This document shows, in pieces, positions 1-45,879 of a stretch of 45,879 bases of DNA (within the stretch, counting starts at the first letter, position 1; each line of letters opens with the position of its first letter). This DNA is from Ramlibacter sp. GTDB lineage: Bacteria; Pseudomonadota; Gammaproteobacteria; Burkholderiales; Burkholderiaceae_C. Made by a program: the position numbers and the translations under genes. The stretch is from positions 1 to 45,879 of the forward strand of contig JAQGMU010000558.1 in assembly GCA_028292195.1 (NCBI GenBank), written 5' to 3'. The notes under the pieces are model-generated. The model was not told where the DNA came from. It saw nothing but the letters and a program-made list of their open reading frames with translations, and did not search any database.

Positions 1-2
1 GG

Positions 3-113
3 GACTTCCACCTGCCGCGCGAAGCCTCGATGCTCAAGGCGCACGATCCGACGCACTTCGAGCGCGTGCTGCGACAGCGCCTTGCCCATCCCGTGGCGGC
101 GAGCGCGCTCTGA
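3..113 (+). CDS. C-terminal fragment of a CDS truncated by the window edge (hypothetical)
   Basis: Open frame from the window edge ...[36 protein letters not shown] ending in TGA at 113. Confidence 0.5.
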
Positions 114-235
114 CTGTCGCGCCCCACACACATCGGCCCGCCGGCCCTTGCGTTAAATTTGTCACGCATTCTTCCTGGCTCGGCGGATAGTCTGCCGAAA
201 CCCGTCATCGAACCCACCTGCCCGCGTACCTGTTC

Positions 236-1003
236 GTGAAACTCAATATCGTCCCCGCACGCACCGGCATCCAATGGGTCAAGCTCGGCATCCAGACCTT
301 CTTCCGCCAGCCCCTCGGGCTGACCGGCCTCGTCTTCATGTATGGAGCCGTGTACGCATTGCTCGCGGCGATACCGTGGGTGGGCGTGGTGGCGCTGGCC
401 GTGCTGACGCCGGCGGCGACGCTGGGGATGTTCGTGGCCGCCGAGCGCGTGACCAACGGCACCTTCCCCATGCCCTCGGTCTTCCTGGCCGGCTTTCGCA
501 AGGGTCCGGCCTGCAGCCGGGCGATGCTGTTGCTGGGGCTGATGCACGTGGCCTTGCTGGTCGTGCTGCTCGGCGCGCTGGCGCTGGCCTTCCCCGGCCC
601 GGCGATCGAGGCGACCGAAGCCACGGCGACGGCGCCGGCCAGGGTGCAGCTGTCGCCCGTGATCCTGATCGCCGCGGCGCTGCAGCTGCCGCTGCTCGTC
701 CTGTTCGCCTACGCGCCGGCATTGGTGTACTGGCACGGCATCACGCCGGTCAAGAGCCTGTTCTTCAGCGCCATCGCCTTCTGGCGCAACATCCGCGCCT
801 TCGTCACCTATGGCGCCACCTGGTTCCTGATCCTGTCGATGCTGCTGATCCTGCTGCTGCTGGTGTCCGGCGGCAACCGCGTGGTGATGGTGCAGTTCCT
901 GGCGCCGTTCCTCCTGGTGTTCCTGGCGATGCTGTTCACGTCCATGTATTTCTCGTTTCGCGACAGCTTCGTCGCCACCCCCGAAGAACCCACCCCCACC
1001 TGA
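236..1003 (+). CDS. BPSS1780-family multi-pass membrane protein
   Basis: 255 aa, GTG start; MKLNIVPARTGIQWVKLGIQTFFRQPLGLTGLVFMYG... is the family N-terminus; several hydrophobic segments. Confidence 0.8.
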   Translation: MKLNIVPARTGIQWVKLGIQTFFRQPLGLTGLVFMYGAVYALLAAIPWVGVVALAVLTPAATLGMFVAAERVTNGTFPMPSVFLAGFRKGPACSRAMLLLGLMHVALLVVLLGALALAFPGPAIEATEATATAPARVQLSPVILIAAALQLPLLVLFAYAPALVYWHGITPVKSLFFSAIAFWRNIRAFVTYGATWFLILSMLLILLLLVSGGNRVVMVQFLAPFLLVFLAMLFTSMYFSFRDSFVATPEEPTPT

Positions 1004-1016
1004 GGAGAACGACGCC

Positions 1017-1769
1017 ATGAGCCGCCATACCCTGCAAGGACGTACCGAAGAGGAAGTGCTCTGGTTCCGGCGCCGCACCGTGCTGCAGGGCGCCCTGGCC
1101 TGGACGGCGGCGGGCGGCTTCGCGGCGGCCCATGCCCAGCAGCGCGGCAACATCGTCGCGATGCAGGGCGACGCCCTGCTGAACGGCCAGCAGCTGCGGG
1201 GCCAGCAGGTGATCCAGACCGGCGACCGGATCGAGACCGGCCCCGGTTCCAACCTCTCCTTCGTGATCGGCAGCGCGGCCCTGCACGTGCGCGAGAACTC
1301 GCGCATCACGGTGGAACGCGGCCAGACGCTCAACACCATCAGCGTGCTGCGGATGCTGACCGGCGCGGTGGTCAGCGTCTGGGGCCGCGGCAGCAACCGC
1401 CAGATCGTGACGCCCACGCTGACCGCGGGCATCCGCGGCACCGGCGTCTACACCGAGGTGTTCGCTCAGGAGAGCTACCGCAGCTACTTCTGCAACTGCT
1501 ACGGCACCGTCGACATGTCGGCCAGCGGCGAGCGCCTGGTATCGCAATCCGAGTACCACCAGTCGTTCTGGGGCGAGGCGGAGCCGCGCGGCGGCCGCAT
1601 GCTGACGCCCGCGCTGGCGATCAACCACACCGACGAGGAAGTCGAGTTCCTGGCCGCGCTGATCAACCAGCAAACCGCCTGGCAGATCGCCGGGCGCAAG
1701 GGCGTGAAGGACGGCTCGGGCTACATGGATCCCAGGCCGGGGCAGGTGCACCCGCTCACCCCCCGGTGA
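1017..1769 (+). CDS. FecR-domain protein with Tat-like signal peptide
   Basis: RRRTVLQGALAWTAAGGFAAAHAQ signal; GDRIETGPGSNLSFVIGSAALHVRENSRI...GAVVSVWGRGSNRQIVTPTLTAGIRGTGVYTEV is FecR-like. Confidence 0.75.
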   Translation: MSRHTLQGRTEEEVLWFRRRTVLQGALAWTAAGGFAAAHAQQRGNIVAMQGDALLNGQQLRGQQVIQTGDRIETGPGSNLSFVIGSAALHVRENSRITVERGQTLNTISVLRMLTGAVVSVWGRGSNRQIVTPTLTAGIRGTGVYTEVFAQESYRSYFCNCYGTVDMSASGERLVSQSEYHQSFWGEAEPRGGRMLTPALAINHTDEEVEFLAALINQQTAWQIAGRKGVKDGSGYMDPRPGQVHPLTPR

Positions 1770-1775
1770 GCTTCG

Positions 1776-2252
1776 TCAGTTCTTCGCCTTGTACTCGGCG
1801 ATGGACTTCGCGAGGTCCTGGTATTCCTCGCAGTTGCGACTGCCGCAGATGCGCTCCAGGTCCGCCAGGTGTTGCTCGGCCTCCTGCGGTTTGCGGTCGA
1901 TCAGGTAGGCTTCGCCGATGTATTCGTGCGCGCCCTTGTGCTGCGGATTGATCTTCAGCGCCATGGTGTAATGCTCGTAAGCCTTGGCCATGTCGGGGTT
2001 GGCGCGCTTGCGGTAGGTGTAGCCTAGGAGGTTGTGCACGTCGGCATTCTGCGGCGACTCGCGCACCGCGACGCTGAGTTCGCGCATGGCGACGTCCCAG
2101 TCCTTGCGGTCTATCGCGCTGCGCGCATTGGCGAGCCGGTCGACCGACCGTGCCGGCGTTGCGCGCGGTGCCGCGGCAGGTTCCACGGTGTCGACCGCGG
2201 GCGCCGAGGTGGCCGCGGCCAGCAGGGCAAGCAACAAGAGGGACTTCTTCAT
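1776..2252 (-). CDS. TPR-repeat protein with signal peptide
   Basis: MKKSLLLLALLAAATSAPA signal; TPR pattern VHNLLGYTYRKRANPDMAKAYEHYTMALKINPQHKGAHEYIGEAY. Confidence 0.75.
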   Translation of the reverse strand: MKKSLLLLALLAAATSAPAVDTVEPAAAPRATPARSVDRLANARSAIDRKDWDVAMRELSVAVRESPQNADVHNLLGYTYRKRANPDMAKAYEHYTMALKINPQHKGAHEYIGEAYLIDRKPQEAEQHLADLERICGSRNCEEYQDLAKSIAEYKAKN

Positions 2253-2414
2253 GGAGCTCTCCTAGGGCGGGTTCTGTGAAGTGTCGGCACGGCGGCGGCC
2301 AGCGTCAACGCGTGCAACCCGGACGGGGGTTGCAAGGCCAGGAAATCCACCCAACAATCCACTGTAAGTTATTGTTACAATGAACCGAAAAGACCTGCCA
2401 TCGAGGAGCAAGGA

Positions 2415-2888
2415 ATGAACAAGCCACTCTGGGGCAAGAAGCCGGCGCAATTTGCGGACACCGAACCCGCATCGACGACTCCGCTGACCCTCAGCACCGA
2501 CGCCGATTTCGACGCGCCGACCGAGCCGGTGCCGCTGGCACCTGCCAAGCCGGCCAAGCCCTCCCTTGCCGACATTCCCGAGCTCAGCCTGTCGCTGGCG
2601 CCCCAGCAAGCCGGCGAGTACGAGCTGATGGCCGAACTGCGCAAGGAAAACCGGGTGTGCCCGCAGCCGACGCGCTGGCTGGAGTTCTACCGGATCCTGC
2701 AGGACGCCGCCGGCTCCGAGAAGCTGCCTTCACCGCCGCTGACCGGCTCCGCCTGGGCCGCCACGCCGCCCGCCGCCAAGCGCATGTGCTTTCGCGAGCA
2801 GGCCGAATGGGCCGTCAAGCACGGGTGCGTGGCGCAGGCGTATGACTTCCTGGAGAAGCTGCCGAAGTCGGAGTGGCTTTACGGCTGA
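2415..2888 (+). CDS. Conserved hypothetical protein
   Basis: 157 aa ORF preceded by aaggaatg; CPQPTRWLEFYRILQD motif. Confidence 0.65.
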   Translation: MNKPLWGKKPAQFADTEPASTTPLTLSTDADFDAPTEPVPLAPAKPAKPSLADIPELSLSLAPQQAGEYELMAELRKENRVCPQPTRWLEFYRILQDAAGSEKLPSPPLTGSAWAATPPAAKRMCFREQAEWAVKHGCVAQAYDFLEKLPKSEWLYG

Positions 2889-2911
2889 CGTCGGTCGGGG
2901 CGCTCGTTGCC

Positions 2912-5287
2912 TCAGGGCACCGGCGTCAGTTTCGCCACCGACAGCGCCAGCCACTTCGCGCCGTGGCGCGGAAAATTGATCTGCGCCCTGGCGTCCGTGC
3001 CCGAGCCTTCCAGCGTCAGCACCGTGCCTTCGCCGAACTTGGCGTGGAAGACCTTCAGGCCCGGCTTCAGGCCGTGCTCCGCCGCTGCCCTTTGCTGCGG
3101 CACCGGCGGGTTGGCGAAAGTCTCGCTGCGGCCGTAACTGGTGGCTGACCCGCCGCTGCCGCGCGAAGTCGGATAGCCCATGCCGTAGCCGAAGGCGGAG
3201 CCGCCGAAGCTCTGGTTCTTCGGCGTCAGCCACTTCAGCGCCGACTCCGGCAACTCGTCGAAGAAGCGGCTCTTGACGTTGTAGCGGGTCTGGCCGTGCA
3301 GCAGGCGCGTCTGCGAGTAGCTGAGGTACAGGCGCTTGCGGGCCCGCGTGATCGCCACGTACATCAGGCGCCGCTCTTCCTCCAGCCCGTCGGGGTCGGC
3401 CAGCGAACGCTCGCTCGGGAACAGGCCTTCTTCCAGGCCGGTCACGAAGACGCCGTCGAACTCCAGGCCCTTGGCCGCATGCACCGTCATCAGCTGCACC
3501 GCGTCCTGGCCGGCCTGGGCCTGGTTGTCGCCCGACTCCAGCGCGGCGTGGGTGAGGAAGGCCGCCAGGGGCGACAGCGTCTCGCCGGTTTCCGCATCGG
3601 GCGGCACGTAATCGGGTGCCGGCTCGTTGATCTCGGGTTCGCTCGGGTCCAGGCCCTGGCTGGCCGGCGACTGCCGCAGCACGGTGCCCAGTTCGTCCAC
3701 CGGCAGCGCCACGGCGTCGCGGCCGAAGCCTTCCTGGGTGACGAAGCTCTCGGCCGCGTTCACCAGTTCCTCCAGGTTCTCGACGCGGTCGCCGCCGTCG
3801 CGCTCGCTGCGGTAGTGGTCGATCAGGCCGCTTCTTTGCAGCATCACCTCGATGATCTCGCGCAGCGTCAGGCCCTCGGTCTCCGCCCGCATGGCGTCGA
3901 TCCGGGCGACGAAGGCGGCCAGGTTGGCGCCGGCCTTGCCGGTGGTGGCGTGCACCGAATCGTGCAGCGAGGTGCCGGCGGCGCGCGCCGCGTCCTGCAG
4001 CTGCTCGATGCTGCGGGCACCGATGCCGCGGGCCGGGAAATTCACCACGCGGATGAAGCTGGTGTCGTCCTGCGGGTTCTCCAGCAGGCGCAGGTAGGAC
4101 AGCGCGTGCTTGATCTCGGCGCGCTCGAAGAAGCGCAGGCCGCCGTAGACGCGGTAAGGCACGGCGGCGTTGAACAGCGCCGTCTCGATCACCCGGCTCT
4201 GCGCGTTGCTGCGATAGAGCACCGCGATCTCGTGCCGCGCCAGGCCTTCGCGCACGAGGTGGCGGATCTCCTCCACCAGCCACTGCGCCTCCGCCATGTC
4301 GGTCGGCGCTTCGTACACGCGCACCGGCTCGCCCGGGCCCTGGTCGGTGCGCAGGTTCTTGCCCAGGCGCGTCTTGTTGTGGGCGATCAGCGCGTTGGCC
4401 GAATCGAGGATGTTGCTGTAGCTGCGGTAGTTCTGCTCCAGCTTGATCTGATGCCGCACTCCAAATTCCCGCACGAAGTCGGCCATGTTGCCGACCCGGG
4501 CGCCGCGGAAGGCGTAGATGCTCTGGTCGTCGTCGCCCACCGCGAAGACCGAGCTCCCCGGCCCGGCGAACATCTTGATCCAGGCGTACTGCAGCTTGTT
4601 GGTGTCCTGGAACTCGTCGATCAGGATGTGGTGGAAACGGCGCCGGTAGTGCTCGCGGATCGGGTCGTTGTCGCGCAGCAGTTCGTAGCTGCGCAGCATC
4701 AGCTCCGCGAAATCCACCACGCCTTCGCGCTGGCACTGCTCCTCGTACAGCTGGTAGAACTCGACCTTGCGCCGGTCCTCCTCGGTGCGCACCTCCACCA
4801 TGTTGGGCCGCAGCCCCTCTTCCTTCCAGCCGGCGATGGCCCACTGCAGTTCCTTGGCCGGGAAGCGCTCGTCGTCGACGTTGTGCTGCTTCATCAGCCG
4901 CTTGATGGCCGACAGCTGGTCCTGCGTGTCCAGGATCTGGAAGCTTTGCGGCAGCGCCGCCAGCTTGTAGTGGGCACGCAGGAAGCGGTTGCACAGGCCG
5001 TGGAAAGTGCCGATCCACATGCCCCGCACGTTGTCCGGCAGCATGGCCTGCAGCCGCGTCATCATCTCCTTGGCGGCCTTGTTGGTGAAGGTGACGGCCA
5101 GCACGTTGCCAGGGCCGATTTGCCCGGTGGACAGCAGCCAGGCGATGCGGGTGGTCAGGACCCGGGTCTTGCCCGAGCCGGTGCCGGCCAGGATCAGCGC
5201 GTGCCCGGACGGCAAGGTGACGGCGGCGCCCTGTTCAGGATTGAGGTTGGCGAGGAGGGGGGAGTCGGCGGCGACTTCTGGGAACAT
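2912..5287 (-). CDS. uvrD: UvrD/Rep-family DNA helicase
   Basis: Start placed at MFPEVAADSPLLANLNPEQGAAV; Walker A AGTGSGKTRVLTTRIA, VTFTNKAAKEM, GDDDQSIYAFRGA, VAITRARKRLYL helicase motifs. Confidence 0.92.
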   Translation of the reverse strand: MFPEVAADSPLLANLNPEQGAAVTLPSGHALILAGTGSGKTRVLTTRIAWLLSTGQIGPGNVLAVTFTNKAAKEMMTRLQAMLPDNVRGMWIGTFHGLCNRFLRAHYKLAALPQSFQILDTQDQLSAIKRLMKQHNVDDERFPAKELQWAIAGWKEEGLRPNMVEVRTEEDRRKVEFYQLYEEQCQREGVVDFAELMLRSYELLRDNDPIREHYRRRFHHILIDEFQDTNKLQYAWIKMFAGPGSSVFAVGDDDQSIYAFRGARVGNMADFVREFGVRHQIKLEQNYRSYSNILDSANALIAHNKTRLGKNLRTDQGPGEPVRVYEAPTDMAEAQWLVEEIRHLVREGLARHEIAVLYRSNAQSRVIETALFNAAVPYRVYGGLRFFERAEIKHALSYLRLLENPQDDTSFIRVVNFPARGIGARSIEQLQDAARAAGTSLHDSVHATTGKAGANLAAFVARIDAMRAETEGLTLREIIEVMLQRSGLIDHYRSERDGGDRVENLEELVNAAESFVTQEGFGRDAVALPVDELGTVLRQSPASQGLDPSEPEINEPAPDYVPPDAETGETLSPLAAFLTHAALESGDNQAQAGQDAVQLMTVHAAKGLEFDGVFVTGLEEGLFPSERSLADPDGLEEERRLMYVAITRARKRLYLSYSQTRLLHGQTRYNVKSRFFDELPESALKWLTPKNQSFGGSAFGYGMGYPTSRGSGGSATSYGRSETFANPPVPQQRAAAEHGLKPGLKVFHAKFGEGTVLTLEGSGTDARAQINFPRHGAKWLALSVAKLTPVP

Positions 5288-5318
5288 AGGGCATTGTAGA
5301 AAGACCACTGCCCCATAA

Positions 5319-5990
5319 ATGTCCCGCCTGCTCCTGATTACCGCTGTGCTAGGGCTTGCCGCGCTGGCGCCGCCGGCGCAAGCCCTGTGCACCAGCGACG
5401 GCGTGCCGCAGCCGAAAGCGCTGCTGGAACGCTTCGTCAACGCCGACTGCGCCGACTGCTGGCGCGACCCGGGCACGCCCCGCGCCGGCCCGGACACGCT
5501 GGCGCTGGACTGGGTGCTGCCCGGCACCAAGGGCGACGACGCCCCGCTCTCCTCGGTGGCGATCGAGGAAGCGCTAGCCCGCATGTACGAGATGAAGCAA
5601 GCCTCGCCCGCCCGCGCCGGCAGCGTCACCAGCCCGCGCGAGGGGCCCGCCGTGACGCTGCGCCTGGCCCACGGCGAGGCCTACAACGACTACATCGGCA
5701 CTTCGATGGAGCTGAAGGAACCGGGCCGCGAGCGCTGGCATGCCTGGCTGCTGCTGGTGGAAAAGCTGCCGGCCGGGCTGGAGGGCAGCCCGGTGCCGCG
5801 CAACCTGGTGCGCAACGTCTTCCGTCCCGACTGGGCGCGGCCGGTGTCGCGGGCGCCGGGCCTGCTGGCCGAGGACCGGGCGATGCAGATCCACGAGGGC
5901 ACGAATCCCAACCGGCTGCGGCTGGTGGCCTTGCTGCAGGATGGGCACGGCGTGATGAGGGCTATCACGCAAACCGAATGTCACGAGTAG
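5319..5990 (+). CDS. Hypothetical secreted protein
   Basis: 223 aa; [22 protein letters not shown] signal peptide. Confidence 0.65.
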
Positions 5991-6012
5991 CGGGCCCGCC
6001 GTAGAATCAGTC

Positions 6013-6050
6013 ACCGGGCCCAAGCATTTTGTGGCCCGGTTTGCGTTTGT
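6013..6050 (+). terminator. Hairpin, possible terminator or leader structure upstream of guaC
   Basis: Perfect inverted repeat ACCGGGCC (6013-6020)/GGCCCGGT (6033-6040) followed by TTGCGTTTGT. Confidence 0.45.
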
Positions 6051-6129
6051 GGCATGCACCCGCCACATTCCGCCGCCGGGCCCCGATCCAAGCGCTCACC
6101 TGTTGAACGACAGACCTCTGGAGCCTGGA

Positions 6130-7107
6130 ATGGAAATCTTCGATTACGACAACGTCCTGCTGCTGCCGCGCAAGTGCCGCGTGGACAGCCGCTCGGAATG
6201 CGACCCCTCGATGGAGCTGGGTGGCCGCAGGTTCAAGCTGCCGGTGGTGCCGGCCAACATGAAGACGGTGGTCGACGAGAAGATCTGCCTCTGGCTGGCG
6301 CGCAACGGCTACTTCTACGTGATGCACCGCTTCGACCTGGACAACCTTGCTTTCGCGCGGCAGATGAAGGAAGCCGGCGCCTTCGCCTCGATCTCGGTGG
6401 GCGTGAAGCCGGCCGACCACGAGGTGGTGGACCGCCTGGCGGCCGCCGGGCTGGCGCCGGAATACGTGACGATCGACATCGCGCACGGCCATGCCGACAC
6501 GGTGAAGGACATGATCACGCACCTGAAGAAGAAGCTGCCTTCGACCTTCGTGATCGCCGGCAACGTCGGCACGCCGGAAGCGGTGATCGACCTGGAGAAC
6601 TGGGGCGCCGACGCCACCAAGGTGGGCATCGGCCCGGGCAAGGTCTGCATCACGCGCATGAAGACCGGCTTCGGCACCGGCGGCTGGCAGCTGTCGGCGC
6701 TGAAGTGGTGTGCCCGCGTGGCGACCAAGCCGATCATCGCCGACGGCGGCATCCGCGAGAACGGCGACATCGCCAAGAGCATCCGCTTCGGCGCGACGAT
6801 GGTGATGATCGGCTCCATGCTGGCGGGCCACGAGGAATCGCCCGGCGCCACGGTGGAAGTGGACGGCCGCCTGTTCAAGGAGTACTACGGCAGCGCCTCG
6901 GACTTCAACAAGGGCGAGTACAAGCACGTCGAAGGCAAGCGCATCCTCGAGCCGGTGAAGGGGCAGCTGGCCGACACGCTGCGCGAGATGCAGGAAGACC
7001 TGCAGTCGTCCATCAGCTATGCCGGGGGCACCAAGCTGGCGGATGTCCGCAAGGTGAACTACGTGATCCTGGGCGGGGATAACGCGGGCGAGCACCTGTT
7101 GATGTGA
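6130..7107 (+). CDS. guaC: GMP reductase (IMPDH/GMPR family)
   Basis: [16 protein letters not shown]...[30 protein letters not shown]...[22 protein letters not shown]. Confidence 0.88.
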
Positions 7108-7137
7108 GTGCCGCCGCGGTGGGGTCGCCTGGCGGCG

Positions 7138-7195
7138 AACCCACCCTACAAGGGGCCGCCCGCCGAATGTAGGGTGGGTTTCGCGAAGCGAACCC
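7138..7195. repeat. Palindromic dispersed-repeat-like element between convergent genes
   Basis: AACCCACCCTACA (7138-7150)/TGTAGGGTGGGTT (7168-7180) perfect 13-bp inverted repeat, followed by TTTCGCGAAGCGAACCCCACC. Confidence 0.65.
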
Positions 7196-7205
7196 CACCA
7201 TCTCC

Positions 7206-8057
7206 TCAAGCGCGCAAGAGATCCAGCGCCAGCTGATGCAGCCGATGGCTCGGCTCCACCAGCGCATCGACCACGCTGAAGTGATTCCGCCCCGGCAGCG
7301 CCTCGCACACCGGCACCCGGCGGGCACCCCAGGCCTCCTGGATCAGGCGGTTCTGGCGCAGGTACTCGTCGCTCTCCGCGCCTCCCACCACCGTGTACAG
7401 CGTGCCCTGCCGCGGCGCCGGCAGCCGTGCCGGGCTGGCCTGCGCCACCTGCTGCGGCGTCAGCGCCAGCGTTTCCTGCAGGTAGGGCGTGCGCATGATC
7501 GGGTCCAGGTCGTGCAGCGCGGAGATCGCCAGCGCCGCGCCGACCAGGTCGCGCGGCAATGAGGGGTCGTGCTGGGCCCACTGGCAGGCCAGCATCATCG
7601 CGGCCAGCTGGCCACCGGCCGAGTGACCGGCCACCTTGATGCGGCGCGGGTCGCCGCCGAAGCGGGCGATGTTGCGGAAGGTCCAGACCAGGGCCCGCAC
7701 CATCTGCACCGTGATCTGCGGAACGGTGACCGCGGGTGCCAGGTCGTGATTGGGAATCACCACGCAGGCGCCATCGCGGGTGAAGGACGGCGCCACGAAG
7801 GAATGGTCGCCCTTGTCCAGCGAACGCCAGTAGCCGCCGTGGATGAAGACCAGCACCGGGGCGTTGGGCTGCGGCGCCGGGAACACGTCGAGCGTCTCGC
7901 CGGACTGGTCGCCGTAGCGCAGGTCCAGTTCACACGGATTCCCGGCGCGTGCCTGGGCCGACAGCTCCGCCCAGCGCGACAGGGATGCCCCGTGATCCGG
8001 CACCCGTGCCCGGTTGTTGTACATGCCGTCATGCCATGCGCCGTCGTGCAAATCCAT
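7206..8057 (-). CDS. Alpha/beta hydrolase (esterase/kynurenine-formamidase-like)
   Basis: FIHGGYWRSLDKGDHSF oxyanion motif, GHSAGGQLAAM nucleophile elbow. Confidence 0.85.
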   Translation of the reverse strand: MDLHDGAWHDGMYNNRARVPDHGASLSRWAELSAQARAGNPCELDLRYGDQSGETLDVFPAPQPNAPVLVFIHGGYWRSLDKGDHSFVAPSFTRDGACVVIPNHDLAPAVTVPQITVQMVRALVWTFRNIARFGGDPRRIKVAGHSAGGQLAAMMLACQWAQHDPSLPRDLVGAALAISALHDLDPIMRTPYLQETLALTPQQVAQASPARLPAPRQGTLYTVVGGAESDEYLRQNRLIQEAWGARRVPVCEALPGRNHFSVVDALVEPSHRLHQLALDLLRA

Positions 8058-8123
8058 ACTACCCTCTGCTCATCGTTTGCAACATTTTGACACACTTAGT
8101 TATACCTTGCAACTTGTTGAGCT

Positions 8124-8155
8124 TTGACAACACTGTATTCGGTATACAGAATACA
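8124..8155 (+). promoter_or_regulatory. GntR promoter/operator: -35 TTGACA and a 22-bp near-palindrome
   Basis: TTGACA 8124-8129; TGTATTCGGTATACAGAATACA 8134-8155 differs from its reverse complement only at the symmetric pair of positions 8/15. Confidence 0.65.
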
Positions 8156-8158
8156 TCC

Positions 8159-8842
8159 ATGCCCGCCCAACTGGTCCAGCTCGAAGCCGCCCCGGACCTG
8201 GTCGACCGCGTCTACCGCACCCTCATCGACGCCATCAGCGACGGCTCGCTCGCGCCCGGCCAGCGCATCACCCAGGAAGACATCGCGCAGCAGCTGGCAG
8301 TGTCGCGCCAACCGGTGCTGCAGGCGCTGCGCCTCCTGAAAAAGGATGGCTTCGTCGAGGACGCGCCGGGCCGCGGCCTGCAGGTGGCGCAGCTCGACCC
8401 GGAATGGATGCGCAAGGTCTACCAGGTGCGCGGCGCGCTCGACGGCCTGGCCGCGCGGCTGGCCGCCGAACGCCGCTTCCGCCTGCCGGCCGCCCTGCTC
8501 CAGCAGGGCCGCAAGGCGGCGCGCGGCGACGACGTCATGGCCATGATCGATGCCGACCTGGCTTTCCACGCCGCCATCTACGCCGCCGCCGGCAACCCGC
8601 TGATCGAACAGAGCGCGCAGCTGCACTGGCGCCACCTGCGCCGCGTGATGGGCGCGGTGCTGCAGCAAACCGGCCAGCGCGAGGCGGTCTGGGACGAACA
8701 CGAGGCGATCGCGCAAGCCATCGCCGCCGGCGACGGCGACCGCGCCGCCCGACTGATCGAGGAACACGGCCGCCACGCCAGCGACAACCTGGGCGAGCGG
8801 CTGGACTTCGTGCTCAAGGCCCGGGACGCCAAGCCGTCCTGA
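8159..8842 (+). CDS. GntR-family regulator, FCD subfamily
   Basis: N-terminal wHTH LAPGQRITQEDIAQQLAVSRQPVLQALRLLKKDGFVE; FCD core DLAFHAAIYAAAGNPLIEQSAQ. Confidence 0.9.
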   Translation: MPAQLVQLEAAPDLVDRVYRTLIDAISDGSLAPGQRITQEDIAQQLAVSRQPVLQALRLLKKDGFVEDAPGRGLQVAQLDPEWMRKVYQVRGALDGLAARLAAERRFRLPAALLQQGRKAARGDDVMAMIDADLAFHAAIYAAAGNPLIEQSAQLHWRHLRRVMGAVLQQTGQREAVWDEHEAIAQAIAAGDGDRAARLIEEHGRHASDNLGERLDFVLKARDAKPS

Positions 8843-8869
8843 GCCAAACCACAGCCCCAGGAGACAAAC

Positions 8870-9751
8870 ATGCACCTGACGAAGGAACAGCTCGAACAGT
8901 TCGACCGCGAGGGCTACCTGTTCTTCCCCGGCCAGTTCACGCCGGAAGAAATGGGTTCGCTGGCGCGCGCCGTGCCCGAGCTGTATTCGCGGCGCGAGGC
9001 CTACAACGTGCGCGAGAAGGGCAGCGACGCGGTGCGCACCAACTTCGCGGCGCACATGGTCAGCGAGCCGTTCGCGCGGCTGGCGCGGCATCCGCGCATG
9101 GTGCAGCCGGTGATGGACCTGTTCGACGAAGAGGTCTACATGCACCAGTTCAAGATCAACGGCAAGATGGCCTTCGAGGGTGACGTCTGGCAGTGGCACC
9201 AGGACTACGGCACCTGGCTGAACGACGACATGATGCCCACCGAACGGGCCATGAACGTGGCGATCTTCCTGGACGACGTCAACGAATACAACGGCCCGTT
9301 GATGTTCATCCCCGGCAGCCACAAGAAGGGCGTGGTCGATGCGAAGCACGACCTCACCACCACCAGCTATCCGCTCTGGACCGTCGACAACGCGCTGATC
9401 GCGCAGCTGGTCGAGCGCGCCGGCGGAAAGAACGGGGGCATCGTTTCGCCGAAGGGCCCGGCCGGCTCGATGATCCTGTTCCACAGCTGCCTGGTGCACG
9501 CCTCCACCAGCAACCTGTCGCCGTGGAACCGGGTCAGCGTCTACCTGAGCCTGTGCGCCGTCTCCAACCACATCCGCCGCTTCAAGCGGCCCGAGTTCAT
9601 CGCGCACCGCGACTTCGCGCCCATCGCCTGCCTGCCCGATGACTGCCTGGTGCGCGACTACCCGGTGGACCTGCCGTGGAAGAACGGCATGCCGGCCAGC
9701 GCGCTCGCCACTTCCTCCGAGCCGTTCGCGCAAATGAAGAAGGCCGCCTGA
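8870..9751 (+). CDS. Phytanoyl-CoA dioxygenase (PhyH) family Fe(II)/2-oxoglutarate oxygenase
   Basis: WQWHQDYGTWLNDDMMPTERAMNVAIFLDDVNEYNGPLMFIPGSHKKG (HxD motif) with distal His in LFHSCLVHASTSNLSPWNRVSVYL. Confidence 0.88.
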   Translation: MHLTKEQLEQFDREGYLFFPGQFTPEEMGSLARAVPELYSRREAYNVREKGSDAVRTNFAAHMVSEPFARLARHPRMVQPVMDLFDEEVYMHQFKINGKMAFEGDVWQWHQDYGTWLNDDMMPTERAMNVAIFLDDVNEYNGPLMFIPGSHKKGVVDAKHDLTTTSYPLWTVDNALIAQLVERAGGKNGGIVSPKGPAGSMILFHSCLVHASTSNLSPWNRVSVYLSLCAVSNHIRRFKRPEFIAHRDFAPIACLPDDCLVRDYPVDLPWKNGMPASALATSSEPFAQMKKAA

Positions 9752-9752
9752 G

Positions 9753-11111
9753 ATGTCGCTCTACGCACAACTGCAAAAGCGCGCCGCCGAAGGCAGGCCG
9801 ATCCGCGTCGGCCTGATCGGCGCCGGCAAGTTCGGCTCCATGTACCTCGCACAGGTGCCGCGCACGCCTGGCGTGCACCTGGCGGCCATCGCCGACCTCT
9901 CCCCCGACAACGCGCGGGCCAACCTGGCGCGCGTGGGCTGGCAGGCCGAGCGCACCCAGGCGGCCTCGATCGACCAGGCCCTGAAGACGGGCGCCACCCA
10001 CATCGGCACCGACTGGCAGGCGCTGGTGCGGCACCCGGCCATCGACGTGGTGGTGGAATGCACCGGCCACCCCATCTCCGCCGTGGACCACTGCCTGGAA
10101 GCATTCGCCAACGGCAAGCACGTGGTCAACGTGACGGTGGAGGCCGACGCCTTCTGCGGCCCGCTGCTGGCGCGCAAGGCGGCGCAGGCCGGCGTGATCT
10201 ATTCGCTGGCCTTCGGCGACCAGCCGGCGCTGATCTGCGACCTGGTGGACTGGGCCCGCACCTGCGGCTTCCCGGTGGTGGCCGCCGGCCGCGGCCACAA
10301 GTGGCTGCCGCACTTCAGCGAGTCGACGCCGGAAACCGTGTGGGGCAATTACGGCCTGACCCCGGAGCAGGCGAAGCGTGGCGGGCTGAACCCCAAGATG
10401 TTCAACAGCTTTCTCGACGGCTCCAAGCCCTCGATCGAAAGCACCGCGGTGGCGAATGCGACCGGACTGACGGTGCCCAGCAACGGACTGCTCTACCCGC
10501 CCGCCAGCGTGGAAGACATTCCCTTCGTCACCCGGCCGCGCAGCGAAGGCGGCGTGCTGGAACGCAAGGGCATGGTCGAAGTGATCTCCTCGCTGGAGGC
10601 CGACGGCCGCAAGATCCCCTACGACATCCGCATGGGCGTGTGGGTCACGGTCGAGGCCGAGACCGAGTACGTCAGGAACTGCTTCGAGGAATACAACGCC
10701 CACACCGACCCGAGCGGCCGCTACTTCACGCTCTACAAGCGCTGGCACCTGATCGGGCTGGAAGTCGGCATGTCGGTGGCCAGCGTCGCCCTGCGCGGCG
10801 AGCCGACCGGCGTCGCGACCTGCTGGAACGCCGACGTCGTGGCCACGGCCAAGCGCGACCTGGCGCCCGGCGAGCTGCTCGATGGCGAAGGCGGCTACAC
10901 GGTGTGGGGCAAGCTGCTGCCGGCCGATACGTCGGTGCGCATGGGTGGGTTGCCGCTCGGGTTGGCGCACGACGTGAAGGTGGTGCGGCCGGTGAAGAAG
11001 GGCCAGAGCCTGAGCTGGAGCGACGTGGCGATGGACGCGAGCACCCATGCGTACAAGATCCGGCGCGAAATGGAGACGCTGTTTGCGTCGCCGCAACTGA
11101 AAGCGGCATGA
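9753..11111 (+). CDS. NAD(P)-binding oxidoreductase with C-terminal SAF domain
   Basis: RVGLIGAGKFGSMYLAQV Rossmann motif; homoserine-dehydrogenase-like middle; SAF-like VVATAKRDLAPGELLDGEGGYTVWGKL. Confidence 0.8.
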   Translation: MSLYAQLQKRAAEGRPIRVGLIGAGKFGSMYLAQVPRTPGVHLAAIADLSPDNARANLARVGWQAERTQAASIDQALKTGATHIGTDWQALVRHPAIDVVVECTGHPISAVDHCLEAFANGKHVVNVTVEADAFCGPLLARKAAQAGVIYSLAFGDQPALICDLVDWARTCGFPVVAAGRGHKWLPHFSESTPETVWGNYGLTPEQAKRGGLNPKMFNSFLDGSKPSIESTAVANATGLTVPSNGLLYPPASVEDIPFVTRPRSEGGVLERKGMVEVISSLEADGRKIPYDIRMGVWVTVEAETEYVRNCFEEYNAHTDPSGRYFTLYKRWHLIGLEVGMSVASVALRGEPTGVATCWNADVVATAKRDLAPGELLDGEGGYTVWGKLLPADTSVRMGGLPLGLAHDVKVVRPVKKGQSLSWSDVAMDASTHAYKIRREMETLFASPQLKAA

Positions 11112-11213
11112 GCCGCCGGGCCGCCCCAAGGCGAATCCCGGAGCGCGCAGCGCGGAGGTTCCGAATGCTCTGCGGAAGGGCCGCTCGGCTTTTGCTAGAA
11201 TAGCGTTCGTTGT

Positions 11214-11289
<76 letters not shown>

Positions 11290-11307
11290 CAACATGTTTT
11301 CGGCAGT

Positions 11308-11383
11308 GGGTTCTTAGCTCAGTTGGTAGAGCAGCGGACTCTTAATCCGTAGGTCGACAGTTCGAATCTGTCAGGACCCACCA
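11308..11383 (+). tRNA. tRNA-Lys (anticodon CTT)
   Basis: 76-nt cloverleaf, anticodon loop CTCTTAA, T-loop TTCGAAT, encoded CCA. Confidence 0.93.
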
Positions 11384-11467
11384 CTCCTCCTCGATAGGAC
11401 GGGCCTTTCGGGGCTCCACGTTCAGTCCGCCGGTCACGGCGGCCCTTGAATTAGCTGGAGCAATGAA

Positions 11468-11833
11468 ATGGTCAATGAAGTTAAGTCCGCCGGTGACAGC
11501 GTGGTGTCTGCAAGCACCCCGCAAATCGGAACCTCGCCGCCTTCCGCGCAGGCGATAGAAGTTATCCGTCCGGCCCTAGGGCGGCTGCCTTTCCGTACTG
11601 GGACCCTCCCAGTCGCGCATCTCATCGATTTGTACTTGCAGTGCTACGTCGGCCGTGACAGCTCGCGCGTTCAGAGATTGGATGCGTCGATGCTGGCCCA
11701 GAATGGAGCAACCCTTCTCGAAATCGGGGACGTACTTGGGCACCGGCAGCTTCACATGACGAAGCGATATAGCCATCTCACAACTGGCCACAAGGCGGCG
11801 CTCGTGAACCGCGTGTTGGGTGACCTGAAGTGA
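11468..11833 (+). pseudogene. Internally deleted tyrosine recombinase/integrase remnant
   Basis: C-terminus NGATLLEIGDVLGHRQLHMTKRYSHLTTGHKAAL is a tyrosine-integrase signature (LGHxxxxMTxRYSHL), joined after only ~80 aa to an N-terminal-like segment HLIDLYLQCYVGRDSSRVQRL; catalytic core absent. Confidence 0.75.
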
Positions 11834-12071
11834 AAGCCGCGGATCGGTTGACGGGGCGAGCGCCTGTCAACGAGAACATCACGGCCGAACTCGAGGCCAA
11901 GCTTCATCAGTCCGCTTGGTTCTGGCTTGAGGTTCCGAGCTTCAATGCCAAACCGAAACTTGGCCCCAAGGGCTTTGCCGGCTTTGACCGCTTATTTGGC
12001 ACTTCCAGAACGGAGTTGGTGCAGCCCTCGGGTGGCGACATGGGCGCGTGAAGCCCGGCTAGCTGCGCGGT

Positions 12072-13001
12072 TCACTGCGCCTCCACAGGCAAGCCGGCCG
12101 CAGCCCACGCGGAAAGCCCGCCCGCGAGAACGTATGCAGGTCGGTTGGGTTGGGCCAGCTTGCGGGCAAGCTTGGCCGCCGAAGCGTCGTCCGGACAATC
12201 GCAATAGGTGATGACACGCACCCCCTCCGCGATGGTTGCAAGGCGGGCCGGCAGATCCTCGTTCAAGGGAGCCCGCACGGCGCCCGGGATCCGCGCCAGG
12301 AAGGGAAGTTCGAAGGAGCGAACGTCGACGATCACGAGGGGCTCGCCGCGATCGATCATCTTCGCAACATCTTGCGGGCTCAAGCTCGGCGTCGCACGGT
12401 GCTTGCGCTGGATATGCAGGCGACGCACGCCGCGCCAAAGCACGTAAAGACCAAGCGAGCCGACCAAGAGAACCAGCGCGGTAGTTCCCAGGTTCTCGAG
12501 CGCGGTGGTCAGCCGATTCACCTCGCCGTAAAACACCCACCCCGCCGCCATCCCGCCACCAGCCCATAGTGCCGTGCCTGCGAGGTCTGCCAGCAGAAAG
12601 GTGCCGAAGTCCATGCGCAGCGCTCCGGCAAGGGGAGGTGCGAGCGTCGAAACGCCGGGGATGAACTTGGCAAACAGGAGGGTCGTGATTCCGCGGCGGG
12701 CGAAGCTCAATTCACTCCTCTGGATGCACGTGTGCGGCGAGATGGACAAGCGGCAAAGAAGTTCGAGGACTGACCGTCCGTAGCGGCGCCCCACGAAAAA
12801 CCAGACAGCATCGGCGACCGCCGACGCTGCCGTGGCGGCACCAAGCGCCTGGAGCCCGAAGACTCCGTCGGTGGCGGCTCGCGCTCCAGCCAACAGCAGG
12901 AAGGGCAAGGCCGGGATCGGCGCGCCCAACTGCTCGACCAGGACGCCGAGGAACAGGGACACGAGGCCGTGCTGCTCGAAGATGCGAAGGACGCTTGCCA
13001 T
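12072..13001 (-). CDS. DedA-family membrane protein fused to a C-terminal rhodanese domain
   Basis: FLGVLVEQLGAPIPALPFLLLAGA...FAKFIPGVSTLAPPLAGAL (DedA) then VIVDVRSFELPFLARIPGAVRAP...VITYCDCPDDASAAKLARKL (rhodanese). Confidence 0.85.
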   Translation of the reverse strand: MASVLRIFEQHGLVSLFLGVLVEQLGAPIPALPFLLLAGARAATDGVFGLQALGAATAASAVADAVWFFVGRRYGRSVLELLCRLSISPHTCIQRSELSFARRGITTLLFAKFIPGVSTLAPPLAGALRMDFGTFLLADLAGTALWAGGGMAAGWVFYGEVNRLTTALENLGTTALVLLVGSLGLYVLWRGVRRLHIQRKHRATPSLSPQDVAKMIDRGEPLVIVDVRSFELPFLARIPGAVRAPLNEDLPARLATIAEGVRVITYCDCPDDASAAKLARKLAQPNRPAYVLAGGLSAWAAAGLPVEAQ

Positions 13002-13028
13002 GGCATTGCTCGAAGCTGAAGGCTCGAA

Positions 13029-14183
13029 TCAGCCCAGCGCGCGAAAGAAGTCGCGGACGTCGGTGACGATGGCTTGCGGTTCTTCCCAAGCCGCGAAGTG
13101 ACCGCCGCTGGTGTGCTGCCGCCACTGCTTGAGGTTGTAGTAGCGCTGGGCCCAGCGGCGCGGCGCGTTGCATACCTCTTCCGGCAATACCGTAATGCCG
13201 ACGGGAACCTCCACCACCGGCATGCGGCCATGCGCCGGCTTCCAGGGAAGGTGTGCAGCCTCGTAGTAGTAGCGCGCCGACGTGCCGTAGCTCTCCGTCA
13301 CCCAGTAGATCATGATCGTGGTCAGCAGGTCGTCCTTGCTGAAGCGGGTTTCGACGTCACCGTGACAATCACTCCAGCTGCGCTGCTTTTCGACGATCCA
13401 GGATGCCAGTCCCACGGGTGAGTCGTTGAGTGCTGCCGCGATCGTCTGCGGCTTGGTGCTTTGCAGTGCGGAGTAGGCGGACTCCGTTGCGAAGAAATTC
13501 TGCAGGCGGTCCGCCAACCGCGCTTCGTCGGAGTCATAGTCTTCCGGCGCCGGCATGCCGCCGCTGAATAAGTCCAGGGGCAGCATCATCGGAATGTGGA
13601 TGCCCATGACGCGATCGGGATAGCGGTGCCCGACGTCCGCCGTGACCAGCGCACCCCAATCGGCACCGTGCGCGGCAAAACGGGGATAACCCAGCCGCTC
13701 CATGAGCGTCACCCATAGCCCGGAAGTCCGCCAGAAATTCATGCCGGTCTGGCGCAGCGGCGTTGAGAAGCCATAGCCTGGCAACGACGGCACCACGACA
13801 TCGAAGGCGTCGGCAGGATCGCCGCCGTGCGCGCCCGGATCGGTGAGGAGACCGATCACCTTGTGGTACTCCCAGAATGTCCAGGGCCATCCATGCGAGA
13901 GCACCAGTGGTTTCGGATTGGGTCCCTTGCCCCGCACGTGAATGAAGTGGATGGGTACGCCATCAATGTCCATGCGGAACTGCGGAAAGGCGTTGATCGC
14001 GCGCTCCTGCCGTCGCCAGTCGTACCCGTCGATCCAGTAGCCCACCAGTTCCTTGAGGTAGGCGGTGTTGGTGCCGTACTGCCAACCTTCGTTGGCGAAG
14101 TCGTCGGGCCAACGGGTGCGCGTGAGGCGGGCGCGCAGATCGTCGAGCACTTCATCCGGCACATTGACTCGAAAAGCTTCCAT
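13029..14183 (-). CDS. Epoxide hydrolase (EHN + alpha/beta hydrolase), no signal peptide
   Basis: MEAFRVNVPDEVLDDLRARLTRTRWPDDF EHN region; HGWPWTFWEYHKVI; GADWGALVT nucleophile region. Confidence 0.88.
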   Translation of the reverse strand: MEAFRVNVPDEVLDDLRARLTRTRWPDDFANEGWQYGTNTAYLKELVGYWIDGYDWRRQERAINAFPQFRMDIDGVPIHFIHVRGKGPNPKPLVLSHGWPWTFWEYHKVIGLLTDPGAHGGDPADAFDVVVPSLPGYGFSTPLRQTGMNFWRTSGLWVTLMERLGYPRFAAHGADWGALVTADVGHRYPDRVMGIHIPMMLPLDLFSGGMPAPEDYDSDEARLADRLQNFFATESAYSALQSTKPQTIAAALNDSPVGLASWIVEKQRSWSDCHGDVETRFSKDDLLTTIMIYWVTESYGTSARYYYEAAHLPWKPAHGRMPVVEVPVGITVLPEEVCNAPRRWAQRYYNLKQWRQHTSGGHFAAWEEPQAIVTDVRDFFRALG

Positions 14184-14218
14184 TGCGTCTTTCTCCTGTG
14201 ATTCCGGGTGCATCGTGC

Positions 14219-14256
14219 GGGAGCACCACGGACGATGTCTCGTTCGTGGTGCTCCC
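14219..14256 (-). other. Intercistronic hairpin between two epoxide-hydrolase genes
   Basis: Perfect 12-bp inverted repeat GGGAGCACCACG (14219-14230)/CGTGGTGCTCCC (14245-14256), 14-nt loop, no T tract. Confidence 0.7.
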
Positions 14257-14264
14257 TCCATCTG

Positions 14265-15581
14265 CTAGGCGCGCAGCGACCGGAAGCCCGCGCGAACCTC
14301 TTTCGAGAAGATCTCGGGTTGCTCCCAGGCAGCGAAGTGGCCGCCCTGGTCCACCTTGTTGTAATGAACCAGGTTGGGATATGCCCGCTCCGCCCAACTC
14401 CGCGGCAGAGGGTAGAGCTCGTCGGGAAAGACGGTCACGGCAACCGGAATCTTGACTCCCCTGACGCCGAAGAACGACTGCTTGTTCTCCCAGTACAGCC
14501 GGCCCGAGGAGACCGCCGTGCCAGTCAACCACGTGAGCGTGACGTTATCCAGGATGTCGTCTCGCGTGAGGCCGGCGGACTGCCCCGCGAAGACCCGGGA
14601 GATCAGCCGGTAGCTGCGTTGGTCGTGGTCGAGGAAATAGGCCGCCAGGCCGACCGGCGAATCGGCCAGACCGTACATGGTCTGCGGGCGCAACCCGAGC
14701 TGGAACCCGTAGCCAATCCCCTTCTGGTAAACGAATTGCACGCGCTCATACGCGAGCTTCTCTTCGGCCGAGAGATTGGAAGGCGCCGGCGCACCTGAGA
14801 ACGCCGCCTTGTCGATGTCCTCCGGGATCGCATTTGGCATGTTGGTATGGATGCCGATCAATTCCGGCGCTGCCTGCGCACCCATCAGCTCGGTGATGAC
14901 TGCCCCCCAATCGCCACCTTGCGCGACGAACTTCGTGTACCCCAGGCGCTTCATGAGCACGACCCAGGCGCGCGCGATGTGCTGGGGATCCCAGCCGGTT
15001 GCGCTCGGCTTGCCCGAGAAGCCGTAGCCGGGCATCGACGGAATCACCAGATGGAACGCATCCGAAGCACTGCCGCCATGCGCCGTGGGGTTGGTCAGGG
15101 GATCGATGATCTTCATCTGCTCGAGGATGGATCCGGGCCAACCGTGCGTGACGATGAGCGGCAAGGCGTTCTCGTGTTTCGAACGGACGTGGAGGAAGTG
15201 GATGTCCAGCCCATCGATCTCGGTGACGAACTGCGGGTAGGAGTTCAGCCTGGCCTCGACCTTGCGCCAGTCGTAGTCGGTTCCCCAGTAACGCGCGAGT
15301 GCCTGGGTCGTGGCGAGCTGCACGCCTTGCGAATCATCCGTGACCGTTTCCCGCTCGGGCCATCGGGTCGCGTTGATGCGTCGGCGCAGTTCGGTGAGAT
15401 CCGACTCCGGGAAATTCACGTGAAACGGACGAATGGCAACCCCGTCGGTGCCCTTCTGTTGTGCGACTTGAGTCATGGCGTGAGACCTTTGTGAGAAAGC
15501 GAGAAGACCTAGGGTGCATGCAGCCATCGCTGCAGTTCCGTAGAAGAGACGACGACGGCCGAGATCGGGCGTCTGTTGCAT
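14265..15581 (-). CDS. Exported epoxide hydrolase (Tat-like signal)
   Basis: MQQTPDLGRRRLFYGTAAMAACTLGLLAFSQRSHA; FHVNFPESDLTELRRRINATRWPERE; HGWPGSILEQMK; AQGGDWGAVIT. Confidence 0.88.
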   Translation of the reverse strand: MQQTPDLGRRRLFYGTAAMAACTLGLLAFSQRSHAMTQVAQQKGTDGVAIRPFHVNFPESDLTELRRRINATRWPERETVTDDSQGVQLATTQALARYWGTDYDWRKVEARLNSYPQFVTEIDGLDIHFLHVRSKHENALPLIVTHGWPGSILEQMKIIDPLTNPTAHGGSASDAFHLVIPSMPGYGFSGKPSATGWDPQHIARAWVVLMKRLGYTKFVAQGGDWGAVITELMGAQAAPELIGIHTNMPNAIPEDIDKAAFSGAPAPSNLSAEEKLAYERVQFVYQKGIGYGFQLGLRPQTMYGLADSPVGLAAYFLDHDQRSYRLISRVFAGQSAGLTRDDILDNVTLTWLTGTAVSSGRLYWENKQSFFGVRGVKIPVAVTVFPDELYPLPRSWAERAYPNLVHYNKVDQGGHFAAWEQPEIFSKEVRAGFRSLRA

Positions 15582-15808
15582 GGCGAGCTCCTTGGCAACC
15601 GGTGGTTGCGTTCGGGTGTGACTGCAGGACGTTCACAACCCGGAAGTGAGGATGCCGCGCAGCGAGGTTGGCTTGTATTGCGACGTGGTCTCGCGGTTCG
15701 GGCTCTTGGTATCGAAGCGAACGGTCGCCGCATGCGAATCGAGGGCGATCTACATCCAGCGGGCCGGCAGCCTGCCCGCCTGGTTGGGCGCACTGAACCT
15801 TGGTTCAG
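15567..15808 (-). promoter_or_regulatory. Promoter module copy A (58-bp element + 44-bp box + leader)
   Basis: 58-bp element 15751-15808 ending CTGAACCTTGGTTCAG (15793-15808); 44-bp box 15666-15709; ATG complement at 15579-15581. Confidence 0.7.
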
Positions 15809-16784
15809 CGAAGACCTGGCTTTGAAGCGTGGAGCGGAACGCCGGCGCTTCATCGGCAGCGAGGCGCAGTGTCCGCGTCGCGCGGACCTCGTGCTTGGTC
15901 CCCAAGGTCACGACCAGGTGCTCGATCAACTTGCGCACCGACATCGGCTGGTTGCGGCGCGAGTTGTAGCTGAGCTGCAGCGAAAGCGGCGCGACGCGCC
16001 ATCCTGACAGAATGCGTTGCAGCAGTCCCTGGGCCTCTGCCGCTTGCGCAAGGAACGCGGGCAGCATCACGATGCCTGCACCATGAACCGCCGCATCGGC
16101 GAGCACCTCGATCTGGTTAGCGTGCAATGCCCCCTTCACACTCAACGAACAGGCATCACCGAGTTCCAGTTGCTGGAACGACCAGATCGCCCCCGTGCCT
16201 GCGATCCTCGAGGTGAGGCAGTCGTGCTGGGCGAGTTCCGAAGGATGAGCCGGCTCGCCCTTCTGCGCCAAATAGGCTGGTGCGGCGTAGATTCCGACCT
16301 CCGCACTGGTCAGCGTGCGGACGACTTGCATGGAGCGCAGGTCCTCGGGCAGGCACAACGCCAGGTCCACTTCGTCCAGGACTGCGTTGACGCTTCCTTC
16401 GCACAGTTGCAGATCGACCTGCACTTGTGGATAGCGAGCGCGAAAGGTGGCGAGTGCTGGCCCCAGGTAGTGACGCGCGAACAGTGCCGGCGCAGCCATT
16501 CGGATCACGCCAGCCGGCTCGCTGGCGCTGAGACGCGCGATGGACGCGAGTTCTTCGTAGGATTCCAGCAGGCCTTCCGCGCGGCGCAGGACGTCCTCGC
16601 CGGCGGCGGTGAGTGCGATGCGCCGGGTGGTGCGATGTAGCAGCCGCACACCCAGCAGCGTCTCGAGGTCCTGGACCGTGCGGCTGGCCACCGGGCACGA
16701 GATATCGAGGGCCGATGCGCCGGCGACGAAGCTGCCGTTGTCGGCAACCGCCTTGAACACCGACAGGGCTTTGAGTCGATCCAT
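15750..16784 (-). CDS. LysR-family transcriptional regulator
   Basis: MDRLKALSVFKAVADNGSFVAGASALDISCPVASRTVQDLETLLGVRLLHRTTRRIALT HTH. Confidence 0.9.
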   Translation of the reverse strand: MDRLKALSVFKAVADNGSFVAGASALDISCPVASRTVQDLETLLGVRLLHRTTRRIALTAAGEDVLRRAEGLLESYEELASIARLSASEPAGVIRMAAPALFARHYLGPALATFRARYPQVQVDLQLCEGSVNAVLDEVDLALCLPEDLRSMQVVRTLTSAEVGIYAAPAYLAQKGEPAHPSELAQHDCLTSRIAGTGAIWSFQQLELGDACSLSVKGALHANQIEVLADAAVHGAGIVMLPAFLAQAAEAQGLLQRILSGWRVAPLSLQLSYNSRRNQPMSVRKLIEHLVVTLGTKHEVRATRTLRLAADEAPAFRSTLQSQVFAEPRFSAPNQAGRLPARWM

Positions 16785-16806
16785 GTCCGCTCTCCGTCAA
16801 GATGGG

Positions 16807-17271
16807 TCAGTTGGCAAGAGGCTGCAGCAAATGGCAGGCGGTACTCCACCCGTTGACAACGCCGGCCAGCACGCGGGCGGCGAACGCTATCGCACGCGGG
16901 TTCAGCAACAGGCGCTCCACTTGCGGGCTGCGCGCGGCTCCGGCCAGGCACCAGAAGCAGAAGTGCTCGCAGTTGTTGCGGAGCAGGTCGTAGGCGTCTT
17001 CACCCAGGCGAGAGCACGCACGCGCGGCGACTTCGATGCCGGAATACGCCAAGTTCGCCTCAACGACGACACGTAGCGGGTGGTTATTGCTGAATTCGGC
17101 GAGGCTGACCTTGGCGACGGGGCCGCGACGCAGCGACGTAGACAGCCCGCGGTAGTGAACGACCTGCCCCTCTCCCACGTAGATGCCGTGATGCGTGTAC
17201 CAGCGTCTCGGCGTCACGACGTGCGCACCTAGAGGGAAGTCGACTGCATTCGCCGTCGGCGTCTGTTGCAT
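16807..17271 (-). CDS. LRAT-domain (NlpC/P60-superfamily) protein
   Basis: GAHVVTPRRWYTHHGIYVGEGQVVHYRG and NNCEHFCFWC: conserved LRAT His and Cys motifs; start MQQTPTANAVDF. Confidence 0.82.
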   Translation of the reverse strand: MQQTPTANAVDFPLGAHVVTPRRWYTHHGIYVGEGQVVHYRGLSTSLRRGPVAKVSLAEFSNNHPLRVVVEANLAYSGIEVAARACSRLGEDAYDLLRNNCEHFCFWCLAGAARSPQVERLLLNPRAIAFAARVLAGVVNGWSTACHLLQPLAN

Positions 17272-17494
17272 GGCGAACTCCTCGGCAACCAGTGGCTGCA
17301 TTCGGCGTGAATCAATCGTTCACACACCGGGAGTGAGCATGCGACGCGCGGCGGTTGGCTTGTATTGCGCCGTGGGCTATCGGTTCGGCCTCCTGGTATA
17401 GCCGCGCGGGTGTCCGCCGGCAAAACGCAGGCAACCTTCAACCGGCGGCGCGATAAACCGTGCAGATGGTTGGGGGCCCTGAACCTTGGTTCAG
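17257..17494 (-). promoter_or_regulatory. Promoter module copy B
   Basis: 58-bp element 17437-17494 ending CTGAACCTTGGTTCAG (17479-17494); 44-bp box 17353-17396; ATG complement at 17269-17271. Confidence 0.7.
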
Positions 17495-20400
17495 GAAAGC
17501 GCTGGAAGGGTGAATGCGAAAACAGCGCCCCGAGGCTGCCGGGCGTCAGCCCACAGTTTGCCGCCGTGGGTATTGATGATGGAGCGGCAGATCGGCAACC
17601 CGATCCCGACTCCGTGGGCCTTGGTAGTGTAGAAGGATTCGAACACCCGCTCGCGATTCTCCAGCGCGATGCCGGGCCCCGAGTCCGCCACCGTGACGAG
17701 CAGCTCCTGGGGAGCGCCGAATCCGCTGCAGATCAGCAGGTCCCGCGCCTCGGCGTCGACCTCGGACATGGCCTCGATGGCATTGAGGATCAGGTTCAGC
17801 ATCACCTGTTGCAGTTGAACCCGATCTCCGCGAATCGGTGAAAGACCTTCGGCGAGCCGGGTCTCCACCAGGACACGATTCTTCGACAGTTCGCCTTGCG
17901 CCAGGGCAATCACGTCCTCGATGGCGTCGTTCAGGTCAACGCTTTCCTCGCGGGGCGGCACTTTCCTGACCTGGTCGCGGATTCGGCTAATGATGCCGCT
18001 GGCCCGGTAGGTGTCTTTGACCACGCACCCGAGGGCCTCATGGACTTCCTCCAGATCCGGCGGATCACGGGCGAGAAAGCGCAGAGCCGCGTGCGCGTTG
18101 TTGCGTGCCGCACCAATCGGCTGGTTGACTTCATGCGCGATGGAAGCCGCGAGCTGCCCCAAGGTCACCAAGCGATTCGCGTGGGCCAGTTCCATCTGCA
18201 TTTCGCGCATCGCCTCCGAAGCGCGCTTGCGCTCCGTCAGGTCGAGCACGAAGGCGACGCCCTCGTTGCCGCCTCCCTCGAATGCGGCTACGCCGATCAG
18301 TACCGGCACGCGGCTGCCATCCTTCCGGAAGTATTCCTTCTCGTACGGCTGCAGGCTGCCCGTCACCTTGAGTTCGGGCACGAGCTGCCGATCTTCCCGC
18401 TCGCGCCACTCCGGCGGCGTCAGGTCCGTCCAGCGCAGGCTACCCACAGCGAGGTCCTGCCGCTCGTATCCGACCAGCTGCAGGAACGCGTCGTTGGCGT
18501 CGAGGATCCGCCCCGTGAGGTCCCAGATGAAGATACCTATGATGTTGGCATCCACTAGGCGCCGGATCCTGGCCTCGCGTTCGGCAAGATCCCGGTACAG
18601 GCGCGCGTTCTCGATGGAGATGGCCGCCTCCGATGCCAGCAGCTTGAGCACCGCCATTCGGGCGGGGGTGAATGCGTGGGCCGTCAGCTTGTTCTCCAGG
18701 TACAGCATCCCCATCAGTCGGGCCTGCTTGAGTATCGGCAGGCAGACCAGTGAGCGGGCGCCGTGCTGGCGAATGTAGTCATCGGCGGGGAACGAGTTCT
18801 CGCGCGAGCCGTCATGCAGCAGCACGGCCTCCTTGGTACGAAGGACGTAGCGGAAGACGGACTCCGAGAGATCCGCAGCCGTGATGTTCGCCTGCCGCAG
18901 ATGGACTTCCACCGTGCCCGCGCGGGTCGTGGCTTCTGCTTCTATTCGATATTCGTCCTCGCGGGGAAGAATCAGCAAGCCGCGTTCGGCGCCAGCATGC
19001 TCGATGGCCGTACGCATGAGCGTGTCGATCAGCTTCTCCAGCACGATCTCGCCCGATAGAGCCTCGGAGACTTTCATCACGGTCGCCAGGTCGAGGCCCT
19101 CCACAGAAGTCTGTATCGTGGTGCCGGCCTCCGGGAGGGGCTTGTCGGCCCCGAGGTACGGATGCAACTGCTCAAGCTGCCGGACCTTGCCATCGGCACC
19201 CCAACGGAGATAGCAGTTCCGCGCATCCCGCAGGTAGGTCGCCGCAATTTTCTCGAAACCCCGCTCCGAGTAGAAGCGCGCGGCTCGCTCGTTGGCGATT
19301 CCCTCATTGTGGACAAGGTCGTGTGTGTGAGCCGAACGCACCGCTTTCTCGAAGAGGTCTTGCGCTTCGAGCACACGCCCTTCGATCCTCGCGATTTCCG
19401 CCGCGACGATCGCTGCCCGGTTCTCGAAGGTGACAGGATTGTGGCCGGCCCACATTTCGAGCTGCTTGCGATGGCCGGCCAGGGCTTCCAGGTGCAAGCG
19501 CTTCTCATCCTCAGGTGCGGACTCGCAAGCTGCGGCGCGCGCCAGCGCGGCGTAATAATGCAAGTCCGCGACTTCGAAGTTCGCCGCCGCGCGCCAGACA
19601 AGCCGCTGCGCATTCAGCGCAGCCTCGATCGCGGATGAGTGGTCGCCCGCAAGATATCGAGCCTGCAATTTACGAACCCAATAGTAGAACTCGGGGAGCC
19701 CTAGATTTGCATCGCTGGCCAGGTGGCGTTCGGCGTCACGCTCGCTGTATCCATCGTGATCCAGAAGCCCGAAAGCCGAATTCAACCCGCGAAGTGTTCG
19801 CGTCAGTCCGATCTGTGCGCTGCAAGTGGCTTGGACGAGGCCCATCTGGACCTTGCTGGCGAAGGCAAGGCCGTGCTCGGCTTCCTCCTGTACTTTGGCA
19901 AGAGCCTCTCCCGCAGCCAATCTGATCGTGACCGACCGCTCCAGGCTATAGCCAGCAAAGGCGACCGCGCCGGCCCGATTCGCGACATCGGACGCGCGGC
20001 GCACCAGTTCGAGCGCGCTGGCCGGGTGCTTTGTCCACGGCAGGACGAGCGCCCCCACACACAGATAGGTCTGCGCTTGATAGCGAGTCAGACCGCGCTT
20101 TTCGACGAGGTCATACCCCAATTGCCCGAACCTGAATCCGTCCCCGTAGTTGTTGAAGCGCGGTCCGGCGAAAAAGGCCATCCAGACATATCCGAAAGCC
20201 GAGGCATCGCAGTTTCCATGTTCGAGGCTGAGACCGACGAGACGGCAGACAACGAGCGAAGCCAAGTGCTCATCGAAGAAAAAGGATGTTGGCGCCGCTT
20301 CCAGAAACACGTTGATGGTGTCCAGGATCTCGGGGTCCGTTACCAGTGGCAGGTCCAGGAGGTCCTCTATCTGACGGTCGCCAAGCAGCGTTCTGGTTCG

Positions 20401-22995
20401 TTCGTACTCACGCGACGCCACTTCCCAGGTGGGATGAATGGCCCAGACGGTGCCTTCACGGCGCAGCCAGTCCAGGAACACGGCCAGTCCTTGCTCGCAT
20501 TTATCCCAGCCGGTGTAAAGCGCCATTCGCAGACGCATCACGGCAATGTAGTCATGGCGGCAGGTGGCGCGTTCGGCCAGGCGTGAGAGGCGGATTTCCG
20601 CGGCGAACCTGTCTGCAGTCAGCAACTCGCATTCGCCCATCAGGCACTCGATGGAAAACAGGAGCGCGTAGTTGCGCTCCCAGGTTTTGTCGGTGAGCAA
20701 CGCGCGGCCGGCGCGCAAGTAGTTGAGGGCCGATTCGAACGCCGTCGAGGCCTTGGCGCGCTGGCCCGCGATCAGGTTCAGATTCGCGACCCGCTCCCGC
20801 TCCTCCGGCGAGTCTATGAGATGGGCGCCCCGGTTCAGCTGGTTGACGATTTCGAATATGGCCTCTTCCAGCTTTCCGGGGGGCGTGTGCTCGGCCAGGA
20901 ACGTGCCCAGGCGCAGATGAGTCGCGGCGCGCAGCTCGGATCCGGCCAACGAATATGCGGCTTCCTGCACGCGGTCATGGAGGAAGCGATACCGGCTGTT
21001 CGCGCGGTAGATCAAGCCGGCGCGAACCGCCTCCCACAGGTTGTCGTGCATTTCGCCGGGGGATAGCTGGCAGGCCATCTGCAACATGTCGATTTCGGCT
21101 CTTTTTCCCAGGCACGCGAACTGATGCAGCGTCGCCTGCGTTACCAAGGGGAGGCGGCTCAACTTCTCGATCATCAGCTCGACGACATTGTCGGTATAGC
21201 CCCTGGCATGGATGAGGTCCAGGTCCCATGACCATCGCCCTTTGTCGTAGTCGAAGGCGAGCAGTCCTTCGTCAGCCAACTCCGATATGAACTGAATCGC
21301 GAAGAAGGGATTGCCATTCGTCTTCTCGTGGATCAACTCCGCCAATGGCGCGACGCGCTCTGGCTCGCAGCGAAGTGAGTCGGCCAGCAATTGCTCCAAA
21401 TGAACCCGAGCCAGCCGCGCGAGCACGATTTCCTGCAATACCGCCCCGCGCTCGTGGACCGACTTCAACTTGCGCATCAAGGGGTGCGCAGCGCTGACTT
21501 CATTGTCCCGATAAGCGCCGATTAGCAGGAGGTGCTTCAGATCGGAACGCATCACCAGGTCCTCGAGCAGATCGAGCGTGGCCCCGTCCAGCCATTGCAG
21601 GTCGTCCAGGAAGAGCGCGAGCGGATGCTCGGGCCGTGCGAAGACGCCGATGAATCGTCCGATGACCAGCTGGAAGCGCCTCTGGGCATCCTGCGCTGCA
21701 AGCTCGGGCACCGCCGGTTGCTCCCCGATGATGTGTTTCAGTTCCGGCACGAGCTCGGTCATCAGCAGTCCATTTGGATCCAGCGCCTCGCGAAGTGCCT
21801 CGCGCCATCGGCACAAGTCTTCTTCGTTCTTGCCCAGGAGCGGACGCACCAATCCACGAAGCGCCTGCGCCAGCGTGGCGTATGGAATGTCTCGCTGGTA
21901 CTGATCGAACTTCCCCGAAGCGAACAATCCGCGAGGAGGAACCAGCGGTTTCTGGAGTTCGTTGACGACAGCGGACTTGCCTATGCCCGAATAGCCGGAG
22001 ACGAGTACCAGTTCGCACCTGCCCCCGGCGACAATACGGTCGAACGCGGCGAGCAGCGTGTCGACCTCCGCCCCACGCCCGTACAGCTTCTCGGGGATCA
22101 TCAGGCCGGGTGGCGCGTCATGATCGCCCAGCGCGAAATCGTGAATGCACCCCTCCTCGCTCCACTCGCAGAGGCAGCGCCGGAGATCGCGCTCGACGCC
22201 CGCGGCCGACTGATAGCGTTCCTCGACGGTCTTGGAAAGCATCTTCAGGGTGAGCGCGGAAATGGCGACGGGAATGCTCGCCAGGCGCTCGCTGGGACTT
22301 GCTGGCTGTCGCGCAATGTGGCAATGAACCCACTCCATCGGGTCGGCAGCCGTGAAGGGAAGCCGGCCGGTCAGCATTTCATAGAACGTGACTCCGAGCG
22401 AGTACAGGTCGCTTCGGGAATCGATGGAACGGTTCACTCTCCCGGTTTGCTCCGGTGCCATGTAGGCGAGCGTCCCTGCTATGAACTCGGGCGGTTCAGG
22501 AGACTGCCGCTCACGCGGCGCGCGGGAAGCAATTCCAAAGCCGGTCAGCCAGACCCGCTCCGTCGCGGAATCCACGATCACGTTGGCGGGCTTGAGGTCC
22601 TTGTGAATGAGGCCGCATCCGTGAAGTCGGCCGATGGCGCTTGACATTGCCACCGCGAGGCGCAGGAATCGTCCGACTTCCATGGGTTGATGAATCAGCC
22701 GGTCCAGGGGCTCACCGCCTGCGAAATCGACAACCAGCAGCGTGCGTCCGGCCTCGCGCACGAGTTGCGCGGGCCGCAATGCCCAAGCGGCGTCAAGGTA
22801 GTCCCTGAGTTCGTACTCGTGAGCGAGACGGTCCGTGCTCCCTTGTGTCGAGGCCTCAACGCCCGAGTTCACGGAGACGAAGGCGTGCCGATCGCCATCG
22901 TCACCACTGCTGCGCAGCTTCCAGAAGGCACGCCCGGCGTCTTCCCACAGCAAGTCCGCGGGACCGCTTGCCGCACCAGCACTCAAACCAATCAT
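17491..22995 (-). CDS. Multidomain sensor: Ser/Thr kinase-like - AAA ATPase - GAF - PAS - histidine kinase
   Basis: HKDLKPANVIV...MAPEQTGR; Walker A SGYSGIGKS; Walker B ALFLDDLQWLD; GAF VCLPILKQARLMGMLYLEN; PAS VDANIIGIFIWDLTGRILDANDAF; HisKA AASIAHEVNQPIGAARNNA; HATPase ADSGPGIALENRERVFESFYTTK. Confidence 0.93.
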   Translation of the reverse strand: MIGLSAGAASGPADLLWEDAGRAFWKLRSSGDDGDRHAFVSVNSGVEASTQGSTDRLAHEYELRDYLDAAWALRPAQLVREAGRTLLVVDFAGGEPLDRLIHQPMEVGRFLRLAVAMSSAIGRLHGCGLIHKDLKPANVIVDSATERVWLTGFGIASRAPRERQSPEPPEFIAGTLAYMAPEQTGRVNRSIDSRSDLYSLGVTFYEMLTGRLPFTAADPMEWVHCHIARQPASPSERLASIPVAISALTLKMLSKTVEERYQSAAGVERDLRRCLCEWSEEGCIHDFALGDHDAPPGLMIPEKLYGRGAEVDTLLAAFDRIVAGGRCELVLVSGYSGIGKSAVVNELQKPLVPPRGLFASGKFDQYQRDIPYATLAQALRGLVRPLLGKNEEDLCRWREALREALDPNGLLMTELVPELKHIIGEQPAVPELAAQDAQRRFQLVIGRFIGVFARPEHPLALFLDDLQWLDGATLDLLEDLVMRSDLKHLLLIGAYRDNEVSAAHPLMRKLKSVHERGAVLQEIVLARLARVHLEQLLADSLRCEPERVAPLAELIHEKTNGNPFFAIQFISELADEGLLAFDYDKGRWSWDLDLIHARGYTDNVVELMIEKLSRLPLVTQATLHQFACLGKRAEIDMLQMACQLSPGEMHDNLWEAVRAGLIYRANSRYRFLHDRVQEAAYSLAGSELRAATHLRLGTFLAEHTPPGKLEEAIFEIVNQLNRGAHLIDSPEERERVANLNLIAGQRAKASTAFESALNYLRAGRALLTDKTWERNYALLFSIECLMGECELLTADRFAAEIRLSRLAERATCRHDYIAVMRLRMALYTGWDKCEQGLAVFLDWLRREGTVWAIHPTWEVASREYERTRTLLGDRQIEDLLDLPLVTDPEILDTINVFLEAAPTSFFFDEHLASLVVCRLVGLSLEHGNCDASAFGYVWMAFFAGPRFNNYGDGFRFGQLGYDLVEKRGLTRYQAQTYLCVGALVLPWTKHPASALELVRRASDVANRAGAVAFAGYSLERSVTIRLAAGEALAKVQEEAEHGLAFASKVQMGLVQATCSAQIGLTRTLRGLNSAFGLLDHDGYSERDAERHLASDANLGLPEFYYWVRKLQARYLAGDHSSAIEAALNAQRLVWRAAANFEVADLHYYAALARAAACESAPEDEKRLHLEALAGHRKQLEMWAGHNPVTFENRAAIVAAEIARIEGRVLEAQDLFEKAVRSAHTHDLVHNEGIANERAARFYSERGFEKIAATYLRDARNCYLRWGADGKVRQLEQLHPYLGADKPLPEAGTTIQTSVEGLDLATVMKVSEALSGEIVLEKLIDTLMRTAIEHAGAERGLLILPREDEYRIEAEATTRAGTVEVHLRQANITAADLSESVFRYVLRTKEAVLLHDGSRENSFPADDYIRQHGARSLVCLPILKQARLMGMLYLENKLTAHAFTPARMAVLKLLASEAAISIENARLYRDLAEREARIRRLVDANIIGIFIWDLTGRILDANDAFLQLVGYERQDLAVGSLRWTDLTPPEWREREDRQLVPELKVTGSLQPYEKEYFRKDGSRVPVLIGVAAFEGGGNEGVAFVLDLTERKRASEAMREMQMELAHANRLVTLGQLAASIAHEVNQPIGAARNNAHAALRFLARDPPDLEEVHEALGCVVKDTYRASGIISRIRDQVRKVPPREESVDLNDAIEDVIALAQGELSKNRVLVETRLAEGLSPIRGDRVQLQQVMLNLILNAIEAMSEVDAEARDLLICSGFGAPQELLVTVADSGPGIALENRERVFESFYTTKAHGVGIGLPICRSIINTHGGKLWADARQPRGAVFAFTLPALS

Positions 22996-23435
22996 GGCAT
23001 GCACCCAAGGGTGCCGCGGCCGCGGCTGACAGCGCAACGAAGGCACCCGATCAGGACGGCCTCATCCACTGGCTTGGGAAGGTAGCACCCGACACCCATA
23101 TTCAGGATGTGCTCCTTGCCCTGGTCCTCGGGGTGCGCAGTGATCAGGATCGTCGGGATCGCGTATCCCGTCTGGAGCAGATGCCGGTACAGTTCGACAC
23201 CTGTCATCGCCGGCATTTGAACGTCGGCAACCAGGCAGGCCGTAGCGCGGACCTGGGTGGATGCGAGGAACTCGGCGGCGGACGGGAACACTGCGACGGT
23301 ATAGCCATGCGACTTGAGCAGTCTTCGCATGGAGTCGCGAAACGGCGCGTCGTCGTCGACGACAGAGATCAGGGTTAGCTCGGGCAAGACAGCCTCCGGG
23401 GCGACACGCGGCCACGACAAAGTCCGACAGTTCAA
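22992..23435 (-). CDS. Receiver-domain protein (CheY-like, no output domain)
   Basis: ISVVDDDAPFRDSMRRLLKSHGY...ACLVADVQMPAMTGVELYRHL...ILITAHPEDQG...YLPKPVDEAVL; stop overlaps the kinase start as ATGA. Confidence 0.88.
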   Translation of the reverse strand: MNCRTLSWPRVAPEAVLPELTLISVVDDDAPFRDSMRRLLKSHGYTVAVFPSAAEFLASTQVRATACLVADVQMPAMTGVELYRHLLQTGYAIPTILITAHPEDQGKEHILNMGVGCYLPKPVDEAVLIGCLRCAVSRGRGTLGCMP

Positions 23436-23485
23436 CCGAGGACCGCTCTTGTCGCCAAGAATACCCTCGTAGCCACCCAGGATCT

Positions 23486-23501
23486 CTAAGCCTTGGTTTA
23501 G
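23486..23501. promoter_or_regulatory. Degenerate version of the island palindrome
   Basis: CTAAGCCTTGGTTTAG: same CC-TT-GG core as CTGAACCTTGGTTCAG, 51 bp upstream of the receiver/HK operon. Confidence 0.4.
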
Positions 23502-23507
23502 GCGTGA

Positions 23508-24254
23508 CTACGGGCGCTTGGAGTTCTTCGGCACAAGGTTGAGCTGGTCCGCCATTCGACAAAGTTCCGGGAGCGATGCGGCGCCGATCTTGTGCATCAT
23601 GTTGCTCCGGTGAACCTTCACGGTGGTCTCGGTGATGCCCATGTCGCCGCCAATCTGCTTGTTCAGCCGACCCTGCACCACCTGGATCAGAATGCTGCGC
23701 TCGCGCGGCGTCAGTTCTTCGAAGCGAGCCCGCAGCGCGTTGAGGGATTGTTCGCTCGCGCGGCGGGCGCGGTCTCGCGCAAGGCCCACGTTCACGGCGT
23801 CCAGCAGATCCTGATCCCGGAACGGCTTCGTCAGGAACTCAATGGCCCCCGCCTTCATCGCCTGGACGGTCATCGGAATGTCACCATGTCCGGTGATGAA
23901 GACGATCGGTAGCGTCGCGCCTGCCGCCGCAAGGTCGCGCTGGAATTCCAACCCACTCCGTCCCGGCATTCTTACGTCGAGAACCAGGCATGTGGGGCGA
24001 TCGGGCGGCTCGGATTTCACGTACTCGGCTATGGCCGCAAACGTCAGCGCCTGCAGACCGGCCGATCGCAAGAGTCGCTCGAGCGATTCGCGAAATTCCG
24101 TGTCGTCGTCGATGATCACAACGCAGGCATCCGAGTCCGGAAGCGCCTTCGTCGGCGATTGAAGTTCCACCAGGAGCGCTCCAAACCGTGCCAGTTGCCG
24201 CAATGCGGTCCGAACTCTATCGTGCACGCGTCCGGGCTGGCAGGCAATGACCAT
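23508..24254 (-). CDS. FixJ/NarL-type response regulator (receiver + LuxR HTH)
   Basis: VVIIDDDTEFRESLERLL, VLDVRMPGRSGLEFQRDL, FLTKPFRDQDLLDAV, LTPRERSILIQVVQGRLNKQIGGDMGITETTVKVHRSNMMHKI. Confidence 0.92.
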   Translation of the reverse strand: MVIACQPGRVHDRVRTALRQLARFGALLVELQSPTKALPDSDACVVIIDDDTEFRESLERLLRSAGLQALTFAAIAEYVKSEPPDRPTCLVLDVRMPGRSGLEFQRDLAAAGATLPIVFITGHGDIPMTVQAMKAGAIEFLTKPFRDQDLLDAVNVGLARDRARRASEQSLNALRARFEELTPRERSILIQVVQGRLNKQIGGDMGITETTVKVHRSNMMHKIGAASLPELCRMADQLNLVPKNSKRP

Positions 24255-24338
24255 CGGTGCGTCATGGCTTCTGTGGCAGCTGGGCGACGAACGGCCGGCT
24301 CGACGATCGAGGAGATGGCGAGCCGGCAGCGCGGCCAA

Positions 24339-24806
24339 CTACGCTTCGACGGCGTCCACGACCACGACGTTGGTGGCGACGTCGATATTGCCGTGAACGG
24401 CCTTCGAGTAAGGGCAAACGGCGTGCGCCGCGTGGGCGATGGCCTGGGCCACGTCGAGTGCAACGCCCGGCATGCGGACGTCGATTCGCGCCTGGATGAA
24501 GTACGCATTGCCAGTCATGCCGAGATCCACTTCGATTTCGACGGACAGGTCGGGGGGGAGGGTCACCTTCTTCTCCTTGGCCGCGAGGCCAAGCGCACCG
24601 GTGTAGCACGCCGACCAGGCGCCGGCGAACAACTGCTCAGCGGTCGGATGCATCTGGATGGCGGTGAACACGATCTCATTGCCGGCTTTGCCGGGCGTCG
24701 AGAGCTGGATGTCGATGCGGTCGTCGCCTCGACGGGCGCCGTCGCGGCGGCTGGCCGTCGTGCGGGTCTTGCCCGTGAGAAGAACGGTTTGGATTTTGGT
24801 GGTCAT
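24339..24806 (-). CDS. Organic hydroperoxide resistance protein (Ohr/OsmC family)
   Basis: LFAGAWSACYTGAL and AHAVCPYSKAVHGN: the two Ohr redox Cys motifs. Confidence 0.9.
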   Translation of the reverse strand: MTTKIQTVLLTGKTRTTASRRDGARRGDDRIDIQLSTPGKAGNEIVFTAIQMHPTAEQLFAGAWSACYTGALGLAAKEKKVTLPPDLSVEIEVDLGMTGNAYFIQARIDVRMPGVALDVAQAIAHAAHAVCPYSKAVHGNIDVATNVVVVDAVEA

Positions 24807-24912
24807 TGCGGAGTCCTTTCGGTTGGCCCGGTTGTTGAGGCGCCGGTGCGCGGGTGCGCCGTACGCCATTGGCAACGCGATAGGGCGTGGATCGCGCTGC
24901 CGGGAATGATTC

Positions 24913-24938
24913 GAACGGGTCAGTGCCTTGACCCGTTC
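24913..24938 (-). terminator. Hairpin spanning the stop codon of the 103-aa gene
   Basis: Perfect 10-bp inverted repeat GAACGGGTCA/TGACCCGTTC with 6-nt loop. Confidence 0.5.
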
Positions 24939-25231
24939 TCGAGCGTGATGACTACCGGGAGCGCGTAGTCGCGGCCCACCGTGCTGCGAGCGAAAAAGTA
25001 GTTGTTGCGAGCGCGTTCACTGAGTTCGTCGAGCTGGACCACTCCACGGTGATCGCATGGAAAGGAGAGCGCACGGCCCGAGTCGAACAGCGACGCGAAG
25101 AACAGCTCGTGCGAAACGCGAGGCGTCGTCGAGGGATCGAGGGCGTCGTGCATCGATCGCGCCTGGCATGCAGCGGCTTGCGCTGTGGATCCGAACGCGA
25201 GGCGGTGGCCGAAATTGGGCGTCTGTTGCAT
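24920..25231 (-). CDS. Small conserved hypothetical protein (103 aa) of the MQQTP gene set
   Basis: MQQTPNFGHRLAFG...VSHELFFASLFDSGRALSFPCDHRGVVQLDELSERARNNYFFARSTVGRDY; sits behind promoter module C. Confidence 0.7.
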   Translation of the reverse strand: MQQTPNFGHRLAFGSTAQAAACQARSMHDALDPSTTPRVSHELFFASLFDSGRALSFPCDHRGVVQLDELSERARNNYFFARSTVGRDYALPVVITLENGSRH

Positions 25232-25458
25232 GGCGAACTCCTTGGCAGCCGGCTGGCTGCGTTCGTGGTGACCGGAAGTGGCCACAACCTGGGAGTGAGC
25301 ATGCGAGGCGGGCCGGTTGGCTTGTATTGCGCAGTGGTCGATCGGTTCGACCACTTGGATGCGTGAACGCTGGACTGCCGCACCTGAAGCGCAGGCCGTC
25401 CGCAACCGGCGGGCCGAGAGACTGCGCACTAGGTTGGGTGCACTGAACCTTTGTTCAG
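25217..25458 (-). promoter_or_regulatory. Promoter module copy C
   Basis: 58-bp element 25401-25458 ending CTGAACCTTTGTTCAG (one mismatch); 44-bp box 25315-25358; ATG complement at 25229-25231. Confidence 0.7.
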
Positions 25459-25530
25459 ACCTGGCTGCCTGGGAGCGCTGCGTGAATGGATTGTTGTGAG
25501 GCCGGCAAGACAGCCTTCTGCGCCGCGACC

Positions 25531-25559
25531 TTTTTCTCGATGGCTCCTTTGCCTAATCT
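25531..25559 (+). promoter_or_regulatory. Putative promoter of DUF4148 gene 1
   Basis: TTTTTC - 17 bp - TAATCT, identical spacing and sequence to the copy at 26685-26713. Confidence 0.5.
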
Positions 25560-25648
25560 CAAGCCATCGCGGAGCCGCCAAGCAATGTTCCTCGATACGG
25601 GCACCGCAATCGCGGCACTCGTCTTATCCACCATCGAAAGGAAAGCAT

Positions 25649-26089
25649 ATGAACCGCATCATCGTCCTCGTTGCCCTCGCCATCACGTCGCTGTCCGGGG
25701 TCGCCTTCGCCGGCACCGGGCTTGCTGGTGACATCACCATCGAGACGGAGCCCTTCGTCGCCACGAAATCGCGCGAGCAAGTCAAGGCCGAACTGGCAGA
25801 CGCAATTCGCACGGGGGACATCCTCGCCCACGGGGAGTCCTCCTACCAGTTGAATGAAGTCAATCCGAACCGGTACCCTCCGGCTTACATGGCCGCCGGC
25901 AAGACGCGCGAACAGGTGAAGGCGGAACTCGCGGAAGCGATCCGTACCGGCGACATCCTTGCCGGCGGCGAGTCGTCGCTCAAGCTGAATGAGCTGTATC
26001 CCTGGACCTACCAGGGCGTGGACCGCACGCTGGCCGGCGACGGCCTGCGTCGACTGGCGCAGCGGAGGATCTTTCCCACGACCAACTGA
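25649..26089 (+). CDS. DUF4148-domain exported protein with two internal repeats
   Basis: MNRIIVLVALAITSLSGVAFA signal; (K)TREQVKAELAEAIRTGDILAGGESSLKLNELYP repeated twice. Confidence 0.85.
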   Translation: MNRIIVLVALAITSLSGVAFAGTGLAGDITIETEPFVATKSREQVKAELADAIRTGDILAHGESSYQLNEVNPNRYPPAYMAAGKTREQVKAELAEAIRTGDILAGGESSLKLNELYPWTYQGVDRTLAGDGLRRLAQRRIFPTTN

Positions 26090-26174
26090 GGCTGATGCGC
26101 CGGTCGCACCGCGGCTCACTGCGCATAGGGCGGATCTCGACGGATCCGCCCTTCTCATTCATCTGAAATGCACC

Positions 26175-26426
26175 ATGACGCGCTACAGCCTCTCCTTCCG
26201 CGCACCCCGAGCCGTCTCGCGCAACCAATCCGGACGGCCAACGAGCATCATTGAATGGCCTACCACGCTCCGCTTCAGCCGTCGGCTAGGTGAGTCCGTC
26301 CGGGATGCCAGCTACGCCGCCGCAATCGAGGGACCGGCAGGCCAAGCGTTAATCCTTCTGGATCGCGGAGCTGGATTCGTACCCTGGCTGCTGCAAATGC
26401 TCAATCGGCTGCGTCGCGCCGCTTGA
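26175..26426 (+). CDS. Small hypothetical ORF (uncertain)
   Basis: 83 aa MTRYSLSFRAPRAVSRNQSG...; no recognisable domain. Confidence 0.3.
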   Translation: MTRYSLSFRAPRAVSRNQSGRPTSIIEWPTTLRFSRRLGESVRDASYAAAIEGPAGQALILLDRGAGFVPWLLQMLNRLRRAA

Positions 26427-26543
26427 ACGCTGGCACGCCTGGCCAGCGAAGTAGCCGTTGTTCCATGAGCCCCTTTGAAGTGATGCGAAGTTCAGGCGCC
26501 GAGGCTTGCGCGCGGACTTTGGGCATCGGAACGGCATCCAGCA

Positions 26544-26601
26544 TTCAACCAGCGACCCGAGAGACGACGCACTGGCTTTAGCGCACTGAACCTTGGCTTT
26601 A
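26544..26601. promoter_or_regulatory. Fourth copy of the 58-bp element, without the 44-bp box
   Basis: TTCAACC-N35-CTGAACCTTGGCTTTA; aligns without gaps to copies A-C. Confidence 0.6.
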
Positions 26602-26684
26602 GGCAAGCAGTCGACCAATGCTCCTTGACGTGCCGCGGGACGAAATGTTGCGAATCCCGAAAGGCAGCCTTCTGTGTCACGACC

Positions 26685-26713
26685 TTTTTCTCGCGACTCC
26701 CCCCACGTAATCT
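26685..26713 (+). promoter_or_regulatory. Putative promoter of DUF4148 gene 2
   Basis: TTTTTC - 17 bp - TAATCT, conserved with the upstream paralog. Confidence 0.5.
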
Positions 26714-26804
26714 CAAGTCCGTCGCGGAGCCGTCAAGCCAAAGTTTCTCGATACGAACGCCGCGATCGCGGCGCTCGTTCCATCCACCATCGAAAGGAAT
26801 GCAA

Positions 26805-27173
26805 ATGAACCGTATCACTGCCCTCGTCGCCGTCGCCGTCACTTCCCTGGCCGGTGGCGCCTTTGCCGGCACTGGCCTTGCGGGCGACATCACCGTCGAG
26901 ACGGAGCCCTTTGTCTCCACGCTGTCCCGCGCCGAAATCCGGGCAACGCTGGATGGCTTCCAGAAGTCCGGCGCCAACCCCTGGGCAGACGGCTACGACC
27001 AACTCGCTGGTTTCGTGGGCAGCGAAACTCGCGCAGAGGTGACGGCCGAATACGTTGTCAACCGCGCCGTCGTGGCCGCCCTGACAGGCGAAGACAGCGG
27101 TTCGCAGTACTTCGCGGAAGGTGTCATCACCCGTCACGCCGTCCGCATCGCCGGCGACGGTTTCAAGCGATAA
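26805..27173 (+). CDS. DUF4148-like exported protein, paralog of the upstream gene
   Basis: MNRITALVAVAVTSLAGGAFAGTGLAGDITVETEPFVSTLSRAEIRATL; near-identical N-terminus to 25649-26089. Confidence 0.8.
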   Translation: MNRITALVAVAVTSLAGGAFAGTGLAGDITVETEPFVSTLSRAEIRATLDGFQKSGANPWADGYDQLAGFVGSETRAEVTAEYVVNRAVVAALTGEDSGSQYFAEGVITRHAVRIAGDGFKR

Positions 27174-27206
27174 GCGTCTCCAGTTCCAATCCCTCCAGGA
27201 GAAATC

Positions 27207-28520
27207 ATGTGCCTTTCCCGCTGGTCTTCTTCTCATCGAGTGCTCGCCGCCTCGCTCCTGTTCATCGCCGCCGCGGCGGGCATGCCCCAGTTGGCAAGCG
27301 CTGCAGATGCGGAGCAAGGCACCTCGATTCGACCTTTTAAGGTCAAGGTGCCTGAATCCGAACTCATGGAGCTCCGCAATCGGCTGGGCGCAACCCGGTG
27401 GCCCGACAGGGAAACCGTGGGTGACCCCTCACAGGGCGCTCAGCTCGCCAAGCTGCAGGACCTGGTGCGCTACTGGGGCACCGAATACGACTGGCGCAAG
27501 GCTGAGGTGAAGCTGAATGCGCTGCCGATGTACGTCACGACGATCGATGGAGTGGACGTCCAATTCATCCATGTCCGCTCACGCCATGCGAACGCGTTGC
27601 CCTTGATCATCACTCACGGGTGGCCTGGCTCCATCATCGAGCAACTGAAGATTGTCGATCCGCTGGTGAATCCCACTGCGCATGGCGGCCGTGCGGAGGA
27701 TGCCTTCGACGTGGTCATCCCGTCGCTTCCTGGCTATGGCTTTTCAGGCAAGCCCGTGGACACCGGCTGGGGCCCCGACCGGATCGGATCGGCCTGGGCC
27801 GTTCTGATGCAGCGACTGGGCTATTCGCGGTATGTTGCGCAGGGCGGTGACTGGGGCTCGCCCGTTGCGCAAGCCATGGGTCGGCAAGCACCTCCGGGAC
27901 TTCTCGGTATCCACGTCAACCTGCCTGCGGCAGTTCCGGGTGAGCTGGTTCCATTGATCGGCGCGGGCGCGCCGCCGCCGCCAGGCCTGTCCGATAAGGA
28001 GCGTGCGACCTTCGAGGCTCTGAAGGCATTCAACAAGATGGGGAATCTGGCCTACGTCACCATGCTGGGGGCCCGCCCACAGGCTGTCGGCTACGGTCTC
28101 ACAGACTCGCCGGCCGGACTCGCCGGGTTCATGCTCGTGCACCCTGGCTTTGCCAAGTGGAGCTATGGCTCGAACCCGACCCAGTCACCCACGCGCGATG
28201 ATGTGCTCGACAACTTTACGCTGTACTGGTTGACGAACAGCGCCACTTCGGCCGCGCGCCTGTACTGGGAAGGGGCGAGTCGCGGCGTCACCAACTCGGC
28301 CGCCCAGCGAACGAACGAGATTTCCGTTCCGGTTGCAGTGACATCGTTTCCCGATGAGGTGTATCAGCCTCCAGAGAGCTGGGCCCGAAAAGCTTTCCGT
28401 AACCTCATCTACTTTCACGAAGCCGAAAGAGGAGGGCACTTCGCCGCTTGGGAGGAGCCGGAAATTTTCGCAGCAGAGTTGCGTTCCGCTTTCAGCTCGC
28501 TGCGCGACGCGCAGCGGTGA
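27207..28520 (+). CDS. Exported epoxide hydrolase
   Basis: Signal VLAASLLFIAAAAGMPQLASA; FKVKVPESELMELRNRLGATRWPDRE; HGWPGSIIEQLKI; AQGGDWGSPVA. Confidence 0.88.
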   Translation: MCLSRWSSSHRVLAASLLFIAAAAGMPQLASAADAEQGTSIRPFKVKVPESELMELRNRLGATRWPDRETVGDPSQGAQLAKLQDLVRYWGTEYDWRKAEVKLNALPMYVTTIDGVDVQFIHVRSRHANALPLIITHGWPGSIIEQLKIVDPLVNPTAHGGRAEDAFDVVIPSLPGYGFSGKPVDTGWGPDRIGSAWAVLMQRLGYSRYVAQGGDWGSPVAQAMGRQAPPGLLGIHVNLPAAVPGELVPLIGAGAPPPPGLSDKERATFEALKAFNKMGNLAYVTMLGARPQAVGYGLTDSPAGLAGFMLVHPGFAKWSYGSNPTQSPTRDDVLDNFTLYWLTNSATSAARLYWEGASRGVTNSAAQRTNEISVPVAVTSFPDEVYQPPESWARKAFRNLIYFHEAERGGHFAAWEEPEIFAAELRSAFSSLRDAQR

Positions 28521-28582
28521 TCTTGGCGTGCGGCAGGGCAGCGTCCCTCGCCGCATTCACATCCTTCGGTAGAGGAACAGAC

Positions 28583-28987
28583 ATGAACAGTTTACGAATC
28601 TTGACAGCGGCAGCCTTCCTGATAGCCGCCAGTGCACTCGCACTTCCCTCGGTACAAGCACAAGTGCAGGGTATCAAGCGTACAGACCTGCAAAGACACG
28701 AACTGAGCTCTGCCGGGCGCGAGGTTGTGCAGGCGATCGTTGCCATCGACCCCGGCGTCACGGCGGCGAGGCACTCGCATCCGGGCGAGGAGGTCGTATA
28801 CGTACTGGAAGGCGCCCTGGAATATCGCCTGGACGGGCGTCCGCCCGTCACCCTCAAGGCGGGAGATGTACTGTTCATTCCCGGTGGCACGATCCATTCG
28901 GCGACGAACGTCGGCACCGGATACGGCGCAGAGCTGGCCACCTACATCGTCGAAAAGGGCAAGCCCCTGCTCACACCTGCGGACTGA
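28583..28987 (+). CDS. Exported cupin-domain protein
   Basis: MNSLRILTAAAFLIAASALALPSVQA signal; RHSHPGEEVVYVLEGALEYRLDG...LKAGDVLFIPGGTIHSA cupin motifs. Confidence 0.85.
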   Translation: MNSLRILTAAAFLIAASALALPSVQAQVQGIKRTDLQRHELSSAGREVVQAIVAIDPGVTAARHSHPGEEVVYVLEGALEYRLDGRPPVTLKAGDVLFIPGGTIHSATNVGTGYGAELATYIVEKGKPLLTPAD

Positions 28988-28996
28988 AAGATAGTC

Positions 28997-30007
28997 ATGC
29001 CAGCAAACCAAACCGTCAGTCGTCGCACGTTCCTTGGCACTACCGCGATGACCCTGGCCGTGGGCCAACTCTTCGTGGCAGGCAGCGCAGCGGCGCAGGG
29101 CTCCAGCACGACGCGCTTCGGAACCATTAAGCAAGTTCACGCCGGCGTGCTCGACGTAGGTTACGTGGAAATGGGGCCGGCCGACGGGGTCCCCGTCATC
29201 TTGCTGCATGGCTGGCCGTACGATATCCACAGCTTCGCGGAAGTCGCCCCCATCCTGGCCGCGGCGCGGTGTCGCGTGCTGCTCCCTTTCCTGCGGGGCT
29301 TTGGCTCAACTCGGTTTCTTTCCGATATGAGTGCACGCAATGGGCAGCCGTCCGCGCTCGCCGTGGACACGGTCGACTTCATGGACGCGCTCCGAATACC
29401 CAGTGCAGTCATCGCAGGCTTCGATTGGGGCGCGCGGACCGCCAACATCGTGGCGGCGCTCTGGCCGGAGCGCTGCAGCGCGCTCGTTTCCGTCAGCGGA
29501 TACCTGATCGGAAGCCAGGAGGCTGGCCGGGCGCCCTTGCCTCCGGGCGCGGAGCATGACTGGTGGTACCAGTACTATTTCGCCACAGAGCGAGGCCGAG
29601 CTGGCTACGAGCGGTATCGCCGGGATTTTGCCAAGCTGATCTGGCGACTCGGTTCGCCGAAGTGGAGTTTTGACGACGCGACATTCGACCGCAGCGCTGC
29701 GGCGCTGGACAACCCAGACCAGGTTGACATCGCGATTCACAACTACCGGTGGCGTCTTTCTCTCGCTGCCGGCGAAGCGAGGTATGACGCACTGGAAGCC
29801 CGACTCGCGCGGCTCCCGGCGGTCGCGGTGCCGACGATCACCATGGAAGGCGACGCGAATGGTGCACCTCATCCCGACCCAGTTGTGTACGCGAAGAAGT
29901 TTTCCGGTCCGTATTCGCACCGGCTCGTCGCGGGTGGCATAGGCCACAATTTGCCGCAAGAGGCGCCCGAAGCTTTTGCGAAGGCAGTGATCGATTTGGC
30001 CAGATAA
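28997..30007 (+). CDS. Tat-exported alpha/beta hydrolase
   Basis: SRRTFLGTTAMTLAVGQLFVAGSAAA Tat signal; LLHGWPYDIHSFAEVAP; AGFDWGARTANIVA. Confidence 0.88.
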   Translation: MPANQTVSRRTFLGTTAMTLAVGQLFVAGSAAAQGSSTTRFGTIKQVHAGVLDVGYVEMGPADGVPVILLHGWPYDIHSFAEVAPILAAARCRVLLPFLRGFGSTRFLSDMSARNGQPSALAVDTVDFMDALRIPSAVIAGFDWGARTANIVAALWPERCSALVSVSGYLIGSQEAGRAPLPPGAEHDWWYQYYFATERGRAGYERYRRDFAKLIWRLGSPKWSFDDATFDRSAAALDNPDQVDIAIHNYRWRLSLAAGEARYDALEARLARLPAVAVPTITMEGDANGAPHPDPVVYAKKFSGPYSHRLVAGGIGHNLPQEAPEAFAKAVIDLAR

Positions 30008-30061
30008 GGGGTCTGCGCACGGCAGTTGTGCAAGAGCAGTCGCCGGCCCCGCCGGTCCAAT

Positions 30062-31290
30062 TTAGTCTCTGAACATGTCGCGGGGGCTTGGACAGATCCT
30101 TGCTAGAGCCTCGGCCATGGGACCGGATTTCAGCGCTGTTGACTTGGGCCATACACGCTCAATGAACGGGCGCACCCGGTTTCTCCAGAAGTCTTCCCGC
30201 TGTTCGCCCGACCCTTCAATGCTTTGAACGAGTGCATGAGCGGCTTCTTGCAACGCTTTAACAGGCAACAAGCTGACGGCGTGACGAAACTCCGCAAGCG
30301 AAAACCCGTCGCTAGGATTCAAGGCAGCGTACGTCAGAAACGCTGAATATTGCCCGGCATGTTCACCGAGCTCCTCATAGTGCTCCGCTGTCCGCAGGAA
30401 AGCATCCTTGAATGCAAGCATCAAGGGAGGGTAGACCCTTGGCGACCAGAGGAACCCCTCCCAGACAGCGCGTGCCTCAACGGGGTCACTACTCCAATCG
30501 AATATGGGTAACAGATGCACTTCTGTCCATCTGCGGTCCACCCGAAAAAATGAAATCAGCCGTGATGCCATAACCACGCGGCCATGGCGAAATCGCTCTA
30601 CTCCCGTATCGCATAGTGCGCTGAACAGCGGCTCGAATTGCGGCGGCAGTGAGTCGTTGTCGCCGGGCACGCGACGGAACCACAGATTCAGTAGCGCCTG
30701 TGTCACGTGGCCCACTGGATGGTTGATGGCGCGGGATACGGGTCGCTCTGAGTCAATACTTGACGCCAATGGCATGTCGAGAAGTCGATTGCACAGAGAC
30801 AATATCTCGTCTTCATGAGAGGAAACCGAGCTCGAGACCTCCTGGAGCCACCAACTTATAGCCTGAGCGTTCTCCTCGAGCACTGCGTCGGGCATCTCCC
30901 GCACAACTCGGTGCAATAGGGCCCACGACTTCTGCCGATTCTTCTGGTCGCTCCAAGCCTGAAAGGCCTCGCGCCAGCGTGTGGAGGGCCAAATTCCCCG
31001 CTGCGCGAGCTTGCAGAGAGCGTAAGCGCAATGGTAAATGCGTGAACTGCAGACCTCCCGCCAGTTGTCTTCGACGATCTCGAAACGGCGGGGAGAAGCG
31101 TGGTCTGCAACCAATCAACTAAACCTCGCCAGTGACGAGGGGCCAAGTGAATCTCGCGCCGTTCCTCGTAGTCCGGGTCATCAGCGCCAGCATGACCGTG
31201 AATGCGAGCGCCATGCGGCGCTTGAGTCCCAACTTCATCCGTGCCCTCCTGAGCATTCCGGATGACTGTAGAGAGCTGGCAGCAGCCCAT
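30062..31290 (-). pseudogene. Frameshifted/truncated gene resembling the DUF4020 part of SIR2-type defence proteins
   Basis: 350-aa ORF ...HGRVVMASRLISFFRVDRRWTEVHLLPIFDWSSDPVEARAVWEGFLWSPRVYPPLM...FWRNRVRPFIERVWPKS; upstream coding-like HLAPRHWRGLVDWLQTTLLPA in another frame meets it near 31090. Confidence 0.55.
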
Positions 31291-31408
31291 GATGGGTTCG
31301 GTGAATGGCTCCTATCGACGCGGCGGATGCCTGCCGTCGGTATACCGAACGGTGCCGCCTGTGGTAAGAGAATGCTCTTGAGGGCGACCTGGAACCCGCA
31401 ATCCAAGG

Positions 31409-32362
31409 TCAGTTCTTGATGTCGTAGGTCTTGATCATGTCGCCCATGACGCCAAAACCCTTGTCGATCAGCTTCGAGAACTCGATGCTGTTGGCGGGGT
31501 AGTTCTTCATGCCGTACGCATTAGCCAGGAAGTCTTTGTACTGCTTGCTCGAGACCACCTTGTGGATGGCCGCCTCCAGGGTCTTCCTGGCGTCGTCCGG
31601 GATTCCCTTGGGCACGGCGACACCAATGATCCCGGTGATGCCGATGTCGTAGCCCTGCTCCTTGATCGTCGGCACATTGGGGAACCACGGCAGTCGGAAG
31701 TCGCTGGCCGAGGAAATGAACTTCAGCTTGCCGGCTTTCACCAGCTCTGCGTACTCGGAGGGGCCCTGCAAGGCAACGTCGACCTGCCTGCCCACCACGG
31801 CCATGATCGATTCGGCCGATGACTTGTAGGTGACCTGGTCATACTTGCCTCCCGTCAGTTTCTGCAGTTGCAGGAAAGGGAAGTTATTGGGAGCGCCCGT
31901 GACGCCGTAGAAGACGCCCTTGGGCGTCCTGGATTGGGCGACCAGGTCCTTGACGTTGTTGATCGGCGAGTCCGGCGCGGCCACGATGCCGTAGCTGAAT
32001 TCAGCCACTCCGCCCAGAAGCGTGAAGTCGTCCCGCTTGTACGACACCTTCATCAGCTGGGAAGTGAAGGTGGCGGTGCTGTAGGAGTAGAAACCGATCG
32101 TGTAGCCGTCCGGCTTGGCTCGCGCCAGGTTGCCGAGTTGTAGCGTGCCGGATGCACCGGGTTGATTGAGCACCACCACCGTCTGTTTCAATTCCTGTCC
32201 CAGGAGATTGGCGAATTCCCGCGCAATCCCGTCGGTCGAGCCGCCGGCGCCATAGGGAACGCTCAAGGATACGGGCCGCTCGGGGTACGAAGCCGCCTGC
32301 GCATGGCTTGAAAGGAATCCCAAAGCGCACGACAGGACCTGCGCCGCTCGCGTGAAGTTCAT
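31409..32362 (-). CDS. Bug/TctC-family periplasmic substrate-binding protein
   Basis: SYPERPVSLSVPYGAGGSTDGIAREFANLL...NQPGASGTLQLGNLARAKPDGYTIGF. Confidence 0.9.
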   Translation of the reverse strand: MNFTRAAQVLSCALGFLSSHAQAASYPERPVSLSVPYGAGGSTDGIAREFANLLGQELKQTVVVLNQPGASGTLQLGNLARAKPDGYTIGFYSYSTATFTSQLMKVSYKRDDFTLLGGVAEFSYGIVAAPDSPINNVKDLVAQSRTPKGVFYGVTGAPNNFPFLQLQKLTGGKYDQVTYKSSAESIMAVVGRQVDVALQGPSEYAELVKAGKLKFISSASDFRLPWFPNVPTIKEQGYDIGITGIIGVAVPKGIPDDARKTLEAAIHKVVSSKQYKDFLANAYGMKNYPANSIEFSKLIDKGFGVMGDMIKTYDIKN

Positions 32363-32395
32363 GTCACACCTCTCGATGCCCCTGCGCTGGCGGCC

Positions 32396-33355
32396 TCATT
32401 GCTGCTGCTTGGGCAGGTTCAGGCTGCGCAGCAAGGGCAGCCAGCGGTCCGTTTCATCGCGCGTCAGCTTCGCCAGCTCCTCCGGCGTGCCGCCGCGCGG
32501 CTCCATGCCGATGGCGCGGGCCTTGGCGACGAACTCGGGGTCGGCGATCACTTTGTTGACGGCCTTGTTCAGCCGATCGATGGCGTCCTTCGGCGTGGCG
32601 GCGGGAACCGAGAACGCGTACCAGAGGGTGGCCTCGACGTCGTAGCCCAGCTCCTTGAAGGTCGGCGCTTCGGGGACCTGCGCCAGGCGGCGCTTGTCCA
32701 TCACGCCCAGCACGCGCAGCTTGCCGCTGCGGACGTACGGCAGGGAGCCGGTGATGGAGGTGCCGTGGATGTCGATCTGGCCGCCGAGCAGGGCGGCGAC
32801 GGCGGGCGAGTCGCCATTGAAGGGAATGTGGGTGGTGCTGATGCCGACCGTCTTCTCGAAGCTCAGGGGCGCGAGGTTGGTGAGGATGGCCGCGCCCGGC
32901 GAGCCGCGGTTGATCTTGCCCGGGTTGGCCTTGGCGTAGGCCACCATTTCCTTGATGTTCTTGTAGGGCAGGTCGGTCCGCCCGACGATGATCGCCGGCT
33001 GGTAGGCGATCTCGGTGACGGGCGCGAAGTCCTTGACGGGGTTGTAGGGCAGCTTGTCGTACAGCGCCGTGTTGCTGGCCAGGGTACCCAGCGAGGAAAC
33101 GAGCACCGTGAGACCGTCGGGCTTGGAGCGGGCCACGTAGTCGGCCGCGATGATGCCGCTGGCGCCGGGCTTGTTTTCCACGATCACCTGCATGCCGGCC
33201 TTGGTGAGCTCCGCCGCCAGGATGCGGACGTACAGGTCGGTGCCGCCGCCGGCGGCAAAGGGCACGACGATCCGGGTGACCTGCTGCGCCTGGACCGAAC
33301 CCAGCAACGCGACCAACCCGAGCACCATGCCGGCAAGGAATTTCCGATAACCCAC
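32396..33355 (-). CDS. Bug/TctC-family periplasmic substrate-binding protein
   Basis: VTRIVVPFAAGGGTDLYVRILAAELTKAGMQVIVENKPGASGIIAADYVARSKPDGLTVL. Confidence 0.92.
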   Translation of the reverse strand: MGYRKFLAGMVLGLVALLGSVQAQQVTRIVVPFAAGGGTDLYVRILAAELTKAGMQVIVENKPGASGIIAADYVARSKPDGLTVLVSSLGTLASNTALYDKLPYNPVKDFAPVTEIAYQPAIIVGRTDLPYKNIKEMVAYAKANPGKINRGSPGAAILTNLAPLSFEKTVGISTTHIPFNGDSPAVAALLGGQIDIHGTSITGSLPYVRSGKLRVLGVMDKRRLAQVPEAPTFKELGYDVEATLWYAFSVPAATPKDAIDRLNKAVNKVIADPEFVAKARAIGMEPRGGTPEELAKLTRDETDRWLPLLRSLNLPKQQQ

Positions 33356-33502
33356 GCTTTGTCTCCTGTGTTCGCGGGCTGCTGCCCACTGTGTCGGGCC
33401 AGTCTAGCGGCGGGTCCCGTGCGTGGACCGCCAAGGACTGCAAAGGTCCTTTGCAGGACGCGCTGCCAGCCGCGCCCGCGTGTCGCCACACTTCAGCCCA
33501 AT

Positions 33503-34384
33503 ATGGACCTGGACATCCGCAGGGTCGGCGTGACGAAGGACCTGCTGGGCGAAAGCCCCTGCTGGGACTCGCGCTCGGGCGCCGTCTGCTGGATCGATTC
33601 CCTGGCAGGGACGCTGCACCGGCACTGGCCCGCGAGCGGCGTGTCGGAGACGCACGACCTGCCGGCGCCGGTCGGCTCCATCGCACTGTGCGAGAGCGGC
33701 GCCGTGGTCGCCGCGCTGAAGAACAGCTTTGGCCGCTACGACTTCGGCAGCCGCCAGCTCGAGATCCTGGCCCGGCTCGACGTGGACCATCCCGGCGTGC
33801 GCCTGAACGACGGCAAGTGCGACCCCTGGGGCAACTTCCTCGCCGGCACCATGCACATTCACCGGCAGCCGGGGGACGCCCTGCTCGGCGGACTCTACCG
33901 GTTGCGGCCGGACCGGACGGTGGAAAAGCTCGCTGGCGACATCGCGTTCACCAATGGTCCGTGCTTCAGCCTCGATGGCCGGACGCTATATGTGGCCGAC
34001 AGCGTGGCGCGCACGATCTGGGCGTACAACTATGCGCCTGACGGGCCGCTGGCCGGGAAGCGCGTGTTCGCGCAGACCGAGACCTTCGCATCAGGGCCGG
34101 ATGGCGCGACGGTCGACGCCGAGGGATTCCTGTGGTCGGTGCTGGTGCGGATCGCCAAGCTCGCCCGCTTCGCGCCGGACGGCAGCCTGGACCGGCTGGT
34201 CGACCTGCCGGCGACGTATCCGACCAGCTTGTGCTTCGGGGGTGAGCGGCTGGAAACGGCGTATGTCACGTCGATCTCGAAGAGCACCCAGCTCGCGGGG
34301 AAACGGGCGGAGGATGGGGGCTTGTTTGCGGTGAACGGCTTGCCCGCGCCCGGGGTAACCCCGCACCGTTACATGGACGCGTGA
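33503..34384 (+). CDS. SMP-30/gluconolactonase/LRE-family protein
   Basis: LLGESPCWDSRSGAVCWIDSLAGTLHR; RLNDGKCDPWGNFLAGTM; FTNGPCFSLDGRTLYVADS. Confidence 0.9.
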   Translation: MDLDIRRVGVTKDLLGESPCWDSRSGAVCWIDSLAGTLHRHWPASGVSETHDLPAPVGSIALCESGAVVAALKNSFGRYDFGSRQLEILARLDVDHPGVRLNDGKCDPWGNFLAGTMHIHRQPGDALLGGLYRLRPDRTVEKLAGDIAFTNGPCFSLDGRTLYVADSVARTIWAYNYAPDGPLAGKRVFAQTETFASGPDGATVDAEGFLWSVLVRIAKLARFAPDGSLDRLVDLPATYPTSLCFGGERLETAYVTSISKSTQLAGKRAEDGGLFAVNGLPAPGVTPHRYMDA

Positions 34385-34394
34385 TCGGCGCGGC

Positions 34395-35306
34395 CTACGC
34401 CTTGTCCTTCTCGTGCAGCTCCTCGGCGATGAAATCCACGAACGCTCGCACCTTCAATGGCAGCGTCCGGCTCTGCCGGAACACCGCATAGATCCCGTTC
34501 GAAAACGCCCGCACCGCGAACCGGTACTCGGGTAGCAAGCGCACCAGGGAACCGTCCTGGATGTCCGCGCGCACCGTCGGCTCCGACAGCAGCGCAATTC
34601 CCATCCCGCCGATCGCCGCCAGCCGCAGCAGCTCGCCGTTGTTCGCGCACAGCGCGCCCTGGATCGCCAGCACCTGCTGGTTTCCGCCCTCGTCGATGTA
34701 CTTCCAGCTGGTGGCCTCTTGCTCGCGGCGGTAGGTCAGGCAGCGCACCTCCAGCAGGTCGCGCGGATGCTTGATGCGCTTGTGTGCCTTCATGAAGGCG
34801 GGGCTGGCGACCAGCACCTCGTCGCTGCTCAGCAGGCGCTTGATGACGAAGCTGGAATCGTTGGATTCGCCGGTGCGGATGTCGATGTCGAAGTCCTGCT
34901 CCACCAGGTTGACCGGGTGTTCCGACAGCTCCAGTTCCAGCTGGATGTCCGGATGCCGCTGGGCGAAGCGCGGCAGCAGGGGCGCGATCACCCGCAGCCC
35001 CAGCTGGGTGCGCGAGTGGATGCGCAACCGCCCCTCGGGCAGCAGCTTGGCGCTGCGCGCGGCCTCTTCCGCCGCTGCCATGGCCTCCAGCACCACCTCC
35101 GCCTGCCCCAGGAAGGCTTGGCCCGCCTCGGTGACCTTCAGGTTGCGGCTGGTGCGATCGACCAGTTGCACCCCCAGCTCATCCTCCAGCGCGCTGATCC
35201 GTCGCGAGATGGTCGCCGGCGACAAGCTCAGGCTACGCCCGGCCGCCGACAGGCTGCCCTTGCGCAGGGTGGTGACGAAGATCCGCAGCGAGTCGAGCGC
35301 CTTCAT
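34395..35306 (-). CDS. LysR-family transcriptional regulator
   Basis: MKALDSLRIFVTTLRKGSLSAAGRSLSLSPATISRRISALEDELGVQLVDRTSRNLKVT. Confidence 0.92.
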   Translation of the reverse strand: MKALDSLRIFVTTLRKGSLSAAGRSLSLSPATISRRISALEDELGVQLVDRTSRNLKVTEAGQAFLGQAEVVLEAMAAAEEAARSAKLLPEGRLRIHSRTQLGLRVIAPLLPRFAQRHPDIQLELELSEHPVNLVEQDFDIDIRTGESNDSSFVIKRLLSSDEVLVASPAFMKAHKRIKHPRDLLEVRCLTYRREQEATSWKYIDEGGNQQVLAIQGALCANNGELLRLAAIGGMGIALLSEPTVRADIQDGSLVRLLPEYRFAVRAFSNGIYAVFRQSRTLPLKVRAFVDFIAEELHEKDKA

Positions 35307-35407
35307 TTCACAAAACGCAAAGAAGGTGTACGCGCCACGGCGCGCCGCGAGGGCACCGCGTTCCTATCATTCGCCGCACGCAACCAGGCAACCAAAGGAG
35401 CTCCCTC

Positions 35408-36499
35408 ATGGATTTCGGAATCTTCATTCTGATGCAGCAGAGAAACAAGCATAAGACGTCGTACCAGATCCTGCGGGACGCGGTGGAACAGACGCGCGTG
35501 GCCGACGAGCTGGGCTTCGGCGGCGCCTGGTACGCCGAACACCACTTCAGCAACTACGGCATGTGCTCGTCGCCCCTGACGATGATCGCCCACTGCGCCG
35601 CGGTCACGAAGAAGATTCGCCTGGGCACCGGCATTGTCGTCGCTCCGCTCTACACCCCGGCGCGCCTGATCGCCGACGTGGCCATGGTGGACCAGCTGTC
35701 CGACGGCCGGCTGAACCTGGGCGTCGGCTCCGGCTACCAGCATTTCGAGTTCGAGCGTTTCGGCGTCTCGCTGGATTCGGCCAAGCAGCGCACGCTGGAA
35801 ATGATCGACATGCTGGAGCTGGGCCTGCGCGAACCGAAGTTCGCCTACGACGGCCAGTTCTACAAGCAGCCAGAAAGCGCCATCAGCCAGCGCGCGGTGC
35901 AGCAGCCGATGCCGCCGCTGTGGGTGACCAGCGTGGACCCGACCTTCATCGCCCGCGCGGTGCGCGAAGACCACCACGTGTTCGTCTCCGGCGGCGACGG
36001 CGGGCTGGAGAAGATCCAGTCCACCCGCGCCCTGATCGACAAGGTGGCCCTGGGCGAAGGCAAGGACCCGGCCAAGGTGCAGGTCGGCCTGCTGCGCGCG
36101 GCCTATGCCAGCGAAAACAAGGCGGACGTGGATCGCTACCTCGATTGCGCCCGCTACCAGCGCCGCGTGGCGCTCAGCCTGAAGCGCCGCACGGCGACGA
36201 TCGCCACCGACTATCAGGTCGCCGAGACCATGGTCGACGGCGAACCCACGCTCGACGAAATGCGTGCCCTGCTGCCCGTCGGCTCGGTCGACACGGTGAT
36301 CGAGCGCGTGGTGAACGAAATCCGCACGATCAAGCCCGTGCACTACTGCTTCCAGACGCAGATGGGCGACTTCGACCACCCGACCATGCTCAAGCACCTG
36401 GAGCTGTGGGCCAAGGTGATCATCCCGGCCGTGCAGAAGGAGATCGCCAACGATCCTCCGCACGTGGCCAAGTCGGTCGCCGAAGTCGCGCACGCCTGA
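35408..36499 (+). CDS. LLM-class flavin-dependent oxidoreductase (luciferase-like monooxygenase)
   Basis: MDFGIFILMQQR...ELGFGGAWYAEHHFSNYGMCSSPLTMIAHCAAVTKKIRLGTGIVVAPLYTPARLIADVAMVDQLSDGRLNLGVGSGY. Confidence 0.92.
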   Translation: MDFGIFILMQQRNKHKTSYQILRDAVEQTRVADELGFGGAWYAEHHFSNYGMCSSPLTMIAHCAAVTKKIRLGTGIVVAPLYTPARLIADVAMVDQLSDGRLNLGVGSGYQHFEFERFGVSLDSAKQRTLEMIDMLELGLREPKFAYDGQFYKQPESAISQRAVQQPMPPLWVTSVDPTFIARAVREDHHVFVSGGDGGLEKIQSTRALIDKVALGEGKDPAKVQVGLLRAAYASENKADVDRYLDCARYQRRVALSLKRRTATIATDYQVAETMVDGEPTLDEMRALLPVGSVDTVIERVVNEIRTIKPVHYCFQTQMGDFDHPTMLKHLELWAKVIIPAVQKEIANDPPHVAKSVAEVAHA

Positions 36500-36512
36500 A
36501 GCGGGAGCAGCC

Positions 36513-37436
36513 ATGGCCCAAGTCGCTGAAGGCATAGAACCCGCGCTGTTTCGCCAGTTGCTCGGCTGCTTCCCGACCGGGGTGGCCGTCATCACGACGC
36601 GCGGCGCCGACGGCCAGCCCGCGGGCCTCACCTGCAACTCCTTCAGCTCCGTCTCGCTGGAGCCGCCGCTGGTTCTCTTCAGCCTGCGCAAGGCCAGCAA
36701 GCTGCTGGACACCTTCAAGGACGTCAGCAGCTTCGCCATCAACATCCTGTCACAGCGGCAGGACGCGCTCTCGGGCCGCTTCGCCTCCAGCAAGATCGCC
36801 GATAAGTTCGAAGGCGTGGCCTGGCGCGCGGGCGTGCTCGACCTGCCGGTCATCGACGACTGCCTGGCCAGCTTCGAGTGCAGCGTCTACGCCTGCCATG
36901 AAGCCGGCGACCACTACGTCTTCATCGGCGAAGTGAAGCACATGAGTGGCGGCGGCACCGACCACGCGCTGGTGTTCTACAAGGGCGCCTACATGATGCT
37001 GGCGGAATCGCTGCGCAAGCTGGTCATCGAAGGCCGCCTGGGCGACGCCGACATCGACGAGGCCTACCGCACGCTCTACGGCACCCTGCTGCGGCTGGCC
37101 TGCGAACGCGCGACCGATGCCGATCTCGACAAGGTGGAGACCGCCGTGGCCGCCATCGAGCAGCACGCGGACACCGCCACTCTGGGCGAGCGCATCGAGT
37201 CGGCCAGCGGCTTCTTCTCCGCCATCGCGGCGGCGGGGCACAACGAGGCGCTGAACCTGATGGCGCAGACCATGACCACCGTGCTGCGCGAACGCCTGCA
37301 GCACAAGAACCCGGTGCGGCCGCGGCCCGACCTTTTCTCGCTGCGCCGCCAGATCGTGCAGTGCCTGCGCCGGCGGGACGCCGACGGCGCCGCGTCCACC
37401 CTGGACGAACTGATCACCAAGCTGCGCAAGGGCTGA
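36513..37436 (+). CDS. Flavin reductase with C-terminal FCD-like helical domain
   Basis: N-term FPTGVAVITTRGADGQPAGLTCNSFSSVSLEPPLVLFSLRKASK; C-term FFSAIAAAGHNEALNLMAQTMTTVLRERL...RRQIVQCLRRRDADGAASTLDEL resembles FCD. Confidence 0.85.
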   Translation: MAQVAEGIEPALFRQLLGCFPTGVAVITTRGADGQPAGLTCNSFSSVSLEPPLVLFSLRKASKLLDTFKDVSSFAINILSQRQDALSGRFASSKIADKFEGVAWRAGVLDLPVIDDCLASFECSVYACHEAGDHYVFIGEVKHMSGGGTDHALVFYKGAYMMLAESLRKLVIEGRLGDADIDEAYRTLYGTLLRLACERATDADLDKVETAVAAIEQHADTATLGERIESASGFFSAIAAAGHNEALNLMAQTMTTVLRERLQHKNPVRPRPDLFSLRRQIVQCLRRRDADGAASTLDELITKLRKG

Positions 37437-37484
37437 CGCCCGCCGCACCGAGATTCCGAGCTTTCGAGCTCCCGAGGAGACAAG

Positions 37485-38648
37485 ATGGCAATCGATTACG
37501 ACGCTTTTCGCAGCGAGCTGGAAGAGTTCGCCCGCAAGGCCTGCCCGCCGGAGATCCGCGCCGTGGTGGCGGCGGGCCAGAAGGTGACCAAGCGCGAGTA
37601 CCAGCGCTGGCAGCAGATCCTGAACGACAAGGGCTGGGGCGCGCCGAGCTGGCCCAAGGAAGTGGGCGGCACCGGCTGGGACATCAAGCAGCGGCTCATC
37701 TTCGAAGAGGTGATGGCCGAGAACGACTGCCCGCCGCTGTACCATCACGGCCTGGGCCATATCGGCCCGGTGATCATCAAGTTCGGCACGCCCGAGCAGA
37801 AGGCGCGCTTCCTGCCGCGCATCCTGGACGGCGCCGACTGGTGGTGCCAGGGCTATTCCGAGCCGGGCTCGGGCTCCGACCTGGCGTCGCTGTCGACCAG
37901 CGCGCGCCTGGATGGCGATGAGTACGTCATCAACGGCCAGAAGATCTGGACTTCGCACGCGCACGAGGCCAGCATGATCTACATGCTGGTGCGCACGTCG
38001 AAGGAAGCGAAGAAGCAGGACGGCATCTCGCTGATCCTGGTGCCCATGGACAGCAAGGGCGTGACGGTGCGGCCGATCAAGACCATCGACGGCTGGCACC
38101 ATCTGAACGAAGTGTTCTTCGACGAGGTGCGGGTGAGCGCGGCCAACCTGATCGGCGAAGTGGGCAAGGGCTGGACCTGCGCCAAGTTCCTGCTGGAGCG
38201 CGAGCGCCTGCCGCCGGCCAACGTGGCACGGCTGGAGCTGATGCGCCGCCAGGTCACGCGCGTGGTCGAAGAGGCCGCGCGAGCCGCCGCGGGCAAGCGC
38301 GACTTCGGCTCGCTGCGCTACAAGCTGCTGCTGTGCGAGGCCGACGTCAAGGGCGTGCGCGTGCTGATGGCCAACGCCACCGACGACCTGATCCACCAGC
38401 GGCCGCTGGGCGTGCAGCCCTCCGTCATCAAGATGCTGTGCGCCGACGTCGCGCAGCGCCTGACCACCATCGCGCTGGACGCCGTCGGCCCGGATGCGGC
38501 GCACCGCTTCCTCTCCATCGGCGAAGAGCACGGTGCGCCCGAGGCCACGTGGATCCAGAACTACATGTTCACCCGCGCGCGCACGATTGCCGGCGGCACG
38601 TCCGAAGTGCAACGCAACGTCGTCGCCAACGAACTGCTCGGAGCCTGA
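37485..38648 (+). CDS. Acyl-CoA dehydrogenase (subunit 1)
   Basis: GYSEPGSGSDLASLSTSARLDGDEYVINGQKIWTSHAH; ARTIAGGTSEVQRNVVANELLG. Confidence 0.92.
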   Translation: MAIDYDAFRSELEEFARKACPPEIRAVVAAGQKVTKREYQRWQQILNDKGWGAPSWPKEVGGTGWDIKQRLIFEEVMAENDCPPLYHHGLGHIGPVIIKFGTPEQKARFLPRILDGADWWCQGYSEPGSGSDLASLSTSARLDGDEYVINGQKIWTSHAHEASMIYMLVRTSKEAKKQDGISLILVPMDSKGVTVRPIKTIDGWHHLNEVFFDEVRVSAANLIGEVGKGWTCAKFLLERERLPPANVARLELMRRQVTRVVEEAARAAAGKRDFGSLRYKLLLCEADVKGVRVLMANATDDLIHQRPLGVQPSVIKMLCADVAQRLTTIALDAVGPDAAHRFLSIGEEHGAPEATWIQNYMFTRARTIAGGTSEVQRNVVANELLGA

Positions 38649-38650
38649 CC

Positions 38651-39775
38651 ATGTCTTTCACCCCCCTGTTCCCCGGCATGCTGCTCGACGCGGCCAGCCG
38701 CTTCGCGCGGGACCATGCCACCGCGCAGGACTTCGCCACCGATCCCATCCGCGAGATGGGCTGGGCCTGCACCATGGTCCCCGAAGAAGCCGGCGGCGTT
38801 GGCGGCACGCTGGCCGACCTCGCTTCCGTCGTCGAAGGCTTGGCCTCCCACGGCGTGCAGCTGCCGGTGGTCGAGAACTGCGCCATCGCGCCGCTGCTGC
38901 TGCAGGCGGCTCCCGCTGAAACCGCGGGCCGCTGGATCGAGGCCCTCTGCGAAGGCAGCGCGTCCATCGCGCCGCTGACCGCCTTGTCGGCTTCCGTCGA
39001 CGAGCCTTCGGTGCAGGCCAGGCAGTTTGACATCGGCTACGAATTGAGCGGCGCCGTGCAAGGCGTCGACGTGACCTTGCCTGCCACGCACTACCTGGTG
39101 CCCGCGCTGCTGCAAGGCGGCGAGCCCGCGCTGTTCCTGCTGGATGCCGAGCGCCTGGCCCCGGCGGCGAGCTACCGCACGATGGAAGGCCGGCGCGGCG
39201 CCGACTTCAAGCTGGAGAAGCTCACCATTCCCGCCGGCGCCTGCATCGCGCGCGGCGCCGCCGTCCGCGAAGCGCTGGTTCGCGCGGACGACGCGGCCCT
39301 GCTGTTGACGGCGGCGGACACCGTGGCCGCGCTGGCCATGCTGGTGCAGCAGACCGTGACCCACCTGAAGGAACGCAAGCAGTTCGGCGTGGCGCTGGCC
39401 ACCTTCCAGGTGCTGCGGCACCGCACCGCCGACATGTACGTGCGCTACCTCGCGGCCAAGGGCCTGCTGGTGCACGCCTTCAACCAATACGAAAGCGGCG
39501 CGGCCGGCCTCGGCCGTACCTTGCGCCTGATGAAGGTGGCGCTGGCGGAGAGCGCGCGCACCTGCGCCGAAGGCGCGATCCAGATGCACGGCGGCATGGG
39601 GGTCAGCGAAGAGGTGCTGGCGACCCGCCTGGCCCAGCGCCTGGTCGCCTCCGAATTCCGCTACGGCGACCGCCTCACGCACGGCACCCACCTGCTGGCG
39701 CCGCAGCCCCAGGCGGGCGCGGGCCATGAACCGCTGCCGCGCAGCGCAGCCACCGTTTCCAGGAGCACCGTATGA
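38651..39775 (+). CDS. Acyl-CoA dehydrogenase-like (partner subunit)
   Basis: MGWACTMVPEEAGGVGGTLADLASVVEGLA; HLKERKQFGVALATFQVLRHRTADMYV; GAIQMHGGMGVSEEVLATRLAQRL. Confidence 0.88.
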   Translation: MSFTPLFPGMLLDAASRFARDHATAQDFATDPIREMGWACTMVPEEAGGVGGTLADLASVVEGLASHGVQLPVVENCAIAPLLLQAAPAETAGRWIEALCEGSASIAPLTALSASVDEPSVQARQFDIGYELSGAVQGVDVTLPATHYLVPALLQGGEPALFLLDAERLAPAASYRTMEGRRGADFKLEKLTIPAGACIARGAAVREALVRADDAALLLTAADTVAALAMLVQQTVTHLKERKQFGVALATFQVLRHRTADMYVRYLAAKGLLVHAFNQYESGAAGLGRTLRLMKVALAESARTCAEGAIQMHGGMGVSEEVLATRLAQRLVASEFRYGDRLTHGTHLLAPQPQAGAGHEPLPRSAATVSRSTV

Positions 39776-40533
39776 GCGTCATTCTCGAAGTTTCCGACTA
39801 TGTGGCCGTGGTCCGGCTGGACCAGCCGCCGGTCAACGCGCTGTCGCGCGCGACCCGCATGCGCCTGATCGAAGTGTTCGACGAGATTTCAGAGCGCGAC
39901 GACGTGCGCGTCGCCATCCTGACCGGCACCGGCAAGTACTTCTGCTCCGGCGCCGACCTGAAGGACAGGCCCAACTCCGAGAAGGCCGGCGACTTCCTGG
40001 CGCACAACCGCTGGACGCGCGAGACCGGCAACGCCATCAAGGAATGCGCCAAGCCGGTGATCGCGGCCGTGAACGGCCCGGCGCTGGGCGCGGGCTTCGG
40101 CCTGATGGCGGCCTGCGACATCTTCCTGGCCTCCGACGACGCCACCTTCGCCATGCCGGAGATCAACGTCGGCCTGGCCGGCGGCGTCTCGATGCTGCGC
40201 ACGCTGTTCGGCCGTTCCTTCACGCGCCGCATGTTCTACACGGGCATGCGCGTGCCGGCGGCGGAGCTGTACCGCCGCGGCGTGCTCGACGAAGTGCTGC
40301 CCGCCGATCAACTGATGCCCGCGGCCATGGCGATCGCACAGGAGATCGCATCCAAGGCGCCGCTGGCAGTGGCCTACGCCAAGCAGGCCGCCAACATGAT
40401 GGACCTGATGCCGCAGCGCGACGGCTACCGCATGGAGCAGAACATCACCATGACGCTCGCCAAGACCGAGGACGCCAAGGAAGCGCGCCAGGCCTTCCTG
40501 GAAAAGCGCAAGCCGGTCTACAAGGGTCGCTGA
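39772..40533 (+). CDS. Enoyl-CoA hydratase/isomerase
   Basis: LDQPPVNALSRATRMRL; GTGKYFCSGADLKDR; AVNGPALGAGFGLMAACDIFLAS; start overlaps the previous stop as ATGA. Confidence 0.92.
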   Translation: MSVILEVSDYVAVVRLDQPPVNALSRATRMRLIEVFDEISERDDVRVAILTGTGKYFCSGADLKDRPNSEKAGDFLAHNRWTRETGNAIKECAKPVIAAVNGPALGAGFGLMAACDIFLASDDATFAMPEINVGLAGGVSMLRTLFGRSFTRRMFYTGMRVPAAELYRRGVLDEVLPADQLMPAAMAIAQEIASKAPLAVAYAKQAANMMDLMPQRDGYRMEQNITMTLAKTEDAKEARQAFLEKRKPVYKGR

Positions 40534-40535
40534 GC

Positions 40536-42671
40536 ATGGAATCCGTGCAAGTCGGCCAGGGCCTCGATTCCCTGTTCCAGCCGCGTTCCATCGCGATTTT
40601 CGGCGCCTCCGACGACGTCACCAAGATCGGCGGCCGGCCGCTGCAGTTCCTGCTGAAGTTCGGCTACGCCGGCAGGATCTTCCCGGTCAACCGCAAGGCC
40701 GGCCTGGTGCAGGGGCAGCAGGCCTATGCCAACGTAGTCGCCTTGCCGGAGACGCCCGAACTGGCCGTGATCGCGGTGCCGCCCGAGGGCGTGCTGGAAG
40801 TGATCCAGGACTGCGCCGGCCGCGGTGTGCGCGCGGCGGTGATCCTCTCCGCCGGCTTCTCCGAGATGGGTGAAGCAGGCAGCCGGCTGCAGGCCGAGAT
40901 CGGCGCCGTCGCCAGGTCCTCGGGCATGCGCGTGGTCGGGCCCAATTGCCTCGGCTCGATCGGCATCGCCGACAAGGCCATCGCGACCTTCTCGGTGGCG
41001 CTCGAGTCGGGCCTGCCCGAAGCCGGCAACGTCGGCATCGTCTCGCAAAGCGGCAACCTGGGCAGCTACACGATGCGCCTGGCCGCGGACCGCGGCATGG
41101 GCATCAGCCGCTTCCTGACCACCGGCAACGAGTGCGACGTCGACATCGCCGACGCCATCGCTTCCCTGGCGAAGGACCCCGCCACTTCCGTGATCCTGTG
41201 CTGCATGGAAACCTGTCGCGACGGCGCGAAGCTGGTGCAGGCCATGCAAATGGCGCGTGAAGCCGGCAAGCCGCTGGTCGTGCTGAAGGTCGGCGTGTCC
41301 GAAGCGGGCAGCGCCGCGGCCGCGTCGCACACCGGCGCGCTGGCCGGTTCGGACGCTGTCTTCGATGTGGTGCTGCGCAATGGCGGCGCCATCCGCGTGC
41401 CGAGCATCGAGCAATTGCTGGACGTCGGCCATGCCTTCGCGGTGGTCGGTGCGCAGCGCGCGCCCAAGGGCAATCGCGTCGCCGTGCTGACCGCTTCGGG
41501 CGGCTTCGGCGTGCTGCTGGCCGACGCGGCCACGGCGCAAGGCCTGGCCCTGCCCAATCTAGCCGCGCAGACCCAGGAGCGCGTGCTGTCGGTGGTGCCT
41601 TTCGCCTCGCCGGCGAATCCGGTCGACATGACGGCCCAGGTCTCCAGCCGCCCCGAGGTCCTGGTGCAGGTGTTGTCGGCGGTGGCGGCCGATCCCTCCT
41701 GCGACGCCCTCATCCTGCAATCGGCCAACGCCTTCAACCTGCCGCGGCTGCGCGACGTGTTCCTGGCGGCGCTGGAGCAGGTGCGGCGCGAGCATCCGTC
41801 GCGCCTGATCCTGCTGTGCTGCCGCGCGCCGCGCGACGTGGTGGCGCAGTTGAACCGCATGGGTTATCCGACGGTGGAAGGCATCGACGCGGCCTGCGCC
41901 ACCTTGGCGGCCCTGGTCCGCCTCGGCACGCGCTCCCGGCATTCCCTTCTTCCCCCGCTGCGGGAGGGCCAGGGTGGGGGCACCCCCCTGCCCGAATCCG
42001 CTTTCGCCGACGAAGCCAGCGCCAAGGCCGCCCTGGCCGCCGCCGGCCTGCCGGTGCTGCGCGAAGTCACCGCCACCAGCCGCGACGCCGCCCTGGCCGC
42101 CGCGCGCGCCATCGGCTTCCCCCTGGTCCTCAAGATCGTCTCCCCCGACATCGCGCACAAGACCGAAGTCGGCGGCGTCTTCGTCGGCGTGCGCTCAGCG
42201 GAGCAGCTGCTCACCGAATACGACGCCCTGCTCGCCCGCGTCGCGCAGAAGGCGCCGCAGGCGCGCCTCACCGGCGTGCTGGTGGCGCAGATGGCGCAAG
42301 GCGGCACCGAGCTGATCCTCGGCACCAAAAAGGACCCGGTGTTCGGCACCGTCGTCATGGTGGGCCTGGGCGGCATCTTTGCCGAAATCATGCGCGACGT
42401 GGCGCTGCAGATCGCGCCGGTGACCGAGCAGCAGGCGACTGCGATGCTGAAATCGCTCAAGGCTTTTGCCTTGCTCGATGGCGCCCGCGGCCGACCGCGC
42501 GCCGACGTCGCTGCCGCGGCCCGCGCCGTCGCCAGCCTGTCGCGCTTTGCCGCGCTGCATGCCGATACCGTCGCCGAGATCGACATCAATCCGCTGGTGG
42601 TGCTGGACGAGGGCCGGGGCGCCTTCGCCCTCGACGCGCTGCTGGTGCGGGAAACGAAAGGAAAGCAATGA
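40536..42671 (+). CDS. NDP-forming acyl-CoA synthetase (acetate--CoA ligase family, fused alpha-beta)
   Basis: QPRSIAIFGASDDVTKIGGRPLQFLLKFGYAGRIFPVN; SHTGALAGSDAVFDVV catalytic His; ATP-grasp GFPLVLKIVSPDIAHKTEVGGVFVGV. Confidence 0.92.
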   Translation: MESVQVGQGLDSLFQPRSIAIFGASDDVTKIGGRPLQFLLKFGYAGRIFPVNRKAGLVQGQQAYANVVALPETPELAVIAVPPEGVLEVIQDCAGRGVRAAVILSAGFSEMGEAGSRLQAEIGAVARSSGMRVVGPNCLGSIGIADKAIATFSVALESGLPEAGNVGIVSQSGNLGSYTMRLAADRGMGISRFLTTGNECDVDIADAIASLAKDPATSVILCCMETCRDGAKLVQAMQMAREAGKPLVVLKVGVSEAGSAAAASHTGALAGSDAVFDVVLRNGGAIRVPSIEQLLDVGHAFAVVGAQRAPKGNRVAVLTASGGFGVLLADAATAQGLALPNLAAQTQERVLSVVPFASPANPVDMTAQVSSRPEVLVQVLSAVAADPSCDALILQSANAFNLPRLRDVFLAALEQVRREHPSRLILLCCRAPRDVVAQLNRMGYPTVEGIDAACATLAALVRLGTRSRHSLLPPLREGQGGGTPLPESAFADEASAKAALAAAGLPVLREVTATSRDAALAAARAIGFPLVLKIVSPDIAHKTEVGGVFVGVRSAEQLLTEYDALLARVAQKAPQARLTGVLVAQMAQGGTELILGTKKDPVFGTVVMVGLGGIFAEIMRDVALQIAPVTEQQATAMLKSLKAFALLDGARGRPRADVAAAARAVASLSRFAALHADTVAEIDINPLVVLDEGRGAFALDALLVRETKGKQ
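41951..41995. repeat. Palindromic REP-like element embedded in the CDS
   Basis: CTTCCCCCGCTGCGGGAGGGCCAGGGTGGGGGCACCCCC translated in frame as LPPLREGQGGGTP between the CoA-binding and ATP-grasp regions. Confidence 0.5.
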
Positions 42672-43426
42672 ACGCGTCTCTCCAGGGCCGGGCGGCCTTC
42701 ATCAGCGGCGCGGGCCACGGCATCGGCCGCGCCACCGCGCTGGAAATGGCGCGGCTCGGCGCGACGGTCGGCGTCAACGACCTCAAGCCCGAATTCGTGG
42801 AAGACACGGTTGCCGAGATTCGCAAGCTGGGCGGCCAGGCGATCGGCTTGCCGCAGGACGTTTCGAACCGCGAAGGCATGCGCGACGCCGTGCTGCGCTT
42901 CGCGCGCGAGGCCGGCCGCCTCGACATCCTCGTCAACAACGCGGCCTGGGTCCGCTACCAGCCCCTGGCGGAGATCACGCCGGAAGTGATGGACCGCATG
43001 GTGGAGATCGGCTTCAAGTCGGTGATCTGGGGCATCCAGGCCGCCGCGGAAGCGATGGACGCGGAACGCGGCGGCTCCATCATCAACGTGGCGTCGATCG
43101 CGGGCTTCAAGTCGCCGGCGCGCTCCGTGGTCTACAGCGGCATCAAGGCCGGCGTGATCGGCCTGACGCGCGCCGCCGCCGCCGACCTGGGCTCGCGCAA
43201 CATCCGTGTCAACGCGGTGGCCCCGGGCGCGGTGCCGACCGAAGGCACCGCCAAGCACCGCAACGCTGAACTCGACGCCAAGCGTATCGCCCGTACGCCG
43301 CTGAGCCGCCTTGGCACGGTGGAGGACATCGCCGACGCGATCTGCTTCCTGGCCGGCGACGGCGCCCGCTTCATCAATGCGGAAGTGCTGCGCCTGGACG
43401 GCGGCGCCTCGGAGACTTCGCTGTGA
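42668..43426 (+). CDS. SDR-family oxidoreductase
   Basis: FISGAGHGIGRATALEMARLGATVGVNDL; NNAAW; YSGIKAGVIGLTRAAAADLGSRNIRVNAVAPGAVPT. Confidence 0.92.
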   Translation: MNASLQGRAAFISGAGHGIGRATALEMARLGATVGVNDLKPEFVEDTVAEIRKLGGQAIGLPQDVSNREGMRDAVLRFAREAGRLDILVNNAAWVRYQPLAEITPEVMDRMVEIGFKSVIWGIQAAAEAMDAERGGSIINVASIAGFKSPARSVVYSGIKAGVIGLTRAAAADLGSRNIRVNAVAPGAVPTEGTAKHRNAELDAKRIARTPLSRLGTVEDIADAICFLAGDGARFINAEVLRLDGGASETSL

Positions 43427-43797
43427 GCGCCGTGGCGCCCAAGCGCCTGCAGAACGTCTTCGTGGTGGCCGAGCGCCCGGCGGAACTGCACGCCTTCTAT
43501 ACGGCCGCGCTCGGCCTGCAGCTCAAGTTCCACGACAAGGACCGCTGGTTCCAGTACGGCGTGGGCAACGGCAACGTCTCCATCGCATGCAAGGAAGAAG
43601 CGCTGCCCGCCACGTCCGGCATGGTGATGGTGTTCGAGGTGGAGGACTTCGCCGCGGCGCAGGAACGCATCGCCGTTGCCGGTGGCCAGGTGCTGGGCAT
43701 CCGCGACATGGGCAGCCATGGCACCGTGCTTTCGCTGAAGGATCCGGAAGGCAACATCGTGCAGCTGTTCAAGCGCGCCGCCCCGCCCGCGCCATGA
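43423..43797 (+). CDS. VOC/glyoxalase-family protein
   Basis: NVFVVAERPAELHAFYTAALGLQLKFHDKDRWFQYGVG...LKDPEGNIVQLFKR; GTG start overlapping the SDR stop. Confidence 0.85.
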   Translation: MSAVAPKRLQNVFVVAERPAELHAFYTAALGLQLKFHDKDRWFQYGVGNGNVSIACKEEALPATSGMVMVFEVEDFAAAQERIAVAGGQVLGIRDMGSHGTVLSLKDPEGNIVQLFKRAAPPAP

Positions 43798-44351
43798 GCC
43801 CGGACGGCTCGCTGCAAGCCTTGCTGGACCGCGAGGCGATCCGCGAGTGCCTGTACCGTTACTGCCGCGGCATCGACCGCTGCGACGAGACGGCGCTGCG
43901 CTCGGCCTACTGGGACGACGCCACCGATTGCCACGGCGCCTGGAACGGCAGCGCGTCCGGTTTCATTGCCCGGGCCTTGCAGCGCCTGGGCCAGGGCGGC
44001 CGGCGCGTGCACCAGGTGACGAATGTCCTGATCGAACTGCACGGCGACCTGGCCGCGGTGGAGAGCAGCTTCTTCGCGCTCCAGGCCAGCGCCGAACAGC
44101 CGCAGCTGGAGACCTTCCTGTGCGGCCGCTACGTTGATCGCTTCGAGCGCCGCACCGGCGAATGGCGGGTGGCCGCCCGCACCGTGGTCTACGACTGGAT
44201 CGAGGAACGGCAGCGACCCGAGCTGGCCCGTGACGATGCAGCCCTGTTCGGCCAGCGGCAGCCAACGGGTCGGGCCGCGCCGCAGGATGCCGTATACCGC
44301 CTGTTGCAGCAAGTGCGATGGATGCCGAAGGACCGAAGTCCGCCGGAATGA
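43794..44351 (+). CDS. NTF2-like/SnoaL-like polyketide-cyclase-fold protein
   Basis: LLDREAIRECLYRYCRGIDRCDETALRSAYWDDATDCHGAWNG; start overlaps the VOC stop as ATGA. Confidence 0.88.
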   Translation: MSPDGSLQALLDREAIRECLYRYCRGIDRCDETALRSAYWDDATDCHGAWNGSASGFIARALQRLGQGGRRVHQVTNVLIELHGDLAAVESSFFALQASAEQPQLETFLCGRYVDRFERRTGEWRVAARTVVYDWIEERQRPELARDDAALFGQRQPTGRAAPQDAVYRLLQQVRWMPKDRSPPE

Positions 44352-44389
44352 CGTCGCCTGCCACCCTCGTGAAACACCGGCAGGCGACG
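44352..44389 (+). terminator. Hairpin immediately after the catabolic operon
   Basis: Perfect 11-bp inverted repeat CGTCGCCTGCC/GGCAGGCGACG with 16-nt loop, starting one base after the stop codon; no clear U tract. Confidence 0.55.
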
Positions 44390-44546
44390 CTAACCGGAGC
44401 GACCGCGCGTCAGTGCCTCAGACCGTGCGCGGCTTCGGGTTCAGCCGTGACTTGAAAAGCCGCCTCAACAGCGGAGCGATCACCCAGTGGCTGCGATCGC
44501 TTTTCTTCGAGCTGTTCTCGGACGCGTGAACTTCTGCCTGCGTAGC

Positions 44547-44999
44547 TTATTCCGGGCCGTCGACGATACGAACGCGTCGCAGCCGCCCGTGGTGTGCCAA
44601 CTCCCGCACGAGCAGCAGATCCACGACGAAGGATGTCTGGTCCGCCGGAATCGCCGGTCCCCGTCCGGTCGCCATGTCAACCAGCCGGAGGAACATCGTC
44701 TCGATGCCCTCCGTGCTCCACTCCCGCTGGCCGACGGAAAGCACGGCAACCAGTCCGGATACCAGCCGGCCGGTGTCGTCCACCAACTCGAGTTCCTCGC
44801 CCTGAATCGCGCGTGCGTGTGGCATCAACCAGTCTTCGGCCAATTCAATGGCGGCTTCCAACCCGGCTTCGTTTGCGCGGCGTGGGGCCGGCAGCAGTGC
44901 CTCGGCTCCTCCGGGGAGCACCGCCAATTCGACCCACGCTCCGCCACGCGCCTGCGCCAGTCCGTAACTCGATGCACCGATCACCAGGCGGGTTGCCAT
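44547..44999 (-). CDS. Hypothetical protein
   Basis: 150-aa ORF MATRLVIGASSYGLAQARGGAWVELAVLPGGAEALL..., codon-plausible, directly downstream of the quinone-reductase-like gene. Confidence 0.55.
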   Translation of the reverse strand: MATRLVIGASSYGLAQARGGAWVELAVLPGGAEALLPAPRRANEAGLEAAIELAEDWLMPHARAIQGEELELVDDTGRLVSGLVAVLSVGQREWSTEGIETMFLRLVDMATGRGPAIPADQTSFVVDLLLVRELAHHGRLRRVRIVDGPE

Positions 45000-45007
45000 G
45001 ATCGGCT

Positions 45008-45879
45008 TTAGACGCTCAAGACCACGCGACCCTGCGGGCCTGCTGCGGCGTATTCGTGCGCGGTGACGATGTCCTCCAGGGCGAGCGTCCTGTCGATTCG
45101 CAGGCCGGCCCATCCCTCGCTCATCATGTCATTCGCCGCGGCTGCGGCCGCGAGCTTGTCCTCTATCGGGAAATCGTCGCTCCCCTGCAGCAGGATGCGA
45201 GCGTTCTTGAACAGCAGTTCCCAGAAAGGAATCGAAGGCCGGGCGTCATCGGTTGCGTAGGCCGCAATCGATCCTCCTCGCGCCAGCACCTGCAGGTCGA
45301 TGTCGATGTTCGCACCGAATGCAACCTCCACGACGTGCTCGACGCCTGCCGGCACAACCTGCAGCACCGCGGCGACGACCTCCGCCGGGGAGGAGCCCTC
45401 CGTACGCACGACGTGATGGGCCCCAGCGTTGCGTGCCGCTTCCGCCGCCGCGGGCGAGCGGACGGCTGCAATCACACGAGCGCCTGCCCGGCGCGCAAAT
45501 CCGGCCGCGAACGAACCCACGCCTCCGGCACCACCCTGAACAAGTACGTGCCGCCCGACGACGGGACCGCCTGCATGCACTGCGCAATACGCCGTGAGCG
45601 CGGGAATGCCGAGGCACGCCCCTGCTTCGAAGCTGACGTTATCCGGCAGCGCAACCGCCTGCCGCGCGGGCACGACAGTGAACTCCGCGGCAGTTCCGAA
45701 TGCCCGGTAACTCTGGGCGCCAAAACACCAGACTCGCTGCCCGATGCGCTCACCCGGAACGCCGTCGCCGACCTGGTCGATCACACCGGCGCCATCGCTG
45801 TGCGGAATGACCCGCGGATAGGACATGCCGAACCCGAACGCGTTCTCGCGCTTCTTCAGGTCGCCGGGATTGATGCCCG
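45008..45879 (-). CDS. Zinc-type alcohol dehydrogenase/NADPH:quinone reductase-like, 5' end beyond the window
   Basis: Frame stays open to the window edge (GINPGDLKKRENAFGFGMSYPRVIPHSDGAGVIDQVG...); VLVQGGAGGVGSFAAGFARRAGARVIAAV Rossmann motif. Confidence 0.88.
   Translation of the reverse strand, partial: GINPGDLKKRENAFGFGMSYPRVIPHSDGAGVIDQVGDGVPGERIGQRVWCFGAQSYRAFGTAAEFTVVPARQAVALPDNVSFEAGACLGIPALTAYCAVHAGGPVVGRHVLVQGGAGGVGSFAAGFARRAGARVIAAVRSPAAAEAARNAGAHHVVRTEGSSPAEVVAAVLQVVPAGVEHVVEVAFGANIDIDLQVLARGGSIAAYATDDARPSIPFWELLFKNARILLQGSDDFPIEDKLAAAAAANDMMSEGWAGLRIDRTLALEDIVTAHEYAAAGPQGRVVLSV

Follow-up and report, generated by a model that had tools for sequence, protein, structure and literature searches.

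The window, a 45,879-nucleotide stretch of Ramlibacter sp. DNA, carries on its minus strand a run of genes in which a sensor kinase and two response regulators lie among genes for epoxide hydrolases, an LRAT-domain protein and a peroxiredoxin:

13029-14261, minus: EH2, a second epoxide hydrolase, in an operon shared with EH1
14265-15581, minus: EH1, an epoxide hydrolase (EHN plus alpha/beta hydrolase) with a Tat-like signal peptide by inspection
15750-16784, minus: LysR-type regulator, its reading frame entering module 1 (below) by about 19 codons
16807-17271, minus: LRAT-domain protein, starting MQQTP
17491-23046, minus: sensor of 1851 aa, Ser/Thr kinase-AAA-GAF-PAS-histidine kinase (HK)
22992-23435, minus: RR2, receiver-only response regulator
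23508-24338, minus: RR1, FixJ-like response regulator with a GerE/LuxR helix-turn-helix, putative binder of 7-2-7 repeats
24339-24875, minus: Ohr-subfamily OsmC-like peroxiredoxin, its true start probably near 24806
24920-25231, minus: orphan protein of 103 aa, with a 53% relative at the same place in genome G573

The orphan gene stands ahead of the Ohr/OsmC gene, and family profile searches assigned no protein family to its product. RR1 is composed of Response_reg and GerE domains. The likeness of this signalling pair to FixL/FixJ lies in the best NCBIfam matches of RR1 (FixJ, 198 bits, below the equivalog cut-off of 255) and of the kinase C-terminus (FixL, 189 bits, below the equivalog cut-off of 850), whereas the sensor here has the composite architecture listed above and the putative targets are Ohr, the epoxide hydrolases and LRAT.

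Three of these genes are preceded by copies of one module of about 240 bp, and the following elements were delimited:

15567-15808, minus: module 1, preceding EH1, the exported EHN-type epoxide hydrolase
15575-15660, minus: predicted three-way-junction leader RNA of EH1, pairing SD and AUG, 98.2 bits
15666-15682, minus: central box CGCAATACAAGCCAACC of module 1
15793-15808, minus: 7-2-7 inverted repeat CTGAACC-AA-GGTTCAG, putative RR1 operator
17257-17494, minus: module 2, lying between the kinase stop codon and LRAT
17265-17347, minus: predicted three-way-junction leader RNA of LRAT, 89.6 bits
17353-17369, minus: central box of module 2
17479-17494, minus: 7-2-7 inverted repeat CTGAACC-AA-GGTTCAG, overlapping the kinase stop codon, putative RR1 operator
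23486-23501, minus: stand-alone 7-2-7 inverted repeat CTAAACC-AA-GGCTTAG, between RR1 and RR2
25217-25458, minus: module 3, preceding the orphan gene and Ohr/OsmC
25225-25309, minus: predicted three-way-junction leader RNA of the orphan, 82.5 bits
25315-25331, minus: central box of module 3
25443-25458, minus: 7-2-7 inverted repeat CTGAACA-AA-GGTTCAG, one mismatch, putative RR1 operator
26523-26596, minus: degenerate half-module, the fourth (repeat families D1, D2 and D9; spacing 1143-1156)

The half-module is a relic of a tandem duplication that included the start of a DUF4148 gene. Read upstream from the ATG, each full module consists of about 82-85 bp, a box around CGCAATACAAGCCAACC, a further 83-85 bp or so and a distal element with the palindrome. 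The first-pass annotation had described three minus-sense modules with these spacings in front of an epoxide hydrolase, an LRAT protein and a 103-aa orphan, and both the alignment and the mutual BLAST matches (E about 1e-35) bear this out. When the module copy preceding EH1 was used to query the 5.5-Mb draft genome itself, the other two modules were recovered at E = 2.0e-36 (75% identity) and 1.3e-34 (74%), and beyond the three modules no match was better than E = 0.0145, which puts their similarity well outside chance. Among copies from five genomes, mean pairwise identity between orthologues is 85-87% in the distal element, 74-84% in the central box and 79-87% over the 3' 85 bp or so to the ATG, and the only weaker part is the stretch from palindrome to central box (67-69%). 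The similarity earlier noted at the boxes and around the ribosome-binding site and ATG is thus present, whereas the weakening described between them is confined to that one stretch, the whole 3' segment being conserved. An upstream reading frame inside the module, MLTPGL, was dismissed as its ATG is not conserved (ATC, by inspection, in W_EH and VG_LRAT; copies are prefixed W for the window, CN for Cupriavidus necator, LE for Cupriavidus sp. LEh25 and VG for Variovorax ginsengisoli).

The positions of the modules are kept across distantly related soil bacteria. Three copies each, in the same order, occur in C. necator A5-1, LEh25 and V. ginsengisoli, two copies occur in one Variovorax-genus genome, and one divergent copy in a more distant genome. 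The syntenic order runs module, (orphan), Ohr/OsmC, response regulator, receiver, sensor kinase, module, LRAT, (LysR), module, epoxide hydrolases; the three genes, which the first-pass annotation had called unrelated, belong to transcription units of one two-component-system cluster that is syntenic in other genera. Module searches of 36 same-genus genomes and about 400 genomes of the order, and of the remaining 58 Cupriavidus and some 100 further Variovorax-genus genomes, returned only the genomes already named and short fragments, and a search of plasmids returned no homologues. A literature search found no description of the cluster or the module. Between genomes, orthologous EH and LRAT modules share 73-83% identity, as compared with 40-79% at the 4-fold degenerate sites of the adjacent HK and EH genes (40-64% in every pair involving the window), supporting the conclusion that the module is under selection.

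The upstream end of each module is the 7-2-7 inverted repeat, so that the conserved distal box reported earlier can be specified more closely and has a further, stand-alone copy in the regulator operon. This stand-alone 16-mer is near-invariant and occupies the same place between the response regulator genes in 6/6 clusters, with its strand inverted in genome G285. At no more than one mismatch the palindrome occurs merely 2-7 times per genome in six genomes of 4.6-9.7 Mb, and the share of these sites inside the cluster is 4/5, 4/7, 2/2, 4/5, 3/5 and 2/2; the window has four sites and every other cluster has 2-4. Most such sites in a genome fall within the cluster, and we infer that the repeat is the operator of RR1. 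NarL, which is of the same helix-turn-helix family as RR1, binds such 7-2-7 inverted repeats (PMC7419079). Among rhizobial RR1 homologues (57-63% identity), 6 sites were found at no more than 2 mismatches as against 1.0 expected, although two of the 6 come from a single duplicate and most lie well away from RR1; a site some 90-280 bp after RR1 is seen only in Sinorhizobium chiapasense (and in Bradyrhizobium at 3 mismatches), and four additional weak sites near the rhizobial homologues are only suggestive.

The last 85 nt or so before the start codon can fold as a three-way junction in which the ribosome-binding site and start codon are both paired, a prediction that the substitution patterns support moderately. 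The fold is possible for 11/11 complete copies (two OsmC copies are truncated at their 3' end), with 94.6% of pair cells standard, and shuffle z-scores range from -1.0 to -3.5. Substitution is 0.059 at paired positions (SD and AUG excluded) versus 0.151 at unpaired positions (Fisher p = 3.7e-5), and pair retention has p = 0.0024, or 0.07 once the observed transition bias is applied, both tests counting related sequences as independent. Covariation is weak and not significant, its observed score being reached by 55/500 shuffles and in another run by 81/500, although the pattern of constraint fits the helices. A covariance model, whose training set includes the three window leaders that it scores, finds the divergent G285 copy, outside that set, at 28.1 bits; single-sequence folding of the G285 and OsmC-type copies did not reproduce the junction. 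At the gathering threshold, Rfam returned two tRNAs only from the window, and below threshold the best match in the C. necator module reached 15.3 bits where the cut-off is 50, none being meaningful. The search for sigma-70 sites in the aligned modules gave two weak candidates, TCGAAC-N18-TACAAG and TACAAG-N17-CATGCT, neither convincing. The promoter role in the earlier term promoter module is putative, and the 3' third is probably no less a structured leader than a promoter.

Remnants of the HK 3' end sit upstream of three Cupriavidus copies (CN_EH, CN_OSM and LE_OSM), showing that the modules spread by segmental duplication, and a tree of 14 modules has no resolved branching from which the order of duplication could be recovered. 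The same remnants record past recombination between copies and could favor homogenization by recent duplication or gene conversion with no special function. However, the window copies are 70-73% alike among themselves, below their identity to Cupriavidus copies (W_EH-CN_EH, 80%; W_ORP-CN_LRAT, 77%; W_LRAT-LE_LRAT, 77%), so concerted evolution in the window is not supported, and with orthologous modules conserved beyond 4-fold sites this account is highly improbable. Similarly, a mobile MITE- or REP-like repeat inserted ahead of several genes would explain multiple copies and the solo fragment of about 40 bp found outside any cluster in genome G523, yet there are just 2-3 copies per genome, all within the cluster, three of them carry the flanking kinase-gene tail, plasmids have none, and the palindrome is at a single end, with neither terminal inverted repeats nor target-site duplications in evidence. 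Given this copy number and these flanks, and no dispersed copies with defined ends, we rejected a mobile element. Functional conservation after duplication, as first proposed, agrees with the HK remnants and the module identities, and the idea of a locally spread regulon cassette was largely right: this is a duplicated regulatory module confined to one locus, with syntenic copies in other genera.

Two further alternatives concern what reads the module. LysR proteins bind dyads, and the LysR gene lies between modules 1 and 2, but a tblastn search of C. necator, LEh25 and V. ginsengisoli, all of which retain the modules, found no LysR orthologue in the interval from LRAT to EH1. LysR sites have a T-N11-A spacing, which an even 7-2-7 dyad lacks, and the stand-alone site is in the response regulator operon; LysR was rejected as the cognate regulator, its gene not being conserved alongside the modules, and binding by it is very unlikely. 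A more serious competitor, though still an unlikely one, holds that the module acts as DNA only, a long promoter or enhancer with several response regulator half-sites whose apparent RNA helices are by-products. On this view the helices would stem from DNA dyads (GCAACC..GGTTGC) and conserved start regions. In its favor, AACC/GGTT half-site cores are about 3-5-fold enriched across the entire module, an enrichment that also counts for RR1 binding, CCCAACC, GCCAACC and GGTTG rank among its most conserved alignment columns, and the RNA covariation is weak. Against this, the loop of the 3' dyad varies (2-5 nt) where the 7-2-7 sites have a fixed 2-bp spacer, the strand that pairs with SD and AUG is conserved to the same degree as the helices, and the stand-alone site occurs without the rest of the module.

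We consider it reasonably probable (roughly 0.6) that the three modules are promoter-plus-leader regions for the transcription units of one stress and detoxification cluster, controlled by RR1 and endowed with an SD/AUG-pairing leader. The giant sensor kinase would phosphorylate RR1, whose dimers, bound to the 7-2-7 repeat with which each module begins upstream, would activate the orphan-Ohr-RR1, LRAT-LysR and EH1-EH2 transcription units, while RR1 at the stand-alone repeat would provide autoregulation. The final 85 nt or so would form the three-way-junction RNA, and pairing of the ribosome-binding site and AUG in its basal helix may dampen or condition translation. The modules arose when the 3' end of the kinase gene was duplicated as a segment together with its downstream module, and selection has kept all copies. 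A stronger form, which we hold only tentatively, is a two-layer cassette in which a FixJ-type operator and an undescribed SD- and start-sequestering leader were copied as a unit before the operons of their own cluster; if so, transcription and translation of all targets would be controlled alike.

The parallels with known systems are partial. NarL/FixJ regulons such as that of E. coli NarL (ogt, yeaR) likewise place inverted 7-base elements with a 2-bp spacer ahead of several units, and the cluster encodes its own FixJ-like GerE-domain response regulator; here, in contrast, the heptamer is CTGAACC, other than the NarL consensus, the site is about 220 bp from the ATG, sites are essentially limited to one cluster, and the entire 240-bp region is repeated rather than the operator alone. 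Riboswitches and RNA thermometers resemble the predicted leader of about 90 nt in sequestering SD and start codon by a helix, whereas the module has no Rfam match at the gathering threshold and its P2 loop is not conserved. Promoter propagation, the copying of a cis-regulatory region ahead of other genes, is known in bacteria, and the modules resemble it in this respect; the copying here is local, involves the kinase-gene 3' end and has left copies that are syntenic across genera.

The locus is a clear case of an entire control region of about 240 bp, beyond a binding site, that was copied inside a gene cluster and whose individual copies were then retained in at least five genomes. It provides a defined putative operator for an orphan signalling system of a giant kinase and two response regulators, along with a concrete putative target set in Ohr, the epoxide hydrolases and LRAT. 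The leader can be tested as a possible new RNA that controls translation. The control region appears to connect the three genes with the sensor and response regulator that the cluster itself encodes, and a folded leader RNA hiding the start codon may be the means.

The three similar stretches that the first-pass annotation had picked out are homologous, as BLAST, repeat search and alignment agree.

15567-15808, minus strand: module 1, before the epoxide hydrolase gene EH1
17257-17494, minus strand: module 2, before the LRAT gene
25217-25458, minus strand: module 3, before the orphan and Ohr/OsmC genes
24920-25231, minus strand: orphan, 103 aa
25380-25788 and 26523-26944: tandem duplication, 71-81% identity, spacing 1143-1156

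When the EH copy was searched by BLAST against the window's own genome (5.5 Mb, 692 contigs, 82% complete), the other two copies matched at E = 2.0e-36 and 1.3e-34 and no fourth was returned, the next best hit being a 22-base match (E = 0.0145). Repeat search of the window recovered the same module families. Alignable homology runs from an opening palindrome to the first codons (ATGCAACAGACGCC) and not past them, except that the orphan begins with a short stretch resembling the EH signal peptide. The copies are 70-73% identical among themselves versus 76-80% to their respective Cupriavidus counterparts, indicating that they are old and have been maintained independently.

The modules belong to a syntenic cluster with the common order module - (orphan) - Ohr/OsmC - RR1 - RR2 - giant kinase - module - LRAT - module - EH1 - EH2. 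The response regulator RR1 has receiver and GerE domains, RR2 a receiver only, and the giant kinase the architecture Pkinase-AAA_16-GAF-PAS-HisKA-HATPase; the epoxide hydrolases are of the EHN type, LRAT carries an LRAT domain, and the OsmC-like protein passes the Ohr subfamily cut-off. The window's cluster has an extra LysR gene and that of G573 (Variovorax genus) is without LRAT; in G285, from another family, RR1 is inverted and neither Ohr/OsmC nor LRAT had a match within the stretch examined. The orphan has no family match; a relative (53%) occupies the same place in G573, and others occur on plasmids of Variovorax and Methylibium. At its N-terminus (MQQTPnfGhRlaFgsTAqaAAC) the orphan is similar to the signal peptide of EH1, and its remainder forms a small family; the orphan may be a fusion created by module duplication. 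Four epoxide-hydrolase or alpha/beta-hydrolase genes lie within 17 kb (13029-15581, minus; 27207-28520 and 28997-30007, plus), EH1 and the gene at 27207 being paralogues (71% DNA identity over 530 bp).

Scanning the GTDB genome set for the central 17-mer CGCAATACAAGCCAACC yielded, besides chance matches, two or three places each in Cupriavidus necator A5-1, Cupriavidus sp. LEh25 and Variovorax ginsengisoli, each of which holds exactly three copies by whole-module search. G573 has two copies and G285, reached via its RR1 orthologue, one divergent copy. Searches for the module in 36 same-genus genomes, 398 genomes sampled from the order (the window's own left out) and the remaining 58 Cupriavidus genomes came up empty, and RR1 orthologues are as rare. 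The cluster is thus sporadic, which suggests horizontal transfer. A 40-bp fragment in G523, another genome of the Variovorax genus (L080:1485-1525, minus strand), combines the palindrome, CCCAACC and a stretch resembling the kinase tail; it stands alone, away from any cluster of this kind, and may be what is left of one that was lost.

The module is under sequence constraint. Between genomes, orthologous modules of EH and of LRAT share 73-83% identity, against 40-79% at 4-fold degenerate sites of the kinase and EH genes in the same genome pairs; for the window and G573, the values are 75% for the module versus 40% for kinase 4-fold sites. Conservation is highest around the palindrome and over the last ~85 bp at the 3' end, and lowest in the middle. 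CTGAACC-AA-GGTTCAG or a near variant opens every module, and all six clusters, the rearranged one included, carry an additional copy, CTAAACC-AA-GGCTTAG, between RR1 and RR2. Such sites are restricted: the pattern CTRAACC-NN-GGTTYAG, allowing at most one mismatch, occurs only 2-7 times per genome in six genomes of 4.6-9.7 Mb, and the in-cluster share is 4/5 in the window's genome and 4/7, 2/2, 4/5, 3/5 and 2/2 in the others. NarL dimers bind this 7-2-7 layout (PMC7419079). NarL has a DNA-binding domain of the same type as that of RR1, and binding of the palindrome by RR1 is the best available inference. On Sinorhizobium and Bradyrhizobium plasmids (L116:12728-12743, L117:12912-12927), GTAAAyCTArGTTTAG follows an RR1 homologue (62-63%); it resembles the proposed operator, and a FUSC efflux operon follows it or lies close by.

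At the module's 3' end, RNAalifold predicted a three-way junction from 11 complete copies, in which GCAU would pair with AUGC (start codon), ACUCC with GGAGU (ribosome-binding site, SD), CGGGUUGUGA with UCACACCCG (helix P2) and GCAACC with GGUUGC (helix P3). Folds predicted for single copies are similar in most cases, and deviating copies often retain a helix through multiple changes: P2 persists as GGCUGUGAG/CUCACAGCC in G573 and despite changes in the window's LRAT copy, and P3 as GCAGCC/GGCUGC in the window's orphan copy. Substitution is 0.059 at paired positions (SD and AUG excluded) versus 0.151 at unpaired ones (Fisher p = 3.7e-5, kinship ignored); a formal covariation test, likewise ignoring kinship, gave no significance because the sequences are too alike. 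In seven genomes, the covariance model matches only cluster copies and recovers the G285 copy, which was outside its training set. The junction cannot be essential for the OsmC gene in LEh25 and V. ginsengisoli, whose OsmC copies have a truncated 3' end.

Duplication has left footprints. Remnants of the kinase-gene 3' end occupy the 60-100 bp before the palindrome in the EH and OsmC modules of C. necator and in the OsmC module of LEh25 (scores 70, 148 and 64; shuffled maxima 34-38); at the intact site, the palindrome and the stop codon of the kinase gene overlap. These sequences are most simply explained if the module arose behind the kinase gene and was then copied, with some kinase sequence, before EH and OsmC. 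The window records a further event: the tandem duplication there took in the 5' half of module 3 and the start of a divergent DUF4148 gene, and left two DUF4148 paralogues and a degenerate half-module. The C-terminus of the LysR-type regulator comes from the duplicated module 1, into which its ORF extends ~19 codons (15750-15808, minus strand).

A signal, perhaps organic hydroperoxides or epoxides judging from the target enzymes, would act through the giant kinase to phosphorylate RR1, which would bind the 7-2-7 sites and activate transcription of the cluster units, and the predicted leader RNA may modulate translation. The earlier proposal of a locally spread regulon cassette was mostly right and its three-copy finding real. 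By sequence, the cluster appears to be a local regulon whose promoter-leader was duplicated. Arrangements of this kind are known, though the form here is unusual, and the 3' part of the module is a candidate new leader RNA.

Follow-up and report, generated by a model that had tools for sequence, protein, structure and literature searches.

The closest described systems for the locus reported here are response regulators that join a receiver to a GerE domain. StyR, TodT, TutB, and TmoT are reported to recognize the consensus ATAAACN4GTTTAT, for which Lys175, Val176, and His179 are putative contact residues (PMC5874301). StyR works in both directions, as an activator at one site and as a repressor at others (PMC2442086). 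The NarL dimer binds a site of the 7-2-7 form (PMC7419079), and the NarL/NarP sites have in common with the palindrome described below an inverted pair of 7-bp elements with a 2-bp spacer and a regulator of the receiver-GerE type. The FixJ family shows the same domain order.

We analyzed a stretch of 45,879 nucleotides from Ramlibacter sp. (contig JAQGMU010000558.1, assembly GCA_028292195.1), referred to below as the window. We conclude that the palindrome CT(A/G)AACC-AA-GGTT(T/C)AG is probably the operator of a StyR-like response regulator encoded in this window (core at 23508–24170, minus strand), with a probability of roughly 0.85, a figure that refers to the operator assignment and not to activation. 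This assignment is based on the observations that the palindrome follows the regulator across genera and phyla, that both its presence and its sequence go with the recognition helix, and that its 7-2-7 form and its sequence resemble the boxes of the closest characterized relatives. As the best reading of these comparisons, the operator would control genes for an Ohr-family protein, an LRAT-like protein, and epoxide hydrolases.

The genes in question form a cluster on the minus strand in the order Ohr, StyR/FixJ-like regulator, CheY-like protein, kinase, LRAT-like protein, LysR, and two epoxide hydrolases. The Ohr-family peroxiredoxin (OsmC-like, TIGR03561, 7.4e-31) is encoded at 24339–24806, and the regulator core consists of a receiver and a GerE domain (Pfam Response_reg 2.5e-26, GerE 6.2e-19), the mechanical open reading frame extending to 24338. 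The CheY-like single receiver has approximate bounds of 23022–23400, and its translation aligns to regulator receiver domains in related loci. The large sensor kinase of 1851 aa (17491–23046) contains Pkinase, AAA_16, GAF, PAS, HisKA, and HATPase_c domains. It is followed by the LRAT-like protein (16807–17271; PF04970, 1.6e-24), the LysR-type regulator (15750–16784), and two epoxide hydrolases, EH2 (14265–15581; PF06441, 1.4e-39), which has a signal-like N terminus, and downstream of it EH1 (13029–14261; PF06441, 4.5e-38). The plus strand contributes a third epoxide hydrolase and two DUF4148 genes, DUF4148a (25649–26089; PF13663, 7e-15) and DUF4148b (26806–27173; PF13663, 2.7e-6). The two DUF4148 genes share a 206-bp upstream/5′ segment that is 80% identical (25583–25788 and 26739–26944); this is another local duplication, the second one here, and it carries a conserved upstream sequence different from that of the operator copies. 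The cluster is located in a stretch of lower G+C content (about 11400–32000; 0.585–0.645 inside, 0.67–0.70 outside) bordered by tRNA-Ala and tRNA-Lys genes (11214–11383), and this stretch looks horizontally acquired. A search for attachment-site repeats of the tRNA genes returned nothing beyond a 12-mer, and a plasmid search with one of the promoter segments described below (cassette B) gave no match.

Among proteins of solved structure, the regulator matches StyR best (1yio, E 1.9e-57), followed by FixJ as the second-best full-length match (7.4e-38). It is not FixJ itself: the NCBIfam FixJ model scores 199.1 bits, below its cut-off of 255. The boxes of StyR and TodT resemble the local sites in their 16-bp dyad frame, in the TAAAC core, and in the occurrence of several sites per system. 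In contrast to the ATAAAC-N4-GTTTAT consensus, which the local sites do not match, the operator here reads CTRAAC-N4-GTTYAG, with C-G instead of A-T as the outer pair and G allowed at position 3. The positions of Lys175, Val176, and His179 are occupied by K, V, and S in the local regulator, and the His179 position carries S, T, V, M, or C among operator-carrying relatives. The local kinase is of the Pkinase/AAA/GAF/PAS/HisKA type and not a TodS/StyS-like hybrid; the neighbors and proposed targets are Ohr, LRAT-like, and epoxide hydrolase genes instead of aromatic oxidation operons; and the local site is very distal and comes with a fixed cassette. The analogy to the StyR box is not reproduced within the family, since no ATAAAC-type box was found in three StyR-like family loci (L117, L124, and L126; 3.1–3.6 kb). 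The NarL/NarP sites differ in sequence and are placed around −44 to −77 relative to the start of transcription, whereas the local operator is a single near-perfect site about 210 bp before the ATG. The local operator would work in the manner of the STY/TOD boxes, but because the consensus, one contact residue, the kinase type, and the target genes do not agree, we do not file it as one of them; we count it instead as a new addition to the broader NarL/FixJ class with 7-2-7 sites.

The initial annotation had described four palindrome copies within a gapless 58-bp element. Direct reading of the sequences bears out this register and finds operators A (15793–15808; CTGAACCTTGGTTCAG / CTGAACCAAGGTTCAG) and B (17479–17494; CTGAACCTTGGTTCAG) to be perfect palindromes, both scoring 26.6 bits on the minus strand, and operator C (25443–25458, minus strand; CTGAACCTTTGTTCAG; 22.5 bits) to contain one mismatch. 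Site D (26586–26601, plus strand; CTGAACCTTGGCTTTA; 13.5 bits), which had been taken for a copy with a decayed right half, is better read as the same site in which one arm has gained a base (+1 bp; CTAAAGCC-AA-GGTTCAG on the reverse strand). A fifth copy, operator E (23486–23501, minus strand; CTAAGCCTTGGTTTAG / CTAAACCAAGGCTTAG; 25.1 bits), had been missed. The TTCAACC-like heptamer of the element is exact in B and D only, A having TACATCC and C having CGCAACC. Operator A is located upstream of EH2, where the LysR reading frame still covers it with its 3′ end. Operator B lies upstream of the LRAT-like gene and overlaps the histidine kinase gene at its TGA stop codon; a palindrome at the kinase stop is also present in Cupriavidus, Variovorax, and Massilia. 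Operator E occupies the gap between the stop codon of the FixJ/StyR-like regulator and the CheY-like gene, and its asymmetric sequence recurs in five other genomes (two Cupriavidus, two Variovorax, and one Povalibacter). Operator C sits between the divergent orf169 and DUF4148a, and site D upstream of DUF4148b. The gaps between operators A, B, and C and the minus-strand ATGs (15581, 17271, and 25231) are 211, 207, and 211 bp, and those to the plus-strand DUF4148 ATGs are 190 bp (C) and 204 bp (D). The proposal that the element acts in an orientation-tolerant manner finds support from C and D only.

A search of the window for CTGAACCNNGGTTCAG with up to 3 mismatches found 4 matches where 1.97 are expected, which alone is not significant. 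At ≤1 mismatch, CTRAACCWWGGTTYAG occurs at four sites in the window and at none in 60 Markov shuffles. A weight matrix whose training set came exclusively from other species ranks A, B, E, and C as the top four sites of the window (22.5–26.6 bits), the best of the 60 shuffles reaching 16.3. Site D by itself is thus within the chance range and is accepted because of the 58-bp alignment and its position, not because of its score.

Random occurrence throughout the genome had been named as an observation that would count against the motif. In the host genome (G000; 5.5 Mb searched, 82% complete) every match to the generalized motif at ≤1 mismatch falls within the locus, which speaks in favor of the motif. 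The sole other perfect CTGAACC-NN-GGTTCAG of the host is CTGAACCCCGGTTCAG (contig C371, positions 2–17), which differs in its center. Many members of the family have roughly one copy of this GG/CC-centered sequence in their genome, and in one of them (L006, position 1501) it is located inside 6S RNA. From this position we infer that the host match on C371 probably also lies in the 6S RNA gene. An Rfam search of L003, where the match sits at a contig edge, returned nothing. The GG/CC-centered form was rejected as an operator because of its position within 6S RNA in L006.

A contig scan with the regulator as query produced 80 loci. Orthologous regulators accompanied by the palindrome occur in Cupriavidus, Variovorax, Massilia, Povalibacter, Rhodanobacter, Dyella, and one Terriglobia MAG, and the Bradyrhizobium version at the regulator locus reads CTAAGCG-NN-CGCTTAG. 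In Cupriavidus (L035, L040), Variovorax (L036, L071), and Massilia (L037) the genes follow the common order Ohr, regulator, CheY-like, and kinase, and then LRAT-like and/or epoxide hydrolase genes. Palindromes are placed there before Ohr or an upstream gene, in the regulator/CheY-like gap, at the kinase stop, and before EH2, with some of these positions lacking in some genomes. Rhodanobacter (L042) and Dyella (L056) contain one palindrome between divergent regulator and CheY-like genes and a second at the kinase end, before EH2. Nine whole genomes with an orthologous regulator have the motif (≤1 mismatch) almost confined to the regulator locus, with two matches outside, one each in G300 and G303. 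The strict form appears one to two times per genome in eight Bradyrhizobium genomes, and the positions that were checked are the sites beside the regulator. Within the host family we read the cluster as rare, since only one of 299 genomes, the host itself, encodes a regulator of >58% identity; a search of three further members of the genus did not find it.

The same palindromes emerge when no sequence is specified in advance. Of all perfect 7-2-7 palindromes that the 80 loci contain, CTAAGCG..CGCTTAG is shared most widely (13 loci, Bradyrhizobium), and the next include CTAAACC (4 loci), CTGAACC (3 loci), and CTAAGCC (2 loci). The combined form CTRARCS-NN-SGYTYAG (CTRARCSNNSGYTYAG) gives 43 matches in 1.40 Mb, compared to 1 after shuffling and 1 for the reversed pattern. 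A fixed CTGAACC pattern was discarded for the rhizobia, where it gave no match at ≤2 mismatches except for single weak ones, CTAAGCG being present instead.

Of the 35 loci with the recognition helix [T/S/A]TVKVHR, 32 have an operator no more than 300 bp from the regulator (the site is missing from L070, L087, and L057); none of the 45 other loci does. The corresponding Fisher test (p = 3e-19) is descriptive only and overstates the case, because the 80 loci are phylogenetically related and the helix class was drawn after the helices had been seen. Eight loci at 58–65% regulator identity with another helix contain no operator, and operator carriers reach down to 58%; the split does not reflect overall regulator similarity alone. 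These comparative data favor what the initial annotation had suggested, namely an upstream regulatory site with the local FixJ-type regulator as its candidate binder.

The 58-bp element is present as described, but it is only the start of a longer promoter/leader cassette, over which the similarity of A–C runs on. Cassettes A (15572–15808), B (17262–17494), and C (25222–25458), all on the minus strand, have a common layout of about 235 bp: operator, CCCAACC 4 bp on, the GGTTGA position at 35 bp, the core CGCAATACAAGCCAACC, leader, ribosome binding site, and ATG with the MQQTP codons, leading into EH2, the LRAT-like gene, and orf169, respectively. We aligned 15 Burkholderiales copies, the three of the window and 12 from five other genomes. 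Most of the copies in other genera retain GGTTGA at the spacing of the annotated heptamer, and AGGAG precedes the ATG in most of the 15. The conserved core GCAATACAAGCCAACC is found at 15666–15681, 17353–17368, and 25315–25330, and in every one of the 15 cassettes the distance from the start of the operator to the start of GCAATACAA(A/G) is 126–129 bp. A search of the host genome at ≤2 mismatches returned three copies of GCAATACAARCCAACC, each of them in this locus. The epoxide hydrolase, LRAT-like, and orf169 genes (ATGs 15581, 17271, and 25231) open with the same five codons, and MQQTP also begins most non-Ohr copies, although the proteins are unrelated; the copied unit therefore extends into coding sequence. 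A tree of the cassette module was poorly resolved. In L042 and L056, the operator and EH2 are separated by a shared stretch, GATCTTTAC..TAGATC and then CTCAATAGACGC, which is unlike the Burkholderiales one and is perhaps the counterpart of CGCAATACAAGCC.

The leaders (15572–15657, 17262–17344, and 25222–25306, minus strand) may fold such that the Shine-Dalgarno sequence and the start codon are paired. The consensus fold has 23 pairs, with 95.6% of cells paired at a mean column identity of 86%; covariation did not exceed that of shuffles (37–57 of 500), and the fold is not kept in two more distant leaders (L038 and L042). Rfam gave no match for the leader or for window positions 15000–28000 at E up to 1. 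Weak R1 matches (21.8–27.6 bits) occur in nine other genomes of the order. A two-layer unit, in which the StyR-like operator would set transcription and a three-way junction in the ~85-nt leader would hide the Shine-Dalgarno sequence and start codon and so gate translation of EH2, the LRAT-like gene, and orf169, the whole unit including the first codons having been copied before unrelated genes, is a speculative model that we consider rather doubtful.

As to how the regulator may work, the large sensor kinase would phosphorylate it, and its dimer would bind the 7-2-7 dyad with one GerE domain per half site. Binding would occur about 210 bp upstream of EH2, the LRAT-like gene, and orf169, in the regulator/CheY-like gap (site E), where it would lead to autoregulation, and possibly also before the DUF4148 genes. 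The promoter can be inferred to lie near the invariant CGCAATACAAGCCAACC core, about 127 bp downstream of the operator, and the bound regulator would most likely activate transcription from there. The distance of ~210 bp to the ATGs counts against the operator reading, as operators are seldom placed so far upstream, and a long leader or bending of the DNA would be needed to account for it. It also argues against simple repression from the same sites, for which a position this far from the presumed promoter core would be an unusual place, and the closest relatives are chiefly activators. StyR-P bound at STY1/STY3 does repress PstyA (PMC2442086), and the position of site E fits autoregulation; repression by the same regulator, or both effects depending on occupancy, is thus a possible variant with the same binder, although a somewhat unlikely one.

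Another protein that travels with the cluster could be the binder. The local LysR-type regulator is one candidate, as its gene is located between B and A, a LysR-type open reading frame also follows the regulator in L045, and a weak LysR match (28%) adjoins the regulator in Rhodanobacter L042. Operator-carrying loci of Cupriavidus, Variovorax, and Massilia have no LysR match in flanks of up to 10 kb, the presence of the site tracks the GerE recognition helix, and the LysR frame extends across operator A, as it would if the gene had been inserted into a cluster that was already there. Binding by LysR or another factor in place of the StyR-like regulator is improbable in light of these data. Even less probable is that the palindrome has no function and that A, B, and C resemble each other merely as remnants of one promoter block that was duplicated. 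The cassettes are indeed homologous over ~235 bp, first codons included, but A–C are only 73–74% identical to each other, no closer than to copies from other genera, while the palindrome is nearly invariant. This explanation is disfavored because the same palindrome occurs outside the cassette, namely at E and at the Bradyrhizobium and Xanthomonadales sites. Finally, an action of the palindrome as RNA (hairpin, terminator, or structured transcript), to which its dyad, the copy B at a stop codon, and the probable 6S RNA match might point, is very unlikely in view of the two-base loop, the lack of a T-run in the surrounding sequence, arms that vary while the 7-2-7 frame is kept, the occurrence in both orientations relative to genes, and a site presence that follows a protein helix.

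The palindrome is very probably the switch through which the StyR-like regulator controls its own gene cluster. As it recurs beside relatives of this regulator in many other bacteria, it is real, but the type of gene control that it exemplifies is already known. A literature search, with most subscription journals outside its coverage, found no paper on this operator or two-component system. With this assignment, a two-component system that has a very large kinase and occurs across several phyla of soil- and plant-associated bacteria acquires an operator and a small regulon. Judging from its proposed targets (Ohr, epoxide hydrolases, and the LRAT-like protein), this system may respond to oxidized lipids or epoxides. 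The operator types CTRAACC (Burkholderiales and Xanthomonadales), CTAAGCG (Bradyrhizobium), and ATAAACC (StyR/TodT) go with differing recognition helices and together make up a natural series in which half-site choice by GerE domains can be examined.
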